Shown here piece after piece: positions 1-64,000 of a DNA stretch of 64,000 nucleotides (positions are counted from its first letter, which is position 1; every line of letters starts with the position of its first letter). Position numbers and translations under genes: made by a program. The notes beneath the pieces were generated by a model. It was not told the origin of the DNA. It saw only the letters and a list, made by a program, of their open reading frames with translations, and did no database searches. The stretch is from positions 62,001 through 126,000 of the forward strand of contig JAUIHP010000013.1 in the NCBI GenBank assembly GCA_030431975.1, given 5' to 3'. The stretch comes from a bacterium (lineage in GTDB: Bacteria > Eisenbacteria > RBG-16-71-46 > CAIMUX01).

Positions 1-3000
1 CGAGTTGCTCGCTGACTGTCAACGAAACGAAGAACTCGGCGCCACCTTCGGGAACGGCGGCAGAGAGGCCGTTCGTGATCCACCGATCTCCGACCCGAAC
101 GAACGCACCTAGATCCGTGTCATCGATGGCCGCTGCGTCGAAGACTCGGTCTCCTCCGTCCACCCATAGGCGAAGTTCACCGATCTCGCCCGTAGTTTCC
201 TCGCCATTCTCGAGAACAATCCCGTCGAGCACGTCCGACACGTAACCGTTGGCCGGAATCCCGAGTCGCATCGCGAGAGCAGGTCCCTGTCCCGGCCCCA
301 AAGTCAGGGTCGAGTTCGTCCCCACGTCGATCTGAGACGCGACCATACCGTCGACGGAAAGGCGAGCCGCAGACGAGATCGGCCAGTCACCGGTCACAGC
401 CGTAGGACTGTCGAGGACGACACCGACAGGGTCGGATAGACGAACGAAGAGAACGTCACCATCGCGAACACGGTCCGGAGAAACGTCCCCCGCCAGAAAG
501 AGGAAACGGGTTTCACCCGGAGGGACCGACCAGGAGAGATTGCGGAACCGCGCGCGGCCGGACTCGAAAGAGTTCGTTCCAAGCAACCGGTCGGCATCGG
601 GCTCCCAGACTCCGTCGCCGTCGTCTTCGAAGAGAGATAGGACATCAAACGCTTCATCGAGTTGCGAGGTATCGCCCAGACCGATCGATGCGTTGTCGAA
701 GACCAGCTCGTTGATCTGCTTGGTGTCGGCATACGTGTTGGTCGCAAACAGGTGAAGTAGGGCGACACCCTCGTCCCCTGGATGGATCGTGGCGGCGCCG
801 ATTTCACGGGCAGCCAGGGCAACCCGGTCCACGCTCGAAATGATGAGCTCCGTTCCGCTGCTGACGGCGACGTCATTCGGCCCGTCGTTGCCGCTTTCCA
901 TTCCGAGACCAACGTCGGAACCGGTCGGCAGTGAGAGTTCCAACGTCCGGCTTTCCAAAGCGGCGCCCGCGATGTCACCGGTAACGAACAGCCTGCGACC
1001 GCCAACCGGCACGGGCACGGAGAGGCCGGTGATCTCCCAACGGTCCCCTGTGAACAGCATCTGCCCGAGTCGGGTGTCCGTCGTGGCCGCGAATTCACCA
1101 TCGCCATCGTCCGACCAGATCTCGAATCGCTCCAGGTCCGTCGTTGCCGCGCTACCGGCAACCAGAACATCGACCCGGCGCAGTTCATCGGCTTGATAGC
1201 CATTGGCCGGAACCGTGAAGTCGAAGACCACGTTCCGCGTCGTTCCGGCCTCGACACTGGCGGCTTCCAGCGGATGAACCGTGATCTGTGCGGCCGACAT
1301 CCCGTCGACCTCCGCAAAGCCCGGAGGATTGGTCGGGCCGAGCAGGACCATCTCGGGTTCACCGGACCACTCCGTATCCTCGTACTCGAGTTCCAGGTCG
1401 AGAAGGTCACCATCCCGGGCGCCCAGTTGTGCCGCGGCACGCACCGCAAAGGTGAGAGCCCGACCGGGCCGGATATCGAGTTCGAGTTCTCCGAAGTGAA
1501 GGGCTCCGGATTCCGCGATTGCTGTCGCAACGAGGCTCGCCCCACTCTCCTCCGACTGTTGCCAAAGCTCGAAGGGCTGCCAAAGCGACTCCACGACCGC
1601 GTTGTCGGCTTCGCCAAAAGACGTCACGCTGAAGGTCAGTCCTTCCAGCGTCTCTGCCTCTACCGTTCCGTTGGTCCACGTCAGACGAAGTACGGAGATG
1701 GGATCCGCGCCGGGCGCGAGATCGGTCCAGATCTCACTCTGTACATAGACGGCAAGGGCGCCGTTGGGCGGGGCGATCTCGAAAGGCTCGGTCTGCCCCG
1801 TGCTTCGATCGACAGGGCCGTCGTTTCCGCTGGCCACCTGGATGCCGTGCTCGGGTCCTGCGGGAAGCGACAGCTGAATGGTACGGCCCGCCGCAGCGTC
1901 CTCGTCGACATGGGCCTGAACGCGGAAGAACTCGCCGCCTGCCGGAATGGCGAAGTCGAGTCCCGACCAGGTCCACCCTTCCGGTCCCGCCACGCCTTCG
2001 CCCAGGCTGTCGGTCCCATGGAAGAGTTCGAGGGTGATGTCCGTCGAGGTTGCATCACCGACGTTGAGCAAGGTCAACGACTCGAGCACGTCTGCCGCGT
2101 AGCCATTGGAGGGAACGACGAAGCCCAGGACATTGACACCGCTCGTTCCTGCCGGAACGAGAACACCACTCAACGAGGACACTTCGATCTGAGCGGAACT
2201 CATGCCATCGACCGGCACCGGTTCACTCGACGCGAGTGGCCAGTCCCCGTTCACGACGATCTCGGATCCAAAGACCAAAGCCTCCGAGTTCTCGATGTAG
2301 AGCTGCAGACGGTCCGCGTCTTTGGCCAGTGCGGAGGCCGAGGCAAGGACGGAAACATCTACGGAGCTTCCCGGTGGAACCTCGATTCCCAGGTCCGTGA
2401 AGCGCGCGACGCCGTTCTCCACCGTTCGCGAAGACGCGAGCGCACCTGAGCTCGAACCGAGGCCCTCTTCTCCTGCGGGGCGGGCGCCCGATGTCGGGGT
2501 CTCGCCCGGTTCCGAGACGAAGATGTCGAGCATGCCCCAACTGGCATCGAGTTCAGCGGAGGACCCATCGCCTTCGACCAGACTTCGGACTTCGACTTCG
2601 CTGAGAAGGAGCGTATCCGGGCCGGGATAGCTCACGTTGAAACGGAGTACGGTGCGCTCTTCCCCTCCAGGTAGGAACGGGGCAAGGGTCAGATCCATCC
2701 CGGTCACCGTGGCTGTCGGCGTCGCGTCCGGAACCACCGTGTACGTGCCCGACAGAACAACCGCTTCTCCGATCGGGCCGTCGTTGTCACTCTCGTACTG
2801 AAGTCCCAGTCCATCACCGGCCAATTGGAAGGAAAGGGTACTCCCCTCGACCGCATCCGCTCCCACCGACATCAGTCCGTAGATACGAATCCCCGGTGCC
2901 GTGACCGTTTCGGACAGGCCTGACAAGACCCAGGCGCCGTCGGAGAACTCCGGTGAACCCAGAAGAACGTCGCCTTCTGCCGGTAGCTCTCCACCTTGCA

Positions 3001-3660
3001 GCAGAACTCCGGGCGCCCCTCTGTAGACTTCAAACGTGGCCAGCCCCGCAGGGTCGAAGTCACCCTCTGCGGTCAAGCGGATCGACTGCAGGACATCGGC
3101 CTCGTAGCCGTTGGCGGGAGCATCGAAGTCAAAGACGAGGATCTCTTCACCATCGATTTCCAACGGCAGTGTTGCGGGGGAGCGAATCGTCAGTTGGGAC
3201 GGCGAGAAGCCGTCGACGAGGAACGCGCCGGTCGGATCGAGCGGCCACGCGGCTTCGGGAACGGCTCCGCTCGCCATCTCGACCGCGGTCTCGTCTGGGA
3301 GTGAGAGATCCAGCAAATCCGAATCACGGGCAGCCGTCGTTGCACCAGACCAAACACCCAGAACCCGTTCACCGTCCGACGGAATCGAGAGTCCAACGTC
3401 TTCGAAACTTAGCAGCCCGTCTTCGACATTGGCCGATGCGATCGTGGTCTCACCGAGTCGGAGTTCCGCCTCCTGCCAACTGGAGTCGAGTTCCCCGGAC
3501 TTTCCCGGTCCCGTTGTCGCCACGTCGAACGTCAGCCTTTCGAGGGTCTCGTCGAAGGCGGAGGGATTGCTGAAGGAGATGCGAATCATCTCGGTCGGGT
3601 CGGCGCCGGGAAGGATCGTCGTGGCCGTTTGCCCCGCGGTCAGTGTCAGCGCGTCGGCGA
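1..3660 (-). repeat. Four alternating pairs of unnamed ~140-180 residue repeats (A/B) inside the giant protein
   Basis: Type A blocks lie at about 3660-3190, 2730-2190, 1770-1290 and 840-330. They share a PGxxPxxxLRLxxxN core, a DGDxLxL strand, and end WPLxxxxxxxVDGMSxxQI. Type B blocks lie at about 3190-2730, 2190-1770, 1290-840 and 330 to the edge. They share VPANGYxADVLxxIxL and end in a SGNDGP motif followed by a short linker. The A-B order is strictly kept. I do not recognise either as a named domain; both look like beta-sandwich modules. Confidence 0.65.
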
Positions 3661-6600
3661 TCGCAACACTGGTGGCCGCTGCATCGTTGGCGGAGTTTCC
3701 ATCGTCCTGGACCAGGGATGTCAACGCAGCCTCGATCGACGGGGACTCGCCGGCCGAGCCCGCGCCCGCTGCCATCGTCACGGTCAGGGTTGCCAACTCG
3801 TCCGGGTCCAGTTGCGTCACCGCCCACACACCCGTCAAAGGATCGAACGTTCCTTCGGAAGCACTGTGAGACGACCAGCTCAAAGCCGACTCCCAATCAA
3901 GATCGAGAACGATCCCGGTGCCCGGGCTTTCCCCAACGTTCTGCAGCGAAACGGTGACCTGAGTCTCTTCACCTTCCTTGATCAGGCTCGGCGCCGCCGC
4001 GACACCCACGGAGAGGTCGACATCGACCAGGACCGATCCCGAAACGTTCTCGCTGTCGTTCCCAGTCTCCGGGTCTACCTGATCAAATGGAAGAGCAACC
4101 GCTTCATGACTCCACGAACCTGCGCTCCCGAGCGGAGCGTTCACGAAGAGCGTCAGCGTCTCGGATTCACCGACGTCAAGCGACCCGACCGACCACACGT
4201 CCGACCCGCCGTCATACGTTCCCTTGGACGGACTGACTTCGAGCAGGTCGAGTCGGTCAGGGAAGTACTCCTGAATCGCAACTCCCGTGGCCTCACTCGG
4301 ACCTTCGTTCTCGACCACAACGGTTAGCGTCGCCGCGCCGCCCTCGTAGATCTGGGCAGGAACGGCCGCCACGTTGACGGAGAGGTCCGCACTCACGGTT
4401 CCGACTTCGGCCGAAGCCGTATCGTTGCGGCTGTCGGGATCCGCGGGCGTCGAGTTCGTCCGTCTGGCCTGGTTGGTGACGGTCTCTGTCGAGATCACTT
4501 CGGCGACAATCGTCAGCGTCTCTGAGTCGTCCGCAGCCAGTGACGCGATGTCCCAGTTGCCGGAGGTCGGCGAGTAGCTACCCGTCGTCACGTCGTGCGA
4601 CTGATAGTCGAGTCCCGCCGGCAGAAGGTCGCGGATGCGAATGTCCTGCGACACGTCGGGGCCTTCGTTGGTCACGACGATCTCGAACTCGACGGGATTT
4701 CCGGGAGCAACGATGGACTCACTCGCCGTCTTGGTGACGGCGATGTCCGCGCCCAGGACGTGAACTCCATCGGAAGAGGAATTGTTCTCTCCGGCGACAT
4801 CGGGAGGAACGCCGGCCGTCGTCGTGGCCGTCATCGAGAAGTCCTCGCCCGCGGCTGCGGCCTTCGCTTCCAGAACAAGGTTCAACGTGGTGTTCTCGCC
4901 CACCGCCAGGTCACCCAGGATCCAGCGGTTGGTCAACGGGTCAAAGGAGCCTTGTGCCGCATCGACGGAGAGGAGGTCGAAGTCTCGAGGTGTCGTCACC
5001 TTGACGGTGACCCCGGATGCACTATCCGGTCCCTGATTCGAGACCGTCGTCGTGAAGGAGATGGATTCGCCGACAGCGATGCTTTGCGGCTCGACGAAGA
5101 CCGAAGTGGTCAGATCGCAACTGCGAACCGTGACCTCGGCACTGGCCTGAAGAAACTCCGTGGAGCCGCCGTCGTTGTCGATGTCCAGCGCCGTCGCGGT
5201 GTTGAGAAAGCTGACTCCGGCGGTACCCGCATTGACCTTGGCGTTGAGGTACAACTGGATCGTCTCGCCGGGCTCGAGGCCGTTGGTCAACCAGATGCCC
5301 GTCCCCGGGTCGTAGGAGGAAGACGATCCATCCGTCAGCGTCGTACGCTCAATGGTGTGACTCGAGTAGGTCACCTCGTTGGGTAGTTGATCCTCGATCG
5401 AGAACGAAGAGAAGCTCTGGTTGGATCCGTTCTGGAACTCGACCACGTACTGAATCAGGTCATCGGGGTTCGGGCTCGCATTGTCGACCGATTTGCTCAG
5501 GACTAAGTTGACTTCCTGGACCGCGACCGTGACCGAGCTCGACTCCTGCCCGGGGTTGGGATCCGCCGTCGTGACGGCAGAGACCTCGGCACCATGTTCG
5601 CGGTCGCCGTCTTCTGCGTCGGTAGAAACCTGATAGGACATATCAAGTGTGGCCGAAGAGGTCGCAGGAAGTCCCGCGATGGTCCACACGCCGTCAGCGT
5701 AGGTGCCGAGCTGAGGAATCGCACTGAGCAGATCGAAGTCAGCCGGAGATGTGAGGTCGACTTCGATGCCCTCGGCAGCATCCGGCCCCGCATTCGTGAC
5801 CTTGACCTCGATGGCCACCGTGTCTCCCGGCTCCACGCTTCCTGGGGTCGCGACTTGAGCTATGGCCAGGTCCGCACCAAGAACTGTAACTTCTGCGGTG
5901 CCCGAGTCGTTGTCCGGATTCGGGTCCGGCAAGTCCGAGGTGGAGACGGATGCGGTGTTGGAGATCGTTGATCCCGCCGTTCCTGCGACCGGAGCTACAT
6001 TCAAAACCAATGAGAGTCGTTCCCCGGCGTCGACGTTCCCCACCTCCCAGGATGTACCGTCATAAGAGCCCCGCTCCGGTTCCTGGGAGTTCAACGTCAA
6101 CTCTTCCGGGAAGATGTCCTCAACCCGGACGCCGGTCGCATCATCGGGACCCTGATTCTCCACGTTGACGTAGAGCTTGAACGGCTCTCCCTCATCCACC
6201 TGGGCGAGGTTAAAGTTAGTCGTAACCTCCAGGTCGGCTTCCGGAGGCAAGACGATGGTGACAGCGACCGAGTCCGCGTCGTTCGATCCGTCCGGATCCG
6301 GAAGTCCGCCGCTTGTCACTCTGGCACCAAGATTTGCGGTTGTTCCGGCGCTTCCGCTCAGAGCCTGCAACGTTAGACTGAGAGCCTGGGTGCCTCCGTC
6401 GGCCGGAACCTCACCAAGGCTCCAAGCGCCCGTGCCGGAATCGAAGCTCCCGTTCGTAGCAGAGTGGGAAACATAGTCAAGCTCGGGAGGGTAGAACACC
6501 GCGAGTTCCGCAGAGGTGTCGTCGGGACCCAAGTTGGAAACACTGACGTCGACGATCGTCGTCGTGTTCTCAGGAAGGACCGCAGGATCGACGGCGACCC

Positions 6601-7597
6601 CCACCGCAAGGTCGGCTTCCGGCTCCGAGAAGTTCTCTGCAAACGCGATCGAGTAGTAGTAGTAGAAGTTGCGGTTGACTTCATTCTTGGTTCCGACGCC
6701 AAATCCACCTTCCCCCAAAGATGTGATTCGGTCCCCCATCGGTGCGTTCTCGTCGTCAAATGGAAAACTGACGTCACCAAGCTGGGAATGGCCTCGAAAA
6801 ACGCCATCGTACGCGCCCGAAGAACGAATCAAGACGAAGTCGGGATCAAGCGACTGACCAACTGTTCTCGGCGATCCTGAACCCCAGTATCCGCTAAGTT
6901 GGACCTCGTCCGCCACCTCCGCCAATGCCAGATAGTAGTAGGCCTCGCCTGACTTATTTACCCGGTCGTCGTCTCCAACCTCAAATCCGTCCGACTCCAG
7001 ATCCTGGATCGAACTCCACAAGTTGCCTCCCTGTCCGAAACGGTAAGATATCGACCCGGCCATCCACGCGTGTTTCATAGTCGATTCCCGACCCTCCTCG
7101 GGAAACACGGCGACGTAGTCGGGCGAAAATCCGAGGCCAGTGATCGACTGGTCCGAACCGGTGCCCGTGTACTGGCCGTATTGAGAAGTGGACTCCTCAG
7201 TCTGTACAGCAACCCAATAGAACTGCACACCTTGCTGGTTGACCTCGTCTCGGTCTCCGACTCGGAATCCCTGACCGACCAACGCACGAATCATTCTGTC
7301 GTCCAGGGAGTCACTGCCACCGAGTCGTTTGCTCATGCCATCCGGCATGCTGTCGATACGGATGACTGGATACTCACTTTGTGTCGACTTGACCAGGACG
7401 AAGCTAGGTTTGAACCCAGGGTCAGAGATGAGGCGGTTGGAGGACTCATCACCTATGTACGTTCCTGAAGCCACCCGCTGAGTTGCGCTGGAAACGGTGG
7501 CGCAAAGAGCGCAGCAAAGAGCCGCAGTCAGCAGCGCAATCACAACACGGGGGCGGCTCTCTCGGGCCGGGCGCCCAGGGGCGAAGCGCCGAGGCAA
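1..7597 (-). CDS. Giant secreted repeat protein with DUF11 domains (5' part; runs off left edge)
   Basis: A single minus-strand frame stays open from about 7600 to base 1, so at least 2,500 residues are present and the C-terminus is outside the window. No in-frame ATG precedes the hydrophobic signal segment (core VVIALLTAALCCALC). TTG at 7597 gives an Arg-rich n-region and is chosen; GTG at 7543 is the alternative; neither has a good Shine-Dalgarno. After the signal come three ~90-residue repeats (about 7480-6620) with GFxPxxVxV at the start and VGxxxxVNxxG near the end, resembling DUF7483. Eight DUF11/CARDB-like beta-sandwich repeats follow (about 6620-3660), with the usual (G/E)ADLxV openings and VxNxGPD cores. 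The rest is four pairs of two unfamiliar repeats. Such architectures are typical of surface adhesins or stalk-like proteins; that role is inferred. It is monocistronic as far as visible. Confidence 0.85.
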   Translation of the reverse strand, partial: MPRRFAPGRPARESRPRVVIALLTAALCCALCATVSSATQRVASGTYIGDESSNRLISDPGFKPSFVLVKSTQSEYPVIRIDSMPDGMSKRLGGSDSLDDRMIRALVGQGFRVGDRDEVNQQGVQFYWVAVQTEESTSQYGQYTGTGSDQSITGLGFSPDYVAVFPEEGRESTMKHAWMAGSISYRFGQGGNLWSSIQDLESDGFEVGDDDRVNKSGEAYYYLALAEVADEVQLSGYWGSGSPRTVGQSLDPDFVLIRSSGAYDGVFRGHSQLGDVSFPFDDENAPMGDRITSLGEGGFGVGTKNEVNRNFYYYYSIAFAENFSEPEADLAVGVAVDPAVLPENTTTIVDVSVSNLGPDDTSAELAVFYPPELDYVSHSATNGSFDSGTGAWSLGEVPADGGTQALSLTLQALSGSAGTTANLGARVTSGGLPDPDGSNDADSVAVTIVLPPEADLEVTTNFNLAQVDEGEPFKLYVNVENQGPDDATGVRVEDIFPEELTLNSQEPERGSYDGTSWEVGNVDAGERLSLVLNVAPVAGTAGSTISNTASVSTSDLPDPNPDNDSGTAEVTVLGADLAIAQVATPGSVEPGDTVAIEVKVTNAGPDAAEGIEVDLTSPADFDLLSAIPQLGTYADGVWTIAGLPATSSATLDMSYQVSTDAEDGDREHGAEVSAVTTADPNPGQESSSVTVAVQEVNLVLSKSVDNASPNPDDLIQYVVEFQNGSNQSFSSFSIEDQLPNEVTYSSHTIERTTLTDGSSSSYDPGTGIWLTNGLEPGETIQLYLNAKVNAGTAGVSFLNTATALDIDNDGGSTEFLQASAEVTVRSCDLTTSVFVEPQSIAVGESISFTTTVSNQGPDSASGVTVKVTTPRDFDLLSVDAAQGSFDPLTNRWILGDLAVGENTTLNLVLEAKAAAAGEDFSMTATTTAGVPPDVAGENNSSSDGVHVLGADIAVTKTASESIVAPGNPVEFEIVVTNEGPDVSQDIRIRDLLPAGLDYQSHDVTTGSYSPTSGNWDIASLAADDSETLTIVAEVISTETVTNQARRTNSTPADPDSRNDTASAEVGTVSADLSVNVAAVPAQIYEGGAATLTVVVENEGPSEATGVAIQEYFPDRLDLLEVSPSKGTYDGGSDVWSVGSLDVGESETLTLFVNAPLGSAGSWSHEAVALPFDQVDPETGNDSENVSGSVLVDVDLSVGVAAAPSLIKEGEETQVTVSLQNVGESPGTGIVLDLDWESALSWSSHSASEGTFDPLTGVWAVTQLDPDELATLTVTMAAGAGSAGESPSIEAALTSLVQDDGNSANDAAATSVAIADALTLTAGQTATTILPGADPTEMIRISFSNPSAFDETLERLTFDVATTGPGKSGELDSSWQEAELRLGETTIASANVEDGLLSFEDVGLSIPSDGERVLGVWSGATTAARDSDLLDLSLPDETAVEMASGAVPEAAWPLDPTGAFLVDGFSPSQLTIRSPATLPLEIDGEEILVFDFDAPANGYEADVLQSIRLTAEGDFDPAGLATFEVYRGAPGVLLQGGELPAEGDVLLGSPEFSDGAWVLSGLSETVTAPGIRIYGLMSVGADAVEGSTLSFQLAGDGLGLQYESDNDGPIGEAVVLSGTYTVVPDATPTATVTGMDLTLAPFLPGGEERTVLRFNVSYPGPDTLLLSEVEVRSLVEGDGSSAELDASWGMLDIFVSEPGETPTSGARPAGEEGLGSSSGALASSRTVENGVARFTDLGIEVPPGSSVDVSVLASASALAKDADRLQLYIENSEALVFGSEIVVNGDWPLASSEPVPVDGMSSAQIEVSSLSGVLVPAGTSGVNVLGFVVPSNGYAADVLESLTLLNVGDATSTDITLELFHGTDSLGEGVAGPEGWTWSGLDFAIPAGGEFFRVQAHVDEDAAAGRTIQLSLPAGPEHGIQVASGNDGPVDRSTGQTEPFEIAPPNGALAVYVQSEIWTDLAPGADPISVLRLTWTNGTVEAETLEGLTFSVTSFGEADNAVVESLWQPFELWQQSEESGASLVATAIAESGALHFGELELDIRPGRALTFAVRAAAQLGARDGDLLDLELEYEDTEWSGEPEMVLLGPTNPPGFAEVDGMSAAQITVHPLEAASVEAGTTRNVVFDFTVPANGYQADELRRVDVLVAGSAATTDLERFEIWSDDGDGEFAATTDTRLGQMLFTGDRWEITGLSVPVPVGGRRLFVTGDIAGAALESRTLELSLPTGSDVGLGMESGNDGPNDVAVSSGTELIISSVDRVALAAREIGAATIHPGDEGVALLHLFATNTYADTKQINELVFDNASIGLGDTSQLDEAFDVLSLFEDDGDGVWEPDADRLLGTNSFESGRARFRNLSWSVPPGETRFLFLAGDVSPDRVRDGDVLFVRLSDPVGVVLDSPTAVTGDWPISSAARLSVDGMVASQIDVGTNSTLTLGPGQGPALAMRLGIPANGYVSDVLDGIVLENGEETTGEIGELRLWVDGGDRVFDAAAIDDTDLGAFVRVGDRWITNGLSAAVPEGGAEFFVSLTVSEQL

Positions 7598-7817
7598 GGC
7601 TGTCGAGTTGACATCCTGAGAAGTGGCACGCAGATATGACAGGCGACTTACGAGCAAGAGAACCCCAAATGCGGCACAAAAGGACGACGTATTCGCCCCG
7701 CAGAGAGAGGGACTGATGAGAAGTTCGGCCCGGGAATCCAACTAATTTAGTGGCGTTAGCCGACGGCTGGCCGACAGGGAAAGTTTTGCCGCCGGACGTG
7801 GCCGGGATCGGCCGTCG

Positions 7818-8294
7818 TCAAAGATCCGGCCACTCGACAAGGTCGAATGTGGCCCATTTCGAAGTCAGTTCCACGCGAGCCACGGAGACGGGCAAGTGGA
7901 AGCGGCGGCGGCCTGCGCTGCCTGGATTGAGGTAGACGATCCCGTCCCGATGTTCGAAGTGCGGCTTGTGACTGTGACCAAAGATGACGATGTCGACGCC
8001 CGACTCCTCCGGGTCGATCGACAGGTCAGCACGATCATGAACCATATGGATGTTCCAGCCGCAGACGTTCAGATCCAGGGTATGCGGAAGCAGGTCCGCC
8101 CAGGAACCGTGGTCGCAGTTGCCCCTGACCGCCTGAACGGGAGTGAGTCGCCCCAACTCATCGAGCACGGCCTGTGAGCAGACATCTCCGATGTGGAGGA
8201 TCAGGTCACTCCCGGAGAGTTCGTCCAGGACTTCCGGGCGAAGAAGGTCATGCGTGTCGGAAATCACACCGACTCGAAATCTGGCGTCACTCAC
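7818..8294 (-). CDS. YfcE/MJ0936-type metallophosphodiesterase
   Basis: This 158-residue protein belongs to the small calcineurin-like phosphoesterases that hydrolyse phosphodiesters with a two-metal centre. The motifs appear in order: GVISDTHD near residue 10, HIGD near 35, GNCD near 58 (usually GNxD/H), VHD near 84 where the family usually has THG(H/D), GHSHKP near 106 and NPGS near 122. Length is normal for the family. The third metal motif, VHDRADL rather than THGH, is unusual, but a histidine is kept. It is a single gene, separated from the giant gene and from the divergently read oxidoreductase. The physiological substrate is not predictable from sequence. Confidence 0.9.
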   Translation of the reverse strand: MSDARFRVGVISDTHDLLRPEVLDELSGSDLILHIGDVCSQAVLDELGRLTPVQAVRGNCDHGSWADLLPHTLDLNVCGWNIHMVHDRADLSIDPEESGVDIVIFGHSHKPHFEHRDGIVYLNPGSAGRRRFHLPVSVARVELTSKWATFDLVEWPDL

Positions 8295-8496
8295 GCAGTA
8301 TCTCCCTCGTTCACCGGCACTCCGGTCGGACTTCCGTAACCCGTAGTCCCCGTCGTCATCTCATTTCCTGAGTATTCCCCAGGATTCGGGATCGCTGCAA
8401 AGGCGACTGGCGGCGATACTCGGCCCATACACGGTCCGTGCTCGGCCGGTACTCGGCCGGTACTTCACAGGACCCTCACCCTCACAGGAAGTCAGG

Positions 8497-9588
8497 ATGG
8501 AGCCCAAACTCTTTCAACGGTGGATCCACGGACGACTCTCTCTCCGCAACCGCGTCGTCATGGCTCCCATGACGCGCCGCATGGCGGATGAGGGCGGGCT
8601 CGCCAGCGCCGAGTCCGCAGACTACTATGCACGCCGAGCCGAAAACGAAGTCGGCCTGATCATCAGCGAAGGGACCGCCATCGACGAGACTCACTCGTTC
8701 GATACGCCGACGGTACCCCGAATCGCGACTCCCGCACAGTGGGAGGCCTGGAAGCGCGTCGTCGACAAGGTTCACGCGGCCGGCAGCGCCTTCGCTCCGC
8801 AGATCTGGCACACCGGACGGCTGGCCCAGGATCCGATCGGCCCGAGTGCCGCGCCTGGACTCAAGCGTGCCGACGGGACGACCCGCCCGGACATCAAAGA
8901 GATGGACGCCGCAGACTTCACCCAGGTCATGGATGCCTACCGTCGCGCGGCCCGCGGCTCGGTCGAAATCGGATCGGACGCCGTCGAGATCCACGGAGCG
9001 CACGGCTACCTCCTCGACTCGTTCCTCAGTCCCGTGAACAACCAGCGATCGGATGAGTACGGCGGTTCGACCGAAGCCCGCATGCGCTTTCCTCTGGAAG
9101 TCACGCGCGCCGTGCGCGAAGAAGTCGGGCCTGGCTTCCCCATCATCTACCGGTTCAGTCAGTGGAAGATGGACGACTATCGGGAGCTCAAGTTCCGCAC
9201 TTCCGAAGAACTCGGCGTTTGGGTCCACGCATTGAAGGACGCCGGCGTCGACATTCTGCATGTCAGCACACGTGACGCCACCGATCCGGGATTCGAGGAC
9301 GAAGGTCCGATGACCCTGGCCGGCTGGTCGCGCAAACTTTCAGGGCTTCCAACCATCGCCGTAGGGAAGGTCTCCGTGACTCTGGGAATGGACGAGGCCT
9401 ACGGCGAAACGAAGGATCGCATCGTCGATCCACAGCCTTGGATCGATCTTGTCGAAAGGGACGAAGTCGACCTGTTGGCCGTCGGCCGTGCGCTCATCGC
9501 CAATCCGGACTGGGTGCCCAAGGTCCGTTCCGGCAACTGGTCCGAGCTGGCAACATTCGACAAATCGCAGCTGCAGGAGCTTCACTAA
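8497..9588 (+). CDS. NADH:flavin oxidoreductase / Old Yellow Enzyme family
   Basis: A 363-residue TIM-barrel FMN enzyme of the OYE family, which reduces activated C=C bonds of enones with NAD(P)H. The FMN and catalytic signatures are visible: NRVVMAPMTR near residue 19, EVGLIISEGT near 50, the substrate-binding histidine region IHGAHGYLLDSFLSPVNN at about 167-184 with SDEYGGS following, and the C-terminal FMN phosphate loop VDLLAVGRALIANPDW. The ATG at 8497 follows a good ribosome site (AGGAAG). It reads convergently with the DinB-like gene. The 60 bases upstream contain a short tandem duplication of CTCGGCCGGTA. It is probably cytoplasmic and monocistronic. Confidence 0.93.
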   Translation: MEPKLFQRWIHGRLSLRNRVVMAPMTRRMADEGGLASAESADYYARRAENEVGLIISEGTAIDETHSFDTPTVPRIATPAQWEAWKRVVDKVHAAGSAFAPQIWHTGRLAQDPIGPSAAPGLKRADGTTRPDIKEMDAADFTQVMDAYRRAARGSVEIGSDAVEIHGAHGYLLDSFLSPVNNQRSDEYGGSTEARMRFPLEVTRAVREEVGPGFPIIYRFSQWKMDDYRELKFRTSEELGVWVHALKDAGVDILHVSTRDATDPGFEDEGPMTLAGWSRKLSGLPTIAVGKVSVTLGMDEAYGETKDRIVDPQPWIDLVERDEVDLLAVGRALIANPDWVPKVRSGNWSELATFDKSQLQELH

Positions 9589-9630
9589 CGGTCTGATGCA
9601 CGTGAATTCCGGCCCTTCTGCCGGGCGTTA
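9587..9630. terminator. Hairpin between convergent genes
   Basis: CCGGC (9609-9613) and GCCGG (9620-9624) flank a 6-base loop, with outer arms TAACG (9587-9591) and CGTTA (9626-9630). It lies exactly between two convergent stop codons, so it could serve both strands. There is no T-run. Confidence 0.45.
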
Positions 9631-10146
9631 CCACTCCCCTGCATAAAGGGTGGAGTAGTCACCGAACTCCGTCGGTATCGACTCGAAACGCAGCCGGAGA
9701 ATCTGTCGCAGATGCAACAGATCGTGAGCGACCCAGGAACTCAGGAAGTCGCCCGCACGAATCTTTCCCCACGGCATAGGGTGATCGTTCTCATACCGAG
9801 GTTCGGACTCGGTGGCTGCGAGCTCTCTGAGCTGACGCAAAGAGTCTTGTCGCTCTGACCACCACGCCGCCAAGGTCTCCTCGAAATCGCGCCCGGCATA
9901 GTTCCGACTCTTCGGCCATCCCTCCGGATCGATCGGAGCCCATTCCCGGCTCGGGTCTTCGATGAGTGCAAAGAACCGGGCACGGAAATCGTCCCGTTCC
10001 TCGTCCAGCAGGTGGCAGACGACCTCGTGAACCGACCAGACCTCCGGCTTCGGCTTCCAATGGAGGGTCTCTTCGGACATGGCCTCCACGAGCGCGTGGA
10101 TCGACTTGCCGGAAGCCTCCAGTCTCTCAATTGCGGATTCGAGCAT
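9628..10146 (-). CDS. DinB-like four-helix-bundle protein
   Basis: A 172-residue protein of the DinB/YfiT-like superfamily: four-helix bundles with a metal site built from three histidines. Candidate ligands are the His of VCHLLDEE near residue 45 and the two in AHDLLHLRQ near residue 145. The frame is open further upstream, but ATG at 10146 is preferred because TAGGAGTGG lies just upstream and the family starts there (LESAIERLEAS). In this superfamily characterised members are thiol-dependent transferases; no specific substrate can be assigned. Divergent from the glycosyltransferase gene. Confidence 0.85.
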   Translation of the reverse strand: MLESAIERLEASGKSIHALVEAMSEETLHWKPKPEVWSVHEVVCHLLDEERDDFRARFFALIEDPSREWAPIDPEGWPKSRNYAGRDFEETLAAWWSERQDSLRQLRELAATESEPRYENDHPMPWGKIRAGDFLSSWVAHDLLHLRQILRLRFESIPTEFGDYSTLYAGEW

Positions 10147-10214
10147 GGGAACTCCACTCCTATGGTTACTCTCGGGCTCGTTTCGTCTCAAAGGACCCGG
10201 CCGGAGAGCCTTTC

Positions 10215-10223
10215 TGCTAAAAT
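10215..10223 (+). promoter_or_regulatory. Extended -10 promoter element for the GT4 gene
   Basis: TGCTAAAAT matches the extended -10 pattern TGnTAnAAT and sits about 100 bases before the glycosyltransferase start. No clear -35 is seen. Similar elements occur at 12859, 30991 and 54044. Confidence 0.4.
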
Positions 10224-10324
10224 CGCGGGATGTTCTTCGGACACTCTAACGACGACACCGCAGCCACGACACGAGGAATCTACGGGTCCCCTTGGGATCC
10301 GGTCGGATCGATCCCCCACTCCCG

Positions 10325-11440
10325 ATGAAAGTGCTTCACCTCGATACGGGCCGCGAATGGCGCGGCGGTCAGCAACAGGTCCTCCACCTGACCCACGGAC
10401 TGGAAGATCGCGGTGTGACGTCGGTCGTGGCGACTCCGCAGGACAGCCCCATCGCTCACCGGCTACAGGACGAGGGTCTCCCCGTCATCGAGTTTCCCTA
10501 CACGCGGCACTTCGCTCCCAGAACCATCCAGGCGTTTCAGAAGGTGCTGGCGGATCAGCAGTGGGACATCCTGCACATGCACACGTCCCATGCACACACG
10601 CTTGGATTTCTCAGCCTGAAGATGCCGCCGCGCAAGCCGTTCGTCAAACCCGCCTTCGTCGTGTCGCGGCGCGTCGACTTCGTGCCCAACCGTGATCCGG
10701 TCAGTCGACTCAAGTACACGGCCGCAGGGCAGCACTTCATTTGTGTGTCCGAAGCGATTCGCGACATTCTCTTTCAGTACGGAATTCCCGAGAAGCAGCT
10801 CTACGTCGTGCATTCCGGTGTTTCGATGCCGGAGAGCAACGGGGATGGCAGCGCCAGTCGTGAAGCTCTGCGAGACGAACTTGGCGTGAATGGAAACGGA
10901 CTGATTCTTGGAACGATTGGAAATCTCGTCCCGCACAAAGGACATCAGTTTCTGATCGGGGCCTTGGCAAAGGTCCGGGAAGTGCGCCAGGACTTCCGGG
11001 CGGTACTGGTCGGCGGAGGCGAACTCGAATCCAACCTTCGATCGCGCGCCCGGGCCGCCGGTCTCGAGGAACACATCGTTTTCGCCGGACAGATTCCCAA
11101 TGCCGCTCGATTGGTCGGTGCCTTCGACATCTACGTCCATCCTTCCGTGGAAGAAGGGTTGGGCACGTCCATCCTCGACGCAGGCGCCGCCGGGATTCCC
11201 GTTGTCGCGACCCGGGCCGGAGGCATTCCCGAAGCTGTCCTCGATGGCAAGACCGGACTCCTCGTCCCCCCGGCCAACCCTGCGGCCCTGGCCGACGCCA
11301 TGTTGAAGCTGATGGAGGACGCAGCGCTTCGCGAATCGATGCGCGGAGCCGCTACCCAGTGGATTGGTCGATCGCGGACCAAGGAAAACATGATCGACCA
11401 GACGCTGTCGGTGTACCGGAAGATTCACAGCAAGCATTGA
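10325..11440 (+). CDS. Family GT4 glycosyltransferase
   Basis: A 371-residue GT-B-fold retaining glycosyltransferase. The N-terminal domain opens MKVLHLDTGREWRGGQQQ, a common start for GT4 enzymes acting on lipopolysaccharide or surface glycans, so ATG at 10325 is chosen over an in-frame start at 10292; no ribosome site is obvious. The C-terminal domain has GTIGNLVPHKGH near residue 197 and the nucleotide-sugar loop EEGLGTSILDAGAAG near 276. The EX7E motif reads E-X7-D, a conservative change. No membrane segment is visible, so it is cytoplasmic or peripheral. Donor and acceptor are unknown. It stands alone and runs convergently into the S41 peptidase gene. Confidence 0.9.
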   Translation: MKVLHLDTGREWRGGQQQVLHLTHGLEDRGVTSVVATPQDSPIAHRLQDEGLPVIEFPYTRHFAPRTIQAFQKVLADQQWDILHMHTSHAHTLGFLSLKMPPRKPFVKPAFVVSRRVDFVPNRDPVSRLKYTAAGQHFICVSEAIRDILFQYGIPEKQLYVVHSGVSMPESNGDGSASREALRDELGVNGNGLILGTIGNLVPHKGHQFLIGALAKVREVRQDFRAVLVGGGELESNLRSRARAAGLEEHIVFAGQIPNAARLVGAFDIYVHPSVEEGLGTSILDAGAAGIPVVATRAGGIPEAVLDGKTGLLVPPANPAALADAMLKLMEDAALRESMRGAATQWIGRSRTKENMIDQTLSVYRKIHSKH

Positions 11441-11458
11441 GTGGTGACTCGGACGCGG

Positions 11459-12700
11459 CTAACGGCGACTGAGTTCCAACACCGACGTCACGGCCTTCCG
11501 GAGTGCGGCGCTTGCGATCGTGTTCTCCATGTTCTCGGGAGTGGGTAGGACCGGTCGAAACTCGTGGCGCGGAGTCCCGTCGACATGCAGCAGGTCATAA
11601 GTCGGCAACCAGACGTTGATCTTCGTTCTGGGTAGCGTGAACGCCTCCGTTCCACCTGCCAAACCCGCCATCCGCGTCCCGAGAACGACGGCTCGGCCGG
11701 TTCCGTGGAGTCCGATCGCAATTCCTTCTCCCATACTCCCGGTCCAGGGGCCGACAAGGACGACGACCGGAAGCTCGGGATAGAACGAGTCGGTCTCGAC
11801 AGGAAAGGCCGGAACCTCGCGTCCGTCTTTGTATCGAGTGATCTGGTAGGCCATGTTCGGTGGAATGAAGTGTCCAAGGATCGGCTCCGCCACTCCGGTA
11901 TTCCCTCCGGACGGCGTGTCGCGCAGATCCAGAATCAACCCGTCGAGTGGATCGGACTCGGACAGGAATTGAGATATTTCCGCGGAGGTCGCACTCACAC
12001 CAAGGCTGTTCCTGACTCGAATGTAGCCGATCGAACCGTTCAAGATTTTCGCTTCGACGAGGCTCGCACTTGCCGGAGGTTGAAACGGCTCCACATCGAA
12101 AGCCTGCCGAACGTCGTTCCGTTGAATCGTCAAGCGACGAGACCGATCGTGGTACCCGGCGAGTTGCGTCATGACGGCCCAACGCACCCGGTCCGGATCA
12201 TTGGTGTCGCCGGTTCGCATCCTCTGCGTTGCGGCCTCGAACACGGGAAGCGCGCCGATGCCGACGATTTCATCTCCAACCGTTATGCCCGCGTCGGCGG
12301 CAGGACTGGAAGGATGCACCGCTGTCACCCAGACGCGGTTGTCTCGAATCTCGATCGCCAGATCTGTGCCGCTTGGAACAAGCCGGGGGGACGATGAGCT
12401 GTTGACACCCAGATTGACATGCGGGTCGTAGAGTTCGTCCAGCAGGGCCTCGAAGACCGCCAATCTCTCCGGCGGCGTGTGCGCCACTTCGGAGTCCGTC
12501 CTCGCAAGCGCGCAGGCCTCATCCCAGTCCGATCCTTTGTGCTCGAAGTAGTAGTAGTTCTCGGCGACGACATCACATAGCGCGTCGACGTCGGAAGTGA
12601 GATCCGCTTCGGACACTTCCTTTAAGTTCGTAGACCTGGACTCGTGCGGACACAGCGACAAGAGCACGAGCCAAACCAGGACTTCAAGAGGACGGTTCAT
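11459..12700 (-). CDS. Secreted S41 (C-terminal processing) peptidase
   Basis: A 413-residue protein with an N-terminal signal segment (VLVWLVLLSLC), a cap helix region at about 30-100, a PDZ-like stretch near residues 112-165 (VTAVHPSSPAADAGITVGDEIVGI) and the S41 core from about 225. The likely nucleophile is the serine of GPWTGSMGEG near residue 320; LILDLRDTPSGGNTG precedes it as is typical of tail-specific proteases. The classic lysine partner is not obvious in the RMAGLAGGTEAF region, so the exact catalytic residues are uncertain. It probably acts in the periplasm or outside the cell. The ATG start follows a weak GGAG site. Confidence 0.87.
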   Translation of the reverse strand: MNRPLEVLVWLVLLSLCPHESRSTNLKEVSEADLTSDVDALCDVVAENYYYFEHKGSDWDEACALARTDSEVAHTPPERLAVFEALLDELYDPHVNLGVNSSSSPRLVPSGTDLAIEIRDNRVWVTAVHPSSPAADAGITVGDEIVGIGALPVFEAATQRMRTGDTNDPDRVRWAVMTQLAGYHDRSRRLTIQRNDVRQAFDVEPFQPPASASLVEAKILNGSIGYIRVRNSLGVSATSAEISQFLSESDPLDGLILDLRDTPSGGNTGVAEPILGHFIPPNMAYQITRYKDGREVPAFPVETDSFYPELPVVVLVGPWTGSMGEGIAIGLHGTGRAVVLGTRMAGLAGGTEAFTLPRTKINVWLPTYDLLHVDGTPRHEFRPVLPTPENMENTIASAALRKAVTSVLELSRR

Positions 12701-12858
12701 TCCAACTGGCTCCGTTCTGCTTCGTGACTACGTCCAAACACAACCTGGGTTGCCCGAATCCGAACAGAATCGTTCGTGAATTCTGAGAGTCGAACTTCCC
12801 AGTCCCATGCGAGTCAGTGCACATTCTGCGGCCTTCTGGCCGAAGCGCGAAAGGCTTG

Positions 12859-12867
12859 TGATAGAAT
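12859..12867 (+). promoter_or_regulatory. Extended -10 promoter element for the subtilase gene
   Basis: TGATAGAAT fits TGnTAnAAT and lies about 110 bases before the subtilase start at 12979, within the divergent gap. No convincing -35 hexamer is visible. Confidence 0.45.
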
Positions 12868-12978
12868 CGCGCTGGTTGTCGAATCATGTGCGTCGACTCC
12901 GGAAGCCTTCTCGGGCACCTCCTCTCCTTCCTGACCAGCGACCACCGCGATCTCTCCCTATTCTTCGAAGGAGTGCTC

Positions 12979-15921
12979 ATGCGCCTATTGCTTTCTCACG
13001 CCGTTCTTGCCGGAATCCTTGCCGGCTCTCTTGCCGCGGCTTTCACATCGATCCCCGCTTCCGCGGCCTCGGTCATTCACCCGGGACTCGAATCCAAACT
13101 CACCCAACTGCGTCCCGAAGATCCGGTCAGCGTCATCGTCTACCTGGAAGAGGCGCCGATTCCCGAAGTCAGCGCGAGTCTCTCGGCCGGCGCAGCTTCG
13201 CGCGGTCTTCGAAACCAAATCATCATCGAGACCTTGCAGGAGCAACAGCAACGAACGCAGGCATCTCTCAAGCATTGGTTGGATCAGGGCCTTCGCGAAG
13301 GTTCTGTTCTCGGTTACACCAGCTACTGGGTGACCAACTGTGTCGTCGTCCACGCTCGCACCGAGGCCGTCCTGGCCATCGCCGAAAGAGCAGACGTGGA
13401 ACGGATCGAAGCCAACTTCCGCGTCGAACTGGTGGAGCCGATCTTTCGTGAGGAAGAGAACCAGGGCGAGCTCAGTGGCCCGGGACAACGAGGCATCGCG
13501 GAGGGCAACTGGGTTACACCGGGGGTTCGGGCCTGTCGCGCCGACCTCGTCTGGTACGAGTACGGCTTTACCGGCGCCGGACGCGTCATCGCCACCATTG
13601 ATACGGGAGTACAGGGAGAACACCCGGCCTTCTCCGATAGCTGGCGTGGCGTAAACCATCCGGTTTCGGAATGCTGGCTGGACGTTCTGGGAATCAGCCC
13701 GGACTTTCCTTTCGACGACTTTGGGCACGGAACTCACGTCAACGGAATCATGGTTGGGAACAGTCCCACTACCCTGGACACGGTCGGTGTGGCCTGGGGT
13801 TCGACCTGGATCGCAACAAACGCAGTCGACCAGGATGCCGCCCCGGAGTTCGACAACGATGCCATCGAGTCCTTCCAGTTCCTGATGAATCCAGACGGCG
13901 ACCCGATGACAAGCGATGATGTTCCGGATGTCATCAACAACTCCTGGGGAATCAACGAAGACGACTTCGGCTTTGACTACGAAGACTGTGACTCGCGATG
14001 GTGGAGTGCGATGGACAATTGCGAAGCCGCAGGGATCGTGGTCATCTTCGCCGCCGGCAACGAGGGACCCAACGCACAAACCATGCGTTCCCCCGCTGAC
14101 CGTGGCGCCACGGCGACCAATGCCTTCAGCGTCGGCGCGGTCGAAGCCTCATTCAGCGAGTTTCCCTATCCGATCGCTGACTTCTCCAGCCGGGGTCCGT
14201 CGGGCTGTGACGTGTCACCGGAACTCAGGATCAAACCGGAACTGGTCGCACCCGGTGTCTCCGTCTACTCCGCCTACACCGACGGTAGTTACACCACGGC
14301 ATTCAGCGGAACCTCGATGTCAGCGCCCCACGTCTCCGGTGTCGTTGCCCTGCTGCGCGAAGCCGACCCGCACCTCGAAGTCGACGAAATCAAGCAGATC
14401 TTGTTGGATACGGGCCGCGCCATCGGAATCGGAGACAACAACAATACCTACGGACACGGAATGGTCGATGCCTACGCCGCACTACAGGAAGTGATTTCCG
14501 ATTTCGGCACGCTCGATGGCTATGTTGCCAATGCGAGCTTTGGCAACGCTCCAGTCCCCGGAGCCACGATCACCGTCATCGAGGCCGAGAGAATCCTCAA
14601 CGGTGATGGCGATGGAAACTACACCGGGATCATCAGTCCGGGGACATACATGGCTGAAGCCTCCCACCCTTCGTTCGAATCGCAGGTGCTGCCTGTGACC
14701 ATCGATCCGAACGGGTCGACGACGTTGGACTTCTCTCTCGTCGATGCGGCGGGCCCGACCATCGAGAATGTCTTCAACCCGGTATCCACTTTCGAGACCG
14801 GAGGAACGTACGTGATCGAGGCCGACATCTACGATGCCAGTTCGGTCGTCAGTGCTCTGCTCTTCTACCGGGTCGACGAGGGACCCTGGACCTCCGTCCC
14901 GATGACCGGCGCCGAACGTTTCAGCGGAAATATCCCCGGGCAGGTGGCAGGGTCCTCGATTGACTTCTATATATGGGCGGAAGACGGAGCCGGGTTCACC
15001 CGTACGGAGCCGCAGGACGCCCCTTCCAGTTACTACACGTTCCGTATTTCTCTTCTGGCCTATGCCTATGACGCAGAGACCCCCGACGAAAACTGGCAAC
15101 TGGGCGTTCCCGAAGATCAGGCCACGACCGGAATCTGGGTCCGTGACGACCCTGTCGGCACGATCGACCTCGGAGAAACCGTTCAGATGGAGGACGACAC
15201 AACGCCGGACCCCGGCGTCAACTGCTTCGTCACGGGAAACGGAAAGCCGGGTGGCGCTTCCGGAGACAACGATGTCGACAACGGATGCACGACGCTGGTC
15301 AGCCCGGTGATCGACTGCGGCGGAGGGGCGGAAGCGGTTGTTCGTTACAACCGTTGGTTCATGATGGCCGGCGCCTCGGAAGACGACATCTTCGCCATCG
15401 AAGTCTCCAACGACGCCGGTGCGACCTGGCACCCGCTGGAAACGCTGAGTTTCTACGAGGCGGCCTGGCGTTCTGCTCTGATCGAGATCTCCTCGATTCT
15501 GCCACTGACCTCACAGATGCAGTTTCGCTGGATTGCCTGCGACATCAACTCGCCAGGTTTGACGGAGTGCGGAGTCGACGATTTCTCCGTGGAAGTGTTC
15601 ATCCCGAACGCTGCCCACACACCGGATGACGTTGGGCCTGCAGTTGCGGTCTCGGAGGTCGGCCACGCACCGAACCCGATGCGAGAGTCAACGACGGTTC
15701 GCTTCCGGCTTAGCAATCATGCGGACGCGAACCTGACGATCTACGATGCGTCGGGCCGCGCCGTCCGATCGCTGGTCCAGCAATCCCTGAATCCCGGGAT
15801 CCACGAGGTTCCATGGGACGGAACGGACGACCGTGGAAACCAACTGGGAACGGGAGTCTACTTCTACAGGCTGAAGGCGGGGGCCTTCGAACAGAGTCGA
15901 AGGATTCAACTGATTCACTAG
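12979..15921 (+). CDS. Secreted subtilisin-like (S8) protease with FlgD-Ig-like C-terminus
   Basis: A 980-residue secreted serine protease. ATG at 12979 follows GAAGGAG and begins a signal peptide (MRLLLSHAVLAGILAGSLAAA). An inhibitor-like prodomain covers roughly residues 30-160. The catalytic triad is Asp208 (IDTGV), His250 (GHGTH) and Ser446 (GTSMSAP), with oxyanion Asn in FAAGNEGPN. After the protease come a carboxypeptidase-regulatory-like domain (about 515-600), an FN3-like domain (about 600-690) and a jellyroll-like segment (about 700-880). The end is a FlgD-Ig-like domain (PNPMRESTTVRFRL, then GVYFYRLKAG) of the type attached to exported proteins in these phyla. Prodomain cleavage and extracellular action are inferred from the family. 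Confidence 0.95.
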   Translation: MRLLLSHAVLAGILAGSLAAAFTSIPASAASVIHPGLESKLTQLRPEDPVSVIVYLEEAPIPEVSASLSAGAASRGLRNQIIIETLQEQQQRTQASLKHWLDQGLREGSVLGYTSYWVTNCVVVHARTEAVLAIAERADVERIEANFRVELVEPIFREEENQGELSGPGQRGIAEGNWVTPGVRACRADLVWYEYGFTGAGRVIATIDTGVQGEHPAFSDSWRGVNHPVSECWLDVLGISPDFPFDDFGHGTHVNGIMVGNSPTTLDTVGVAWGSTWIATNAVDQDAAPEFDNDAIESFQFLMNPDGDPMTSDDVPDVINNSWGINEDDFGFDYEDCDSRWWSAMDNCEAAGIVVIFAAGNEGPNAQTMRSPADRGATATNAFSVGAVEASFSEFPYPIADFSSRGPSGCDVSPELRIKPELVAPGVSVYSAYTDGSYTTAFSGTSMSAPHVSGVVALLREADPHLEVDEIKQILLDTGRAIGIGDNNNTYGHGMVDAYAALQEVISDFGTLDGYVANASFGNAPVPGATITVIEAERILNGDGDGNYTGIISPGTYMAEASHPSFESQVLPVTIDPNGSTTLDFSLVDAAGPTIENVFNPVSTFETGGTYVIEADIYDASSVVSALLFYRVDEGPWTSVPMTGAERFSGNIPGQVAGSSIDFYIWAEDGAGFTRTEPQDAPSSYYTFRISLLAYAYDAETPDENWQLGVPEDQATTGIWVRDDPVGTIDLGETVQMEDDTTPDPGVNCFVTGNGKPGGASGDNDVDNGCTTLVSPVIDCGGGAEAVVRYNRWFMMAGASEDDIFAIEVSNDAGATWHPLETLSFYEAAWRSALIEISSILPLTSQMQFRWIACDINSPGLTECGVDDFSVEVFIPNAAHTPDDVGPAVAVSEVGHAPNPMRESTTVRFRLSNHADANLTIYDASGRAVRSLVQQSLNPGIHEVPWDGTDDRGNQLGTGVYFYRLKAGAFEQSRRIQLIH

Positions 15922-15965
15922 AACTAGAGTGCTCGGGAAGGCTCTGTTCGGAAGAAAACGAACTC

Positions 15966-16011
15966 GCACAACCCTTGCCAGTCGCACAGATGCAGACGAC
16001 AAGGGTTGTGC
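15966..16011 (+). terminator. Perfect 12-bp inverted repeat after the subtilase gene
   Basis: GCACAACCCTTG (15966-15977) and CAAGGGTTGTGC (16000-16011) flank a 22-base loop. It lies 45 bases after the subtilase stop. There is no T-run, so rho-independent termination is plausible but not certain. Confidence 0.55.
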
Positions 16012-16165
16012 GGTGTTCCTTGGGCAGCCTTTCCAGGCAAACTCAAGTCTTAGGACAGTCTACGGACAGTACTCGACCAAGACGTGATCCGACTCGTTCG
16101 AGTCACCGCAGATGGCCATGCCATCATGTTCGTTCAGTTCCCGCGGCCGGTGTCTCCCCGCCAGA

Positions 16166-16513
16166 TCAAGTCTCCTCGTCCGGCAACTGGATGTCCTCGC
16201 CACACTGGTTGTGGATGTAGCTGACCCGTGCCGATCCGGTGTCGCTCACGCGAATCTGTTCTCCCGAAACCGTCGTCGGGCCGTTGATCGAGCTCCACGA
16301 CGACCCGTCGTAGTACTCGATCGTTGTGCCGGAACCGATTTCGGAAACGGTGAGAGACACGGAAAGCGGATCTTTCGTCGCTGAGTTTTCGAACGAATGT
16401 GTGCGCCAACCGGAGGCGGTGGTGTCGTCGTGATCGACGCCGGGGCACGTAGCGCTCGCGGTGAACGCAAAGGCCGCAGCAGCAATCGCAGAGATGGCAG
16501 TTGCTTCTCGCAA
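16166..16513 (-). CDS. Small secreted protein of unknown function
   Basis: A 115-residue protein starting at TTG 16513, supported by GGAG nine bases upstream. Residues 1-21 form a clear signal peptide (REATAISAIAAAAFAFTASA). The mature part is short, rich in Ser, Thr and Gly, and contains two cysteines near residues 23 and 104 that could form a disulfide bond. The pattern of alternating polar and hydrophobic residues (LTVSEIGSGTTIEYYDG) suggests a small beta domain, possibly carbohydrate-binding-like. I do not recognise a family. It reads convergently with the subtilase gene. Confidence 0.65.
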   Translation of the reverse strand: MREATAISAIAAAAFAFTASATCPGVDHDDTTASGWRTHSFENSATKDPLSVSLTVSEIGSGTTIEYYDGSSWSSINGPTTVSGEQIRVSDTGSARVSYIHNQCGEDIQLPDEET

Positions 16514-16871
16514 AGGTAGGATCTCCTATCGGGTTGCAATGAACTTCCTGTCATCGAGAGGGGGATTTCAACGTAGAAGAAGACCGCTAGGACGGCAAGT
16601 GAAGTCTCCACCGAATGCCGCCGTGGAGTTCATAGAAATCCCGGGTCGCGTCCGCAGAATCTATGAGTACCGCTCCATTGGGATGCCAAACCTCTCTCGG
16701 CGTGCAGGCGGCAGCAGCGGCAGCACCCGCGTATCAGGCCACCCCCTCGTTCCTTACAACTCTCTCTCCGTTCCGAAACCAACGAGCCCACCGGTGGCAC
16801 GCAACTTATCCCCCCCAAAACCAGCACTATCCGAGACGTTTCACCGCAACGCCCCAACCTGGAGACTCTGA
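16514..16871. other. Intergenic stretch without a convincing gene
   Basis: These 358 bases separate the divergent small secreted protein and transglutaminase genes. Open frames here lack codon structure and export signals. A GGAG ribosome site sits just before 16872. A TGGCAC at 16795 resembles a sigma-54 -24 element but the matching -12 GC is missing. Confidence 0.5.
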
Positions 16872-17948
16872 ATGAAATCGACAGCTATCGCCGCAACCGC
16901 ACTCCTCATGCTTCCGGGGGCGTTCGCACAGGCCGGAAGCGACCACAATCCGGCATCCGAAACGCCGGTCACCTACCGCGTGGTCCAAACGGCACGGCTC
17001 GACCAGATCGAAGGAGCCGAGAACGTTCGTTGGTGGATCTCGATCCCGGAGGACGCACGTCACCAGGACGTGCTCGACTTCACGGTGATTTCCGCACCGG
17101 GTGAGTGGAAGGTCGTGACCGACGAAGACCGTTCCAATCGATTCCTCTATGTCGACGTTGAAAACCCCAAGGGTGACGCGGTCGAGGCCGTTGTCGAGTT
17201 CACGCTCCGTCGGTCGCCGGTCTGGAACAAGATCGAGCCGGCGAAGGTCGGGGCCATCACCGACGCGCACCGACGGTTCTTTGCTGAGGATCTCCGCACC
17301 GACGCTCCCCACATGGAGGTCACGAAGGACATTCAGACGCTTGCAAACGAAGCGTGCGGAAACGAAACCAACGTGTCGCTGCAAGCGCGCTCACTGCTCG
17401 ACCACGTCGCAGACAATGCGGATCATTACTCCAAGGATCCCACGAAGCCGAGCTGCGGTATCGGTGATGCCGAGGACTGTCTCGCCAACGGCGGCGGTTG
17501 CTGCACCGACCTGCACTCATTGTTCATCGCAATGGCGCGGTCCCGGGGAATCCCGGCTCGCCTGCAGATGGGCTACCGTCTGCTCGAGAAAAACGTCGGC
17601 AAGGGTGACGTCGATCCTGGTTACCGCTGCTGGGCTGAGTTCTTTGCACCTGGCTACGGATGGATTCCGGCGGACATCGTTGAAGCCGACGCGATCGACG
17701 GACTTGGCCGCGACCGCTGGTTTGCCGGACTCACGTCACGCCGTCTGTGGCTGAATCAGGGACGTGACTTTGTCTTCGACGGTGCAAAGACGACGGCGCC
17801 GATCAATCACATGAGTCTGGGTTACGCAGAAGTCGACGGTGTTCCCGCGCGGATCCTTCCCCACGGGGATTTGGCTCCGCAGCTGACGCGTCGCATCTCC
17901 TTCACGGAGATCGGCAGTGGTGAAGCAACCACCGTCTCCAGTCTCTAG
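16872..17948 (+). CDS. Secreted transglutaminase-like protein with a substituted catalytic His
   Basis: A 358-residue secreted protein: signal peptide at 1-20, a beta-rich N-terminal domain, then a transglutaminase-like cysteine protease fold. The nucleophile is Cys211 in GGGCCTDLHSLFIAMARSRGIPAR. The family's histidine motif, YHCWxEF in the paralogue at 19563, reads YRCWAEF here, so Arg252 replaces the catalytic His (codon CGC). The Asp of GWIPAD is kept. Loss of the His predicts a changed or absent peptidase/transglutaminase activity. It is followed by a strong hairpin, then the porin and the second transglutaminase-like gene on the same strand, suggesting a functional cluster. Confidence 0.88.
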   Translation: MKSTAIAATALLMLPGAFAQAGSDHNPASETPVTYRVVQTARLDQIEGAENVRWWISIPEDARHQDVLDFTVISAPGEWKVVTDEDRSNRFLYVDVENPKGDAVEAVVEFTLRRSPVWNKIEPAKVGAITDAHRRFFAEDLRTDAPHMEVTKDIQTLANEACGNETNVSLQARSLLDHVADNADHYSKDPTKPSCGIGDAEDCLANGGGCCTDLHSLFIAMARSRGIPARLQMGYRLLEKNVGKGDVDPGYRCWAEFFAPGYGWIPADIVEADAIDGLGRDRWFAGLTSRRLWLNQGRDFVFDGAKTTAPINHMSLGYAEVDGVPARILPHGDLAPQLTRRISFTEIGSGEATTVSSL

Positions 17949-17988
17949 GCTGGGCGGGTGTCCTCGTTGATAGTCTTAGTGATTGCGT

Positions 17989-18016
17989 ACGGGACCCTGG
18001 AAGCGTAGGGTCCCGT
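17989..18016 (+). terminator. Stem-loop after first transglutaminase-like gene
   Basis: ACGGGACCCT (17989-17998) and AGGGTCCCGT (18007-18016) form a perfect 10-bp stem with an 8-base loop, 40 bases past the stop codon. The following bases are only modestly T-rich. Confidence 0.65.
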
Positions 18017-18224
18017 CGTAATGTTCTTCCATCGCCTGTTCGATTTTGAGTACGGCTGAGTCCCGCCCACTGGGTGGCGGGTCCCCCCCTTCGTTTCCTA
18101 CCGTTAGTCGCGATTCTCGTTCTATCGGCCTTGTCGGCGACCTCCATCCTGTGTGCGAATACCTAGCTGGCTTTCGGGCAGCTGCAGTGTTTTTCGTTCC
18201 TATGTACGGAGGAGGATTTCCGTC

Positions 18225-19508
18225 ATGCGCGTACGGTCCTTTCTGGTCGGTCTCGGAGTCTGCCTGTCGGCCTCGGTCGCAGCCGCGGACGAGCCGGCAA
18301 AACACAATGGCTTCCACTTCACGGTCGGTGAGTCAAAACTCAGGTTCTACGGATTCACTCGACTGGATATTGCTTTCGATGACTCGAAGCTCAGTCATCC
18401 CCAGGTCCCTCAATGGGTGAAGTCCGAAATGGACGATGCGGCTCCGAGCGGCAACGTCGCCGCGCCGGATGATCCCGAACTCTCGATCTACCCGAAGCTG
18501 ACCCGCTTCGGCTTCGACATGAGCACTCCCGCGATTCCGAAGTTGGGGAACGCGAAGCCGTCGGGAAAGATCGAGATCGACTTCTACAACTCAGCTTCCA
18601 GCGAGTCGAGAGCGGCTCTACGGATGCGGCACGGATTCTTCAAGCTCGCCTGGGATGGCGCAGCTCTCACCGTTGGACAGCTCTCCGATCTCATCTCTCC
18701 TCTCTACCCGGCGGCGAACAACGACATGATCATGTGGAACGCGGGCAACCTGGGTGACCGCAGGCCGCAGGTTCGGTTCGAGTTGCTACCCGATGTCGGC
18801 GAAGGCAATGCACTCGCTCTCCAGGCCATGATCGGACAGACGGGCGTCATCGACGGCCAAAGTCTCGACGGCGGAAGCGGGCCCACGGCGCATGACGGAG
18901 CGGACGCCGCCGTCCCGACACTGCAGGGACGACTCGGCTGGACCGGACAGCACTTCTGGATCGCGAACCAAACCTACGGCCTCGGCGTGTGGGGACACTT
19001 TGCTACCGAAGCGCTTCCGGAAGGCTCCGGAATGATCGCAGGAGAAGACGAGTGGACGAGCAATGTCGTCGGGTTCGACCTGCGGCTGCCTCTCCACGAG
19101 AATGTCGTCCTGCAAGCGGAGGGATGGGCTGGAAAGAACCTCGACGATCTGCGCGGCGGCATCGGTCAGGGGATCAACAACTCCGTGTACACCGACAACG
19201 ATGGCTCAACCGACGATGTGGGAAGAGGACAGGAGATCGAATCGGTGGGTGGCTGGGCTCAGCTCACCGCTCGGGTGAACCCGTCCTACGCCGTTTCTGT
19301 CGGAGCGTCCTTCGACGATCCCGAAGAGAACCTGCCCACCGCCGGAGCGCGGGATATGAACACAGTTGTTTTCCTGGCGAACCGCATCACTCCCGGTGGC
19401 GGCATCACCATCGGAGTCGACTACCTGAACTGGACTACGGAATGGACCGGCGGCCTCGAAGACGGCAAGGCCAACCGGATCAAACTCTTCGGACAGTATT
19501 CCTTCTAG
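18225..19508 (+). CDS. Porin-like outer-membrane beta-barrel protein
   Basis: A 427-residue protein with a signal peptide (MRVRSFLVGLGVCLSASVAAA) and then alternating amphipathic strands typical of a porin of the DcaP/OprP-like kind: FYGFTRLDIAFDD near the N-terminus, RMRHGFFKLAWDG, VRFELLP and a final strand ending in Phe (IKLFGQYSF), the usual outer-membrane assembly signal. ATG at 18225 follows GGAGGAGG, so an upstream in-frame start at 18153 is rejected. It lies between two transglutaminase-like genes. Substrate specificity is unknown; context suggests import or export linked to the flanking secreted enzymes. Confidence 0.85.
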   Translation: MRVRSFLVGLGVCLSASVAAADEPAKHNGFHFTVGESKLRFYGFTRLDIAFDDSKLSHPQVPQWVKSEMDDAAPSGNVAAPDDPELSIYPKLTRFGFDMSTPAIPKLGNAKPSGKIEIDFYNSASSESRAALRMRHGFFKLAWDGAALTVGQLSDLISPLYPAANNDMIMWNAGNLGDRRPQVRFELLPDVGEGNALALQAMIGQTGVIDGQSLDGGSGPTAHDGADAAVPTLQGRLGWTGQHFWIANQTYGLGVWGHFATEALPEGSGMIAGEDEWTSNVVGFDLRLPLHENVVLQAEGWAGKNLDDLRGGIGQGINNSVYTDNDGSTDDVGRGQEIESVGGWAQLTARVNPSYAVSVGASFDDPEENLPTAGARDMNTVVFLANRITPGGGITIGVDYLNWTTEWTGGLEDGKANRIKLFGQYSF

Positions 19509-19562
19509 CGTGCCGCAAGCTCCAATCGAGCCGGCCACTTTCAAACGATGGAGATTTTTGAC

Positions 19563-20777
19563 ATGAATGCAAAGCTACATACGGCGGCTAGTCCGTCTGA
19601 TCCAAGATCCTCCCACCGCTCCACAAGCCCGAGCAACGTTGCGTCCAAGCCGAGCCCGGTTGGTCCGAACGACCGATCCGGCGGAGGCCATTCGTTCCGA
19701 ACCCGGACCGCGTTGTCGATCGCGGCACTCCTGGGCACCGCCGCGTTCGCGGTCGACTCTGCGAATGCGGAGCCCAAATCCGCAACGTTTCAGGTCCGCC
19801 ACGAGCTTGCCGTGACCGTCCCGGACGGGGCAAAAGAGGTGAAGGTTTGGTTCGCGTACCCAACAGACGACCCGGCGCAAACGGTGAAGTCGATGAAAAT
19901 CCACTCACCGTACCCGCACGAGATCACGACGGACCCGAACGGGAACAAGATGCTCTTCGTGAAAGTGACTGATCCGGAAACGAAAGAGTTCACGATCGTC
20001 GAAGAGTTCACTCTCGAGCGTAAGGAGATCCTGTCCGGCGTGGACGCGTCGAAGACAAGACCAATTACCGATGAGGACCGGGCCAAGCATGCCAGCTTCC
20101 TCGAGCCCAGCACGCAGGTCGTCATCGACGACGAGATTCGTGAGCTGGCAAAGTCCATCGTCGGAAACGAAACCAACCCCGTCCGGGCCGCGCGCAAGAT
20201 CTACGATTGGGAGCTCGGCAATGTCGACTACTGGGTGAAGGATCCAGAGAACAAGAAGGCGTCCGGCCTCGGCAGCACGACGTACTGCCTTCACAACGGG
20301 ACCGGTAACTGCACGGACTTCCACGCGCTCTGGACTTCTTTGGCGCGGGCATCCGGCATTCCGACACGGATCGTCTACGGATCCTTCTTCAAGGAGGAAC
20401 TGGACGGGCAGGACCGTGACCAGAGCTACCACTGTTGGCCGGAGTTCTGGGTCCCGGAGATCGGCTGGGTGCCCCACGACGTCGCAGTCGCCGACATCTT
20501 CGTCGGAGACTTCGAACTCAACGACACAAACGGTGACAAGGTGCGGCTGACCACGGGTGACGGCTACACTGCGCCCGATCCCGCTCGCGTCGATTATTAC
20601 TTCGGAAACCTCGACGAGCGCCGGGTCACCTGGTCTCGCGGCCGTGACCTGGTCCTTGCTCCGAAGCAGGCGAGCGGCCCAGTCAGCGCACTCCCCAAGG
20701 CCCACGTGGAGGTTGACGGAAAACCAGGAGGCGAGAAAACGGTCTGGAACCGGAAGCTCACGTTCAAGCAGATGTAG
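19563..20777 (+). CDS. Secreted transglutaminase-like protein with intact catalytic residues
   Basis: A 404-residue paralogue of the protein at 16872. ATG at 19563 is favoured because GGAG lies ten bases upstream. An unusually long, polar n-region of about 50 residues (Ser, Pro and Arg rich) precedes the hydrophobic signal core TALSIAALLGTAAFAV. A beta domain follows, then the transglutaminase-like core with Cys in GNCTDFHALW, His in YHCWPEFW and Asp in GWVPHD, so the triad is complete. The C-terminal third has WSRGRDLVL and matches the paralogue's LNQGRDFVF. It lies 54 bases after the porin gene and probably shares its transcript. Likely a secreted or periplasmic thiol hydrolase or cross-linking enzyme. 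Confidence 0.88.
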   Translation: MNAKLHTAASPSDPRSSHRSTSPSNVASKPSPVGPNDRSGGGHSFRTRTALSIAALLGTAAFAVDSANAEPKSATFQVRHELAVTVPDGAKEVKVWFAYPTDDPAQTVKSMKIHSPYPHEITTDPNGNKMLFVKVTDPETKEFTIVEEFTLERKEILSGVDASKTRPITDEDRAKHASFLEPSTQVVIDDEIRELAKSIVGNETNPVRAARKIYDWELGNVDYWVKDPENKKASGLGSTTYCLHNGTGNCTDFHALWTSLARASGIPTRIVYGSFFKEELDGQDRDQSYHCWPEFWVPEIGWVPHDVAVADIFVGDFELNDTNGDKVRLTTGDGYTAPDPARVDYYFGNLDERRVTWSRGRDLVLAPKQASGPVSALPKAHVEVDGKPGGEKTVWNRKLTFKQM

Positions 20778-20824
20778 GCAGTTGGCCCGAACTATTCGTG
20801 AAGGTCTAGAGAAGGTCTCGTGAT

Positions 20825-20860
20825 CGTGCGGGTCCCGAAGCAGAATCGGGACCCGGCACG
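20825..20860. terminator. Strong hairpin between convergent genes
   Basis: CGGGTCCCGA (20829-20838) and TCGGGACCCG (20846-20855) form a 10-bp perfect stem with a 7-base loop, extended by CGTG/CACG across one bulge. It lies downstream of both the transglutaminase-like gene and, on the other strand, the gene at 20928. Confidence 0.7.
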
Positions 20861-20941
20861 ATTGCTTTGAGGATCAACCCCCGATCATTCCGACGCAAAG
20901 TCGGGACCCAGCACATTGCTTTGAGGATCAACCCCCGATCA
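20846..20941. repeat. Tandem duplication covering the 3' end of the convergent gene
   Basis: A perfect 27-base unit beginning ATTGCTTTGAGG occurs at 20861-20887 and 20915-20941. It is preceded in both copies by TCGGGACCC(G/A)GCAC (20846 and 20901). Read on the minus strand, the right copy contains the last codons and stop of the gene at 20928 (LIGG-stop), so the left copy is a duplicate of that gene end plus its terminator arm. Confidence 0.75.
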
Positions 20942-22070
20942 GACGAACAACCGTTTCATGGAAGTTCGATTCATCGACTTCCAGAGCCTCTTCCAGGTTG
21001 GCAAAGAACTCTTCGCCGTCACTTCCCGAGTAGAGCAAGGGCATGGCTGTGTCGAAATCATGAGTGCGGAGAATCTCTTCGAAGAAGAGGCCGCAGATGA
21101 AATAAAACGAAAAGTGCCTCTGGACCGACGAACCCCGCCCGGCCCGGAACATCTCGAGAAAGTCGGTCTCCGGATGCGCCTGCATCTCGGCGCGGAAGCG
21201 GTCCTTCATCTGATCGAGCGACACCCCACCCCAACTGCCTCCGTAGTAGATTGCCATTCCTTCACGAAACGCCCGGTACATCTTGTCGGTGTCGGCAAGT
21301 CGGTAGTAGAGGTGGCCGTGCAGGAAGTCGCGACTGTAGTCCTCACGGTTCATTCCGGTGACGAAGAGCCGACATTCGTCGTCAGTGATCCCGAGGTCGT
21401 TGCATAGGAAGTTGCATTTGGTCGCATCGAAGAGGATCCCATAGGACTTCAGCATCTCATCGAGGCTGGTGAAGTTGTAGTAATCCAGATCCAACGGCGT
21501 AGTCTTCGTCGCGGTGGTGAAGTGGTCTTTGAACTCCACGAAGGTCGCGGCCTTCTCTGGGTCAAACTCGTTTCGGTAGTGATAGGTCACGTCGCCGATC
21601 GTCGTCTGCTTGAAGTCACTCGTCCGCTCGTCGAACAGGCAGTAGAAACGATAGTGATCCCGGTAGGGAACGGCCTTGAACTCCATCACCTTGAAGATCG
21701 ATGGCTTGCCGCCTCGGGTCCCGCTGAACGAGATCGTCAGATAGTAGGATTTCTCGTCGAAGGTGTAGGACTTCAGTACCGAGGGGAGGTTGAACTCGAC
21801 GTCGTCCCTTCGGCTGGTGCCGTCGGGGATGTTCTCGAAGAAGAACTCGTATCTCGTGTGATGGTTTGGGTCGACGTAGTCTTCCGAGAACGTACCCGAC
21901 GCAACCTCAGAGAGAAATCCGTCGAGTGACGCAGCCAGGACAGAGGCGGTCGAGCTGTCCTCACTGAGTTCCGTTCCCAGATTCCGATCGAACCGTTCCC
22001 CGGCGAACGCCGGTTGTCCGAAGACGGTGCAGGCACCCACGGCCAACAGCGGCCACTTCCAAGTCTGCAT
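20928..22070 (-). CDS. Secreted protein, possible degenerate gluzincin (peptidase MA-like)
   Basis: A 380-residue secreted protein. ATG at 22070 begins a signal peptide (MQTWKWPLLAVGACTVFGQPAFA); the frame is open about 76 codons further up but that part lacks coding character. The middle is beta-rich. Near residue 270 FLHGHLYYR is followed by FREGMAIYYGGSWGG. The second element resembles the EGxAxYxGGS signature of gluzincin/peptidase MA-like proteins, but the first lacks HExxH, so metallopeptidase activity is doubtful. I cannot name the family with confidence. It is 127 bases downstream of the haloperoxidase-like gene on the same strand, so the two may be co-transcribed. Confidence 0.72.
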   Translation of the reverse strand: MQTWKWPLLAVGACTVFGQPAFAGERFDRNLGTELSEDSSTASVLAASLDGFLSEVASGTFSEDYVDPNHHTRYEFFFENIPDGTSRRDDVEFNLPSVLKSYTFDEKSYYLTISFSGTRGGKPSIFKVMEFKAVPYRDHYRFYCLFDERTSDFKQTTIGDVTYHYRNEFDPEKAATFVEFKDHFTTATKTTPLDLDYYNFTSLDEMLKSYGILFDATKCNFLCNDLGITDDECRLFVTGMNREDYSRDFLHGHLYYRLADTDKMYRAFREGMAIYYGGSWGGVSLDQMKDRFRAEMQAHPETDFLEMFRAGRGSSVQRHFSFYFICGLFFEEILRTHDFDTAMPLLYSGSDGEEFFANLEEALEVDESNFHETVVRLIGG

Positions 22071-22197
22071 CAGATTCCCCCCGGTCTTGGTACATCTTGT
22101 AGGAGTGGCAGAGGCGCCGCGCCTATCCCTCGAACAAAACCGGACGGCCCAGGATGTTCCCCAAAAAAGAACCTCGATCCCGGCGCGAGTCACGGGT

Positions 22198-23607
22198 TCA
22201 CCGCTCCGGAAAGTGACCAATCGCATGGGTTCCAACGCGACGTCCCAGGGCGTAACCCTCTTCGGAGTCATATCGAAAGTGGATCCCCAGATAGACACGG
22301 GAAAGTGCGCACTCCATTCCTGCCTCGGAGAAGCGACGAAAGCTTCGCGTCGACGGACTCATCGTGGTTTTCCCGGAGAACGGTCCGGCGCTGTCCACCT
22401 GTGAGATTTCCATCGTGAAGGCGAACTCGTCTCCGAACGTATCTGCGAGCACCGTCATGGCGGCCGTCGACGCACAACCATGGGCTGACGGATAGGACGG
22501 AAACGCGTACGTATGATCGTGGAGATTGGTCCACTCCGGGTCTGGTTGCGTTTTGGGATTGCCGTCATGTTCCGCCCAGCGAATCGCGGTGTACGGACGC
22601 CAGTGGTTGTAGTGGAATTTGTTGTCGAAGACGCAGACGTAGGCATCGAAGATCGATGCGTTGAGAAGGGCCAGAAGCCGGATCGAGGCTTCCAGAGGCA
22701 ATCGCTCCTGGACGATCAGTTCCCGCGCCAGCCGATTGTGTGAGCTCTCGACAAACTCCTTCCACCACATGGCCAGATGCGATTGATCAGCCGTCCTTAC
22801 CCGGCTTTGGTTCGCGCCAACTTCTTTGACCTCTGCAAATGCTCTCGTGTAGGCATGCGAGTCGATCTCGGGAGGAGGCGGGGACCGAAACTGGCTGGCG
22901 GATTCGAGCAGGAACGGCTGCGCCTGTGCCCACCCGGCGCCGAAAACGAAACCTTCCGGAGTGCCGCTGTGCTCGTGGAACTCGGCGTAGACCCCCGGGG
23001 CCATTGGATGAATCGTGTACTCTGCTTCCTGGTTCCATCCGTCACCGGATCGCTCCTGCAGGATGTCGAGAGCTGCGCGCGTTCCAATCCGCCTGGCCAT
23101 CGCGGTCGCCGAACTTGGCTCGGTGCCCGATGTCATCCTCCGCAGGAGCGCATCGCACTCCGACCGATGGTTCGGAAACTGACTCTCGACGACGGCAAAC
23201 GCAGCTGTGTTGACCGCCATCGCAATCGCGTCACCATCGTGGGAATCCGTTCCCACGACCGCTCGACCGTCCGATCGGCTCGTCTGGACAGTGCCGGGGC
23301 GCCCCCACTCGACGCTTCTCGCGGGCAGGGGTCTGGGTACGGAGTGGAAAGCATCGTACATCGCGAGGTGCATCGTCGCGGCGGTTCGCACTCCCTTCAG
23401 TGTTAGAAAGCCGTCCTCCTTCTCCGCCAGTTCCAAAACCAGCTGATTCCATGCGACAGCGCAGGTCGCATCGATCGGCTCAGCATTCGTTGTATCGAAT
23501 ACCAACATCAATAGGCAAAGGGATGACATGACCACACAGACGTTCCGACGGAAGCGATCCGCAGCGTGACTCGGTATCGGTATTGGTATTGGTATGGGGA
23601 TAGGCAT
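22198..23607 (-). CDS. Secreted vanadium-dependent haloperoxidase / PAP2-like protein
   Basis: A 469-residue protein with the vanadate/phosphate-binding motifs of the PAP2-haloperoxidase superfamily: KFHYNHWRPYTAIR (first motif), PSYPSAHG (second) and SRVYLGIHFRYD (third, with the catalytic His). Members either oxidise halides with hydrogen peroxide or act as acid phosphatases; sequence alone does not decide. ATG at 23607 follows GGAGGAG. The first residues are a Met-(Pro-Ile)n tract, then RFRRN and a signal core (VCVVMSSLCLLMLVF), so the protein is exported. ATG at 23532 is an alternative start that would drop the repeat. Probably one transcript with the downstream gene at 20928. Confidence 0.87.
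   Translation of the reverse strand: MPIPIPIPIPIPSHAADRFRRNVCVVMSSLCLLMLVFDTTNAEPIDATCAVAWNQLVLELAEKEDGFLTLKGVRTAATMHLAMYDAFHSVPRPLPARSVEWGRPGTVQTSRSDGRAVVGTDSHDGDAIAMAVNTAAFAVVESQFPNHRSECDALLRRMTSGTEPSSATAMARRIGTRAALDILQERSGDGWNQEAEYTIHPMAPGVYAEFHEHSGTPEGFVFGAGWAQAQPFLLESASQFRSPPPPEIDSHAYTRAFAEVKEVGANQSRVRTADQSHLAMWWKEFVESSHNRLARELIVQERLPLEASIRLLALLNASIFDAYVCVFDNKFHYNHWRPYTAIRWAEHDGNPKTQPDPEWTNLHDHTYAFPSYPSAHGCASTAAMTVLADTFGDEFAFTMEISQVDSAGPFSGKTTMSPSTRSFRRFSEAGMECALSRVYLGIHFRYDSEEGYALGRRVGTHAIGHFPER
23573..23604 (-). repeat. (Pro-Ile)n coding simple repeat at the start of the haloperoxidase gene
   Basis: The tract is an imperfect six-base repeat (ATACCR units on the coding strand) that encodes five Pro-Ile pairs directly after the start Met. 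Unit loss or gain keeps the frame and changes the length of the signal-peptide n-region. Confidence 0.7.
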
Positions 23608-23823
23608 GATCCGGCGGCTCCTCCGCTTCGTGAAGGTTGAATGCCCGCAACTGACGGCGGCGCCGAAACAGGCGGCGTAGTCACATCTGTACGGGTGGGG
23701 ATGCAAGCTCATGGTCTGAAACTGGCGATCGCGACCTCGGAGCGCCACTTCAAAAACTGTAGTTGATGCGACCCGTGCCTTCGAGGGACGCTCCTCCCTG
23801 TGCGGGAACGATGGAGGTCGTCA

Positions 23824-24537
23824 ATGTCGCGAGGATACGGTCAGTACTGTCCATTGGCGCTGGCAACGGAACTGTTGGGTCAGCGCTGGACGATTCTCAT
23901 CATCAGTCGCCTGGTTCTCGGCTGCTCGACCTTCAACGCGATCCATGCCGGAGTACCCAGGATCTCGCCTTCCCTGCTGGCCCGTCGCCTCGCGGAGCTC
24001 GAGGCTTTCGGAATCCTGAAGAAACGCCCGGGGAAGAAGAGCGCAGGTCCGACCTATCACATCACACCGGCGGGCGCCGATCTGGGTCCCGTCTTCGAAC
24101 AGATGGCCATCTGGGGGCGTCAATGGGCTCGGGATCTCGAGACGGACGACTTGGACCCTGCCTTCCTCGCGTGGAGCATGCACTCCCGAATCGATACCGC
24201 GAAGCTTCCGTCCGGGCGAACGGTCATCGAGTTCGATTTCACCGGCACCCCGACGGAGTTCCGCAGGTTTTGGCTGGTAGCCGAGGATGGCACGATCGAG
24301 ATGTGCCTCAAGGACCCCGGGTTCGAAGTCGACCTCTTCGTTCATTCGGACATTCGGAGCTTCATTGATGCGTGGCGAGGATATCGGGATCTCCGCTCCG
24401 AGATCCGGTCACAACAGATCCGACTCGAAGGCAACGCCGTGCTGGTCAAGCGGTTTCCGGACCTCGTCCTCCCCGACGCCTTCTCGTCCATTGCGCGGAA
24501 GCGTCCCGGCCGTGAGAGGCGAATGACCGCGGGTTAA
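23824..24537 (+). CDS. HxlR-family transcriptional regulator with C-terminal extension
   Basis: A 237-residue protein. Residues 1-100 are a typical HxlR winged helix: CPLALATELLGQRWTILIISRLVLG, then FNAI, RISPSLLARRLAELEAFGILKK. Canonical HxlR proteins are about 110-130 residues, so the extra ~130 residues (beta-rich, EFRRFWLVAEDGTIEMCL) form an additional domain, perhaps an SCP2-like ligand-binding fold. ATG at 23824 follows GGAGG. It is divergent from the haloperoxidase-like gene and is a candidate regulator of it; that is inference from position only. A run of six T (24577-24582) about 40 bases downstream may belong to a weak terminator. Confidence 0.88.
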   Translation: MSRGYGQYCPLALATELLGQRWTILIISRLVLGCSTFNAIHAGVPRISPSLLARRLAELEAFGILKKRPGKKSAGPTYHITPAGADLGPVFEQMAIWGRQWARDLETDDLDPAFLAWSMHSRIDTAKLPSGRTVIEFDFTGTPTEFRRFWLVAEDGTIEMCLKDPGFEVDLFVHSDIRSFIDAWRGYRDLRSEIRSQQIRLEGNAVLVKRFPDLVLPDAFSSIARKRPGRERRMTAG

Positions 24538-24751
24538 GTGCTCCGCGCCCCCCACCGAGCGCCGTGAGGAATCTCGTTTTTTCTCTGCCGTGATTCTGTC
24601 CAATCCGTCGCCATTCGGAAGTGAACGGAGGACCGCACCTGCGGGCACCTCACAGGAATGGAATCCAGCGCCAGCGCCTCCCGTGCACGGCGCCGACAAA
24701 CCGGCGGTCATGCAACGCAGCGATCGGCCGCGTGAAGATGGAGAACAGACC

Positions 24752-25378
24752 ATGGAAATCCCAAAGATTCCCAACATCCCAAACATCCCCATCCCGGAGC
24801 CGAAGATCTCAGGATCGCCGCACACGCCTCAACAAGACCCGGGTGATCCGGCGTCAGGAGCGGCGGTACCCAAAGGACTGGTCGACCATCTGGCCAAGAA
24901 CGTTCCCAATCTGATCGGGGGCGAGGAGTCCGGACTCGACATCAAGATCAAGTACCCGGAGATCGATGCGACCATGCAGGACATCATCGAAAGGGCGAAG
25001 CAGACACTTCGAGAAGGGCCGACCTTCCCGTCGGAACTTCCGCCGCTTCCGACTCGGGATGAATTGCTCGATGCCGGGTCCAAATTGTTGCAGGCAGGAC
25101 CGGACGTGCTTCGCGAGGGAGCCCAAGCGTTGTTTCCGATTCGCGGAGAATACCCGACACTCTTTCAGAACTTCCGAAGCGCCACCAACGAGTCCCAGTC
25201 CGGCGTCGACACCTTCAATGGATTGGTCGATCGGTTTCGTCGTCAGACGGAAAACGGCCGCGATGCAGCGAGCAACGGAACTGGAGAGGACGACCAGAAC
25301 CTGTGGGCAACGTTGACCAAGACGATCGAAACCGAGCGCGATCGTTTGCGGAGGATTCTCGAGAACATCAGAACCTGA
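24752..25378 (+). CDS. Acidic hypothetical protein with Ile-Pro-Asn rich N-terminus
   Basis: A 208-residue protein without signal peptide or membrane segment. ATG at 24752 follows GATGGAG; an upstream frame from 24590 is rejected. The N-terminus is a short IPN/IP repeat (MEIPKIPNIPNIPIPEP) echoing the Pro-Ile tract of the nearby haloperoxidase-like gene. The rest is polar and largely helical, with LLDAGSKLLQAGPDVLREGAQALF near the middle and a basic/acidic C-terminal helix (TKTIETERDRLRRILENIR). I do not recognise a family. Its place between the HxlR regulator and a convergent secreted protein gives no functional hint. Confidence 0.6.
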   Translation: MEIPKIPNIPNIPIPEPKISGSPHTPQQDPGDPASGAAVPKGLVDHLAKNVPNLIGGEESGLDIKIKYPEIDATMQDIIERAKQTLREGPTFPSELPPLPTRDELLDAGSKLLQAGPDVLREGAQALFPIRGEYPTLFQNFRSATNESQSGVDTFNGLVDRFRRQTENGRDAASNGTGEDDQNLWATLTKTIETERDRLRRILENIRT

Positions 25379-25425
25379 GCCGGCGGCACGCTCGTCGCCA
25401 CAGCCGACTTTGGTGAATGGCCCGG

Positions 25426-26301
25426 CTAACGATCGAGCTTGATGAGACGTCTTGTCGACCACGGACCGTCATTGGCCCGCGCTGACAGGAAGTAGCTGCC
25501 GTTCGGCAGCTGCTCTCCGAAGTCGCTTTCTCCGTCCCAGCGGAAACGGTTCTGGCCGGCGGGCAAACGCCCGTCCGTGAGAGTGGCGACTTCGCGTCCA
25601 CCGACATCGAAGATACGCATCGTCACGTCCCTGGATTCGGGGAGCTCCAACTCAATCTCCGTCTCGTACGAGAACGGGTTTGGATGCGACTGGAGGTTCA
25701 GGCTGACGCCCTGCCCGGTCGGTTCGTTCGGCTCGTAGGACGCCGACGGAAGACTGTATTCGACGTTGACCTGCTTGAAGCTGTGTTCAGTGGTGCGTTC
25801 GAGGATGATCCGCACGGCGTAGGATCGAAATCGATAGTTCACGTTGTAACTCGGGATGTCCATGCGGAACCACCTGTAGCTTTCATCCACCCCCTGCGAT
25901 TCCTCAATCTCCACTACGGTGTGAAATCCCGGGTTGGAGAGAATGTACTGAACGAGAGCTACGTTGATGCCGAGCCCGCTGTAGTCCCGAAGCTTCACCT
26001 CTATCGCACTGATGTCGGCGTCATCCGGCACACGGATAGGGGCGTAGAGCACCGTCCTAGTGCTTTCGTTCCCGAAGTGCGCGCCGTAGTTGAAGCGGTA
26101 GTCCGGGGTGGACCACTGGTCGGCATGGAAATCCAGGGCTGGGATGACCACCACCTCTGCACTGGCGGGCCCGGCAAGCATCACGGCGGCCACGATCGAC
26201 AAGATGAGCTGAAGGACGACTTCCAGTGGATTCCGCCGCCGCGATGCCGTCCGACTCAGTGCCTGGTCACAGGCAGTACCCCCGAACTCGTTGTTGTTCA
26301 T
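25426..26301 (-). CDS. Secreted protein with FlgD-Ig-like C-terminal domain
   Basis: A 291-residue protein beginning at ATG 26301 behind GGAGAGGGA. A long basic n-region (SRTASRRRNPLEV) leads into a signal core (VLQLILSIVAAVMLAGPASA). The central ~170 residues form a beta-rich domain of unknown family. The last ~85 residues are a FlgD-Ig-like domain (SHPNPFSYETEIELELPESRDVTMRIFDVGGREV, then LPNGSYFLSARA, ending RRLIKLDR). This C-terminal module also ends the proteins at 12979 and 38609. It is 222 bases downstream of the beta-propeller gene on the same strand. Confidence 0.8.
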   Translation of the reverse strand: MNNNEFGGTACDQALSRTASRRRNPLEVVLQLILSIVAAVMLAGPASAEVVVIPALDFHADQWSTPDYRFNYGAHFGNESTRTVLYAPIRVPDDADISAIEVKLRDYSGLGINVALVQYILSNPGFHTVVEIEESQGVDESYRWFRMDIPSYNVNYRFRSYAVRIILERTTEHSFKQVNVEYSLPSASYEPNEPTGQGVSLNLQSHPNPFSYETEIELELPESRDVTMRIFDVGGREVATLTDGRLPAGQNRFRWDGESDFGEQLPNGSYFLSARANDGPWSTRRLIKLDR

Positions 26302-26523
26302 TGTGTTCCCTCTCCGCGTCATACGACTCTCGGGCCGTGAGGAGCTCAACCTGATGCGATCCTCGAACGGGCCGGTTTCCTTCCGTTTCTCGATCCACGG
26401 ACCATTGCGACGAAACTCCGCGGGACTGGACGTGCTTTTTGCAGAAAATCAGGTGGGCCAAGCAGGTCCCGCTACGGGAGAGCCGACCCAAGGGAAGCGG
26501 GTGCGGGGTCCCGCTCCGGCTGA

Positions 26524-27792
26524 TCAGTCGGCAACGGCTACTGCGGCGGAAGGTGACGTCGAAGGAAACTCGAGCCGGATCAGAGTCGGCATCGGTGGGA
26601 TGGGTTCGAGGTCGGACGCGTATTTGGAACTCAGCTCCGTGACGATGAAGAGTGCGTCGTCAGAGATGAAGATTCCATCTCGGTAGGTCGACAGCGGAAG
26701 TTCCCGGTCCAAGTCGAGCTCAAGATCGAGCACGACTCGATGCTGCTTCACTCCGTCGGGAGAATAGACAATGAACTCCAACTGGTCGCGGTCGGCCGCG
26801 TTGCAGCCGTTGCTGGGCAAGACCCATAGACTGCCGTCGGGGCGGGTAAACAATCCGACGATATCCGGGTGATAGGCAGCCGGTTCGATGATGGCGTTGT
26901 CGTACTGATCGGCAAACCAGCCCTGTTCCTCGTCGCGCTTCGCTACGGACTCGTAGGGCTCGTCGATGAAGACTGTCTTCAAGAGTTTGCCGTCGGGGCC
27001 GTAGGCATCCACTTTGTAGTCGCCAAAGCTGGGAGCAACAAAGAGCTGGTCTCTGCTTACGGCCCAACGGGGCGGCAGGTCAGTCATGGCACGTGCGTCG
27101 GCTTCGGCCCACCGCCATGTACCCTGGGAATCGCGGGTCGAGTTGATGGGCTCCAGTTCCTTACCGAAGGGGAAGCTCATCCCGAGTGTGTCGCTGTCCT
27201 GCACTCCGTCGAACTGGATCCCGACGAACCGAAACTGTTGCTGAAAGTCCTCTCCAGCCCATCGCGTCGAAGCCTGCTGAGCAACGAGGACGCCAGGTTC
27301 AGACATGAAAGCCAGCGTGCGAAGTCTCAGGTCAGGAAAGAGATTGAGTCGTTCGATCTCCTGCTCGAGATGACTGAGTACCTTGAGGCGTTTCGGGGAG
27401 TAGCTGCAAACGGCAATCTCATTGTTGATCGGAGTCATCCAGCTCGCGAATTCGAGTTCTGCGGGTCCCTCGCCCGGACGAAGGAGCACGCGCGCTTTCT
27501 CCCCGTGAGTGTCGAGAACCTGGACCGTACTGAGTTGCCCGTCCAGGAGGAAAACGTTGTTCTCGACCTCGGATACGCACACGATCCTCCCGATGAGTCC
27601 GGCGGGCGTTTCACCAACCAGTCGCATCGTTTCCACCGGTGTGACCCGCACCTTTTCTTGGGCCAAACCCGGTGTCGTCAAGAAAGAGAGTGGGAGCGCG
27701 GCCGCGGCCAGCTCTCCCACTCGCTTCCACACGCCTCGGTAATGTCTGCGTGAGCGCGTTCCGTCGGTTACCCGCTGGAGTGTAGGAGTCAC
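26524..27792 (-). CDS. Secreted 6-bladed beta-propeller protein
   Basis: A 422-residue protein with several propeller-like blades: VFLLDGQLSTVQVLDTHGEKARVLLRPGEGPAELEFA is a classic blade with the GxGPxEF element of BF3164/TolB-like 6-bladed propellers, and IAVCSYSPKRLKVLS, LFVAPSFGDYKVDAYGPDGKLL and SLWVLPSNG follow. GTG at 27792 is chosen because it gives a basic n-region and signal core (ELAAAALPLSFLTTPGLA); a weak GAGG precedes it. It is the last gene of the set 29527-26524 and lies 67 bases after the Cys-rich mini-protein gene. Function unknown; such propellers often bind peptides or polymers. Confidence 0.8.
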   Translation of the reverse strand: MTPTLQRVTDGTRSRRHYRGVWKRVGELAAAALPLSFLTTPGLAQEKVRVTPVETMRLVGETPAGLIGRIVCVSEVENNVFLLDGQLSTVQVLDTHGEKARVLLRPGEGPAELEFASWMTPINNEIAVCSYSPKRLKVLSHLEQEIERLNLFPDLRLRTLAFMSEPGVLVAQQASTRWAGEDFQQQFRFVGIQFDGVQDSDTLGMSFPFGKELEPINSTRDSQGTWRWAEADARAMTDLPPRWAVSRDQLFVAPSFGDYKVDAYGPDGKLLKTVFIDEPYESVAKRDEEQGWFADQYDNAIIEPAAYHPDIVGLFTRPDGSLWVLPSNGCNAADRDQLEFIVYSPDGVKQHRVVLDLELDLDRELPLSTYRDGIFISDDALFIVTELSSKYASDLEPIPPMPTLIRLEFPSTSPSAAVAVAD

Positions 27793-27859
27793 GTTCACGC
27801 AGGCCTCGCTTCCGAGCGTCAGTAAGTGGCTAGTGGACCGTAACCGAGGAGGCGGTCCA

Positions 27860-28099
27860 CTAGAATCCGCAGGCAGAACCGCAGCAGCACTCTGCACCGG
27901 TAGGGCTACAATCGCAGGTGCAGGGGCATACTCCTGTTGCAGAACAGGCTATCGGTGACCCAGCGCACCCTCCGGCCGTGCAGTTGCACGTTTGGCTGCT
28001 TCCGTTGGCAGCCATTGATGCAGGAACGATCACTGGTAGCAGGGCCAGGGAAAGAGCTGTGCCTATCGATACGGAACTTCGGAACAACTTACGCATCAT
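27860..28099 (-). CDS. Cys-rich secreted mini-protein (12 Cys)
   Basis: A 79-residue protein with signal peptide MMRKLFRSSVSIGTALSLALLPVIVPASMA and a mature part of about 49 residues containing 12 cysteines, almost all the rest being Gly, Ala, Ser, Thr and Pro. There is a CPCTCDC run and an ECCC triplet; no Lys, Arg or His and only one aromatic residue (the final Phe). The start ATG overlaps the stop codon of the upstream propeller (ATGA at 28096-28099), and AGAGGAG gives a good ribosome site, so translation is coupled. In Bacteroidetes, small Cys-bearing NVEALA-type peptides sit beside 6-bladed propellers; this may be an analogous pairing. It could be disulfide-rich or metal-binding; no family recognised. 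Confidence 0.75.
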   Translation of the reverse strand: MMRKLFRSSVSIGTALSLALLPVIVPASMAANGSSQTCNCTAGGCAGSPIACSATGVCPCTCDCSPTGAECCCGSACGF

Positions 28100-29178
28100 C
28101 GCAACGTCTCCTCTTTATCGTCACTTGAGAGGGGTTTCTTCAGTCCTAGACCGATGCTGGAGCGTAAGTAGCCGTGCACTAGGTTCTCGTGGAACGAGTC
28201 CCACACCCAAACCATTTCGTCTTCAACGGTCATGCCGTGGATGTTGGTTCGTCCGCCGTCTGCATCCCGAAGATGCAAAGCTTGGTTCAGGCTCCCATCG
28301 GTGTCGTATACAAGAAGCGATCCGTTGGAGAGTACCCATGTTTCGTCGTCCTGGCCGCCGACGCCGTTCAAGATGTAGTTTCCGTGGGGAGTGCCGTCGG
28401 AAGACACCATGACGACATCGTCTACCAGTTTCTCGAAGGATGGCCCCGGCTCCGGGCGGACAAGGCCCGAAGAGCGAACAGCATCGTGACCAGACTCGTG
28501 AAACCAGTCCCGAGATTCGTGGACGGACTGTCCGCGGACGTCCAAGTATGTCCAACCATCTGTTGAGCTGTTCCATTTCCCGACGCGAGCCACGGTCTGA
28601 AACGCCACGAACAGACGGTCACCGTCGGAGTCCAGTCGCACTCGGTTGAGTGCGTTTCGAAAGTGCGGCTCGGAGTGATCCGTGATTAGTGAGCCAAACG
28701 ACGCCCGCCAGGTCCCGTCCAACTCGTAGACGTCAAAGAGGTGCGACGCCCCCGGATTCGCTCTGACGAAGAGCTGGTCACCGTGAAGGACCAAGGATCT
28801 CGGAGCGTAGTCCAAGTCCCAATGAAGGGTTGGGGAGCCTGCTCGCAGCCGAACGATGCGCTGGTTGCCTGAGTCCGCGATGAAGATGTCTCCATTCGCA
28901 TGGATGGACATGTCCAGAGGCTGAGTCAGCCCTTCATCTTCGCCCAAGCCATACAGAAAGTCGCCATCCGCGGAGCAAACGGCGATGCGGTGGTTCTTGC
29001 TGTCGAGGACGTAGATTTCGGAAGCATAGGTTCGAACGCGGGCAGGATCGTGGAACAGATCACCGCCAAAGGTCATGGCTGCGGAGAGGGACGCCTCGTT
29101 GGCAAGTGCGTATGGTGCGGAGAAGCTAGTGAGTACAGCTAGTGTGAAGCGTAGGAATACGCTAGAATGCTGTGGCAA
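28096..29178 (-). CDS. Secreted NHL/6-bladed beta-propeller protein
   Basis: A 360-residue protein. TTG at 29178 is chosen because AGGA lies ten bases upstream and it opens a signal peptide (FLRFTLAVLTSFSAPYALA). NHL-type blades are clear: EIYVLDSKNHRIAVCSADGDFLYGLG and GDIFIADSGNQRIVRLRAG, followed by LFVRANPGASHLFDVYELDG and ETWVLSNGSLLVYDTDGSL. It overlaps the upstream secreted protein gene by 17 bases and the downstream Cys-rich mini-protein by 4, the tightest packing in the window, so the three products are probably made together. Its role is unknown; binding or processing the mini-protein is one possibility. Confidence 0.8.
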   Translation of the reverse strand: MPQHSSVFLRFTLAVLTSFSAPYALANEASLSAAMTFGGDLFHDPARVRTYASEIYVLDSKNHRIAVCSADGDFLYGLGEDEGLTQPLDMSIHANGDIFIADSGNQRIVRLRAGSPTLHWDLDYAPRSLVLHGDQLFVRANPGASHLFDVYELDGTWRASFGSLITDHSEPHFRNALNRVRLDSDGDRLFVAFQTVARVGKWNSSTDGWTYLDVRGQSVHESRDWFHESGHDAVRSSGLVRPEPGPSFEKLVDDVVMVSSDGTPHGNYILNGVGGQDDETWVLSNGSLLVYDTDGSLNQALHLRDADGGRTNIHGMTVEDEMVWVWDSFHENLVHGYLRSSIGLGLKKPLSSDDKEETLR

Positions 29179-29527
29179 ATCGGCGGCTTCCTGGGGGAAT
29201 CCCCTGGCCCGACATGACTCTAGGTCCCTTCGCGGACGCGATGCGTACGTCACCGTCCCAGACTTCGACTTCGACACTGGAGTTTTCTCCTGCGGCCACG
29301 AGGACGACGAACGACTCCGGAACGACAGAGAGGGACAGATTCTCTCCCGATACCTGCTGCATTGAAGGGTCGCTCGAGTAGCCAGTGGCTACTGTCCCAA
29401 CAAAGGGGGCGTCTCCGTGCGAAGTGATGCGGACTTCCCAGGCTTGGCCGGCTGATTCGTTGGTAGGCGAGCCCCCGAGAAGTAACGGAACAGCGGCGGC
29501 CATTGCGAGAAAGGTGCGACCTGTCAT
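29162..29527 (-). CDS. Small secreted beta protein at head of the propeller operon
   Basis: A 121-residue protein starting at ATG 29527 behind AGAGGAG, with signal peptide MTGRTFLAMAAAVPLLLGGSP. The mature part (about 95 residues) has alternating strands (VRITSHGDAPFVGTVATGY, LSLSVVPESFVVLVAAG, SSVEVEVWDGDVRIAS) consistent with one small beta-sandwich, like the PEGA/transthyretin-like folds. It lacks cysteines. Its last 17 bases overlap the next gene. No family recognised; an operon-mate of the propellers and the Cys-rich mini-protein. Confidence 0.68.
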   Translation of the reverse strand: MTGRTFLAMAAAVPLLLGGSPTNESAGQAWEVRITSHGDAPFVGTVATGYSSDPSMQQVSGENLSLSVVPESFVVLVAAGENSSVEVEVWDGDVRIASAKGPRVMSGQGIPPGSRRFATAF

Positions 29528-29751
29528 TTCTCGTGACTCCTCTTACATGTCCTGCAACTCGAACTTTCAGCAACCGGGCTGAGAAAGAGTGAGGGTAGCC
29601 TACACAGTCGACTGGCCCCAGGCAACCGGAACACTTGTCTGTGTACTCTACTGTCCGTAGACTAAGCCCAACTCTTGTTGTCGGGGCGGCATGTGTTCTA
29701 CTTGAGTCGAATCTTCCGATGGCAGTGACATGACCACAGCATGATCACGAG

Positions 29752-30362
29752 TCAAGTTTGCCCCAAGGACTCAACAGGACGGAGAGAGTAGTGAAGGTCG
29801 TAGGCCGCCGCCGTCCCCTGGTCCCAGTCGTCCCCCGGGGCAGTCCAGGTGAGCAGGGCCGCACGTTCGCCTGCTTCCAGTATCAAATCGGTGATCGGGG
29901 CGTGGAGAATCTGGTCACCGTCATCCTGGGTGCTGACTGAGACGATGTTGAGACGGCGGAGCGGTTGCCATTTTCGTCTATCGCAAGCAGACCTACGTAG
30001 ATGCGAACCGGAAGCTGTCCTTCCACGACGAAGCGTTGAATCTCCTCGGTTCCAGCCACTGCGGGCCCGCGGGCTCCGTCAACGGCGTTGGCTTGTGGGG
30101 AAGTCGCTCTCGTCGAAGCTTGTGTCGCTCCACCGCACATCGTATTGAGCAGCCGATCCAACAGAACCGTCATCGCCCGGGGCCGTGCACGCCAGAGCCG
30201 CAGAGCCTTCCCCTGCGTAAACATCTCTCAGATCTCGTACGGCCGAGGGCGGAATCGTATCTGGCGCGTCGCTGCGACGAAGACGATGAGCCAGAGAGGC
30301 AGGGGCGGACGATCGACTTGCCGAACGGGTCGGCGCTCATGTCGGTAAGGCAGGAGCCACAT
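29752..30362 (-). pseudogene. Decayed FN3-domain secreted protein gene
   Basis: Reading the minus strand, ATG at 30362 (behind GGAGG) opens a signal-like segment (LPLWLIVFVAAT). Recognisable FN3 pieces then follow in changing frames: APDTIPPSAVRDL with TAPGDDGSVGSAAQYDVRWS, then AGTEEIQRFVVEG with YVGLLAIDENGNRS, then APITDLILEAGERAALLTW with TAPGDDWDQG, and finally AAAYDLHYS. At least three or four frameshifts are needed to join them and the last domain is truncated by a stop. No frame alone is an intact gene. Sequencing indels could mimic this, but neighbouring genes are intact. Confidence 0.75.
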
Positions 30363-30396
30363 ACCGCCTCCGGGTGCCGTCCAGTCCGCAAACAGA

Positions 30397-30867
30397 TCAC
30401 TTTGCCCTCACCTGCTGCTGTCGAAGGAACCGGCCCTTCACCTCACCCCAGCTGAGACGGAACGTCGGGCTCAACGTGTCTCCAAGACAGGGCGCGTAAC
30501 TGTGGGGCTCGAGCGCGATCGGTGCGGGGTGGTCACAAACGGTCGCGATCCCCCAAAAGTAGGGGATGCCCCGGACCTGGAAGTACCTGCCATCCATCTC
30601 GGGTTCCAGGAGCGGCATCTCGACCCTCCCGTACTCTGTCTGGACATAGTTATCGCATGACTCCCAAGGATCCCGGTTGTACTTCCCCGGAAGAAAGTGA
30701 CCCTGAAGGAGCCAGCACTCGGAGCCAAATGACCCCGCGTGATTCTTCAGGACAGCCAGGTGGGGGCCGAGCGCCGAGTCCGAATTCGCGGTAACCGACA
30801 TGACGCTGCTTGCGCCAAACGCCAGGAACAGTGCGCCGAGCCGCCGATGCATTCGCAAGTCGAGCAT
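30397..30867 (-). CDS. Secreted protein with C-terminal SWG motif
   Basis: A 156-residue protein starting at ATG 30867 behind GAAGGA, with signal peptide LGALFLAFGASSVMSVTA. The mature part has four Cys, several aromatic residues (GRYFQVRGIPYFWGIATVC) and no recognised domain. The C-terminus reads SWGEVKGRF followed by a basic tail, matching the SWGRVKTRY and SWGKIKRLY ends of the proteins at 36521 and 45226, which are otherwise unrelated. That suggests a shared sorting or anchoring signal. It lies 34 bases upstream of the start of the FN3 pseudogene. Confidence 0.7.
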   Translation of the reverse strand: MLDLRMHRRLGALFLAFGASSVMSVTANSDSALGPHLAVLKNHAGSFGSECWLLQGHFLPGKYNRDPWESCDNYVQTEYGRVEMPLLEPEMDGRYFQVRGIPYFWGIATVCDHPAPIALEPHSYAPCLGDTLSPTFRLSWGEVKGRFLRQQQVRAK

Positions 30868-30990
30868 GTCGGATCCTTCGGGTGATGGAGTCCTACCGGA
30901 CTCGTCGTCTGATACCTGGGAGACCCGTTGAGTTTAACACCTTCATTCAGGTCAGGTCCGGATCTCTTGGGGCCGCTCCAGCCGGCTGTC

Positions 30991-30999
30991 TGATACACT
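30991..30999 (+). promoter_or_regulatory. Extended -10 promoter element for the propeller lipoprotein gene
   Basis: TGATACACT fits the TGnTAnnnT pattern of the extended -10 and lies about 50 bases before the chosen GTG start at 31048. No clear -35. Confidence 0.4.
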
Positions 31000-31047
31000 C
31001 GAGGTACGGTGATAGCTTCTGGTTGTGAACCGAAGAAAGACGACACA

Positions 31048-33042
31048 GTGCAGAGCGAACTCCAACGGAGGCGGATCCACATTCGGTTTATCGAGGCAGG
31101 CGCGTACTTCTGTATGGCGACTGCTCTATCCCTCTCAGCATGCCAGGAAGCGACCGGCCCCACCTCTTCCGGCGCCCCGGACTGGTCTTTGTTCGGCTCT
31201 GGATTCAACGGCAGAGTCAATACGATCGCATCCTACGACAATGGCCTTGCCGCGGGAGGCAACTTCACTCGTATCAATGCGGTGCACGCAGGGTTTGCCT
31301 GCTCATGGGATGGTGAGACTTGGACACCCTTTCCGTGGTCCGAGGACTTCGAGGCGGAGGCTTCTGCGGTCTACCAGGACAGGCCCGTCATTGGCCTTGG
31401 CGATGCCCCGGGAGTCAAACAGTGGATGACCGATCGGTGGGAGCCTTTGGGCGGCGGTGCCGATGGATCCGTGCATTTCCTCGGAGTTTGGCAGGACAAG
31501 TTGATCGCCGCGGGTTACTTCACCGAGATCGGAGGCGTAGCGGCCGAGAATGTCGCGATGTTCGACGGAAACTCCTGGCATCCGATGGGCCAGGGAATGG
31601 GGTTCTCCCTGGTCCAGGACATCACGGATCACGATGGAGACCTCATTGTCGTCGGCAAGCTGACCTTGAACGTCAACCATCCGAGGGGTGCTGCCACGAT
31701 TGCGCGATGGGATGGCAAGCGATGGTCGGCGATCGACGAGGGTGTTGTCGCGAGTTCCGATTTCGACATGGAGGCCGTTCACTCCTTCAACGGAGAGCTC
31801 CTGATCGGCGGGACGTTCCGGCTCGAACCGCAGGTTTGGATCGGCCTTGCTCGCCGTGAAGGCGACACCTGGGTTGAAGTCGGTGACTTCAGTCGAACGG
31901 AAGCCATCGTTGAATACCAGGACCGGCTGGTGATCCTGGATGGATCCGAGTCGTTGTTCTCCTTCGATGGAACAGCGTTCTCGCCGATGCCCTGGGGGCT
32001 TCACAAAGTTTATCGTGTGGATGAGTTCGCCGTTCATAAGGACGGCTTGGTGGCGATCGGCGCCTTTCGCTCGACACCCGATGCGCCCCAGGTCGACGTT
32101 GCACGCTTCGACGGAACCTCCTGGAACGTGATGCCCGAGGGTCCGGACGGCTACCTCTCCTCCGTGGACTCGTCGTCCGACCAGATCTTTGTTTTCGGGA
32201 GGGACATCCTCGTCGGTGGAGAGGAAGCGCGCAACTTGGCCTTCTGGGATGGCCAGCGCTGGGAGGCCTTGGGAACCGGGACAGAGAGGCCGATCCACTC
32301 GCTTGTCGAGTTCAACGGATCTCTTGTCGCCAGAAGCTACTGGGATCAGTCGAGCGTAGCTTCCTGGGACGGACTCAACTGGGTGCCGATGGGTTCCGAA
32401 GTTGGCGCGAGAACACTCAAGGTTCTGGGAGACGATCTCTATCTGCTCACGTCCGGAGAAACTCCAGTCCGTCGCTGGAACGGGGCAGAATGGGAACAGG
32501 TCGGAAGTCCGGTCCGCGGGTTGGCGTGGGATCTGGAGATCTTTCAAGGGCAGCTCTACGCCGGAGGGTTGTTCCAAATGGGTGACCCGTTGGTTCCGCG
32601 ACATCTGATACGGCTCGAGGGGGAAACCTGGACTGCTCTTGGCGACACGGGTGGACGGGTCGCATCGATGACGTTATCCGGTGACCGACTCTACCTGGCC
32701 GGATACTTCGAGGTCGACGGCGAGTACACAGCTTTCGGCTACTTCGACGGGGCCTCCTTCACGGGTCCTGCCGGACATTGGAGCAGCGACGCTCACATCG
32801 CCAGGTCGGTCGGAGATCTCGTGCTCATCTCCGGTGCCACACGAAACGAATACCCATGGACCGGAGCATTCTCGATCTGGAACGGCTCCGGATGGGAAGC
32901 GACCCATTGCGGGATCGAGGGTCGTGTCGAAGACATTCATCTCATCGACGACACGGTGGTTCTTCTGGGTTCAGTCCGGAGCGGTGAAGACTTCGGCTTC
33001 GCGGCCACGGCGCGTGCCGCCAGCATGCCGGGTTCGAGGTAG
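31048..33042 (+). CDS. Lipoprotein with kelch/delta-60-like propeller repeats
   Basis: A 664-residue protein. GTG at 31048 opens a short signal with the lipobox LSAC (MATALSLSAC), predicting a lipid-modified Cys and envelope anchoring; GTG at 31009 is an alternative. The rest is a series of about a dozen ~45-residue repeats built on (F/W)DGxxWxPxG then an LxxxGxF strand, for example ENVAMFDGNSWHPMG and NLAFWDGQRWEALG. This pattern fits one or two beta-propellers of the galactose-oxidase/delta-60 kind. The function is unknown. It is divergent from the secreted SWG-motif gene and about 120 bases before the sigma-54 regulator. Confidence 0.8.
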   Translation: MQSELQRRRIHIRFIEAGAYFCMATALSLSACQEATGPTSSGAPDWSLFGSGFNGRVNTIASYDNGLAAGGNFTRINAVHAGFACSWDGETWTPFPWSEDFEAEASAVYQDRPVIGLGDAPGVKQWMTDRWEPLGGGADGSVHFLGVWQDKLIAAGYFTEIGGVAAENVAMFDGNSWHPMGQGMGFSLVQDITDHDGDLIVVGKLTLNVNHPRGAATIARWDGKRWSAIDEGVVASSDFDMEAVHSFNGELLIGGTFRLEPQVWIGLARREGDTWVEVGDFSRTEAIVEYQDRLVILDGSESLFSFDGTAFSPMPWGLHKVYRVDEFAVHKDGLVAIGAFRSTPDAPQVDVARFDGTSWNVMPEGPDGYLSSVDSSSDQIFVFGRDILVGGEEARNLAFWDGQRWEALGTGTERPIHSLVEFNGSLVARSYWDQSSVASWDGLNWVPMGSEVGARTLKVLGDDLYLLTSGETPVRRWNGAEWEQVGSPVRGLAWDLEIFQGQLYAGGLFQMGDPLVPRHLIRLEGETWTALGDTGGRVASMTLSGDRLYLAGYFEVDGEYTAFGYFDGASFTGPAGHWSSDAHIARSVGDLVLISGATRNEYPWTGAFSIWNGSGWEATHCGIEGRVEDIHLIDDTVVLLGSVRSGEDFGFAATARAASMPGSR

Positions 33043-33164
33043 TCGGGTCCTTGCAATAGCCGGGTCTTCGCGGTCGCCTCGGCCGGCTTCGACGTCTGGA
33101 AGGACGACCCGCTTGTCGGCTATAGTCCTTTCACCGCCGACTGGGCTCCGACCTTGGACTCTGC

Positions 33165-36100
33165 ATGAAAACGCCGCCGCCGAAACCGCCGGAAGAGCCA
33201 CCGGCCAACCTGGTTTCGATCCTGATCCAGGCCTGCAATGCCCTCCTCGAGCAGGGACAGTGGGCCAGTGCCCACGAAACGGCCGGACACGCAGTGACTC
33301 TGGCACGCTCCAGCCAGGATCCGGAGGGGCTTCGAACGGCGCTCTTCGGCCTGGCCAAGTCTCTTTCGAAGTTGGAACGGCGTGACGAGGCCCGCGAACA
33401 CTGGTCGGAATGCCTCAGCTTGCAGGAGCAGCACGGAGACTTGATCGGCGCGGCCCACACCGCGTGCGAGCTCGGCGTAGATCACCGCTTGGCGGGCGAG
33501 ACCGAAGAGTCCCGTTCCTTTCTTCGCAAGAGTCTGAGTCTTTCCGCAGACACACCGCCCGGCCCGATCAAAGGACGCGCCCTGGAGCAGCTCGGAATCG
33601 TCGAGCGAAGCTCCGGCTCACTTGATGAGGCAGCCAGACTTTTCGAGAGTGCGCTTCGAGTCTACGAAGCGTTGGACGACCCCACCCGGATTGCAGGTGC
33701 TCGCGAGAAACTCGGAAACACATATCAGGATCTTGGCCAACTCGATCGGGCCATGGAGCACTACCGCACTTGCCTCGGGATCTACGAGCAGACGCGCGAC
33801 CTTCCGCGACTGGCCGCACTTCACAACAACCTTGCCGGTACCCTGCACCGGCGCGGGGAGCTGCAATCCGCCTCTCAACACTTCGAGGAAGCGCGGGAGC
33901 TGTTTCAGGAACTCGGACTAAAGAAGAAACTCGCCGTGACCCTCGGCAACCTCGGTGTGTTGAAAACATGGATGGGACAGTCGAGGGAGGCGGAGTCCCT
34001 CCTGCTCGAAGGACTTGGGTTCCTCCAGGAACTCGGTGAGAAGTCCGCGCAACCGAGCGCGATGCACAACCTGTCTCTGGTCTGTTTTTTCGGCGGACGC
34101 TACGAGGAAACGATCGGGTGGACCGACCAGTCCATCGAAGCGCGCGAAAAGCTTGGGCACCGGCAGAGAACACCGAAGACTTGGATCAATCGAGCCTATG
34201 CACTCCTCGAGTTGGGGCGTCTCTCCGAGGCTCGGGACAGCCGCAACCGCGCGGCCAAAGCTGCGGAACCCGGAAGTCATCCCGAAACAGAGGCGGAGTT
34301 GGGCATCCTGGACACTGCAATCGCGATTCGTCGATGCAACTTCCCGGAAGCGATCAGACTTGGCACAACAGCACTCGAAGTCGCGCGTGCTGCATCCCTG
34401 CCCCGTCTCGAAGCCGAAGCCTGCCTGCTCCTGGGGGAAGCGAGCCTGCAGGCAGGCGACGCCGACTCCGCCAGGAACTGGTTGATGGAATGCGAGTCCC
34501 GTTATGAGCGGCTGCGGTTGCCCTATCATGCAGCGCGATGCTCGCTCCATCTGGGGCGGCTGTTTCACACCGGTGGTTCCTATGAGGCGGCCGCTCGCAA
34601 GCTGCGGGAGGCCGCAGACGGATTCGCCCGACTCGAGAATGCTTCGCTGGAAATGCCGGCTCTTCTCGAGCTCGCTCGAAGTGAATGGCACCTGTCACCG
34701 ACGCAGGCGGAACGAACTCTCGACCATGCGACAGAGAGAGCGCGAGCCATGCCGGGTCGTAACTTCGAGCCCCGCATTCAGTCACTGCTGGAGGAACTGC
34801 GTCGATCGGACACGATCATTCCGGAGACAGCGGCTCAGCTTGCGGGCCTTCTTCGAGACTCGAGTGCAGTTCTCTTCTCGAAAGATCGCATGCGCTACGG
34901 CGGTGCGAAGCCGCTCGCTCGCATCCTGGAGTATCTCCAGACTCGCCTTGCTTTGTCCGGCCTTCAGTTCGTTCCTGAATCTCCCGAGAGCGACGAGGTG
35001 ACGATAGGTAATGCCCACTTCCTCGGAGAGGGCGGCTCGTTCGATGAAGACAAGACCTTGCGGACCGAACTCGTGAGCCACGGTTTCGCCTTTCGCGAAC
35101 TCGAGGACGGTTGCCTCGTCGGTGCGGCGTCCGCGAGCCGCATCGACGATCGAGACGCCACCTTTCTGCTCGCGCGTGCCACAGAACCGCGAGCCCGCGC
35201 AGAACGACTGTTTCCGGCGCTTCTAACCGTTGTCGAGTTCCTCGGTACCTACGTTCATTCTTTGCAAGCTGATGCTCGGGGCAATGTACAGAAACAATCA
35301 CCTGCACAAGAGGCGCATGTAGCTTCGGGCAGCCCGGTTGACATCGAGCTTCCACAGGAGTTTTCGCCGGGCAGTGACCGAGGAAACGGGGAAAACTCAA
35401 ACTCCCCTCCTTCTGTGGATGAGAATCCTACCGATGAGCACGGCCATTCCGAGACGCAGTTCCACGGCATGGTCGGCAGCAGCGCCGCACTCGGCTCCGT
35501 TCAGAATCTCATTCGAAAGATCGCACCTTCGGACGCCAGCGTGCTCATCCAAGGCGAGAGCGGAACCGGAAAGGAACTCGTCGCGAGAGCCATTCACGCT
35601 CTTAGCGATCGACGGGGCTCACTCGTCGCGATCAATTGCCCGTCCTTTCCCCGGGAACTCATCGAGGCCGAGCTTTTCGGATACGAGAAGGGCGCCTTCA
35701 CCGGAGCCACCGGACGAAAAGAGGGACAGGTCGAGCGAGCCCATGACGGGACACTGTTTCTGGACGAGATCGGTGACCTGGAGATGGCCGCGCAGACGAA
35801 GCTTCTGCGGTTCCTGGAGCAACGGGAGTTTCTGCGCATCGGCGGGCGTGAGCCCATCCATATCAACGTTCGACTGGTGGCAGCAACGAGCCGCGACCTG
35901 GCGGCCGAACTTGCGGCGGGCCGATTCCGGGAAGATCTCTATCATCGGATCCGTGTCGTACCGATCCAAGTTCCGCCGCTCCGGCAACGCCCCGAGGACA
36001 TCGAAACGCTGGCCCGCCACTTTCTCCAAGCGTTCTCACCTGCCAAGCGGTTCTCCAAGGAAGCCATTGAACTTCTTCGGACTCAGCCATTCAAAGGAAA

Positions 36101-36524
36101 CGTTCGCGAACTCAGGAACCTGGTCGAACGACTTTCCGCAACTCACAACGGCAACGTAATCCGAGTCTCGGACATTCCCGAAGAGTTCCGCGAGTCGTTC
36201 GTCCCAACATCCGATCGGCGACTTTCGCCCCCGGATGCTATGTCGAGTTCGAAGGACGCAAAACCGTCTGACGGGCTTGGATTTGGAGAAGAGGATCTGC
36301 ACGCGGCGGAGACACTTCCCGCGAGACTCATGAGTGTCGAAGGCGCTCTCATTCGGCGGGAACTGGAACGCTGCGAATGGAACCAGTCGCAGGCGGCACG
36401 TCGGCTCGGCATTACGGAGTCGACGATTCGGGATCGAATGCGGCGCTACCACATCGAACGGCCCGAGCAGACCCGGAAGGCCGGACGTAGGAGCCGAAAC
36501 CACAGCAATGGAGATTCACCATGA
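33165..36524 (+). CDS. Sigma-54-dependent activator with N-terminal TPR sensor domain
   Basis: A 1119-residue transcription activator. Residues 1-540 contain about ten TPR motifs in place of the usual receiver or PAS sensor. Residues 560-700 look like a degenerate GAF-type domain. The AAA+ core has Walker A GESGTGKE near 797, the sigma-54 contact loop GAFTGA near 843, Walker B TLFLDEIGD near 863 and arginine-finger region FREDLYHR near 923. A Fis-type helix-turn-helix closes the protein (SQAARRLGITESTIRDRMRRY, about 1070-1100). It has no signal peptide and is cytoplasmic. Its stop overlaps the start of the lamin-tail gene by four bases, an unusual coupling of a regulator to an exported protein. 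The TPR array suggests activation by protein contact. Confidence 0.95.
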   Translation: MKTPPPKPPEEPPANLVSILIQACNALLEQGQWASAHETAGHAVTLARSSQDPEGLRTALFGLAKSLSKLERRDEAREHWSECLSLQEQHGDLIGAAHTACELGVDHRLAGETEESRSFLRKSLSLSADTPPGPIKGRALEQLGIVERSSGSLDEAARLFESALRVYEALDDPTRIAGAREKLGNTYQDLGQLDRAMEHYRTCLGIYEQTRDLPRLAALHNNLAGTLHRRGELQSASQHFEEARELFQELGLKKKLAVTLGNLGVLKTWMGQSREAESLLLEGLGFLQELGEKSAQPSAMHNLSLVCFFGGRYEETIGWTDQSIEAREKLGHRQRTPKTWINRAYALLELGRLSEARDSRNRAAKAAEPGSHPETEAELGILDTAIAIRRCNFPEAIRLGTTALEVARAASLPRLEAEACLLLGEASLQAGDADSARNWLMECESRYERLRLPYHAARCSLHLGRLFHTGGSYEAAARKLREAADGFARLENASLEMPALLELARSEWHLSPTQAERTLDHATERARAMPGRNFEPRIQSLLEELRRSDTIIPETAAQLAGLLRDSSAVLFSKDRMRYGGAKPLARILEYLQTRLALSGLQFVPESPESDEVTIGNAHFLGEGGSFDEDKTLRTELVSHGFAFRELEDGCLVGAASASRIDDRDATFLLARATEPRARAERLFPALLTVVEFLGTYVHSLQADARGNVQKQSPAQEAHVASGSPVDIELPQEFSPGSDRGNGENSNSPPSVDENPTDEHGHSETQFHGMVGSSAALGSVQNLIRKIAPSDASVLIQGESGTGKELVARAIHALSDRRGSLVAINCPSFPRELIEAELFGYEKGAFTGATGRKEGQVERAHDGTLFLDEIGDLEMAAQTKLLRFLEQREFLRIGGREPIHINVRLVAATSRDLAAELAAGRFREDLYHRIRVVPIQVPPLRQRPEDIETLARHFLQAFSPAKRFSKEAIELLRTQPFKGNVRELRNLVERLSATHNGNVIRVSDIPEEFRESFVPTSDRRLSPPDAMSSSKDAKPSDGLGFGEEDLHAAETLPARLMSVEGALIRRELERCEWNQSQAARRLGITESTIRDRMRRYHIERPEQTRKAGRRSRNHSNGDSP

Positions 36525-37648
36525 GAGTTCACCCCGACGTCCACCCGAGAAACCGGCTTCGCTGGTTCCTGCTTCTTGTGGCGAGTTTCGTGGTCACCGG
36601 CCTCTTCGACCTACCGCGATGCGCGCAAGCCTCCGCCGGTGGGGAACTCAAGGTCTACATCAGCGAGTACAAGAGAGACAAGAACTCCGGAGATGACGAA
36701 TTCGAGATCTCAAACGAAGAAGAGAGTGCAGTCGACATCGGGTGCTGGACGATTGAGGCCTCAGGGGGAAGTCACAAGATCGAGGAAGGGACCACCGTCC
36801 CGGCCGGAGGCAGCGTCGTCGTCACCGCCGAACCGATCGTCGATTCCGTCACGGATGACATCGAACTGATCGACGATCTGAAGGCGCCGCTGACCGCGAA
36901 CCTCATCGATCGCGTTCGGTTCGGTACTTCCGGAGGCGCGCCCGCAGCCCCCATTGGAGTGGACGATGCTTCTTTGTGTCGAGCACCTGCCACCTCCACA
37001 CTCCCACCGCAGGCGCCGGCCGACGACGAGAACTACTGGACGATCGATCTCACAAGTACGCTGGGAAGCCCAAACGATGCGCCCGATCCGGCGCTGGGGA
37101 CCAGCCTGCTGATCAACGAAGTCCGAATCGGGTTCGGAGGCCCGGACTCGCTGGAGATCTACAACCCCACTTCCACACCCGTCGACCTGGACGGTTGGTT
37201 CGCGACTTCGGCGGCAGATGCCGTGTTTCTCGCCGGCACCGTTTTGGGATTCGGCGTGTTGGCGTTGGAGGTCGATGGGCTCGACTTCGAAAACACGTTC
37301 CGGGTCGATCTCTTCAACGCGAGTTCTGTCCGGGTCGACCAGAAAGGATGGAACGGAGCCCCAAATCCACGACCGTCGGGCGGTTCGGGCGGTTCAGGCG
37401 TGTCTGGCAGGTTCGCCGGGTTAGCCGCGACCGACTGCTACGGAAGCTGCCCGGATGGGGATGCACCATCCAACGGGTACGACTTCGGCACCTCCGGCGG
37501 CGAACTCTCCTGGTTCGGGCTACCCTGCAGTTTGGGTGAAGGCAATGAAGTCGTCGACGGGGGACCTTGTGTTGCGGCTGAGGTGCCGTCGGACGACTTT
37601 CGAGTGGTTCTTTCCAGTTGGGGACGGGTGAAGACACGCTACGAATAG
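36521..37648 (+). CDS. Secreted protein with two lamin-tail domains and C-terminal SWG motif
   Basis: A 375-residue exported protein. ATG at 36521 overlaps the preceding stop (ATGA) and has GGAG seven bases upstream. A signal core (WFLLLVASFVVTGLF) precedes two lamin-tail-like (LTD) beta domains: LKVYISEYKRDKNSGDDEFEISN with a VDIGCWTIEASGG strand at about 43-180, and LLINEVRIGFGGPDSLEIYN with VDLDGWFATS at about 195-330. The last residues read SSWGRVKTRYE, the shared C-terminal motif. LTD proteins in bacteria are often surface-attached or nuclease-linked; no nuclease is seen here. Its expression is coupled to the sigma-54 activator. Confidence 0.85.
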   Translation: MRVHPDVHPRNRLRWFLLLVASFVVTGLFDLPRCAQASAGGELKVYISEYKRDKNSGDDEFEISNEEESAVDIGCWTIEASGGSHKIEEGTTVPAGGSVVVTAEPIVDSVTDDIELIDDLKAPLTANLIDRVRFGTSGGAPAAPIGVDDASLCRAPATSTLPPQAPADDENYWTIDLTSTLGSPNDAPDPALGTSLLINEVRIGFGGPDSLEIYNPTSTPVDLDGWFATSAADAVFLAGTVLGFGVLALEVDGLDFENTFRVDLFNASSVRVDQKGWNGAPNPRPSGGSGGSGVSGRFAGLAATDCYGSCPDGDAPSNGYDFGTSGGELSWFGLPCSLGEGNEVVDGGPCVAAEVPSDDFRVVLSSWGRVKTRYE

Positions 37649-38066
37649 GTCGTCACCAAGGGACGGTTGTGCCTTGTCAAGGGTGGTGCCTTTGTGTTCA
37701 TGAAGACCGCCGCGAATCGTCTCGGCTAATCAACGGGGTGGCGCTCTGATCCGGCAAACTCGCGAACCTCGACGAATTCCCTAAGAGCCGCCCTATCCTC
37801 GACTTGGATTCATTCGTCGATTCTCGCGAAAGAATAGCATCCTCCCGGCCTGCACTCGCCCCTCCCCCCTGCCCACCGCAACTGACATCCTGACAACGCT
37901 TTGGCCGTTCCCTTCCGTGGCTGGCACACCACTTTTCTCTCCTCACTTTGGTCGCGCGACGGATTCGCCGTGAGGCTGGCCCGGTCGACGCGCGGACTCC
38001 GGTAACCAAGGTCGGACGTCCACGGACCGTGGCCGAACCCCGAACACTTGCCTTGGGAGGGCACAC
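37649..38066. other. Intergenic stretch (418 bases) without a gene
   Basis: Between the lamin-tail gene and the matrixin pair. No open frame has coding character. TGGCAC at 37922 resembles a sigma-54 -24 element but the -12 GC is absent. GGGAGG before 38067 is the ribosome site of the next gene. I see nothing else I can support. Confidence 0.5.
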
Positions 38067-38606
38067 ATGAACCCCGCAATGGCTTCGAAGACCACCCGTG
38101 CGGCGCACCTGATTCGCGCCGGCGCGATCCTGATTCTGCTGGCAACACTCGACATCACGGGAGCCGCAGCCTCTACCGTGCTGCCGATGACTCTGGAGCA
38201 GCTGGCTCGACGAGCGGACTGCATCATCGAAGCGGACGTCCTCGAGCTATCCAGCCGTTGGAACGCGAGTTCAACGCAGATCGTCACGGACATCACTCTC
38301 GACGTCAGCCAAGTCCTGGCTGGCGAATGCAACGCAGGGCGCCGTACCGTCACGACTCTGGGAGGCCGCGTCGGAGACCTCGACATGCGGATCTCCGGTG
38401 CTCCGGTGTTCCAACGAGACCAACAGGTCGTTCTCTTTCTCTCTGAAGACACCGAGCTCTGGGTGCCCGTTCTCGGGATGGCGCAGGGACTACTCAACAG
38501 GGAACTGCGTCCCGACGGAACGGAAGTCTTCGGCAACCGTTCGATCGGCTTCTTTCAGCGGAACGAGTTGCAGCAGGCCGTAACCGGCGCCCGCGAGGAG
38601 GACTGA
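38067..38606 (+). CDS. Secreted partner protein of matrixin
   Basis: A 179-residue protein behind GGGAGG, with a signal segment (LIRAGAILILLATLDITGAAA). The mature part starts with a helix (LPMTLEQLARRADCIIEADV) and continues as a compact beta domain (STQIVTDITLDVSQVLAG, TVTTLGGRVGDLDMRISGAP, FQRDQQVVLFLSED). It resembles small hypothetical proteins I associate with matrixin-type metalloproteases; that is recollection, not a search. The stop is two bases before the matrixin start, so they form an operon. Chaperone, inhibitor or co-secreted partner are all possible. Confidence 0.72.
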   Translation: MNPAMASKTTRAAHLIRAGAILILLATLDITGAAASTVLPMTLEQLARRADCIIEADVLELSSRWNASSTQIVTDITLDVSQVLAGECNAGRRTVTTLGGRVGDLDMRISGAPVFQRDQQVVLFLSEDTELWVPVLGMAQGLLNRELRPDGTEVFGNRSIGFFQRNELQQAVTGAREED

Positions 38607-38608
38607 TC

Positions 38609-41089
38609 ATGAGACACACTCTCTCCGCATGCCTATTCGTTCGGCCTTCCCGTCTCTCTGCGTTGCCTGTCGTTCTTCTTTACGTCGGGCTCGCCTGTCT
38701 CGCTTCTCCTTCGGCTGCCTTTCGAATCCAGGGAGCGGATGGCGACTCCCCTCCTCACATCTACCCTCAGAACGCCGCCGGGGAACACCGGTTCAGGCAC
38801 TGGGATCTGCGCCCCTTGCCGGAATGTCAACTTCCCTGGTCTCGTGGCGCCGGAACGGCGGATATCGGCGGCGATGCCGAGTGGATCGATGTCGTCGCTG
38901 CGCTCGAAACCTGGAACGACGTATCTCCATCTCTCATCGAGGCTGTGGAGGTCGCCGCTCCTGCAGGCGCGCTTCCGGCGTTCCAGCGAGACAAGAACAA
39001 CATCATCGAATGGGGAGCCGGGTTGGGCGCTGCCACCCTCGCCGCAACCGCCACATGGACGGAAGTAAGCACGGGCCGAATCCTCGAGGCCGACATCCTG
39101 ATCAATGACGACCACTTCACGTGGACGCGCGTCGGACACAATGTTCCGATGGGCGGCAATCCCGATGTCAGAACCGTTGTCACGCACGAAGTCGGCCATT
39201 TGCTGGGACTCGGTCACGCCGACGGAAACGGTGACTCCAATCCCCCTGGCCCGATCATGAACGGCGAACTGGACGTGGGCGGCAACTCCAACCACCTTCT
39301 GTCGGACGACGACCGGGACGGCGCCAACTTTCTCTACAATCAGGACCTGGGAGACGCGCCGGACCCCTGTCGTTTGGGTGGAGTGGTCGGCCTGTACCCG
39401 TCCCTGGTGCACGGAGACGCGCCGGGCGACACGTTGAACGGATTCATTCTCGACTCTGTCGGCGCGGGGGCTTCCCACATCTTCGGAATCCGGACACGAC
39501 AACCGCTGCGCAACTACCTGTACGAATGGCTCGGCGGCGCCACCCCGGATACGTCAAGTAACGCGGATTCGGAGTGTGAAGCGGACATCGTCGACCGCGA
39601 CGAGTTCGACGACGGGATCTCTTTCTTCCCGAACCCTCCGATGTGGGGTCGGCCGCTTACGGTCACTGCAACGATCAACGTCGCCAATGACGCCACCGGC
39701 GCCGGCCACGATTACGACAGTGGTCGCCCGCTTTTCTGGAACGTGTGGTTCGATCGCAACCAGAACTGCAGCTGGGAGGAGGTCGGTCTGGAACACGTCG
39801 TGCACGACAGCCTGACTCCGCCGGATACGACGCTGGCCAACCTCGTACGCACGTTCGAAGAATCGCGGCTGATCCTGCTGCCAAACTTCCTCATCGAGCC
39901 TTTGGAAAAGACCTGGTTGCGAACACGAATCGACTGGGGAGAGGACGCGGGCGTACGCGACGACATCGATGGCACTCTCCAGTTCACGGAGGGAGCGGCA
40001 CAGTTCGGCGAGGTCGAGGACTATCCCTTGAAGTGCGGAGAAAGTAAGTACTACAACATGCAGATCTGTCTGCCGGACGGACATGCGCCCTACCGAGGCT
40101 CCGTCGCGGTCACGACTTCGGACATGACCGGCGGAGGATTCTTCTTCGCGGATGTCGATGCCGATGACTGCGTCCTCAACGCGTTCAGCACCGTCGGGCT
40201 CGAGACGACGTACGACCATGCTACGGACGAAACGACCATCGTTTTCGAGGAACCGGGCACGCTACATCCAAAGTACCGACACATCGGCTGGTGCCCCGAG
40301 GAGATATTCGGAAGCGAGGGCGCGCCGCCTACGATGCTGCGCAGCTACCTGCTGCCGGAAGAGGGCGAACCTACAGAGGAGGAGTGGGTGCCCACCGTCC
40401 ACTGCGAACGTTTCGGTTATGACGGCTATGACCACCTCATGATCGGAACCGCCGACGCGGGCAGCGGTGGGTTCATCGGGGGCCGGCAAACCGGCGGAAG
40501 CTGGAACGATACGCTGAGCGTCGTCGTGTCGTATTGGATCCCTGACGATGTCGTTCCCCTTCCCAACCTCAGCCCTTGTGATCCACTGATCGAGACGTTG
40601 GACAAGGTCTACGTGGGAGAAGGCACCGTGACTCCAGAATCCCCTTTCGTGTTTCGCATCGACCACGGCCCCGAGTACCAGGAGGATGAACTGGTGATCC
40701 TCGAGGTCGAGACCCGCTGGTCGACCAACGGAATCGTCAACCGGCAGCTCGTCGAGTTCCTCGGGACCGACTCGCCCGGCAACGTGACGGAAGAGACAGA
40801 GGTACGGGTGCCCAGCCTGCGGATGCACGCCGCTCCCAACCCGGCGACTTCCGGCACCGCACTGCACTTCGAGCTTCCCCGAAGCGGCAAAGTCTCCCTG
40901 GAGATCTTCGATGCGCAGGGCGCCCGCGTTCGTTTCCTTCTCGATGACGAGAGCCTGCTCGCGGGAGCTCATCGACGATGGTGGGATGGAACAAACGAAA
41001 CGGGGCGGCCTGCGCCATCCGGAGTCTATTTCGGACGGCTGAGATCCGAGGCCGGATCAACGACCGGAAGGATCATCCTGAGACGATGA
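38609..41089 (+). CDS. Secreted matrixin-type metalloprotease with GEVED and FlgD-Ig-like domains
   Basis: An 826-residue secreted protease behind GAGGAGGA. A signal peptide covers about residues 1-37. The metzincin zinc site is VVTHEVGHLLGLGHADG (about 190-206), the full HExxHxxGxxH. The Met-turn candidate is PIMNGE about ten residues later. The pre-domain has the WNDVSPSLIEAVE element of M10-like enzymes. A region ending AQFGEVEDYPL (about 475) is the GEVED domain often found in exported proteins. The protein ends in a FlgD-Ig-like domain (NPATSGTALHFELPRSGKVSLEIFDAQGARV, then GVYFGRLRSE). No Cys-switch is obvious. It forms an operon with the 179-residue gene. Confidence 0.92.
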   Translation: MRHTLSACLFVRPSRLSALPVVLLYVGLACLASPSAAFRIQGADGDSPPHIYPQNAAGEHRFRHWDLRPLPECQLPWSRGAGTADIGGDAEWIDVVAALETWNDVSPSLIEAVEVAAPAGALPAFQRDKNNIIEWGAGLGAATLAATATWTEVSTGRILEADILINDDHFTWTRVGHNVPMGGNPDVRTVVTHEVGHLLGLGHADGNGDSNPPGPIMNGELDVGGNSNHLLSDDDRDGANFLYNQDLGDAPDPCRLGGVVGLYPSLVHGDAPGDTLNGFILDSVGAGASHIFGIRTRQPLRNYLYEWLGGATPDTSSNADSECEADIVDRDEFDDGISFFPNPPMWGRPLTVTATINVANDATGAGHDYDSGRPLFWNVWFDRNQNCSWEEVGLEHVVHDSLTPPDTTLANLVRTFEESRLILLPNFLIEPLEKTWLRTRIDWGEDAGVRDDIDGTLQFTEGAAQFGEVEDYPLKCGESKYYNMQICLPDGHAPYRGSVAVTTSDMTGGGFFFADVDADDCVLNAFSTVGLETTYDHATDETTIVFEEPGTLHPKYRHIGWCPEEIFGSEGAPPTMLRSYLLPEEGEPTEEEWVPTVHCERFGYDGYDHLMIGTADAGSGGFIGGRQTGGSWNDTLSVVVSYWIPDDVVPLPNLSPCDPLIETLDKVYVGEGTVTPESPFVFRIDHGPEYQEDELVILEVETRWSTNGIVNRQLVEFLGTDSPGNVTEETEVRVPSLRMHAAPNPATSGTALHFELPRSGKVSLEIFDAQGARVRFLLDDESLLAGAHRRWWDGTNETGRPAPSGVYFGRLRSEAGSTTGRIILRR

Positions 41090-41114
41090 CTCCCAGCCCG
41101 GGATCAGAGGTCGT

Positions 41115-41149
41115 GGTAACTTAGGCTCGGGAACGGAGCCCGAGTTACC
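41115..41149 (+). promoter_or_regulatory. Hairpin abutting the start codon of the sigma-kinase fusion gene
   Basis: GGTAACTTAGGCTC (41115-41128) and GAGCCCGAGTTACC (41136-41149) pair with 12 Watson-Crick pairs, one G-U and one mismatch around a 7-base loop. The ATG begins at 41150, and no Shine-Dalgarno lies outside the stem. It may control initiation, or be the terminator of the matrixin operon. Confidence 0.5.
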
Positions 41150-44100
41150 ATGACTCATGATCAGCCGCACACGGCCTCACAGCCAGGTCCTGAGCACGTT
41201 GAAACCGAAGTAACGCGTCTACTCGATCGCATCCGCGCCGGACACAACGGCTCTTTCTCCGACCTCGTTTCCCTACTCTACGGAGACCTCCGCGTCCTCG
41301 CCCGGGCCCAACTTCGCCGCGAAGCCGCCGGCCACACACTTCAGCCTACGGAACTCGTGCACGAACTGTACGTGCGGCTGGCTGCGATCGACCCGAACCT
41401 GTGGAGGAATCGTCGCGAGATTCTCTCGATGTCGGCCACGGCGATGCGTCGGATCCTCGTCGATCATGCTCGCGCCAAGCTGCGCCACAAGCGACAGGGA
41501 AAACGAGTTCACGTGCCTCTTCCGTCTGACGTCATTTCACCGGCATCGGGCATCGACCCTCTCGACTGGATTGCGTTGTGCGAAGCGCTGGAGACTCTCG
41601 AACAGGACTCGCCTCGCCGAACGCAGGTCGCGCAGCTGCTGGGTTTGGCTGGGCTCACTGCAGCCGAAGCGGCCGAGATCCTCGGTACCTCGAAGCGAAC
41701 TGTGGAACGGGAGTGGAAGGAAGCACGCGACTACCTGCGGCGGGAACTGGGACGGGAGGTTGTCGGTCGAGTCCTCCTCGACGCACCGGATCCAGGAGCG
41801 GGGGCGGCGACGAAACGTCCCGTAGAAGAGCTACCGAAAACCATCGGACGCTACGAAGTTCTCCGAAAACTCGGTCAGGGTGGAATGGGTGACGTGTACC
41901 TGGCCCTGGACGCGAAGCTCAATCGAAATGTCGCCGTCAAAGTTCTGAAAGACGGATTCCAACCGGAATCAAAGGAGCGGCTGCATCGTGAGGGCCGCCT
42001 GCTCGCGGCGATGAACCACCCAAACATCGCCGTCGTGTACTCCATGGAAGACGAAGGCCCCGGCTCATTCCTGACCTTGGAGTTTGTCGACGGGGAGACC
42101 TTGCATGAGCGAATCTCTCTTGGAAAGTTGGGAGGGTTGTCCGGGGTACTGAGAACGGCGAGGGAGATCGCGTTGGCCTTGGAAGCCGCGCACGCGTCGG
42201 GGATTCTCCACCTCGACCTCAAACCTGCCAACATCCTCTTCGACCCCGAAGGCCGGGTCAAAGTCGTCGACTTCGGGTTGGGACGAAACGTCAATCGAAG
42301 CGGAGACGCATCTGCAAACGACAGGAGCACGGCCGGCCGGCCAGATGATCGGAGCACGGCAGGCCATCCGACTGAAGGCGCCGCTGCCGAACGGGTCGCC
42401 GGTACTCTTGGGTTCATGAGCCCCGAACAGATGGCGGGCCGACCGCTCGACGACCGCGCGGACGTTTGGGCCTTTGCCAACGTCCTGGTTCTCCTGCTCA
42501 CCTCGTCCCTCGATCCGGAACCCGAGAAGGAGGCCGCAGAAAAGGAGGCGAAAGAGGCCGCTGCGGCGGAGTCCCTCGGGCTCTCTTCCGAGTTCCGGGA
42601 GTCTCTGCGCATGAGCCTCCATGCGGAGCCGGAGAAACGGCCCAGCGCAGCGGTGTGGCGGCGGATTCTCGAAGACGAGATCGTCGCCGCGACAACTTAT
42701 GGTCGCACCCGTTCCGAAGACTCCGCGGAGATCCATCCTTCACTGGAGGAGCCACCGACGACGGGCCGCGCAGGCGACGGCCGTCGAAGGCTCCGACTCC
42801 GGACTCCTACGTCACTCTGGGGGCGGGACGAAGAGAGAGACAAACTCAAACGCCTACTCCAGGACGAGAGACTGATCACGCTGACGGGAGCAGGTGGGAT
42901 CGGCAAGACGGCTCTGGCAGCGACCGCCGCATTGGACTGGCTCGAACCCGATTCGATCGCCTACTTCATCGATCTTGCCGCCATCCGCGAACCCGCCGGA
43001 GTTCCGTCGGCGTTTGGGGACGCACTCGGTTTCACTCCCGCTCCGAGGTCTCCGTTTCACGTCGCCCTCGTTCGGCACCTTCGAAGCACAAGTGATGCTC
43101 CACGGCTCCTGGTGGTCGACAACTGTGAACACCTTCTCGATGACGTTCGAGACATCCTCTCGGAAGTGTTGGAGCAGACGGATGCGGTCGTTCTGTGCAC
43201 CAGCCGTGAGCCGCTGCGACTTCCAACAGAACAAGTTTTGCGCGTCGGGCCACTTGCCATTCCGAAAGCCGACGGCTCTATCAACAGCCTCGAAGCGACG
43301 GCTTCCAGTGCCATGCTTTTGGACCGCGTTCGAGAGGCGAACCCGGAGTTTCGACTGCTGCCGACCGACAGCTCGGCGCTGGCGAGCATCTGCCGGTTGC
43401 TCGGCGGAGTTCCACTGGGCCTGGAGTTGGCCGCGATGCGCTGCCGACAGTTGCCGATCAACGATGTCGCACAGCATCTGGGGTCAGCCGGCGTTTCCGT
43501 CGTCGGGGAACGGTGGGCCACTTCAGAACAACACCGGAGTGTCGAGAAGGCCATCGGTTGGAGCTATGAACTGCTCTCGGAGGACGGTCGGGCCTTCTTC
43601 CTCGCCTGCGCGGCCTTCCCGTCGGGCTGGACTGCGGATGCGATCGGTATCGTCGTCGCAGACGATGTCCCGACGTGGCTCCATCTGAACCTGCTACAGG
43701 GACTCGTCGACAAGAGTGTCGTCGAGGTCGAACCCAGAGCCGGCAGAGCCCTGCGAACGGGCGCAACGCCGCGCGTCGTTCCCCGTTACCGGTTTCTCGA
43801 ACCCATCCGGGAGTTCGCCCGCAGAAAGTTGGAAGAGTCCGGCCGCGCATCGCACTATGACTTGCGCCTACTCGACGCCATCGCCGGTTTCGTCCGCACC
43901 GCCGCGCCTCATCTCAAGTCGAAGGACCAACGAGAGTGGCTGGACGCGCTGGAGACGGAGCGGGAAGCCATCCAGCGAGCTCTCGCGATCGCCGCCGCGG
44001 ATCCCAGCCTGCACCTCAAAGGTCTGCGGCTGGTTCGACAACTGGGAATGTTCTGGTCGCTTCGCGGCAGTTGGGAGACGGCACTTGCAAGCTACGAGGA

Positions 44101-45076
44101 GTGGTTGGCTCGGGTCACCGAGGAGAAGGCCGTCGAACTGCCCGGTGGATCGGGTGAAGGGATCGATCTGCTCCGGGCGGATACCTGCAACTGGATGGGC
44201 AACCTGGCCTTTCGTTTGGGATCCTTCGACAAGGCAGCCCACGCCTACGAAGCGGTCCTGCCCACGGCTCGACAACACGGTGACGCTGCGCTCGAAGGAA
44301 GGGCCCTGGTCAACCTGGGTGCGGTCGAACTGATTCGAGGCAAACTTACGGAAGCGAGAACAGTCTTGTGGCAAGCGCTTCGTGTTCAGAGAAAACGCCG
44401 CGACCACGCGGAGATTGCCGTCATACTTCTCAATCTCGGCGTCGCCTCCGAGCGCGAGAGCGATCTGCGCAATGCGCGACGATTCTACGCGGCGAGCCTG
44501 CGTCTACGCCGACGGATCGGAGAGCCCAACTCCATCGCACTTTCCTTGAACAATCTCGGAATCATCGAGGAGAAGGCCGGGCACTTGGACGAGGCCCGAA
44601 GTCATCACGAGGAAGCTGTGGAGATTCGACGGTCGATCGGAGACCGGGGAGGACTGGCGCAGAGCCTCTTCAGTCTTGCGGCGGTGCAGGCTCTCACAGG
44701 GGAAACACGAATCGCGAAACAGGTACTGCTCGACTGTCTCGAGCTTCGCATCGAGTTGGGGGATCCGCACGCTGTAGCGGACACTCTCGATTCTTTGGGA
44801 GTGTTGCTGGCCGACGAAGTCGGGGATGGGACGACGCCGTTACCCCAACCCACCGTGCTGTGCACAGCTCTTGCGCGACGGCTCCGTGTTGAGCTCGAAG
44901 ACGTCGTGACCTCACCGACGTTGAAGCATCGCGTCACCGAAGCACGAAGCCGCGTTCGGGAACGGATCTCGCCCAAAGAGTGGGAGGCCGCCGAAGACGC
45001 GGCTTGGGCGAACACCCCGCAACAGGTCCTTCGGACTCTGAAAGAGTTGACTGACGCCCAAGCGGATCCTGGCTGA
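41150..45076 (+). CDS. Fusion: ECF sigma factor - Ser/Thr kinase - STAND ATPase - TPR
   Basis: One 1308-residue cytoplasmic chain. Residues 1-205 are an ECF sigma factor of the TIGR02999-like group: HTLQPTELVHELYVRL (sigma-2 region) and LTAAEAAEILGTSKRTVEREWKEARDYL (sigma-4 helix-turn-helix). Residues 231-500 are a Hanks-type kinase: GQGGMGDVYLA, VAVKVLK, catalytic loop HLDLKPAN (near 357), DFG near 373, and MSPEQMAG. An insert near 384-411 repeats DRSTAG(R/H)P. Residues 555-900 are a STAND/NB-ARC-like ATPase: P-loop GAGGIGKT near 578, Walker B LLVVDNCEHLLD near 653 and GGVPLGLEL. TPRs run from about 1000 to 1240. Related sigma factors are usually encoded next to separate kinases. The fusion suggests transcription gated by ligand sensing and self-phosphorylation. 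Confidence 0.93.
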   Translation: MTHDQPHTASQPGPEHVETEVTRLLDRIRAGHNGSFSDLVSLLYGDLRVLARAQLRREAAGHTLQPTELVHELYVRLAAIDPNLWRNRREILSMSATAMRRILVDHARAKLRHKRQGKRVHVPLPSDVISPASGIDPLDWIALCEALETLEQDSPRRTQVAQLLGLAGLTAAEAAEILGTSKRTVEREWKEARDYLRRELGREVVGRVLLDAPDPGAGAATKRPVEELPKTIGRYEVLRKLGQGGMGDVYLALDAKLNRNVAVKVLKDGFQPESKERLHREGRLLAAMNHPNIAVVYSMEDEGPGSFLTLEFVDGETLHERISLGKLGGLSGVLRTAREIALALEAAHASGILHLDLKPANILFDPEGRVKVVDFGLGRNVNRSGDASANDRSTAGRPDDRSTAGHPTEGAAAERVAGTLGFMSPEQMAGRPLDDRADVWAFANVLVLLLTSSLDPEPEKEAAEKEAKEAAAAESLGLSSEFRESLRMSLHAEPEKRPSAAVWRRILEDEIVAATTYGRTRSEDSAEIHPSLEEPPTTGRAGDGRRRLRLRTPTSLWGRDEERDKLKRLLQDERLITLTGAGGIGKTALAATAALDWLEPDSIAYFIDLAAIREPAGVPSAFGDALGFTPAPRSPFHVALVRHLRSTSDAPRLLVVDNCEHLLDDVRDILSEVLEQTDAVVLCTSREPLRLPTEQVLRVGPLAIPKADGSINSLEATASSAMLLDRVREANPEFRLLPTDSSALASICRLLGGVPLGLELAAMRCRQLPINDVAQHLGSAGVSVVGERWATSEQHRSVEKAIGWSYELLSEDGRAFFLACAAFPSGWTADAIGIVVADDVPTWLHLNLLQGLVDKSVVEVEPRAGRALRTGATPRVVPRYRFLEPIREFARRKLEESGRASHYDLRLLDAIAGFVRTAAPHLKSKDQREWLDALETEREAIQRALAIAAADPSLHLKGLRLVRQLGMFWSLRGSWETALASYEEWLARVTEEKAVELPGGSGEGIDLLRADTCNWMGNLAFRLGSFDKAAHAYEAVLPTARQHGDAALEGRALVNLGAVELIRGKLTEARTVLWQALRVQRKRRDHAEIAVILLNLGVASERESDLRNARRFYAASLRLRRRIGEPNSIALSLNNLGIIEEKAGHLDEARSHHEEAVEIRRSIGDRGGLAQSLFSLAAVQALTGETRIAKQVLLDCLELRIELGDPHAVADTLDSLGVLLADEVGDGTTPLPQPTVLCTALARRLRVELEDVVTSPTLKHRVTEARSRVRERISPKEWEAAEDAAWANTPQQVLRTLKELTDAQADPG

Positions 45077-45225
45077 GAGGCCCACGACACCAGTTGACCG
45101 TGGCACGGCTACGGAGTCCCGCTGCTCTCCTGACTGATTCCTCTTCTTTGAACGCACAGACTCTTTTACACTATCGTCGTCCGACTTCTGCTGCCCAAAG
45201 CTGTTGAAATGAAGAGGAGGGTTTC

Positions 45226-46083
45226 ATGATCCGCTTCTCGCTTCTTTTCTCGAGTCTATTCGTCTTCAACATGGCCTCCTCTGGTTTTGCCGCAGACAAT
45301 GCCGACGTCGGGTATCGCCCTGACGGCGTCCCCCGGCCGACGGGCGGCGGTCTTTGCGACGAGGGCGACCCCTACCTTTCCCAGTTCAACGCGGATGCGA
45401 CCTACGAGAACGCCTACGCCTGGCAATACGGCGGGATCGTAGTGCCCGACTATGGAGCCTTCGCCGAGTTCTACCCCGACGCTCCCTTCGATCTCTTCAC
45501 CTGTTCGGTCCTTCTCGACCTGACCCAGACCACATCGCGGCCGGGCACGCTCGTCGACGTCTATGTCTGGGACGAGTACGACGGTGTTCCCGGGCTCGTA
45601 ATCGGGACGAGTATCGGGGTCGATCCCGGCGCCGTCGGAACCTGGCCGGAGGTAAGCCGCCACGCCATCGGTATGTTCGCGTGCCCCTACGGAGCCGCCT
45701 TCGTCGGCTTCTGGGGAAACTGGCCCGGCGAAGAGGCCGCCTATTTCGTCGGCGCCGACCTCGACGGGCCGGGCGGAGGAGGGGCGTTCACAAACTACGC
45801 TCCCGGCATTGGCTTTCCCACCGGCTGGAACACGGTCGACGCCGCCTGGGGGCCAACGCAGGCACTAGGTATCGGCTGGGAGTTCGACACCTACTGTGAC
45901 CGCATCGGCGGCGTCTGCTGTCTGCCGGACGGAACCTGTGTCGAAACCTACGACGAGTTTGACTGCGAATCCGACGGGGGAACCTACATCGTGGACGCAC
46001 TCTGCAGCGAGGATCCCTGCTCAGTGAGCCCGGTCATCGATACCTCGTGGGGCAAGATCAAGCGGTTGTACGACCAGCCGTAG
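45226..46083 (+). CDS. Secreted protein with Cys-rich segment and C-terminal SWG motif
   Basis: A 285-residue protein behind AGAGGAGGG. The signal peptide is MIRFSLLFSSLFVFNMASSGFA. Residues 40-225 form a beta-rich domain (YENAYAWQYGG, DVYVWDEYDGVPGLVIGTS, GWNTVDAAWGP) similar to many secreted proteins of these phyla; I know no name for it. A short Cys-rich module follows (GVCCLPDGTCVETYDEFDCE), of the GACCxxxGxC type also seen in the proteins at 50750 and 51606. The protein ends SWGKIKRLYDQP, the shared C-terminal motif. A strong palindrome follows. A possible -10 (TACACT, 45167) lies upstream. Confidence 0.78.
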   Translation: MIRFSLLFSSLFVFNMASSGFAADNADVGYRPDGVPRPTGGGLCDEGDPYLSQFNADATYENAYAWQYGGIVVPDYGAFAEFYPDAPFDLFTCSVLLDLTQTTSRPGTLVDVYVWDEYDGVPGLVIGTSIGVDPGAVGTWPEVSRHAIGMFACPYGAAFVGFWGNWPGEEAAYFVGADLDGPGGGGAFTNYAPGIGFPTGWNTVDAAWGPTQALGIGWEFDTYCDRIGGVCCLPDGTCVETYDEFDCESDGGTYIVDALCSEDPCSVSPVIDTSWGKIKRLYDQP

Positions 46084-46107
46084 TGATGTGCACACGGCTC
46101 CCGCGTC

Positions 46108-46133
46108 GCCCGAACCCATCGATGGGTTCGGGC
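46108..46133. terminator. 13-bp inverted repeat between convergent genes
   Basis: GCCCGAACCCATC (46108-46120) is followed directly by GATGGGTTCGGGC (46121-46133), a perfect inverted repeat. It lies about 25 bases after the stop of the secreted protein and about 100 bases beyond the end of the convergent barrel gene. Confidence 0.65.
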
Positions 46134-46234
46134 CGGCGCACTATCTTCCAATCATTCCCCGCAGCGATTTCGCCAAGAACCAAGCGTGGGCGGAAGATTG
46201 CACTGATGCGCCGTCGCCGCCCGTCCATTGTCGA

Positions 46235-47242
46235 TCAGAAGAGCAGTGAGTACCCCACGAGAATATTGTAGTCGGCGAACGCGGCGCTTACCGCGCTGGT
46301 CCGACCATCCAGATCCTCATCGAGACTCTTGTGGCGCACCCGACGGATCGTGAGAGGCACCGACAGATTCCATTGTGAGTTCCACTTCGCGAAGCTCAGT
46401 CCCGGCTCAACGGCCAGCGTATAGCCCGGGCGACGGAACCCTTCGCTGCCACCGAACAGATCGTGCACGGGCTGGCCTTCTATCCGCAGCCCCAAAGTCG
46501 TCGCCAATCCGGCGATTCCGAAAGGCCGGGGAACCGCGCCACCCAAACGCGCGAGGTAGTAGTCCGGAACCGAGGTTCGATCGTTGGGAACGTAGGGCCC
46601 CGAACCGAACTCCTGATTGTTCATGTCATTGCTTTCGCGCGGGTTGGCCAGGTACGTCGCCTCTGCGTACAGCGACAGGCTCTCTTCCACGACTTTGAAT
46701 CCGTCGAACCCGAAGACCAGACCGAATCCACCGTCGCCGGGTTGAATCGCCACGTCGGCGTTCGTGCTTGTCATTTCGACCATCGGTTCGTCGGACGTAC
46801 CCAAGTTCACCAGCCGGTCACTCCGGGCCTTGTAGTCGCCCGTGGGAAGCTTGAATCCGAACGCCAACCGGTAGTTCCCCGTCGTGTGGGACTCCGGCTC
46901 GAACATCCACCGGCGATAGGTCAGGGCAATGTCACCGAGGCCACTCGTGTTGCTGACGCTACGCGCGCCCGGCTGCACTCTGAACCTGCGGTTGAACTCG
47001 CCGTCGATGAAAGGAATGCTGAGAGACAAGGAACTCTTCAGGCTGAGTTGACGCGTAACCGACAGATCGAACGTGTTCAGCGTGACGTGAGGTCCGGGTG
47101 GGATGTTTTCGATGTTGTTGTCCCTGAAGTGCCGCTCGGCATGCAGATACCGGTAGACCAGGGAAACCTGAGTATCGTTCTTTTGGAGATAGGGGCCGCC
47201 TTCGCTGGTGCCAGACACGGGCACACTGAGTCGAGTGACCAT
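46235..47242 (-). CDS. Outer-membrane beta-barrel protein (mature part; signal peptide cut off by TGA)
   Basis: A 335-residue frame encoding amphipathic strands of an outer-membrane barrel: VSLVYRYLHAERHF, FDLSVTRQLSLKSSLSLSIPF, GDIALTYRRWMFEP, YRLAFGFKLPTGDYKA and a final strand ending in Phe (YNILVGYSLLF). The KLPTGDY element is typical of transporter-like barrels of the MetA-pathway/phenol-degradation meta type. The frame begins at ATG 47242, immediately after an in-frame TGA that separates it from a good signal peptide encoded just upstream. As written, the barrel lacks a signal and could not be exported, so the gene is probably inactivated or the stop is a base error. Confidence 0.75.
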   Translation of the reverse strand: MVTRLSVPVSGTSEGGPYLQKNDTQVSLVYRYLHAERHFRDNNIENIPPGPHVTLNTFDLSVTRQLSLKSSLSLSIPFIDGEFNRRFRVQPGARSVSNTSGLGDIALTYRRWMFEPESHTTGNYRLAFGFKLPTGDYKARSDRLVNLGTSDEPMVEMTSTNADVAIQPGDGGFGLVFGFDGFKVVEESLSLYAEATYLANPRESNDMNNQEFGSGPYVPNDRTSVPDYYLARLGGAVPRPFGIAGLATTLGLRIEGQPVHDLFGGSEGFRRPGYTLAVEPGLSFAKWNSQWNLSVPLTIRRVRHKSLDEDLDGRTSAVSAAFADYNILVGYSLLF

Positions 47243-47332
47243 TCACCCCTGGCCGGATGCCACCTGACTGTTCGCAAGAACGGCAACGATCGCAAGAAAT
47301 GAGAGGGAAACGAATCTCTTCGCTAGTGACAT
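47243..47332 (-). pseudogene. Signal-peptide fragment of the barrel gene, ended by in-frame TGA
   Basis: ATG at 47332 has AGGAG eight bases upstream and encodes MSLAKRFVSLSFLAIVAVL plus ANSQVASGQG, a textbook signal peptide, then TGA. The next codon in the same frame is the ATG of the barrel. CGA or TGG in place of TGA would restore one 364-residue protein. Other genes in the window end in TGA, so recoding is unlikely. Confidence 0.75.
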
Positions 47333-47659
47333 GACGGGTCTCCTGTCCAGGGTGATCTTGACTGCATGCTCACCTTCGCAAGTCAAGAAGCGTGCCTGCG
47401 TCACCCATCGTGGAAAGACACTGGGAAACCCGATGCGCATCAAGGAGTAGCGATGATCTCGACCGAACCCGAGGCCGCAAAGGAGACACACCAACTTCGT
47501 GGATTCTATGAAGTCGGTCGCCGCTTCGTTTCCCGCGAGAAGTGACACATCTGGAGCGATACCCGTGTCCGCCACCGCCTTGCAGCACTCACAGGCGCGT
47601 CAGTCTGGACCCACGGCTCATCTCGAACGGATCACCCGCATCATAGAGATTACGAAGTC
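47333..47659. other. Intergenic stretch (327 bases) without a gene
   Basis: Between the end of the DUF2339 gene and the start of the barrel gene, both on the minus strand. It should hold the barrel promoter. Open frames here show no export signal or ribosome site of their own. I see no strong hairpin. Confidence 0.5.
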
Positions 47660-50521
47660 TTATCGTCGTTCCAACTCACGCTGCTCTGGATCGACACCCT
47701 GAGTCGGAAAGACATACCTCTGGTAGATGAAGCCGATTCCGACAAGCGCCAATCCCAACCCAACAAAGGACGCCACACGATAGAGCCCCTCGAGCTCTGC
47801 CATGTCGAAGAGGAAGAGCTTGGCCACCGTCAAGAGAATCATGGCCAAGGACGCATATCGCAGGCGGATCGACTTGAGTCGAAGCCCCATCGCGAGCAGC
47901 ACGCCCGCGTAGATCAGCCACACGACCGAGTATGCGTACCACTCTCCGGTCGAAGTGAACCCCGAATCGAGATTCTCACCCTGAAAGGCGTGGCGTACCT
48001 CGAGGGAGAGATAGACCAACATCAATACGTGGCCGGCAACCACTGCAGCCCGGGAAGCCGCGCGGTGCGCTCTCCACTCCCGGAAGAACAGGAACGCGAA
48101 CACCGCAGGGATCCCGTACGCAAGCAACAGAAGATCGAACGGAAGTGGCCCGATCCGGGGAGTCTCCCGAAAGAGAGGATTGAAGGCGAGAACCTGCAAC
48201 AGAAACACTTGTGCAGCCGCAAGAACGACCAGGACCTTCCAACCCCACTTGATGACGAGACGGCTCGAATGCTCGGCCCGTTTCTGCAGCCCGTAGGCGA
48301 CCACCAACCACACGATGGAGTGCACAGCCTGTTCCAACAGTTCATAGTGCGGGCTGTTGATCTCTCCTGCGATGAGAACGCGAATGAGCATCGAGAAGAG
48401 TACGACCACGAAGGCAAGAGCCCCGGTCTCGAGCAGGATGACCAACGAATCGTCGCGATCGCGCCGGAACCGAAGTGCCGCCCAGAAGAACGCTGCGGCG
48501 GGCACTCCGTAGCCGTAGATGATCCAGCCCGTCGACGCCATGCTGGTTGCCGAGTATTCCAGAACATTCGGATTCAGAATCAGTCGAACGAGCACCGCGG
48601 ACGCGACCATCCAGGCCACGACTCGAAGCGAGCGAATCCGGAGCCCTGTCCCCAAGCTCGCGAGCACAGGGAGCTGCATTGAGAGAGCAACAGTAAGCCA
48701 AGCCTCCCGCAACCCCATCGTCAGCGCGAGCGTCACGGCGGCCGAAGTCGCAGCCGCATACAGTCCGAAAGCAAGGTTGGTCCCCGGCTTCTCGCGATCC
48801 CGCGCCAAACGAAGGGCGGCGAGGAACATGGGAAGTGCGAGTACCAGGCCGAACACTCCCCACCCAAGACTCTGCTCGAAGCTTCGGAGACGCTCGAAAG
48901 CCGTCGCAAGAAGAAGAATGGGAAGGGCGGCGGAGGTTCCAGCCCAAAGGAGATTGCGCCGCTTCTCTGATAGCGAAACGAATCCCCCAATGCCGAAGGC
49001 GATTGCAAACGCGAGGGCGGTCCACAGGTACCTCTGATGGACCTCCGGCAGAAGAGAACCCAATGCGGCCCGAAAGTCGCCGCGATGTGACTGTTCTATC
49101 GTCTCGGCCAACGTGAGTCCGGGATCGATCGGCCAGAGGAGGAACGACAGAAGTACAGAACCGGCGGCAACAGGAAACAGCAGTTCAAAGGACGTGACAC
49201 GGCGGGCCGCGACGAAGAGCACCGCGGACATCAGACCGAGAAGCAGCACCGAGGCCGGACCGTAGTCGTTGGCGTTGGCGACTCCGACAGCAAGAAGCAT
49301 GCTGATCACAGCGGTCGCAGCAGCTACCGAGCGCTCATTGAAGATGTCCCCCAGATCAACTTGTTCCTGTCTGGCTTCCTCGGACGCTGCGGATCGAACG
49401 ACTTCGGCGATAGGTCGAGGCAGAAGGGTGAGGGCCAGTCCGGTGAGGAGTGCGAGGAAACTTCCGACCGGAATGACATCGGTTGCGGGGAGACTCCCTT
49501 CGGATATGACCTTCAGCACCCAGATCACTGCGCAAGCGAGGTTGGCCCATCCCATCCACCACCAACGGCGTGAACGAAGGGTCAACATCGCTCCCGCGTA
49601 GAGCGCAAACAAGTAGCCGAAGAGCCTCCAGGCGGACGGATCCTGACCGGAGATCAGAAGCGGTGTGAGGTAGCCGCCCAACATACCGAGGAGAGCCACG
49701 AACCAACCCTGTAACAAGGACAGCGCGAGCCCGGTCAATGAGAGACCCGCGAGAATGGCAAACGCCACGTGGGATGGAATGAGATCGTGTAGAGCGAAAG
49801 AGGCGTAGACACTCGCAAAACTCACGAACAACCCCGCGGCCGTGAGCGCCTGTGGAACCTGATTGGGACGCACAGCCGCGATCGCCAACTCAGCCGGCCG
49901 TCTTCGCAGCCACTCTCCCACGAGAACGAGAGCCAGTCCGTACGTGAAGCCGGCCGCCGTTCGTACGGCCGGGTTGAGGGAGTCCCGATCCATGGCGTAC
50001 TTGACGAGGAACACGCCACCGAGAGCCATGGCGATCGCTCCCAACCAGACCAGCCAGTGTGAGGTCAGTCTCTCTTCGAAGCTGCTTTGATTGCCAGGTC
50101 GAACCTTCGACTCATGATCGAATGTTGACGGGCCCTTTTCCGCCGGTTCGGTTGTTCCCGGTTCGGTTGTTCCCGGTTCGGTTGCTTCCGGATCGGTTGT
50201 TTCCGGATCGGTCGGCCGTGTTTCCGTCGGGAGCATCGGGTCCGGTTGCGGCGCCGGACTCGCAGGTGGCGATTTCGGTTGGCGAAGAACGGAAAAAGGT
50301 GACGTCGGAAGGGGCTCGCTCTCGGCGACGTCTCGGGCCAGCTCGGCTTCGAGTCCGTCGGTGGTGGGTCGTTGGGAGTGATCGCCCAGTTCCAGAGCAG
50401 TCAGTCGTTCGCTCAGCCGCCGGTTCTCCGATCGTAGATCGCTGACCCGGACGGCGTTTGCAATCGCAAGGATCGGAAGGCCGACCCCATAGAACACGAC
50501 GGCCAGCACGAGAAGCTCCAT
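47660..50521 (-). CDS. DUF2339 polytopic membrane protein
   Basis: A 953-residue membrane protein of the DUF2339 family, whose function is unknown. ATG at 50521 opens an N-terminal membrane helix (MELLVLAVVFYGVGLPILAIANAV) followed by a short coiled-coil segment (VSDLRSENRRLSERLTALE). A polar Pro/Thr/Glu-rich region (about 60-150) with a TEPGTTEPG tandem repeat then leads to roughly 25 hydrophobic segments, the first being the signature WLVWLGAIAMALGGVFLVKYA. VKYAMDR and FxLLKxxxxD-like elements near the end (LTVAKLFLFDMAELEGLYRVASF) match the family. It stands alone between the barrel and the dockerin-like gene. Confidence 0.9.
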   Translation of the reverse strand: MELLVLAVVFYGVGLPILAIANAVRVSDLRSENRRLSERLTALELGDHSQRPTTDGLEAELARDVAESEPLPTSPFSVLRQPKSPPASPAPQPDPMLPTETRPTDPETTDPEATEPGTTEPGTTEPAEKGPSTFDHESKVRPGNQSSFEERLTSHWLVWLGAIAMALGGVFLVKYAMDRDSLNPAVRTAAGFTYGLALVLVGEWLRRRPAELAIAAVRPNQVPQALTAAGLFVSFASVYASFALHDLIPSHVAFAILAGLSLTGLALSLLQGWFVALLGMLGGYLTPLLISGQDPSAWRLFGYLFALYAGAMLTLRSRRWWWMGWANLACAVIWVLKVISEGSLPATDVIPVGSFLALLTGLALTLLPRPIAEVVRSAASEEARQEQVDLGDIFNERSVAAATAVISMLLAVGVANANDYGPASVLLLGLMSAVLFVAARRVTSFELLFPVAAGSVLLSFLLWPIDPGLTLAETIEQSHRGDFRAALGSLLPEVHQRYLWTALAFAIAFGIGGFVSLSEKRRNLLWAGTSAALPILLLATAFERLRSFEQSLGWGVFGLVLALPMFLAALRLARDREKPGTNLAFGLYAAATSAAVTLALTMGLREAWLTVALSMQLPVLASLGTGLRIRSLRVVAWMVASAVLVRLILNPNVLEYSATSMASTGWIIYGYGVPAAAFFWAALRFRRDRDDSLVILLETGALAFVVVLFSMLIRVLIAGEINSPHYELLEQAVHSIVWLVVAYGLQKRAEHSSRLVIKWGWKVLVVLAAAQVFLLQVLAFNPLFRETPRIGPLPFDLLLLAYGIPAVFAFLFFREWRAHRAASRAAVVAGHVLMLVYLSLEVRHAFQGENLDSGFTSTGEWYAYSVVWLIYAGVLLAMGLRLKSIRLRYASLAMILLTVAKLFLFDMAELEGLYRVASFVGLGLALVGIGFIYQRYVFPTQGVDPEQRELERR

Positions 50522-50749
50522 ACCCAAGCCCCCTATCGTTCGGTCCCCTCTCTGCACCCGAAAGTCCGAGTCGGGCCTGTCGGCACGAACACATGGCGCG
50601 GCAATCGTGACCGCTGCGCCATGTTCGTTCAGACAGGCCCGTCGGCATCCGTGCAGGGAAAGTATCGGAACCGTTCCGCGATCCGGAAAGGATCGCGGTA
50701 ACGGGAGGTTTGGTTTTCTGTCACCTCGCCACGATCGCTGGAGCCGAGA

Positions 50750-51496
50750 TCAGGGACAGTGGTTTCCGTCGACGAATCCCGGAGCGAACAGAATCAGGTC
50801 TTTGAGACTCGCCATACCATCATCGTCGTAGTCGTGGCACTTGGTGGAACTTGTTCCGAGGAACTCTGCTGAGAACTCGACAAGGTCGGCCAAGTCAACG
50901 ACTCCGTTGGCGTCCCCATCCGACGAGCGGACGTGGTCGTAGGATCGAATGACCACGCCGTTCGCCTTGATCAAACCAGCAAGCGGCACGTCGTAGACGC
51001 AGCCTCCCCCGCCGAGTGATAGGGTGACTGCACCTTCGCTGTTCGTCGTTCCGAAGAGCACCGCCGTGGGGCAAGCCGAGTTGCTTGGCGTAAGCACGAC
51101 TTCCACGCCGGCGGAGGGGACAACGTCGTCGCAACTGTTCCGGACCGTTACAGTAATGACGGAGGCTGAGATCGGAGTCGGCAGTATCGGCGCCATGAAC
51201 AGTCCGTTCATCGCGTCTGACGGAGTGACCTCGCTCGCCGACGGCACCGGGACGTCCGCCGGAACGGGACAGTCGTTGCACGAAGTTCCGACGCCCAGAA
51301 AGAAACCTTCCAGCGCCGTACACTCGGCTTCCGTAAGGATTTGACAGTCGTACGGGCAAAGTAGACAGCAAGCCCCGGTATCTCCCGCAAAGGCTCGCGA
51401 GCCGGATACCAGGAACAGCAGCAGCGGGATGCAGACCTCCAGGAGAGAGGCCGCGAGTGTTCGTTTCTGAGACTGGATGCTCGAGTGGGCAAGCAT
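50750..51496 (-). CDS. Secreted protein with dockerin-like calcium-binding repeats
   Basis: A 248-residue protein. ATG at 51496 is favoured by AGGTGAG just upstream (GTG at 51505 is possible). Signal core LLEVCIPLLLFLVSGSRAFA. A Cys-rich module follows (DTGACCLLCPYDCQILTEAEC), then an Ig-like domain (about 95-185: SASVITVTVRNSCDDVVPSAGVEV). The C-terminus has two dockerin-type EF-hand loops: DGDANGVVDLADLVEF and YDDDGMASLKDLILFAP. In these phyla such ends are common on exported proteins. No cohesin partner is visible here, so a scaffold role is only a possibility. Confidence 0.82.
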   Translation of the reverse strand: MLAHSSIQSQKRTLAASLLEVCIPLLLFLVSGSRAFAGDTGACCLLCPYDCQILTEAECTALEGFFLGVGTSCNDCPVPADVPVPSASEVTPSDAMNGLFMAPILPTPISASVITVTVRNSCDDVVPSAGVEVVLTPSNSACPTAVLFGTTNSEGAVTLSLGGGGCVYDVPLAGLIKANGVVIRSYDHVRSSDGDANGVVDLADLVEFSAEFLGTSSTKCHDYDDDGMASLKDLILFAPGFVDGNHCP

Positions 51497-51605
51497 GGAT
51501 CTCACCTTTCATTGGTTCGAGCCCGGCACGACCGTCGTCCGCGTGGGACGAACGTACTTAGTCAGGCCGGGACAGTGAATGAACCCCGTGTGAAGGTACC
51601 TCAAT

Positions 51606-52562
51606 TCACTGACACGGAACACATGGACGGCGCCCTCGACGGCTCCCGAAACCCAGGGCGCCGTAGCCTTCTACTTCATCGGAAACGGCAGGCACGGAGT
51701 CATCTGCGAAACTGGCCGTTCCTTGCGTGGGATGATCCGCGATTTCGAACGCGGCTCCGTCGTACGCGTACAAGGCAAACCAGGCCACCGGAAACGCATT
51801 CCGCTCGTCGGGCGGATCAAAGACCAGGGAAGTGCCGGACCCAGACCCCGGCCAGTCCGGCGTACTCAGTTCGAACACCCCACAACTGCCGTAGTCGGGG
51901 ATCTCGAGGTTGTGAACGACTCCGAAAGTGAGGCCGGACACCGCGGGATCTGCCCATTCCGGAAAGACGGCAATGACAACCGCGACATGGAGGCCAACCT
52001 CCACGTCTGGAACGTCGGAGACCACATCTGCACAGGACTGCACCGAAAGGTTGTCGCAGAAGTCGGGGGCACGCGTTTGGTCCAGTTCAGCCGCGTGGTG
52101 TACGACGAGTACGCCTCCTTCATTGAGAGCTCTTCCGCGGTCGTTTCGGCGTCGGCTGTCTTCCGGGTGTCTGCCGTCTTCCAGGCGGCGAACCTGCCCT
52201 GAGCGTCCATCACTTTCGAGGCTTCGGTTGCCGACAGCCGCGGGGGAACAGGAAACGTCATCTCCCCAGTAGTTGCCGCCACGTGTGCCGCAGCTGACCC
52301 AGGAAAGCACCGAGCAAACGCCATCCACACAACACGCCCCAACTACACAGGGAAGGGGATCACATGCAGTGTCGTCTCCGTAGTAGACGCCACCGTCCTC
52401 GTCGCATTCGGTGACAGACTGAACTTCGCAAGCGGCATCCAGACAACACGCACCTGTCGGAGTGTTCGGCGACTTCGGATCGTCGTCGGAACAGGCGCAG
52501 AGAGAAAAGGCCACGGCAAGTACGAGACACAGAGCCGTTCGGGAAGACTGAAGATGAAACAA
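51606..52562 (-). CDS. Lipoprotein with two Cys-rich GACC modules
   Basis: A 318-residue protein. TTG at 52562 is chosen because AAGGA lies eight bases upstream and it opens a lipoprotein signal (MFHLQSSRTALCLVLAVAFSLCAC) with lipobox LCAC. An upstream in-frame extension containing a Glu-Pro tract is rejected. Two modules follow: GACCLDAACEVQSVTECDEDGG and GACCVDGVCSVLSWVSCGTRGG. A low-complexity polar linker (about 110-165) precedes a beta domain beginning NEGGVLVVHH and containing CGVFELSTPDWPGSGSGT. The linker reads equally well in another frame, but the domains on both sides share one frame, so I do not call a frameshift. Function unknown; envelope-anchored. Confidence 0.72.
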   Translation of the reverse strand: MFHLQSSRTALCLVLAVAFSLCACSDDDPKSPNTPTGACCLDAACEVQSVTECDEDGGVYYGDDTACDPLPCVVGACCVDGVCSVLSWVSCGTRGGNYWGDDVSCSPAAVGNRSLESDGRSGQVRRLEDGRHPEDSRRRNDRGRALNEGGVLVVHHAAELDQTRAPDFCDNLSVQSCADVVSDVPDVEVGLHVAVVIAVFPEWADPAVSGLTFGVVHNLEIPDYGSCGVFELSTPDWPGSGSGTSLVFDPPDERNAFPVAWFALYAYDGAAFEIADHPTQGTASFADDSVPAVSDEVEGYGALGFGSRRGRRPCVPCQ

Positions 52563-52640
52563 GCGCAGAGTCCTTCGGAGAGGGAAGGTTCCGTTCAGTG
52601 TAGTCCAGGCTTGCGCGGTTGCCAAATCCGGAACGGTCTT

Positions 52641-52671
52641 CGGTTCCGGTTCCGGTTCCGGTTCCGGTTCC
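52641..52671. repeat. Hexanucleotide GGTTCC repeat between divergent genes
   Basis: About five tandem GGTTCC units lie about 80 bases upstream of the lipoprotein start and about 180 bases upstream of the LuxR regulator. With the chosen TTG start the tract is not translated, so length changes would alter promoter or leader spacing. Confidence 0.7.
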
Positions 52672-52852
52672 CGACAAGGCAGTTTCAGAGGGGACCGACG
52701 GTCGGATTCAAAGGCGCAAAGAGCGCGTTGACGAAAGCGGGCTCGAACGGCTGTAATTGAGACAACGCAGTGGGGCCGCATCCTGCAACCTGACAGGTTC
52801 GTCATCTTCCGGGGCCGACAAGGACCGGACGACCGGCTGCCTGGGAGTACCC

Positions 52853-53485
52853 ATGGAATCGAAACCCCGCGTCTTTCTTGCTGACGATCACACCATACTC
52901 CTCGACGCCTTTCGGACCCTCCTAGCCTCGTCCTGCGATGTCGTGGGCACCGCCACCACCGGACGCGAACTGCTCGACCTGGCGCCGGAGTTGAAACCGG
53001 ATCTCATCATCACTGACATCGCCATGCCCGGCCTCAACGGCATCGATGCTGCCCGGCAGATTCGATCCCGACTTCCGGACGTCAAGATTCTGTTTCTCAC
53101 ACAGAACGACGATCCGGACATCGCCGCCACAGCCATGGAGGACGGCGCCTCCGGATTCCTCCTCAAAGAATGTGCGGGAACGGAGCTTCTCACAGCTATA
53201 GATGCCGCCCTCCGGGGCCGAACCTACCTCACCCCGATTCTGGCAGGCGCCGTGCTCGATTCGTCCCGGCGAAGAAAGGCCGATCGACCGAAGCTCACCG
53301 ACCGGCAGCGGGAAGTCCTGCAGCTGGTGGCCGAAGGCCACTCCATGACGAAAATCGCGGACGACCTCTGCATCACCGCGCGCACCGTCGCCCATCACAA
53401 GTACAAGATCATGGAAATGCTGGGTGCAGAAAACACGGCGGATCTGGTTCGACACGCCATTCGGGAAGGGCTGATTTCAGGGTAG
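52853..53485 (+). CDS. NarL/LuxR-type response regulator
   Basis: A 210-residue response regulator. ATG at 52853 follows GGGAG; an upstream frame from 52757 is rejected. The receiver domain (about 5-120) has the acidic pair in FLADDH, the phosphoacceptor Asp in LIITDIAMPGLNG, Thr in LFLTQND and Lys in GFLLKE. The C-terminal LuxR helix-turn-helix is LTDRQREVLQLVAEGHSMTKIADDLCITARTVAHHKYKIMEML. It probably pairs with the histidine kinase at 54060. Palindromic CTGTCA-N4-TGACAG sites at 53551, 57243 and 57388 are good candidates for its operators, because NarL-type regulators bind inverted half-sites; this is inference. Confidence 0.93.
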   Translation: MESKPRVFLADDHTILLDAFRTLLASSCDVVGTATTGRELLDLAPELKPDLIITDIAMPGLNGIDAARQIRSRLPDVKILFLTQNDDPDIAATAMEDGASGFLLKECAGTELLTAIDAALRGRTYLTPILAGAVLDSSRRRKADRPKLTDRQREVLQLVAEGHSMTKIADDLCITARTVAHHKYKIMEMLGAENTADLVRHAIREGLISG

Positions 53486-53487
53486 GA

Positions 53488-53502
53488 AGGCGGCAACCGC
53501 CT
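53488..53502 (+). terminator. Small hairpin after the response regulator
   Basis: AGGCGG (53488-53493) and CCGCCT (53497-53502) flank a 3-base loop just after the stop codon at 53485. No T-run follows. Confidence 0.35.
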
Positions 53503-53550
53503 CCGGCGGCAGACAACACAGCACCGAAGTTCGCGCCCAACATTCTTCAA

Positions 53551-53572
53551 ATACTGTCAAGTCTGACAGTAT
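53551..53572. promoter_or_regulatory. Palindromic operator candidate CTGTCA-N4-TGACAG
   Basis: ATACTGTCA and TGACAGTAT flank AGTC: a perfect 9-bp inverted repeat about 35 bases before the stand-alone receiver gene. The same core recurs at 57245 and 57388. Confidence 0.6.
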
Positions 53573-53605
53573 CTATTCCCGCTAGCGTTGGCTCACAATC
53601 CGACC

Positions 53606-54037
53606 ATGCAGCAAGAAAGACCCCGAATTCTCCTGGCCGACGACCACGAGGCGGTCCGGCAACTCGTCGAACGCATGTTGGGACCCGACTTCGAAGTGGT
53701 CGGATCCGTCTGCGATGGCCAGGCTTTGGTGGACGCAGCAAAGTCCACCGCGTGCGAACTCATCATCGCGGATGTCGACATGCCGAGTCTCAATGGTCTC
53801 GACGCTCTCCAGGTATTGCGCCGGGATCAGATCGATACTCCAGTCCTGATTCTCACCGCTTCGGGAGACCATGACCTCGCCCGCGCGGCACACCGTCGCG
53901 GCGCGGAGGGCTTCGTCATGAAAGAGTCGATGGGACGCGCCCTGATTCCGGCGATACACCGACTCCTCGATGGCGGCACCTACTTCCCCAACCTGGAGGA
54001 CGATGAAGCGGCCGGGAACTCCAGCGCCACTGCATAG
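53606..54037 (+). CDS. Stand-alone receiver-domain protein
   Basis: A 143-residue CheY-like protein with only a receiver domain. The acidic pair is in LLADDHE, the phosphoacceptor Asp in LIIADVDMPSLNG, Thr/Ser in LILTASGD and Lys in GFVMKE, so it should be phosphorylatable. ATG at 53606 is used; TTG at 53588 is possible and neither has a clear ribosome site. It ends with an acidic tail instead of an output domain. It lies between the LuxR regulator and the kinase, 22 bases before the kinase start. It could be a phosphate sink or relay, or act through protein contact. Confidence 0.9.
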   Translation: MQQERPRILLADDHEAVRQLVERMLGPDFEVVGSVCDGQALVDAAKSTACELIIADVDMPSLNGLDALQVLRRDQIDTPVLILTASGDHDLARAAHRRGAEGFVMKESMGRALIPAIHRLLDGGTYFPNLEDDEAAGNSSATA

Positions 54038-54043
54038 GGGCTG

Positions 54044-54052
54044 TGATACGAT
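54044..54052 (+). promoter_or_regulatory. Extended -10 element placing the kinase mRNA start at its GTG
   Basis: TGATACGAT fits the extended -10 pattern. Its -10 hexamer ends eight bases before the GTG at 54060, so transcription would begin at or next to the start codon. The kinase gene has no Shine-Dalgarno, consistent with a leaderless message. Confidence 0.4.
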
Positions 54053-54059
54053 CGCCCCC

Positions 54060-57000
54060 GTGCGACTGATGGCTGTGGCCTTCCTTCTCGCCTTCCTTGG
54101 CGTTTTCCACTCGACTCCCCCGGCATTGGGCGAACCCGTCCTGCCCGGCGAGGATTACGAGAGCCGTCAATGGACGATTGCCGACGGCCTTCCCAGCGAC
54201 GTCATCCGCGCGCTCGCACTTTCCGACGACGGTTACCTCTGGATCGGCACCCTCAGCGGGCTGGCCCGCTTCGACGGCTGGGAGTTCGAAGTCTACGATC
54301 CGGTGCGCGTACCCGAGTTGGGAACCGGACTGGTCGTCAGTCTGGTTTGCGCCCAGGACGGCTCCGTATGGATCGGTACCTACGACCGCGGTGTCATTCG
54401 CTATGCCGACGGCGCGTTTCAGTCGATCTCGGGAAGCACAGAGCCTGTTTTCGGTCTCGCAGAGGGCCCTGATGGATCCATCTACTCCAGCATCGGCGGG
54501 ATCTCCAAACACGTGGATGGGAAGTTCGACGTCATCTGGTCGGACAATGCGGTGAATCGCATTTGCTTCGATGGCGACGGACGCCTGTGGGCGCAGACGG
54601 AAACCTCAGTGCTCTGTCACAGCGAAGGTGTTTGGCATGAGACTCCGAATCAGCGCGATGACGTGCTGATCATCGATCGCGAAGGACGTGCCTGCACGGT
54701 GCGCGATCGACTTCGTCACCTCCCGGACCCGGAGGACTTCCCATTCGGACCGCGGCCACCTGTTCCCTACACCATCGACGACCCTGGTCCGGAAGTCTAC
54801 GAGTGGACATTTGACGAAAGAGGGAACCTTTGGGGTGCGTCCCACGCCGGCGTCTTTCGAGTCGACCGAAAGGTGCGGAACCGACCCTCTTGGCAGCCCG
54901 AAAGCGTCCCTCTCGGACCGGAAGCTCGACTGTTCTCCGTGCGTTCCGTTCTCGTTCACGGCGCCGACATCTGGTTGGGAACGGAAGCACACGGTTTGTT
55001 TCGCCTCTCGCGATCCCTGGTGCAGTCGGCTCCGCTCCCGGTGCCCATCATCAACTCGGGGAATCCTCATTCATGGCCCTATCTGAGCTACGTTCACCTG
55101 GGACACGACGACCATCCCGACACCCTTCTGGTCTTCACACACGCTGGACAGCTCGAGGCCCAGTTTCACGAAATCGGCGCCGTTCCACTTCATGACGTGC
55201 GCGCTTTTGGCGGGGTCTCCACCGGAGTCTGGGTGTCCCATCGAGAAGGCCTGGCCTACTACAAGGATGGCCGGTTGGAGCCATCCGACCGAGCGGTGGC
55301 CGTGGACCGGTTTCACTACGATCTGGGGGAGTCCGGGTTCTGGTACTGGGACGACTCCGCTCAACACATTGCCGTTGGTGATGCCCACCCTCCGCCGGAC
55401 CCGCCGGGGCCCCGTTACGTGCAGACGACACCGGACGGGAGCCACTGGCTTTGGGCGTCCGAACGCCTTGTTCGATTGAAGAACGGTATCTACACCGAGT
55501 GGGGACCGGAAGATGGGCTGCCGGTCGCACAGGTCCGTGGCTTTTGGTTGGACGACGAAGGGCGAACCTGGTTCGCCACGCGTGGAACGGGACTGGGCTG
55601 CATCGTCGAGGACAGAATCATCGGCGTCCTCACCGGGAAGCACGGGCTCCACAACAACGTGCTGGGCGGCCTGGTCGGTGACGCGCAAGGCCGACTTTGG
55701 ATGAACAGCAACATCGGGATTTTCAGCGCACGGATCGACGATCTCGTCGCTGCGATCGAAGGGCGCATTTCCCAGGTTCCGGTTCATGTCGTGAGTGAAT
55801 ATGAGTCGGCCGGCGCCTGGTGCGCCCGCGGCGAAGACGGCAAGGCCTACTTCGCCGAGATCGGTCGCGGAATGGTCGTCCTCGATCCAAGTGAAGTTCC
55901 GACGATGGCCCCGCCTCCCGGAGTGCGCGTCGAGCGCGTCGTATCCGACGACCTGAGTTACGAAGTCGGCCACCTGTCAGAGCTGTCGCTGCCGCACGGG
56001 ATCCGAAGATTCGAAATTCACTACACGGCTCCTGATCTTGTCGGGTCGCCCGATACGCGCTTTCGATACCGACTGACCGGAGTCGACCCAAACTGGAGTC
56101 ACGTCGGGCGTCGACGAGTGGCCGTGTTCGCAAACGTCCCACCGGGAGAGCACGTCTTCGCGGCGGCCGCAGCCAACCAGGCTGGAGAATGGTCCTCGAC
56201 TCCGGACGCGCTGAACCTCGTCGTCCCACCTTACTTTCACGAGACCTTGTGGTTTCGCAGCCTCGCAGCTCTCGCGCTGGCCGCCCTCGTCGTCGGCTTT
56301 TTTCAATGGCGGTTCGCGCTGCAGGGACGCCATCTTCGGGAGGTCGAGGCGGAAGCCACGGTACGTCGAAAGGCCGAAGGGAAACTCCGTGACCTGGGAC
56401 ACCGCCTGATCCACGCACAGGAAGACGAGCGACGTCGGATTGCCCGGGAACTGCACGATGACATCAGCCAACGACTGGCTCTGCTTTCCGTCGAGCTCGA
56501 TATGATTTCCAGTTCGGGTTCGGGTTCGGGTTCGGGTTCGGGCTCGGGTTCGGGTTCGGGGTCGGGTTCGGGGTCGGGTTCGGGCTCGGGCTCGGGCTCG
56601 GGCGGCACGGAACGGCTGCCGGGTCTCGTACGGGATACCCAGGGAATCTCTGCGGACATCCGTCGTATGTCCCACTCGCTGCATCCGGCGAAACTCGAGC
56701 AGCTCGGTATCGCGAAAGCATTGGAAAGCCTGGCTCGGGACATGTCTTCACGAACCGGCATGTCGGTGTCGTTCGACGCGCACGGTGACATGAGCGGTAT
56801 CGATCGGAATCGCGCGTTGTGTCTTTACCGAATCGCGCAGGAGGCTCTCGGGAATGCCGCCAAGCATTCCGGAAGTGAGTGGGCAACAGTCGAGTTGGAA
56901 GTCTCCCCCACCCTTCTTCTCCTCACGATCCTGGACGGCGGAAAAGGTTTTGCCCTGGACACTTCGACGGCAGGGACTCCGACAGGGATTCCGACCGGAA

Positions 57001-57227
57001 CTCCGACAGGAACACCGGCCGGACCGCGCTCCGATGACTCCGCTTCGAGTTCGAATGGGGCCGGTCACGGAATCGGTCTGACCAGCATGAGTGAGCGGGC
57101 CCGCGCCGAAGGGGGGCGACTCGAGATCGAGTCCACACCAGGCGAGGGAACGACACTGCGGGTGACGATTCCTCGCAATCCGGAAGGCAGCACCCAATCC
57201 CCTCCCTCCGGGCGGCCGCCGAACTGA
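54060..57227 (+). CDS. Hybrid reg_prop/Y_Y_Y sensor histidine kinase with low-complexity inserts
   Basis: A 1055-residue sensor kinase. GTG at 54060 opens a signal or membrane anchor (MRLMAVAFLLAFLGVF). Residues 30-640 hold reg_prop blades of a two-component propeller (IADGLPSDVIRALALSDDGYLWIGT is typical), then a Y_Y_Y domain (about 660-740) and one membrane helix (about 745-765). The cytoplasmic part has a HisKA_3 helix with His799 in RIARELHDDISQRL and an HATPase domain: N-box EALGNAAKHS, G1 DGGKGF, G2 GHGIGL. A (Gly-Ser)n tract at about 818-850 lies between the two DHp helices, and a TPTG-rich insert lies in the ATP lid. A likely partner is the LuxR regulator at 52853. Confidence 0.93.
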   Translation: MRLMAVAFLLAFLGVFHSTPPALGEPVLPGEDYESRQWTIADGLPSDVIRALALSDDGYLWIGTLSGLARFDGWEFEVYDPVRVPELGTGLVVSLVCAQDGSVWIGTYDRGVIRYADGAFQSISGSTEPVFGLAEGPDGSIYSSIGGISKHVDGKFDVIWSDNAVNRICFDGDGRLWAQTETSVLCHSEGVWHETPNQRDDVLIIDREGRACTVRDRLRHLPDPEDFPFGPRPPVPYTIDDPGPEVYEWTFDERGNLWGASHAGVFRVDRKVRNRPSWQPESVPLGPEARLFSVRSVLVHGADIWLGTEAHGLFRLSRSLVQSAPLPVPIINSGNPHSWPYLSYVHLGHDDHPDTLLVFTHAGQLEAQFHEIGAVPLHDVRAFGGVSTGVWVSHREGLAYYKDGRLEPSDRAVAVDRFHYDLGESGFWYWDDSAQHIAVGDAHPPPDPPGPRYVQTTPDGSHWLWASERLVRLKNGIYTEWGPEDGLPVAQVRGFWLDDEGRTWFATRGTGLGCIVEDRIIGVLTGKHGLHNNVLGGLVGDAQGRLWMNSNIGIFSARIDDLVAAIEGRISQVPVHVVSEYESAGAWCARGEDGKAYFAEIGRGMVVLDPSEVPTMAPPPGVRVERVVSDDLSYEVGHLSELSLPHGIRRFEIHYTAPDLVGSPDTRFRYRLTGVDPNWSHVGRRRVAVFANVPPGEHVFAAAAANQAGEWSSTPDALNLVVPPYFHETLWFRSLAALALAALVVGFFQWRFALQGRHLREVEAEATVRRKAEGKLRDLGHRLIHAQEDERRRIARELHDDISQRLALLSVELDMISSSGSGSGSGSGSGSGSGSGSGSGSGSGSGSGGTERLPGLVRDTQGISADIRRMSHSLHPAKLEQLGIAKALESLARDMSSRTGMSVSFDAHGDMSGIDRNRALCLYRIAQEALGNAAKHSGSEWATVELEVSPTLLLLTILDGGKGFALDTSTAGTPTGIPTGTPTGTPAGPRSDDSASSSNGAGHGIGLTSMSERARAEGGRLEIESTPGEGTTLRVTIPRNPEGSTQSPPSGRPPN
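56512..56603 (+). repeat. Hexanucleotide repeat encoding (Gly-Ser)n inside the kinase DHp domain
   Basis: About 15 tandem units of GGTTCG, with GGCTCG and GGGTCG variants, encode an uninterrupted alternation of Gly and Ser. The variants are mostly synonymous, suggesting that the amino-acid pattern is kept. Confidence 0.85.
56961..57020 (+). repeat. TPTG-coding repeat in the kinase ATP lid
   Basis: Imperfect 12-base units encode AGTPTGIPTGTPTGTPAG between the G1 and G2 boxes of the ATPase domain. It is followed by a Ser-rich stretch before GHGIGL. Confidence 0.7.
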
Positions 57228-57242
57228 TCCGCGTGGAACCCG

Positions 57243-57262
57243 GACTGTCAGACTTGACAGTC
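57243..57262. promoter_or_regulatory. Palindromic operator candidate CTGTCA-N4-TGACAG
   Basis: GACTGTCA and TGACAGTC flank GACT: a perfect 8-bp inverted repeat, 15 bases after the kinase stop codon and about 280 bases before the giant FN3 gene. Confidence 0.6.
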
Positions 57263-57387
57263 GAGAGCGGAACACGCCGACCCTGAACAAGTTGTAAGCC
57301 ATTCGTACCACGGTCGTTGAACGGCTGAAGCTCTCCGCAACGAAACTCTCGACGAGCGTGAAGGACTGTCATTTCCATCCGCTCGAA

Positions 57388-57403
57388 CTGTCAGACCTGA
57401 CAG
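57388..57403. promoter_or_regulatory. Palindromic operator candidate CTGTCA-N4-TGACAG
   Basis: CTGTCA and TGACAG flank GACC: a perfect 6-bp inverted repeat about 140 bases before the giant FN3 gene. A further half-site lies at 57364-57371. Confidence 0.6.
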
Positions 57404-57540
57404 TAGTCGGTTCCCACGTCAAATCGGCAAACTGCGGCTCCATGTACGGAGACCCGCGCAAAGCGAACGCACCCGAAGAAGCAGGCCTCCGATGGTTTCT
57501 CGAAGCCCGACAGTACAGACCCCATTCAGGAGGAACGTTC

Positions 57541-60500
57541 ATGCAAGGCCCGTCCAGACCGCACGTCGCAAGATCGACGATCGGATTCTTTCTCTTCTTC
57601 TTCATGCTCGCGGGATTGGGAATCGCGCGGGCCGAACTCGTCTCGTCCGTGCAGGACGGTGACTGGGCCGATCCCGCAACCTGGGATCTGCGCGTTCCGC
57701 GGTCCGGTGACGACGTCATCGTCGATCACACGGTCACCGTCCTTCGGAGCGGCGCCGTCGCTACGGATGTCGACGTCTCCGGCAATCTGGTCGTCAAGAC
57801 CGGAGGCAGCATTGACGCAGACATCGACACGGCGAACTCCGGAGTCGTGCATGTAGAGGGCGGTACGGTCACTGGATCCGTCGCTGCACTCGACAGCGGC
57901 CGCTTCAATCTCCTCGACGGCGAGGTCAATGTCGTGTCCGGCACTCATGTCATCAACGTTTCCGGAGGAGCGATCACCGGCGGGTTCTCCCCGTTGGGAG
58001 CTACGACCCTCGAGGGTTCGGCGGCGGACATCGACGTACCGATCTTCCTGTCAAACTCGAACACGGCTCTCGTCGTCCGGCCCACCGCGAACGGCGAGTC
58101 GGGACTGAGCCCCATCCGTTCCGAGAACCTTTCATCGTCGTTCATCGGATCCCTGGAGCTCGATACATCTCTGTACATCCCGCAGACCGGCGACTCCTGG
58201 GACATCCTGGTCACGGAGAGCAACCTTCCCCTGGTTCTGGAAAACCTGGTCGCGCCGGACGGGGTGACCCTCGAAGCAGACGTATCGGTTCCAGGATCCC
58301 TGACGCTCCGGGTGACGAACGTGGATCCCATCGTGGTCAACGCCTCCGATGACATCTACGAGGACGGCGTTCGCCTGTCGTGGGCGGCGACCGAGGCCGC
58401 TCAGACCTACTTCGAGATCTATCGGACGGACCCGTCGCAGAACCGCGAATTCCTCTCCGTCGCCGCCAGTACGGAAAGGGAGTACTTTGACACCACCGGC
58501 GATCCCGGCGTCGAGTACACCTATGAAGTGATCCTTTTTTCCGCCGCGGGCGAAGGCGGAATCGCCGGCTCGGACACGGACACCGGGCGGCGGATCATCT
58601 TCGCGCCGATCGATGCTTCCGCGACCGACGGCGACAAGGTGGACGCCGTCGAAGTGTCCTGGCTCGACCTGTCGACCATCGAGTCCGGATTCAATATCTA
58701 CCGCAAAGTTGCGGGCGCGCCCGACAACACGTTCGCGCTCGTCGGCTCCACCAGTCAGAACGATACGTTCTACTCGGACGCAACCGCCGAGGCCGGAACC
58801 GCCTACAACTACTGCGTATCCGCAATCGACGTCCAAGGCTTCGAATCCGACGTCAGCTGTGATGACGGTGAGCGCGGCTTCGTCCTCGCACCAGGATCGG
58901 TGAACGCCTCCGACGGCCAGTACGTCGACGAGGTACGCGTGACCTGGCAGGACCTGGCCGATGACGAAGTCGAGTACCGCATCTATCGGGATGCCGTGCT
59001 CGTGGAGACGCTTCCTGCCAACAGCACGTCCTACAGCGACACCGACGACCTCGGCACTCCGCACACCTACTGCGTCGCCTCGGTTCGCGAGGTTCTGGTC
59101 GGCGACGTTCCGACTCTCGTCGAGTCCCAACTTAGTTGCGACGACGGAATCGGCGGACCGCAGACTCTCGCCGCGCCGCTGACGCTCTACGCAACCTTCG
59201 ACGAGTACGACGACCAGGTACTGCTTCGCTGGGACGACACGGCCAATGAAGATACCTACGAGATTCTCCGCGACAGTGAGGTCATCGCGGAAGTTTCCGC
59301 GGGAACCGTGGAGTTCAGTGACGGCGATGCCGTCGCCGGTACCATTCACACCTACTGTGTCCGGGCACGCAGTGAGAGTGGCGGCGCCTCAACCGATATC
59401 TGCGCCGACGGTCGCCGGATCGCAATCCTCTCTCCGACCTCGGTCGAAGCCACGGACGGAGACCTCGAGGACGCTGTCACGGTTACCTGGGAAAGCGAGG
59501 CAACGTCTGTCGTCCTCTTCAATGTAAAGCTCGACGGAATCACTCAGATCACCGTTGCGGGTGACGTTCGCTCTGCAACCGTCGCCAAGGGTCTGGTCCT
59601 TCCGAACGGTTTTGATGCGGAGTTCTGCGTGACCGCAGTGACGGCACTGGGCGTCGAGTCCGAAGCCGCGTGCGACACGGGTTTCCGAAACTTCAGAGCC
59701 CCGACGGACGTGACGGCCACGGACGACGCCTTCGAGCAGAAGGTCGTCATCGAATGGACGGACCAGACCGAAGTCGAGGCCGGATACCGAATCTCCCGGC
59801 GGGAAGAGGGTGATGCCAACGACCCCGTCGAGGTCGGAACGACGACCGCGAACACGGAGTTCTTCAACGACGTCACCGGCGAGCCCGGCGTCACCTACGA
59901 GTACTTCGTCTCGGCGATGTACGGATTCAATCAGAGTAGCTTCTTCGACTCCGAGTCCGGAATGGACACGGGCAGTCGCTTCCTCATCGCTCCGACCGAT
60001 CTCACCGCGAGCCAGGGAGACTTCGAGGATCGCATCCAACTGCGGTGGACGAACAACTCGCTCTCAGAGACAGGCTACCTCGTCCGGCGGGGTGGAACTT
60101 CGGTGGCAACGGTCGGCGCCAACGTCACTTCTTACGAGGACATCGGCGCCTTCGAGGGCGAACAGGCCTATTCCGTCGTCGCGATCGACGACTTCGGTGA
60201 GTCCGAAGCCTCCTTCGCCACGGGCTACACACAGATCCAGGCGCCGGGATCGGTTCGGGCCACGGACATCTACGACGACCGGGTCGTCATCGTCTGGACA
60301 GACGAGTCCGACATCGAAACCAACTACCGCATCTACCGTGACGACGCCCTCATCGCGACGGTGAACGCCGGCGTCACGACCTATGAAGACACTCCGCCGT
60401 CGGCCAACGTCGACTACAAGTACTGTGTCGAAGCCTTCCGGGCCAGCCCGGTCGCGAGTTCTGATCTCGTCTGCGCCGACGGTTCTATGAAGACCCCGGA

Positions 60501-63500
60501 CACGGGTCTGGGTGAAGACGGAGTGCTCGTCGAGCGTTTCTCTGCCGGGGACGGCGCCACCCGCGGCGACTTCGGTCACCGCATCGGCGTGGGTGAAGGA
60601 TTCGCCGTCGTCGGCGCCCCGGAGGACGACGGGGCCGGAAGCGGACGCGGTGCGATCTATCTCTATGTCAAGGGCATCGAAGGATGGGACTACGTCGACA
60701 AGTACACCGTGGCTGCGACGAACAGCGCCCACTTCGGTGAAACGATCGGCGTCGACGGCAACTTTATCATCGCCGGCGCTCCATTCGACGACACCGACGG
60801 ACTGGACGCGGGCTCGGCCTGGGTCTTCGAGTTCACGGGAAGCGAGCTCTTGCAGAGGGCGCGTCTCTCCCGCCCGACCCCGGCAGCCGGTGATCGCTAC
60901 GGCGCCACCGTCGCCATGGGAGAGAACTTCGCGGCGGTCGGAAGCTCTGTCGCGGCGGTCGCGGACGTACATCTGCGCAGCACGACGACGGGCAACTGGT
61001 CGTTCGGCCAGAGCCTCACCATCAGTGGCGGTTCTTCCAGTCTGTTCGCGGCCTCGATGGACATCGCCGGAAGCTACCTTTATGTGGGCGCCCCCCTCTC
61101 AAGCCTGGGCGGACGTTTTCGCCAGGGAAGCGTCTACGTCTACGACGCCGGCAACAGCTTCCTGTTGCGGTCGGAGATTCGCGGCGACTCGGACGAAGCC
61201 TTCCTTGGAGTGAAGATTTCGGCCGCTTCACAAGACCGCGCCACCTTCGAAGGAGCGGATCAAACTTTCCACGTCTACGAGCAGTTCGAGAGCGGTTTCC
61301 GCGAGACCGGCCGTGTCCGCTCCAACGGCACCGGCAACTACCAGCAGATCGCGTATGAGGACGGAGTCATCCTGGCGGCGTACGAAGATGGCAGCGACGG
61401 CGGGGTTCGGGTCTTCCTCGAGGACTTCAGCGGGTGGACGGAATCCAAGACGCTCCGTTCAGACCTCTCGGGCATTCGTTTCGGCTCCAGCGTAGCGATC
61501 GGCGATGAGGTTGCCTTCTTCGGAGGCCCCTCTACCGGCGAAGCCACCGGATACGTCTACTACGTCGACATTCCGAATCGCCCAACCCAACTCACCGCCA
61601 CGGACGGAGATCAGGACGCGGCGGTGCGACTGGAATGGGACGACAACTCCGAGCGTGAGAACGGGTACACGGTCTTCCGCGACGGGAATGCCATCGCGAC
61701 GACCGGACCCAACGTGACCACTTACAATGATGGCGACTCCCAACCCGGACAGGTTCACGACTACGCTGTGGCGGCCTTTCAGGATGTGGTGGGTCGCACC
61801 GCTTCCCGCCAGGACTTCGGTTGGCAGACTGCAGACGGAGTTATCTCCGGCCGCATCTCGACGCGCGCTGGCGCGTCCATCGAAGGCGCGGTGGTTTGCC
61901 TGGATCCGCCACCGAACAAGGCCCTCCTTCTCGACGGCGTCGAAGGACACGCCCTCGTCGCGGACGGATTCATTTCCAACAACGTGAGCGCCGGAAGCGG
62001 GCTACGCGAAATGACCCTGGAGTTCTGGCTGAATGCCACGAGCCTCGGGGACGGCACCATCTTCTCCGTTCGCGAGAACGGCGGTTTCAACCCGGACCTG
62101 GACTACTTCACCCTGGAAGGAAACGGGAGTGGGGGTCTCCGACTGTGGATTCGCAATGACGCAGTGATCTCCACGCCGTCCCTTGACCTCGAGAACGACT
62201 GGACTCACATCGCGGTCACCTGGCTCTCCGCCACCGGGGACGTCCAGTTCTACCGGAACGGTTCCTTGTTTGCCACGGGCAACGGCGCCGACGGAGCGGC
62301 CCTTGGCGGCAACGGAAAGTTCGTCTTCGGACAGAACCTTCAGGAGTTCTCCGGAGGTTTCGTCCGCCCGTTCCAGGGTGCTCTGGACGAGTTCCGCATC
62401 TGGGACAGCGTTCGGGACATCTCAGCCATCCAGGAGACGGCGGACCAAGTCCTGACCGGAGACGAAGTCGGGCTCCTGACCTACTTCCCGTTCGATGAGG
62501 GCCTGGGGCGTGCGGCCGGGAACCTCACCGGCGGTCCGGCTGCTTCTTTGGAAGACGGCGCCTTCTGGGCCGAGGACGGCGCGCCTCTCATGGTCTGTGC
62601 AGAAACGGATCTCGAGGGAAACTATTCGATCGCCGGTCTGCGCTACGGTGAGTCCTCGACTTACGAAGTCATTCCGACGTTCGGAAGCCACGTCTTCGAC
62701 CCGGCCTTCACGTTGATCTCGCTCGATCGTGAACAGCCGGTGCAGAACGAAGTCGAGTTCCTCGACATCACGTCCTACGCGGTTTCCGGAACCATCAACT
62801 TCGAAAACACCGGCTGCTTCCCGGAAAACGTGACGATCTTCGTCGACGGGGTTCTGGGCGGCGTCACGGATTCCGATGGCCGGTTCGTCGTTTCGGCAGC
62901 GCCCGGCACCCGGGTCATCGAACCCCGAGTGGAAGGCCGCGTCTTCAGCCCGGCCACGGTCGAACTCGAGATCGAGTCCGACACCGCCGGGATCGATTTC
63001 CGGGACACGACGCTCCGCTTCCTCTCCGGCCGAGTCGGCGGAGGCTGCGACTTCTCGATCGGAGACGTCGTCCTCGAGATCGTGAGCGAGGATGGCTGCT
63101 ACGGCCCCATTCAGTTCACCACGGATGGAGAGTACGACCTGCTTCTCCCTCCCCAGAGCTACTTCATGCAGGTCGTCGACGTCAGCAACGTTCCGGGAGC
63201 CCTCGACCGGGCCACGATCCTCGACTACTTCGAGGTGTTCGGACCGCAGACCGTCGACTTGACCGACGAGGATCTCGAGCAGAACTTCATCTACCGTGCT
63301 CCGCTTTCCGTGGAAGTCACGGGATTCCCGACCGGCAGCTGTGAAGGAGAGATCATCACCGACCCGGTCTCCGGAGTATCGTTTCCGGCCGTGCCGATCC
63401 TGGCGCAGGGCCCGACCCCGATCGAATTGACGATCTCCGTCTTCGAGAACTACGGCAACGGCAACCTCTGTCCGGTCGACAGCGGAGTTGTCGCGGTCTT

Positions 63501-64000
63501 CGACGAGATTCAGGACATTGCCGACGCCGCCCAGGAGATCTCGATCGTCGATGGCGCCGCCACCTACCACACGATCGCCAACACTCCGAACACGACCGTG
63601 GGCCGAGTCGACTCGGAAGGAAACGACCGATCGTTCCAGAAGCCGGTCAGCTTCGTCGTGACCGTCGACGGAACCACTGTGACCCGGACGAAGTGGGCGC
63701 TGGTCACCGGAGACCGTCCGCGGACCGGCACCTTCGTCTCGGCAACTTCCGAGGAGTTTCCTCTCCTCATCCTCCGCGATCCTCCTGGCGACAACTCGTA
63801 CGCCTACATCGAGGAGGGTCGTACGGTAACCAGTACAATCTCGAACGCCGGTCTCATCTCCCAGGAGACCGGGGTCAAAGTCGAGGTCGACTCCGGACTG
63901 GAGTTCCGCGCGGGTACCGGCTTCCTCAACTCGAAGAACAGTTTCGAAGTTTCCAACGACTTCGGTTTCCTCATCGAGTTGGCAACGAACCTCAACGGTG
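57541..64000 (+). CDS. Giant secreted FN3 / FG-GAP / LamG protein (runs off right edge)
   Basis: The frame is open from ATG 57541 (AGGAGG seven bases upstream) to the end of the window, at least 2,153 residues. A signal peptide (STIGFFLFFFMLAGLGIARA) precedes a G8-like beta region (WADPATWDLRVPRSGDDVIVDHTVTV). Eight FN3 domains follow (about 58340-60480), each opening (V/L)xATDGxxxDxVxVxW. Integrin-like FG-GAP repeats cover about 60530-61560 (HFGETIGVDGNFIIAGAPFDD). A ninth FN3 follows, then a carboxypeptidase-regulatory-like domain into which a LamG domain (about 61930-62420) is inserted. More regulatory-like beta domains reach the edge. Likely a surface adhesin or matrix protein. It lies next to the two-component cassette and behind its putative operators. 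Confidence 0.88.
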   Translation, partial: MQGPSRPHVARSTIGFFLFFFMLAGLGIARAELVSSVQDGDWADPATWDLRVPRSGDDVIVDHTVTVLRSGAVATDVDVSGNLVVKTGGSIDADIDTANSGVVHVEGGTVTGSVAALDSGRFNLLDGEVNVVSGTHVINVSGGAITGGFSPLGATTLEGSAADIDVPIFLSNSNTALVVRPTANGESGLSPIRSENLSSSFIGSLELDTSLYIPQTGDSWDILVTESNLPLVLENLVAPDGVTLEADVSVPGSLTLRVTNVDPIVVNASDDIYEDGVRLSWAATEAAQTYFEIYRTDPSQNREFLSVAASTEREYFDTTGDPGVEYTYEVILFSAAGEGGIAGSDTDTGRRIIFAPIDASATDGDKVDAVEVSWLDLSTIESGFNIYRKVAGAPDNTFALVGSTSQNDTFYSDATAEAGTAYNYCVSAIDVQGFESDVSCDDGERGFVLAPGSVNASDGQYVDEVRVTWQDLADDEVEYRIYRDAVLVETLPANSTSYSDTDDLGTPHTYCVASVREVLVGDVPTLVESQLSCDDGIGGPQTLAAPLTLYATFDEYDDQVLLRWDDTANEDTYEILRDSEVIAEVSAGTVEFSDGDAVAGTIHTYCVRARSESGGASTDICADGRRIAILSPTSVEATDGDLEDAVTVTWESEATSVVLFNVKLDGITQITVAGDVRSATVAKGLVLPNGFDAEFCVTAVTALGVESEAACDTGFRNFRAPTDVTATDDAFEQKVVIEWTDQTEVEAGYRISRREEGDANDPVEVGTTTANTEFFNDVTGEPGVTYEYFVSAMYGFNQSSFFDSESGMDTGSRFLIAPTDLTASQGDFEDRIQLRWTNNSLSETGYLVRRGGTSVATVGANVTSYEDIGAFEGEQAYSVVAIDDFGESEASFATGYTQIQAPGSVRATDIYDDRVVIVWTDESDIETNYRIYRDDALIATVNAGVTTYEDTPPSANVDYKYCVEAFRASPVASSDLVCADGSMKTPDTGLGEDGVLVERFSAGDGATRGDFGHRIGVGEGFAVVGAPEDDGAGSGRGAIYLYVKGIEGWDYVDKYTVAATNSAHFGETIGVDGNFIIAGAPFDDTDGLDAGSAWVFEFTGSELLQRARLSRPTPAAGDRYGATVAMGENFAAVGSSVAAVADVHLRSTTTGNWSFGQSLTISGGSSSLFAASMDIAGSYLYVGAPLSSLGGRFRQGSVYVYDAGNSFLLRSEIRGDSDEAFLGVKISAASQDRATFEGADQTFHVYEQFESGFRETGRVRSNGTGNYQQIAYEDGVILAAYEDGSDGGVRVFLEDFSGWTESKTLRSDLSGIRFGSSVAIGDEVAFFGGPSTGEATGYVYYVDIPNRPTQLTATDGDQDAAVRLEWDDNSERENGYTVFRDGNAIATTGPNVTTYNDGDSQPGQVHDYAVAAFQDVVGRTASRQDFGWQTADGVISGRISTRAGASIEGAVVCLDPPPNKALLLDGVEGHALVADGFISNNVSAGSGLREMTLEFWLNATSLGDGTIFSVRENGGFNPDLDYFTLEGNGSGGLRLWIRNDAVISTPSLDLENDWTHIAVTWLSATGDVQFYRNGSLFATGNGADGAALGGNGKFVFGQNLQEFSGGFVRPFQGALDEFRIWDSVRDISAIQETADQVLTGDEVGLLTYFPFDEGLGRAAGNLTGGPAASLEDGAFWAEDGAPLMVCAETDLEGNYSIAGLRYGESSTYEVIPTFGSHVFDPAFTLISLDREQPVQNEVEFLDITSYAVSGTINFENTGCFPENVTIFVDGVLGGVTDSDGRFVVSAAPGTRVIEPRVEGRVFSPATVELEIESDTAGIDFRDTTLRFLSGRVGGGCDFSIGDVVLEIVSEDGCYGPIQFTTDGEYDLLLPPQSYFMQVVDVSNVPGALDRATILDYFEVFGPQTVDLTDEDLEQNFIYRAPLSVEVTGFPTGSCEGEIITDPVSGVSFPAVPILAQGPTPIELTISVFENYGNGNLCPVDSGVVAVFDEIQDIADAAQEISIVDGAATYHTIANTPNTTVGRVDSEGNDRSFQKPVSFVVTVDGTTVTRTKWALVTGDRPRTGTFVSATSEEFPLLILRDPPGDNSYAYIEEGRTVTSTISNAGLISQETGVKVEVDSGLEFRAGTGFLNSKNSFEVSNDFGFLIELATNLNG

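Follow-up and report, generated by a model that had tools for sequence, protein, structure and literature searches.

Can a whole chain of transcriptional control, from the sensing of a signal to the engagement of RNA polymerase, be housed in a single polypeptide? The question is raised by a gene in a 64,000-nucleotide stretch of an Eisenbacteria contig (JAUIHP010000013.1; the window), for which a first-pass annotation, made from the letters of the DNA, had proposed that a sigma factor, a kinase, a STAND ATPase and TPRs follow one another in one uninterrupted frame. A domain search on the translation with Pfam and NCBIfam, together with the list of open reading frames, bears this out, recovering sigma, kinase, NTPase and TPRs in that order.

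41150-45076, plus strand: fusion gene, 1308 amino acids, ECF sigma, Hanks kinase, AfsR-like STAND module and TPRs (ORF list, Pfam, NCBIfam)
41750-41842, plus strand: linker between sigma and kinase, residues 201-231, with no in-frame ATG, GTG or TTG and with low model confidence at residues 215-224

The frame is single and open over 1308 codons, from an ATG start to a TGA end. No frameshift separates the sigma part from the kinase: the junction is free of stops and frameshifts, as is the whole 3.9-kb frame, and codon composition across it is of the coding type throughout. From codon 185, inside sigma-4, to codon 246, in the glycine loop of the kinase, there is no in-frame ATG, GTG or TTG, so that the kinase part lacks any standard start codon from which it could be made separately. 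A sigma factor, its kinase and a possible signal-sensing switch, that is, a whole control chain, may reside in one molecule.

At its N-terminus, the fusion displays features of kinase-activated ECF sigma factors, with the DAED motif replaced, a threonine at the phosphosite and a Hanks-type kinase attached.

41204-41749, plus strand: ECF sigma domain (sigma-2 and sigma-4), residues 19-200, over the cut-offs of PF07638 and TIGR02999
41342-41353, plus strand: QPTE motif, residues 65-68, replacing DAED in sigma-2.2 (155-member alignment; likeness to QATE and T51 of EcfK, PMC13147305)
41348-41350, plus strand: codon of Thr67, the predicted phosphosite (alignment of 155 family members)
41645-41728, plus strand: sigma-4 helix-turn-helix, residues 166-193 (Sigma70_r4_2 and HTH matches; model helices 171-178 and 182-200)

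PF07638 (Sigma70_ECF) matches residues 19-200 with E 2.9e-38 (score 132 against a cut-off of 21.1), and TIGR02999 (Sig-70_X6, NCBIfam) extends across the whole sigma domain at 165.1 bits (cut-off 126.15); with the Sigma70_r4_2 and HTH matches and the model helices, these confirm a sigma factor with a complete sigma-4 helix-turn-helix, as originally claimed. A sequence search of the PDB with the sigma part gave no match. In canonical sigma factors, the DAED motif of sigma-2.2 contacts the beta-prime clamp of the polymerase. The fusion lacks this acidic motif and reads Q65-P66-T67-E68-L-V-H71. Threonine, in motifs such as QPTA and QPTE, occupies the position equivalent to T67 in 146 of the 155 aligned family members, and in each of the nine without it one or more of the four motif residues is acidic, Asp or Glu (for example, DTDD, EAED or DTVD).

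The absence of DAED, the threonine at the phosphosite and the Hanks-type kinase partner are shared with EcfP-PknT of Vibrio and EcfK-PknS of Xanthomonas (ECF43), and the earlier comparison with EcfP and PknT is supported in that sigma-2.2 of the fusion has the kind of motif that marks this class, non-acidic and with a Thr. EcfP has STTA in place of DAED and is activated when PknT phosphorylates the second Thr (PMC8999054); EcfK has QATE, and PknS phosphorylates T51 along with residues of the sigma linker, including T106 (PMC13147305). Compared by these published motifs, QPTE of the fusion is closely similar to QATE, and Q49, T51, E52 and H55 of EcfK (residues from PMC13147305) correspond to Q65, T67, E68 and H71 in both identity and spacing. 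On the strength of the motif, it appears that T67 of the fusion's sigma would be phosphorylated. In EcfK, however, either T51 or T106 is enough in vivo, and T51A is still functional because T106 in the sigma linker compensates (PMC13147305); given this and the negative charge that E68 keeps in the motif, T67 may not be the sole or the decisive site.

The attached kinase has its catalytic Lys, Asp, Asn and DFG all in place.

41843-42652, plus strand: Hanks-type Ser/Thr kinase, residues 232-501 (PF00069; motifs; PknB as best fold match)
42320-42373, plus strand: short repeat DRSTAGRPD/DRSTAGHPT in the activation loop, residues 391-408 (translation; pLDDT <50 at 380-412)

The Pfam match to Pkinase (PF00069) covers residues 235-501 with E 1.5e-38, PknB is the best match in the fold search, and the recognisable motifs comprise VAVK, K264, HLDLKPAN with D356, DFG at 374-376 and SPE at 424-426. 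The catalytic loop is not of the RD type, reading HLD in the window protein, with Leu in place of Arg, and HCD in the second fusion described below; the absent arginine is a sub-type feature that membership of the Hanks-type kinases does not need, and with leucine in its place, control through the activation loop may differ from that of PknB. In a model of residues 1-520 (pLDDT 83, pTM 0.62), both domains are folded, the linker is poorly defined and the arrangement of sigma relative to kinase is, at this pTM, uncertain. The PADLOC matches are generic kinase matches, to PD-T4-6 and mad6.

The C-terminal half of the chain carries the hallmarks of a STAND protein, namely, the P-loop GAGGIGKT, GVPLGLELAA, a winged helix and C-terminal TPR repeats.

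42815-43795, plus strand: STAND NTPase module with winged helix, residues about 556-882 (AAA_16; AfsR profile match; model; fold search)
42887-42910, plus strand: Walker A motif GAGGIGKT, within the STAND module
44072-44821, plus strand: TPR superhelix, residues about 975-1224 (TPR_12, TPR_10; helix pairs in the model)

AAA_16 falls just short of its gathering cut-off on residues 556-677 (E 1.1e-6; 29.7 against 32.6), the general model AAA_22 is barely over its own (27.5 against 27.0), and Pfam NB-ARC has no match on the 1308-residue protein; because no Pfam STAND or NB-ARC model exceeds its gathering cut-off, the family assignment rests on profile and fold. A profile of the STAND-TPR module matches AfsR along the whole NOD-TPR part (4.7e-39), and the C-terminal part matches the AfsR structures 8k60 and 8jke over its whole length, AfsR being the protein of known structure that the entire module resembles in sequence. 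The NTPase, the winged helix and the TPR superhelix are all visible in a model covering residues 545-1308 and based on 27 sequences (mean pLDDT 86, pTM 0.80), the fold matches of which include 6mfv, a STAND-TPR crystal structure, at rank 1, and also Apaf-1. The label 'NB-ARC-like' given to the ATPase in the first-pass annotation therefore holds at the level of profile and fold (AfsR, Apaf-1, the STAND-TPR crystal structure) but not as a Pfam NB-ARC match. Farther along, from about residue 1010, TPR_12 matches three times (E 1.3e-25, Pfam). The SARP and BTAD domains of the AfsR family are absent, the N-terminus consisting of sigma and kinase, and neither a membrane anchor nor a protease target domain gave a family match in Pfam or NCBIfam.

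As read from the sequence, then, the anatomy is that of one chain with a non-DAED sigma domain, the catalytic residues of a kinase, a Walker A motif with a winged helix, and TPRs, from which we infer every functional step of the relay that follows. We propose a cytoplasmic single-chain switch in which the gene for a kinase-dependent ECF sigma was fused to a downstream kinase-STAND-TPR gene, combining a pair of the EcfP/PknT type with a switch of the AfsR type, a reading that we consider evenly balanced. At rest, the sigma domain would bind core RNA polymerase poorly because Q-P-T67-E stands in for DAED, and the STAND/TPR part would keep the chain closed and nucleotide-bound. Once the TPRs are occupied by a ligand or a partner protein and ATP is bound, the STAND module would open and probably oligomerise (compare AfsR and Apaf-1), and oligomerisation would bring the kinase domains together and activate them; the active kinase would then phosphorylate T67, either in its own chain or in one next to it, and the charge so gained, a negative one, would let sigma engage the beta-prime clamp, as in EcfP/PknT. 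With a tether of about 30 residues, each kinase would be tied to the sigma of its own chain and would not have to encounter it as a free partner. A self-contained path in which the STAND/TPR sensor triggers the kinase, and phosphorylation of sigma in the same chain (or oligomer) makes the protein a subunit of RNA polymerase, with no free messenger, is conceivable, although on balance not quite probable. In AfsR, the nearest and best-studied precedent for the C-terminal part, NOD and TPR inhibit the activator domain, ATP binding relieves this inhibition and AfsK phosphorylates the protein (PMC10936776); by analogy, ligand binding by the TPR/STAND part could directly gate transcription.

A further element overlies the start of the gene.

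41102-41162, plus strand: hairpin with 27-nt arms, burying the start codon together with a GGAG (41135-41138) that resembles a Shine-Dalgarno site (inverted-repeat and folding analysis)

This hairpin is the strongest inverted repeat of the window (MFE -41.4 kcal/mol, z -7.0), is present in one copy in the genome and may be a translation brake or the hairpin end of an upstream transcript; Rfam has no family around the fusion gene.

How common is such a fusion? We screened 147 genomes, namely, 47 from the phylum of the window, 60 Acidobacteriota and 40 Planctomycetota, with about 300 family members (TIGR02999 over its cut-off, counted from tables, the largest genomes being represented by those of their candidates that were scored). 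Two of the members are fused, in two genera of one taxonomic family, and inspection of long frames revealed no third among the approximately 300 scored members. In the genome of the window, 20 sigma genes exceed the TIGR02999 cut-off, one of them being the fused gene; another 16 members of the family, not all of which reach the cut-off, have a kinase gene just downstream. Unfused members mostly adjoin a kinase gene; sigma-kinase pairing is very common, and hence only the fusion is new. Some of the split operons have the same domain set, with sigma followed by kinase-STAND-TPR (L005 and L008 in the window genome, L100 in genome G002), which makes the fusion evidence of the Rosetta-stone type that such neighbours act together. 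In five of the 16 split pairs of the window genome, one in-frame stop alone separates sigma from kinase, which provides a short route to fusion.

A 512-residue sigma-kinase query had no spanning match in 392 Planctomycetota and 396 Acidobacteriota genomes, a weak negative at three candidates per genome, and a plasmid search returned no record covering 80% of the 1308-residue protein. Long frames that looked like extra fusions in the window genome (C12, C17, C41, C1) turned out to be adjacent genes with one in-frame stop read through, or overlapping genes, and spanning matches in Acidobacteriota, Phycisphaerae, Steroidobacter and others were likewise adjacent or overlapping genes with one stop aligned through. 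The long sigma frames of other loci (G007, G033, G039, G002, G025, G000:C3; G090, G471, G057, G064, G082) were open upstream, belonged to other ECF types or had no joined kinase. An enrichment of in-frame pairs, such as readthrough might produce, was considered and dropped: of the 16 window-genome pairs, six are in frame, which is not more than the one third expected.

The second fused gene (G002:C510) comes from a different genus of the same taxonomic family and has the sigma-kinase-STAND order in one frame, at 39% identity, its contig ending before the TPRs; a homologue with the same order thus exists among Eisenbacteria-like genomes, where the first-pass annotation had suggested looking, but the order is not widespread. 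At 103 non-duplicate loci (2 fused, 101 unfused), we measured how far the kinase domain begins beyond the sigma domain. This spacing is 93 and 135 nt in the fused genes and 167-570 nt, with a median of 278, in the unfused ones, so that the fused genes have the two shortest of all spacings (1.9e-4 if fusion is unrelated to spacing, a figure that may be weakened to a single case if both fusions share one ancestral event). The two fusions are not united in the kinase-STAND tree, although the AU test does not reject uniting them (p 0.3), and the window fusion is on a long branch in the sigma and kinase trees alike.

These observations bear on whether the fusion is real. An assembly or sequencing artefact could have joined two genes and, with five of the 16 split pairs of the window genome a single in-frame stop apart, one base error could in principle mimic a fusion. 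A fusion faked by a misread stop, however, should show the spacing of ordinary pairs, whereas both fused genes lie below the minimum of 167 nt, so that more than a stop is missing; these shortest spacings, combined with the lack of any start between codons 185 and 246, make a stop lost by sequencing error unlikely. Furthermore, two assemblies contain such a gene and the window locus lies well inside a 185-kb contig, and we hold an artefact to be very improbable indeed. Decay is the other deflationary account, in which a paralogue minus its stop is drifting neutrally. The long branch of sigma and kinase, the rarity of the fusion and the hairpin burying its start codon would fit, but intact catalytic and Walker residues, 3.9 kb without a stop or frameshift and the same order in a second genus render it quite improbable.

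If the protein is made as one chain, it might nonetheless act otherwise than we propose. It is improbable, in our view, that the chain is cleaved or that its two halves act independently, a protease freeing sigma while the kinase-STAND part signals elsewhere: residues 215-224 of the linker are predicted to be disordered and proteolysis activates several other ECF groups (PMC8999054), but family matches to a membrane anchor or protease target are lacking in Pfam and NCBIfam, and the linker, far from being extended, falls short of the gap in the split operons. A stronger contender, although still rather unlikely, is steric autoinhibition of sigma by the STAND/TPR part, released by ATP or ligand as in AfsR, with the kinase aimed at other proteins or at the STAND part. 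The activator domain of AfsR is regulated in this manner, and phosphorylation barely affects its activation and counteracts ATP (PMC10936776); moreover, E68 leaves one acidic residue in the motif, and the T51A mutant of EcfK is functional (PMC13147305). Against such control, 146 of 155 relatives keep Thr67, which is present where the acidic motif is absent; the motif recurs in sigmas from outside Eisenbacteria, for whose partner kinases no match to the STAND part was obtained; and the constant element is the sigma-kinase pairing.

Several known systems share features with the fusion. EcfP-PknT and EcfK-PknS, however, are pairs of separate proteins, whereas the fusion is one chain that includes a STAND-TPR module and has no visible membrane anchor; PknS, unlike the fusion's kinase, is a receptor kinase that spans the membrane and has its sensor outside the cytoplasm. 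AfsR of Streptomyces is likewise a transcription regulator with STAND and TPR parts phosphorylated by a Hanks-type kinase, AfsK, but its output is a SARP domain, not a sigma, its kinase is separate and it works with the housekeeping sigma. ECF41 (SnoaL), ECF42 (TPR) and ECF57 (WD40) resemble the fusion as single-chain sigmas with a regulatory C-terminal part; the fused extensions of ECF sigmas given in a review comprise SnoaL, TPR, WD40 and others, with no kinase and no STAND NTPase (PMC8999054). Finally, operons of a TIGR02999 sigma and a kinase-TPR protein, with or without STAND, in Eisenbacteria, Acidobacteriota and Planctomycetota have the same domains in the same order in adjacent genes, but there the domains are divided between two genes, which either have a stop codon between them or overlap in different frames. 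The statement that no single-chain system of this kind had been described is upheld within the open-licence literature searched, where we found no sigma-kinase fusion, which does not prove that none has been described.

Several ECF groups are listed in reviews as probably kinase-regulated by gene neighbourhood alone, direct proof being available for members of ECF43 only (PMC8999054). A naturally occurring fusion tells us that a sigma of this kind cooperates with the kinase beside it. As a soluble single polypeptide, the protein could allow the relay from sensor through kinase to sigma to be rebuilt in a single tube together with core polymerase. Moreover, the Thr-or-acidic pattern in sigma-2.2 extends the prediction of an EcfP-like phospho-switch to the large TIGR02999 family. 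The window genome has about 20 members of this family, and some Planctomycetota and Acidobacteriota have many.

The start codon of the gene for the sigma factor-kinase-STAND fusion lies within a hairpin that ranks first among the inverted repeats of the window and has no second copy in the genome; comparison with Rfam gave no match. Only 12 nt separate the hairpin from the end of the gene directly upstream, and the two genes could share a transcript.

38609-41089, + strand: gene for a Peptidase_M10-like protein, whose C-terminal FlgD-Ig-like region scores slightly below the Pfam cut-off
41102-41162: hairpin of very high stability, each arm 27 nt long, spanning the fusion gene start codon
42320-42373: DRSTAGRPD/DRSTAGHPT, two nearly identical peptides within the activation loop of the fusion protein's kinase
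47660-50557, - strand: DUF2339 predicted membrane protein, 965 aa

The activation-loop repeat belongs to a disordered insert that is missing in the sister-genus fusion (G002) and is rich in Ser/Thr, which may be autophosphorylation sites.

Across all split sigma-kinase pairs of the own genome, frame sharing shows no excess over chance; at L101, L102, L103, L104 and L059, also in this genome, the two genes are in the same frame, with a single stop codon between them. Three ECF sigmas with kinase genes nearby (L019, L007 and L067) carry acidic motifs (DTDD, ETVD, DTSD) and perhaps represent a further group of kinase-linked ECF factors whose phosphosite differs.
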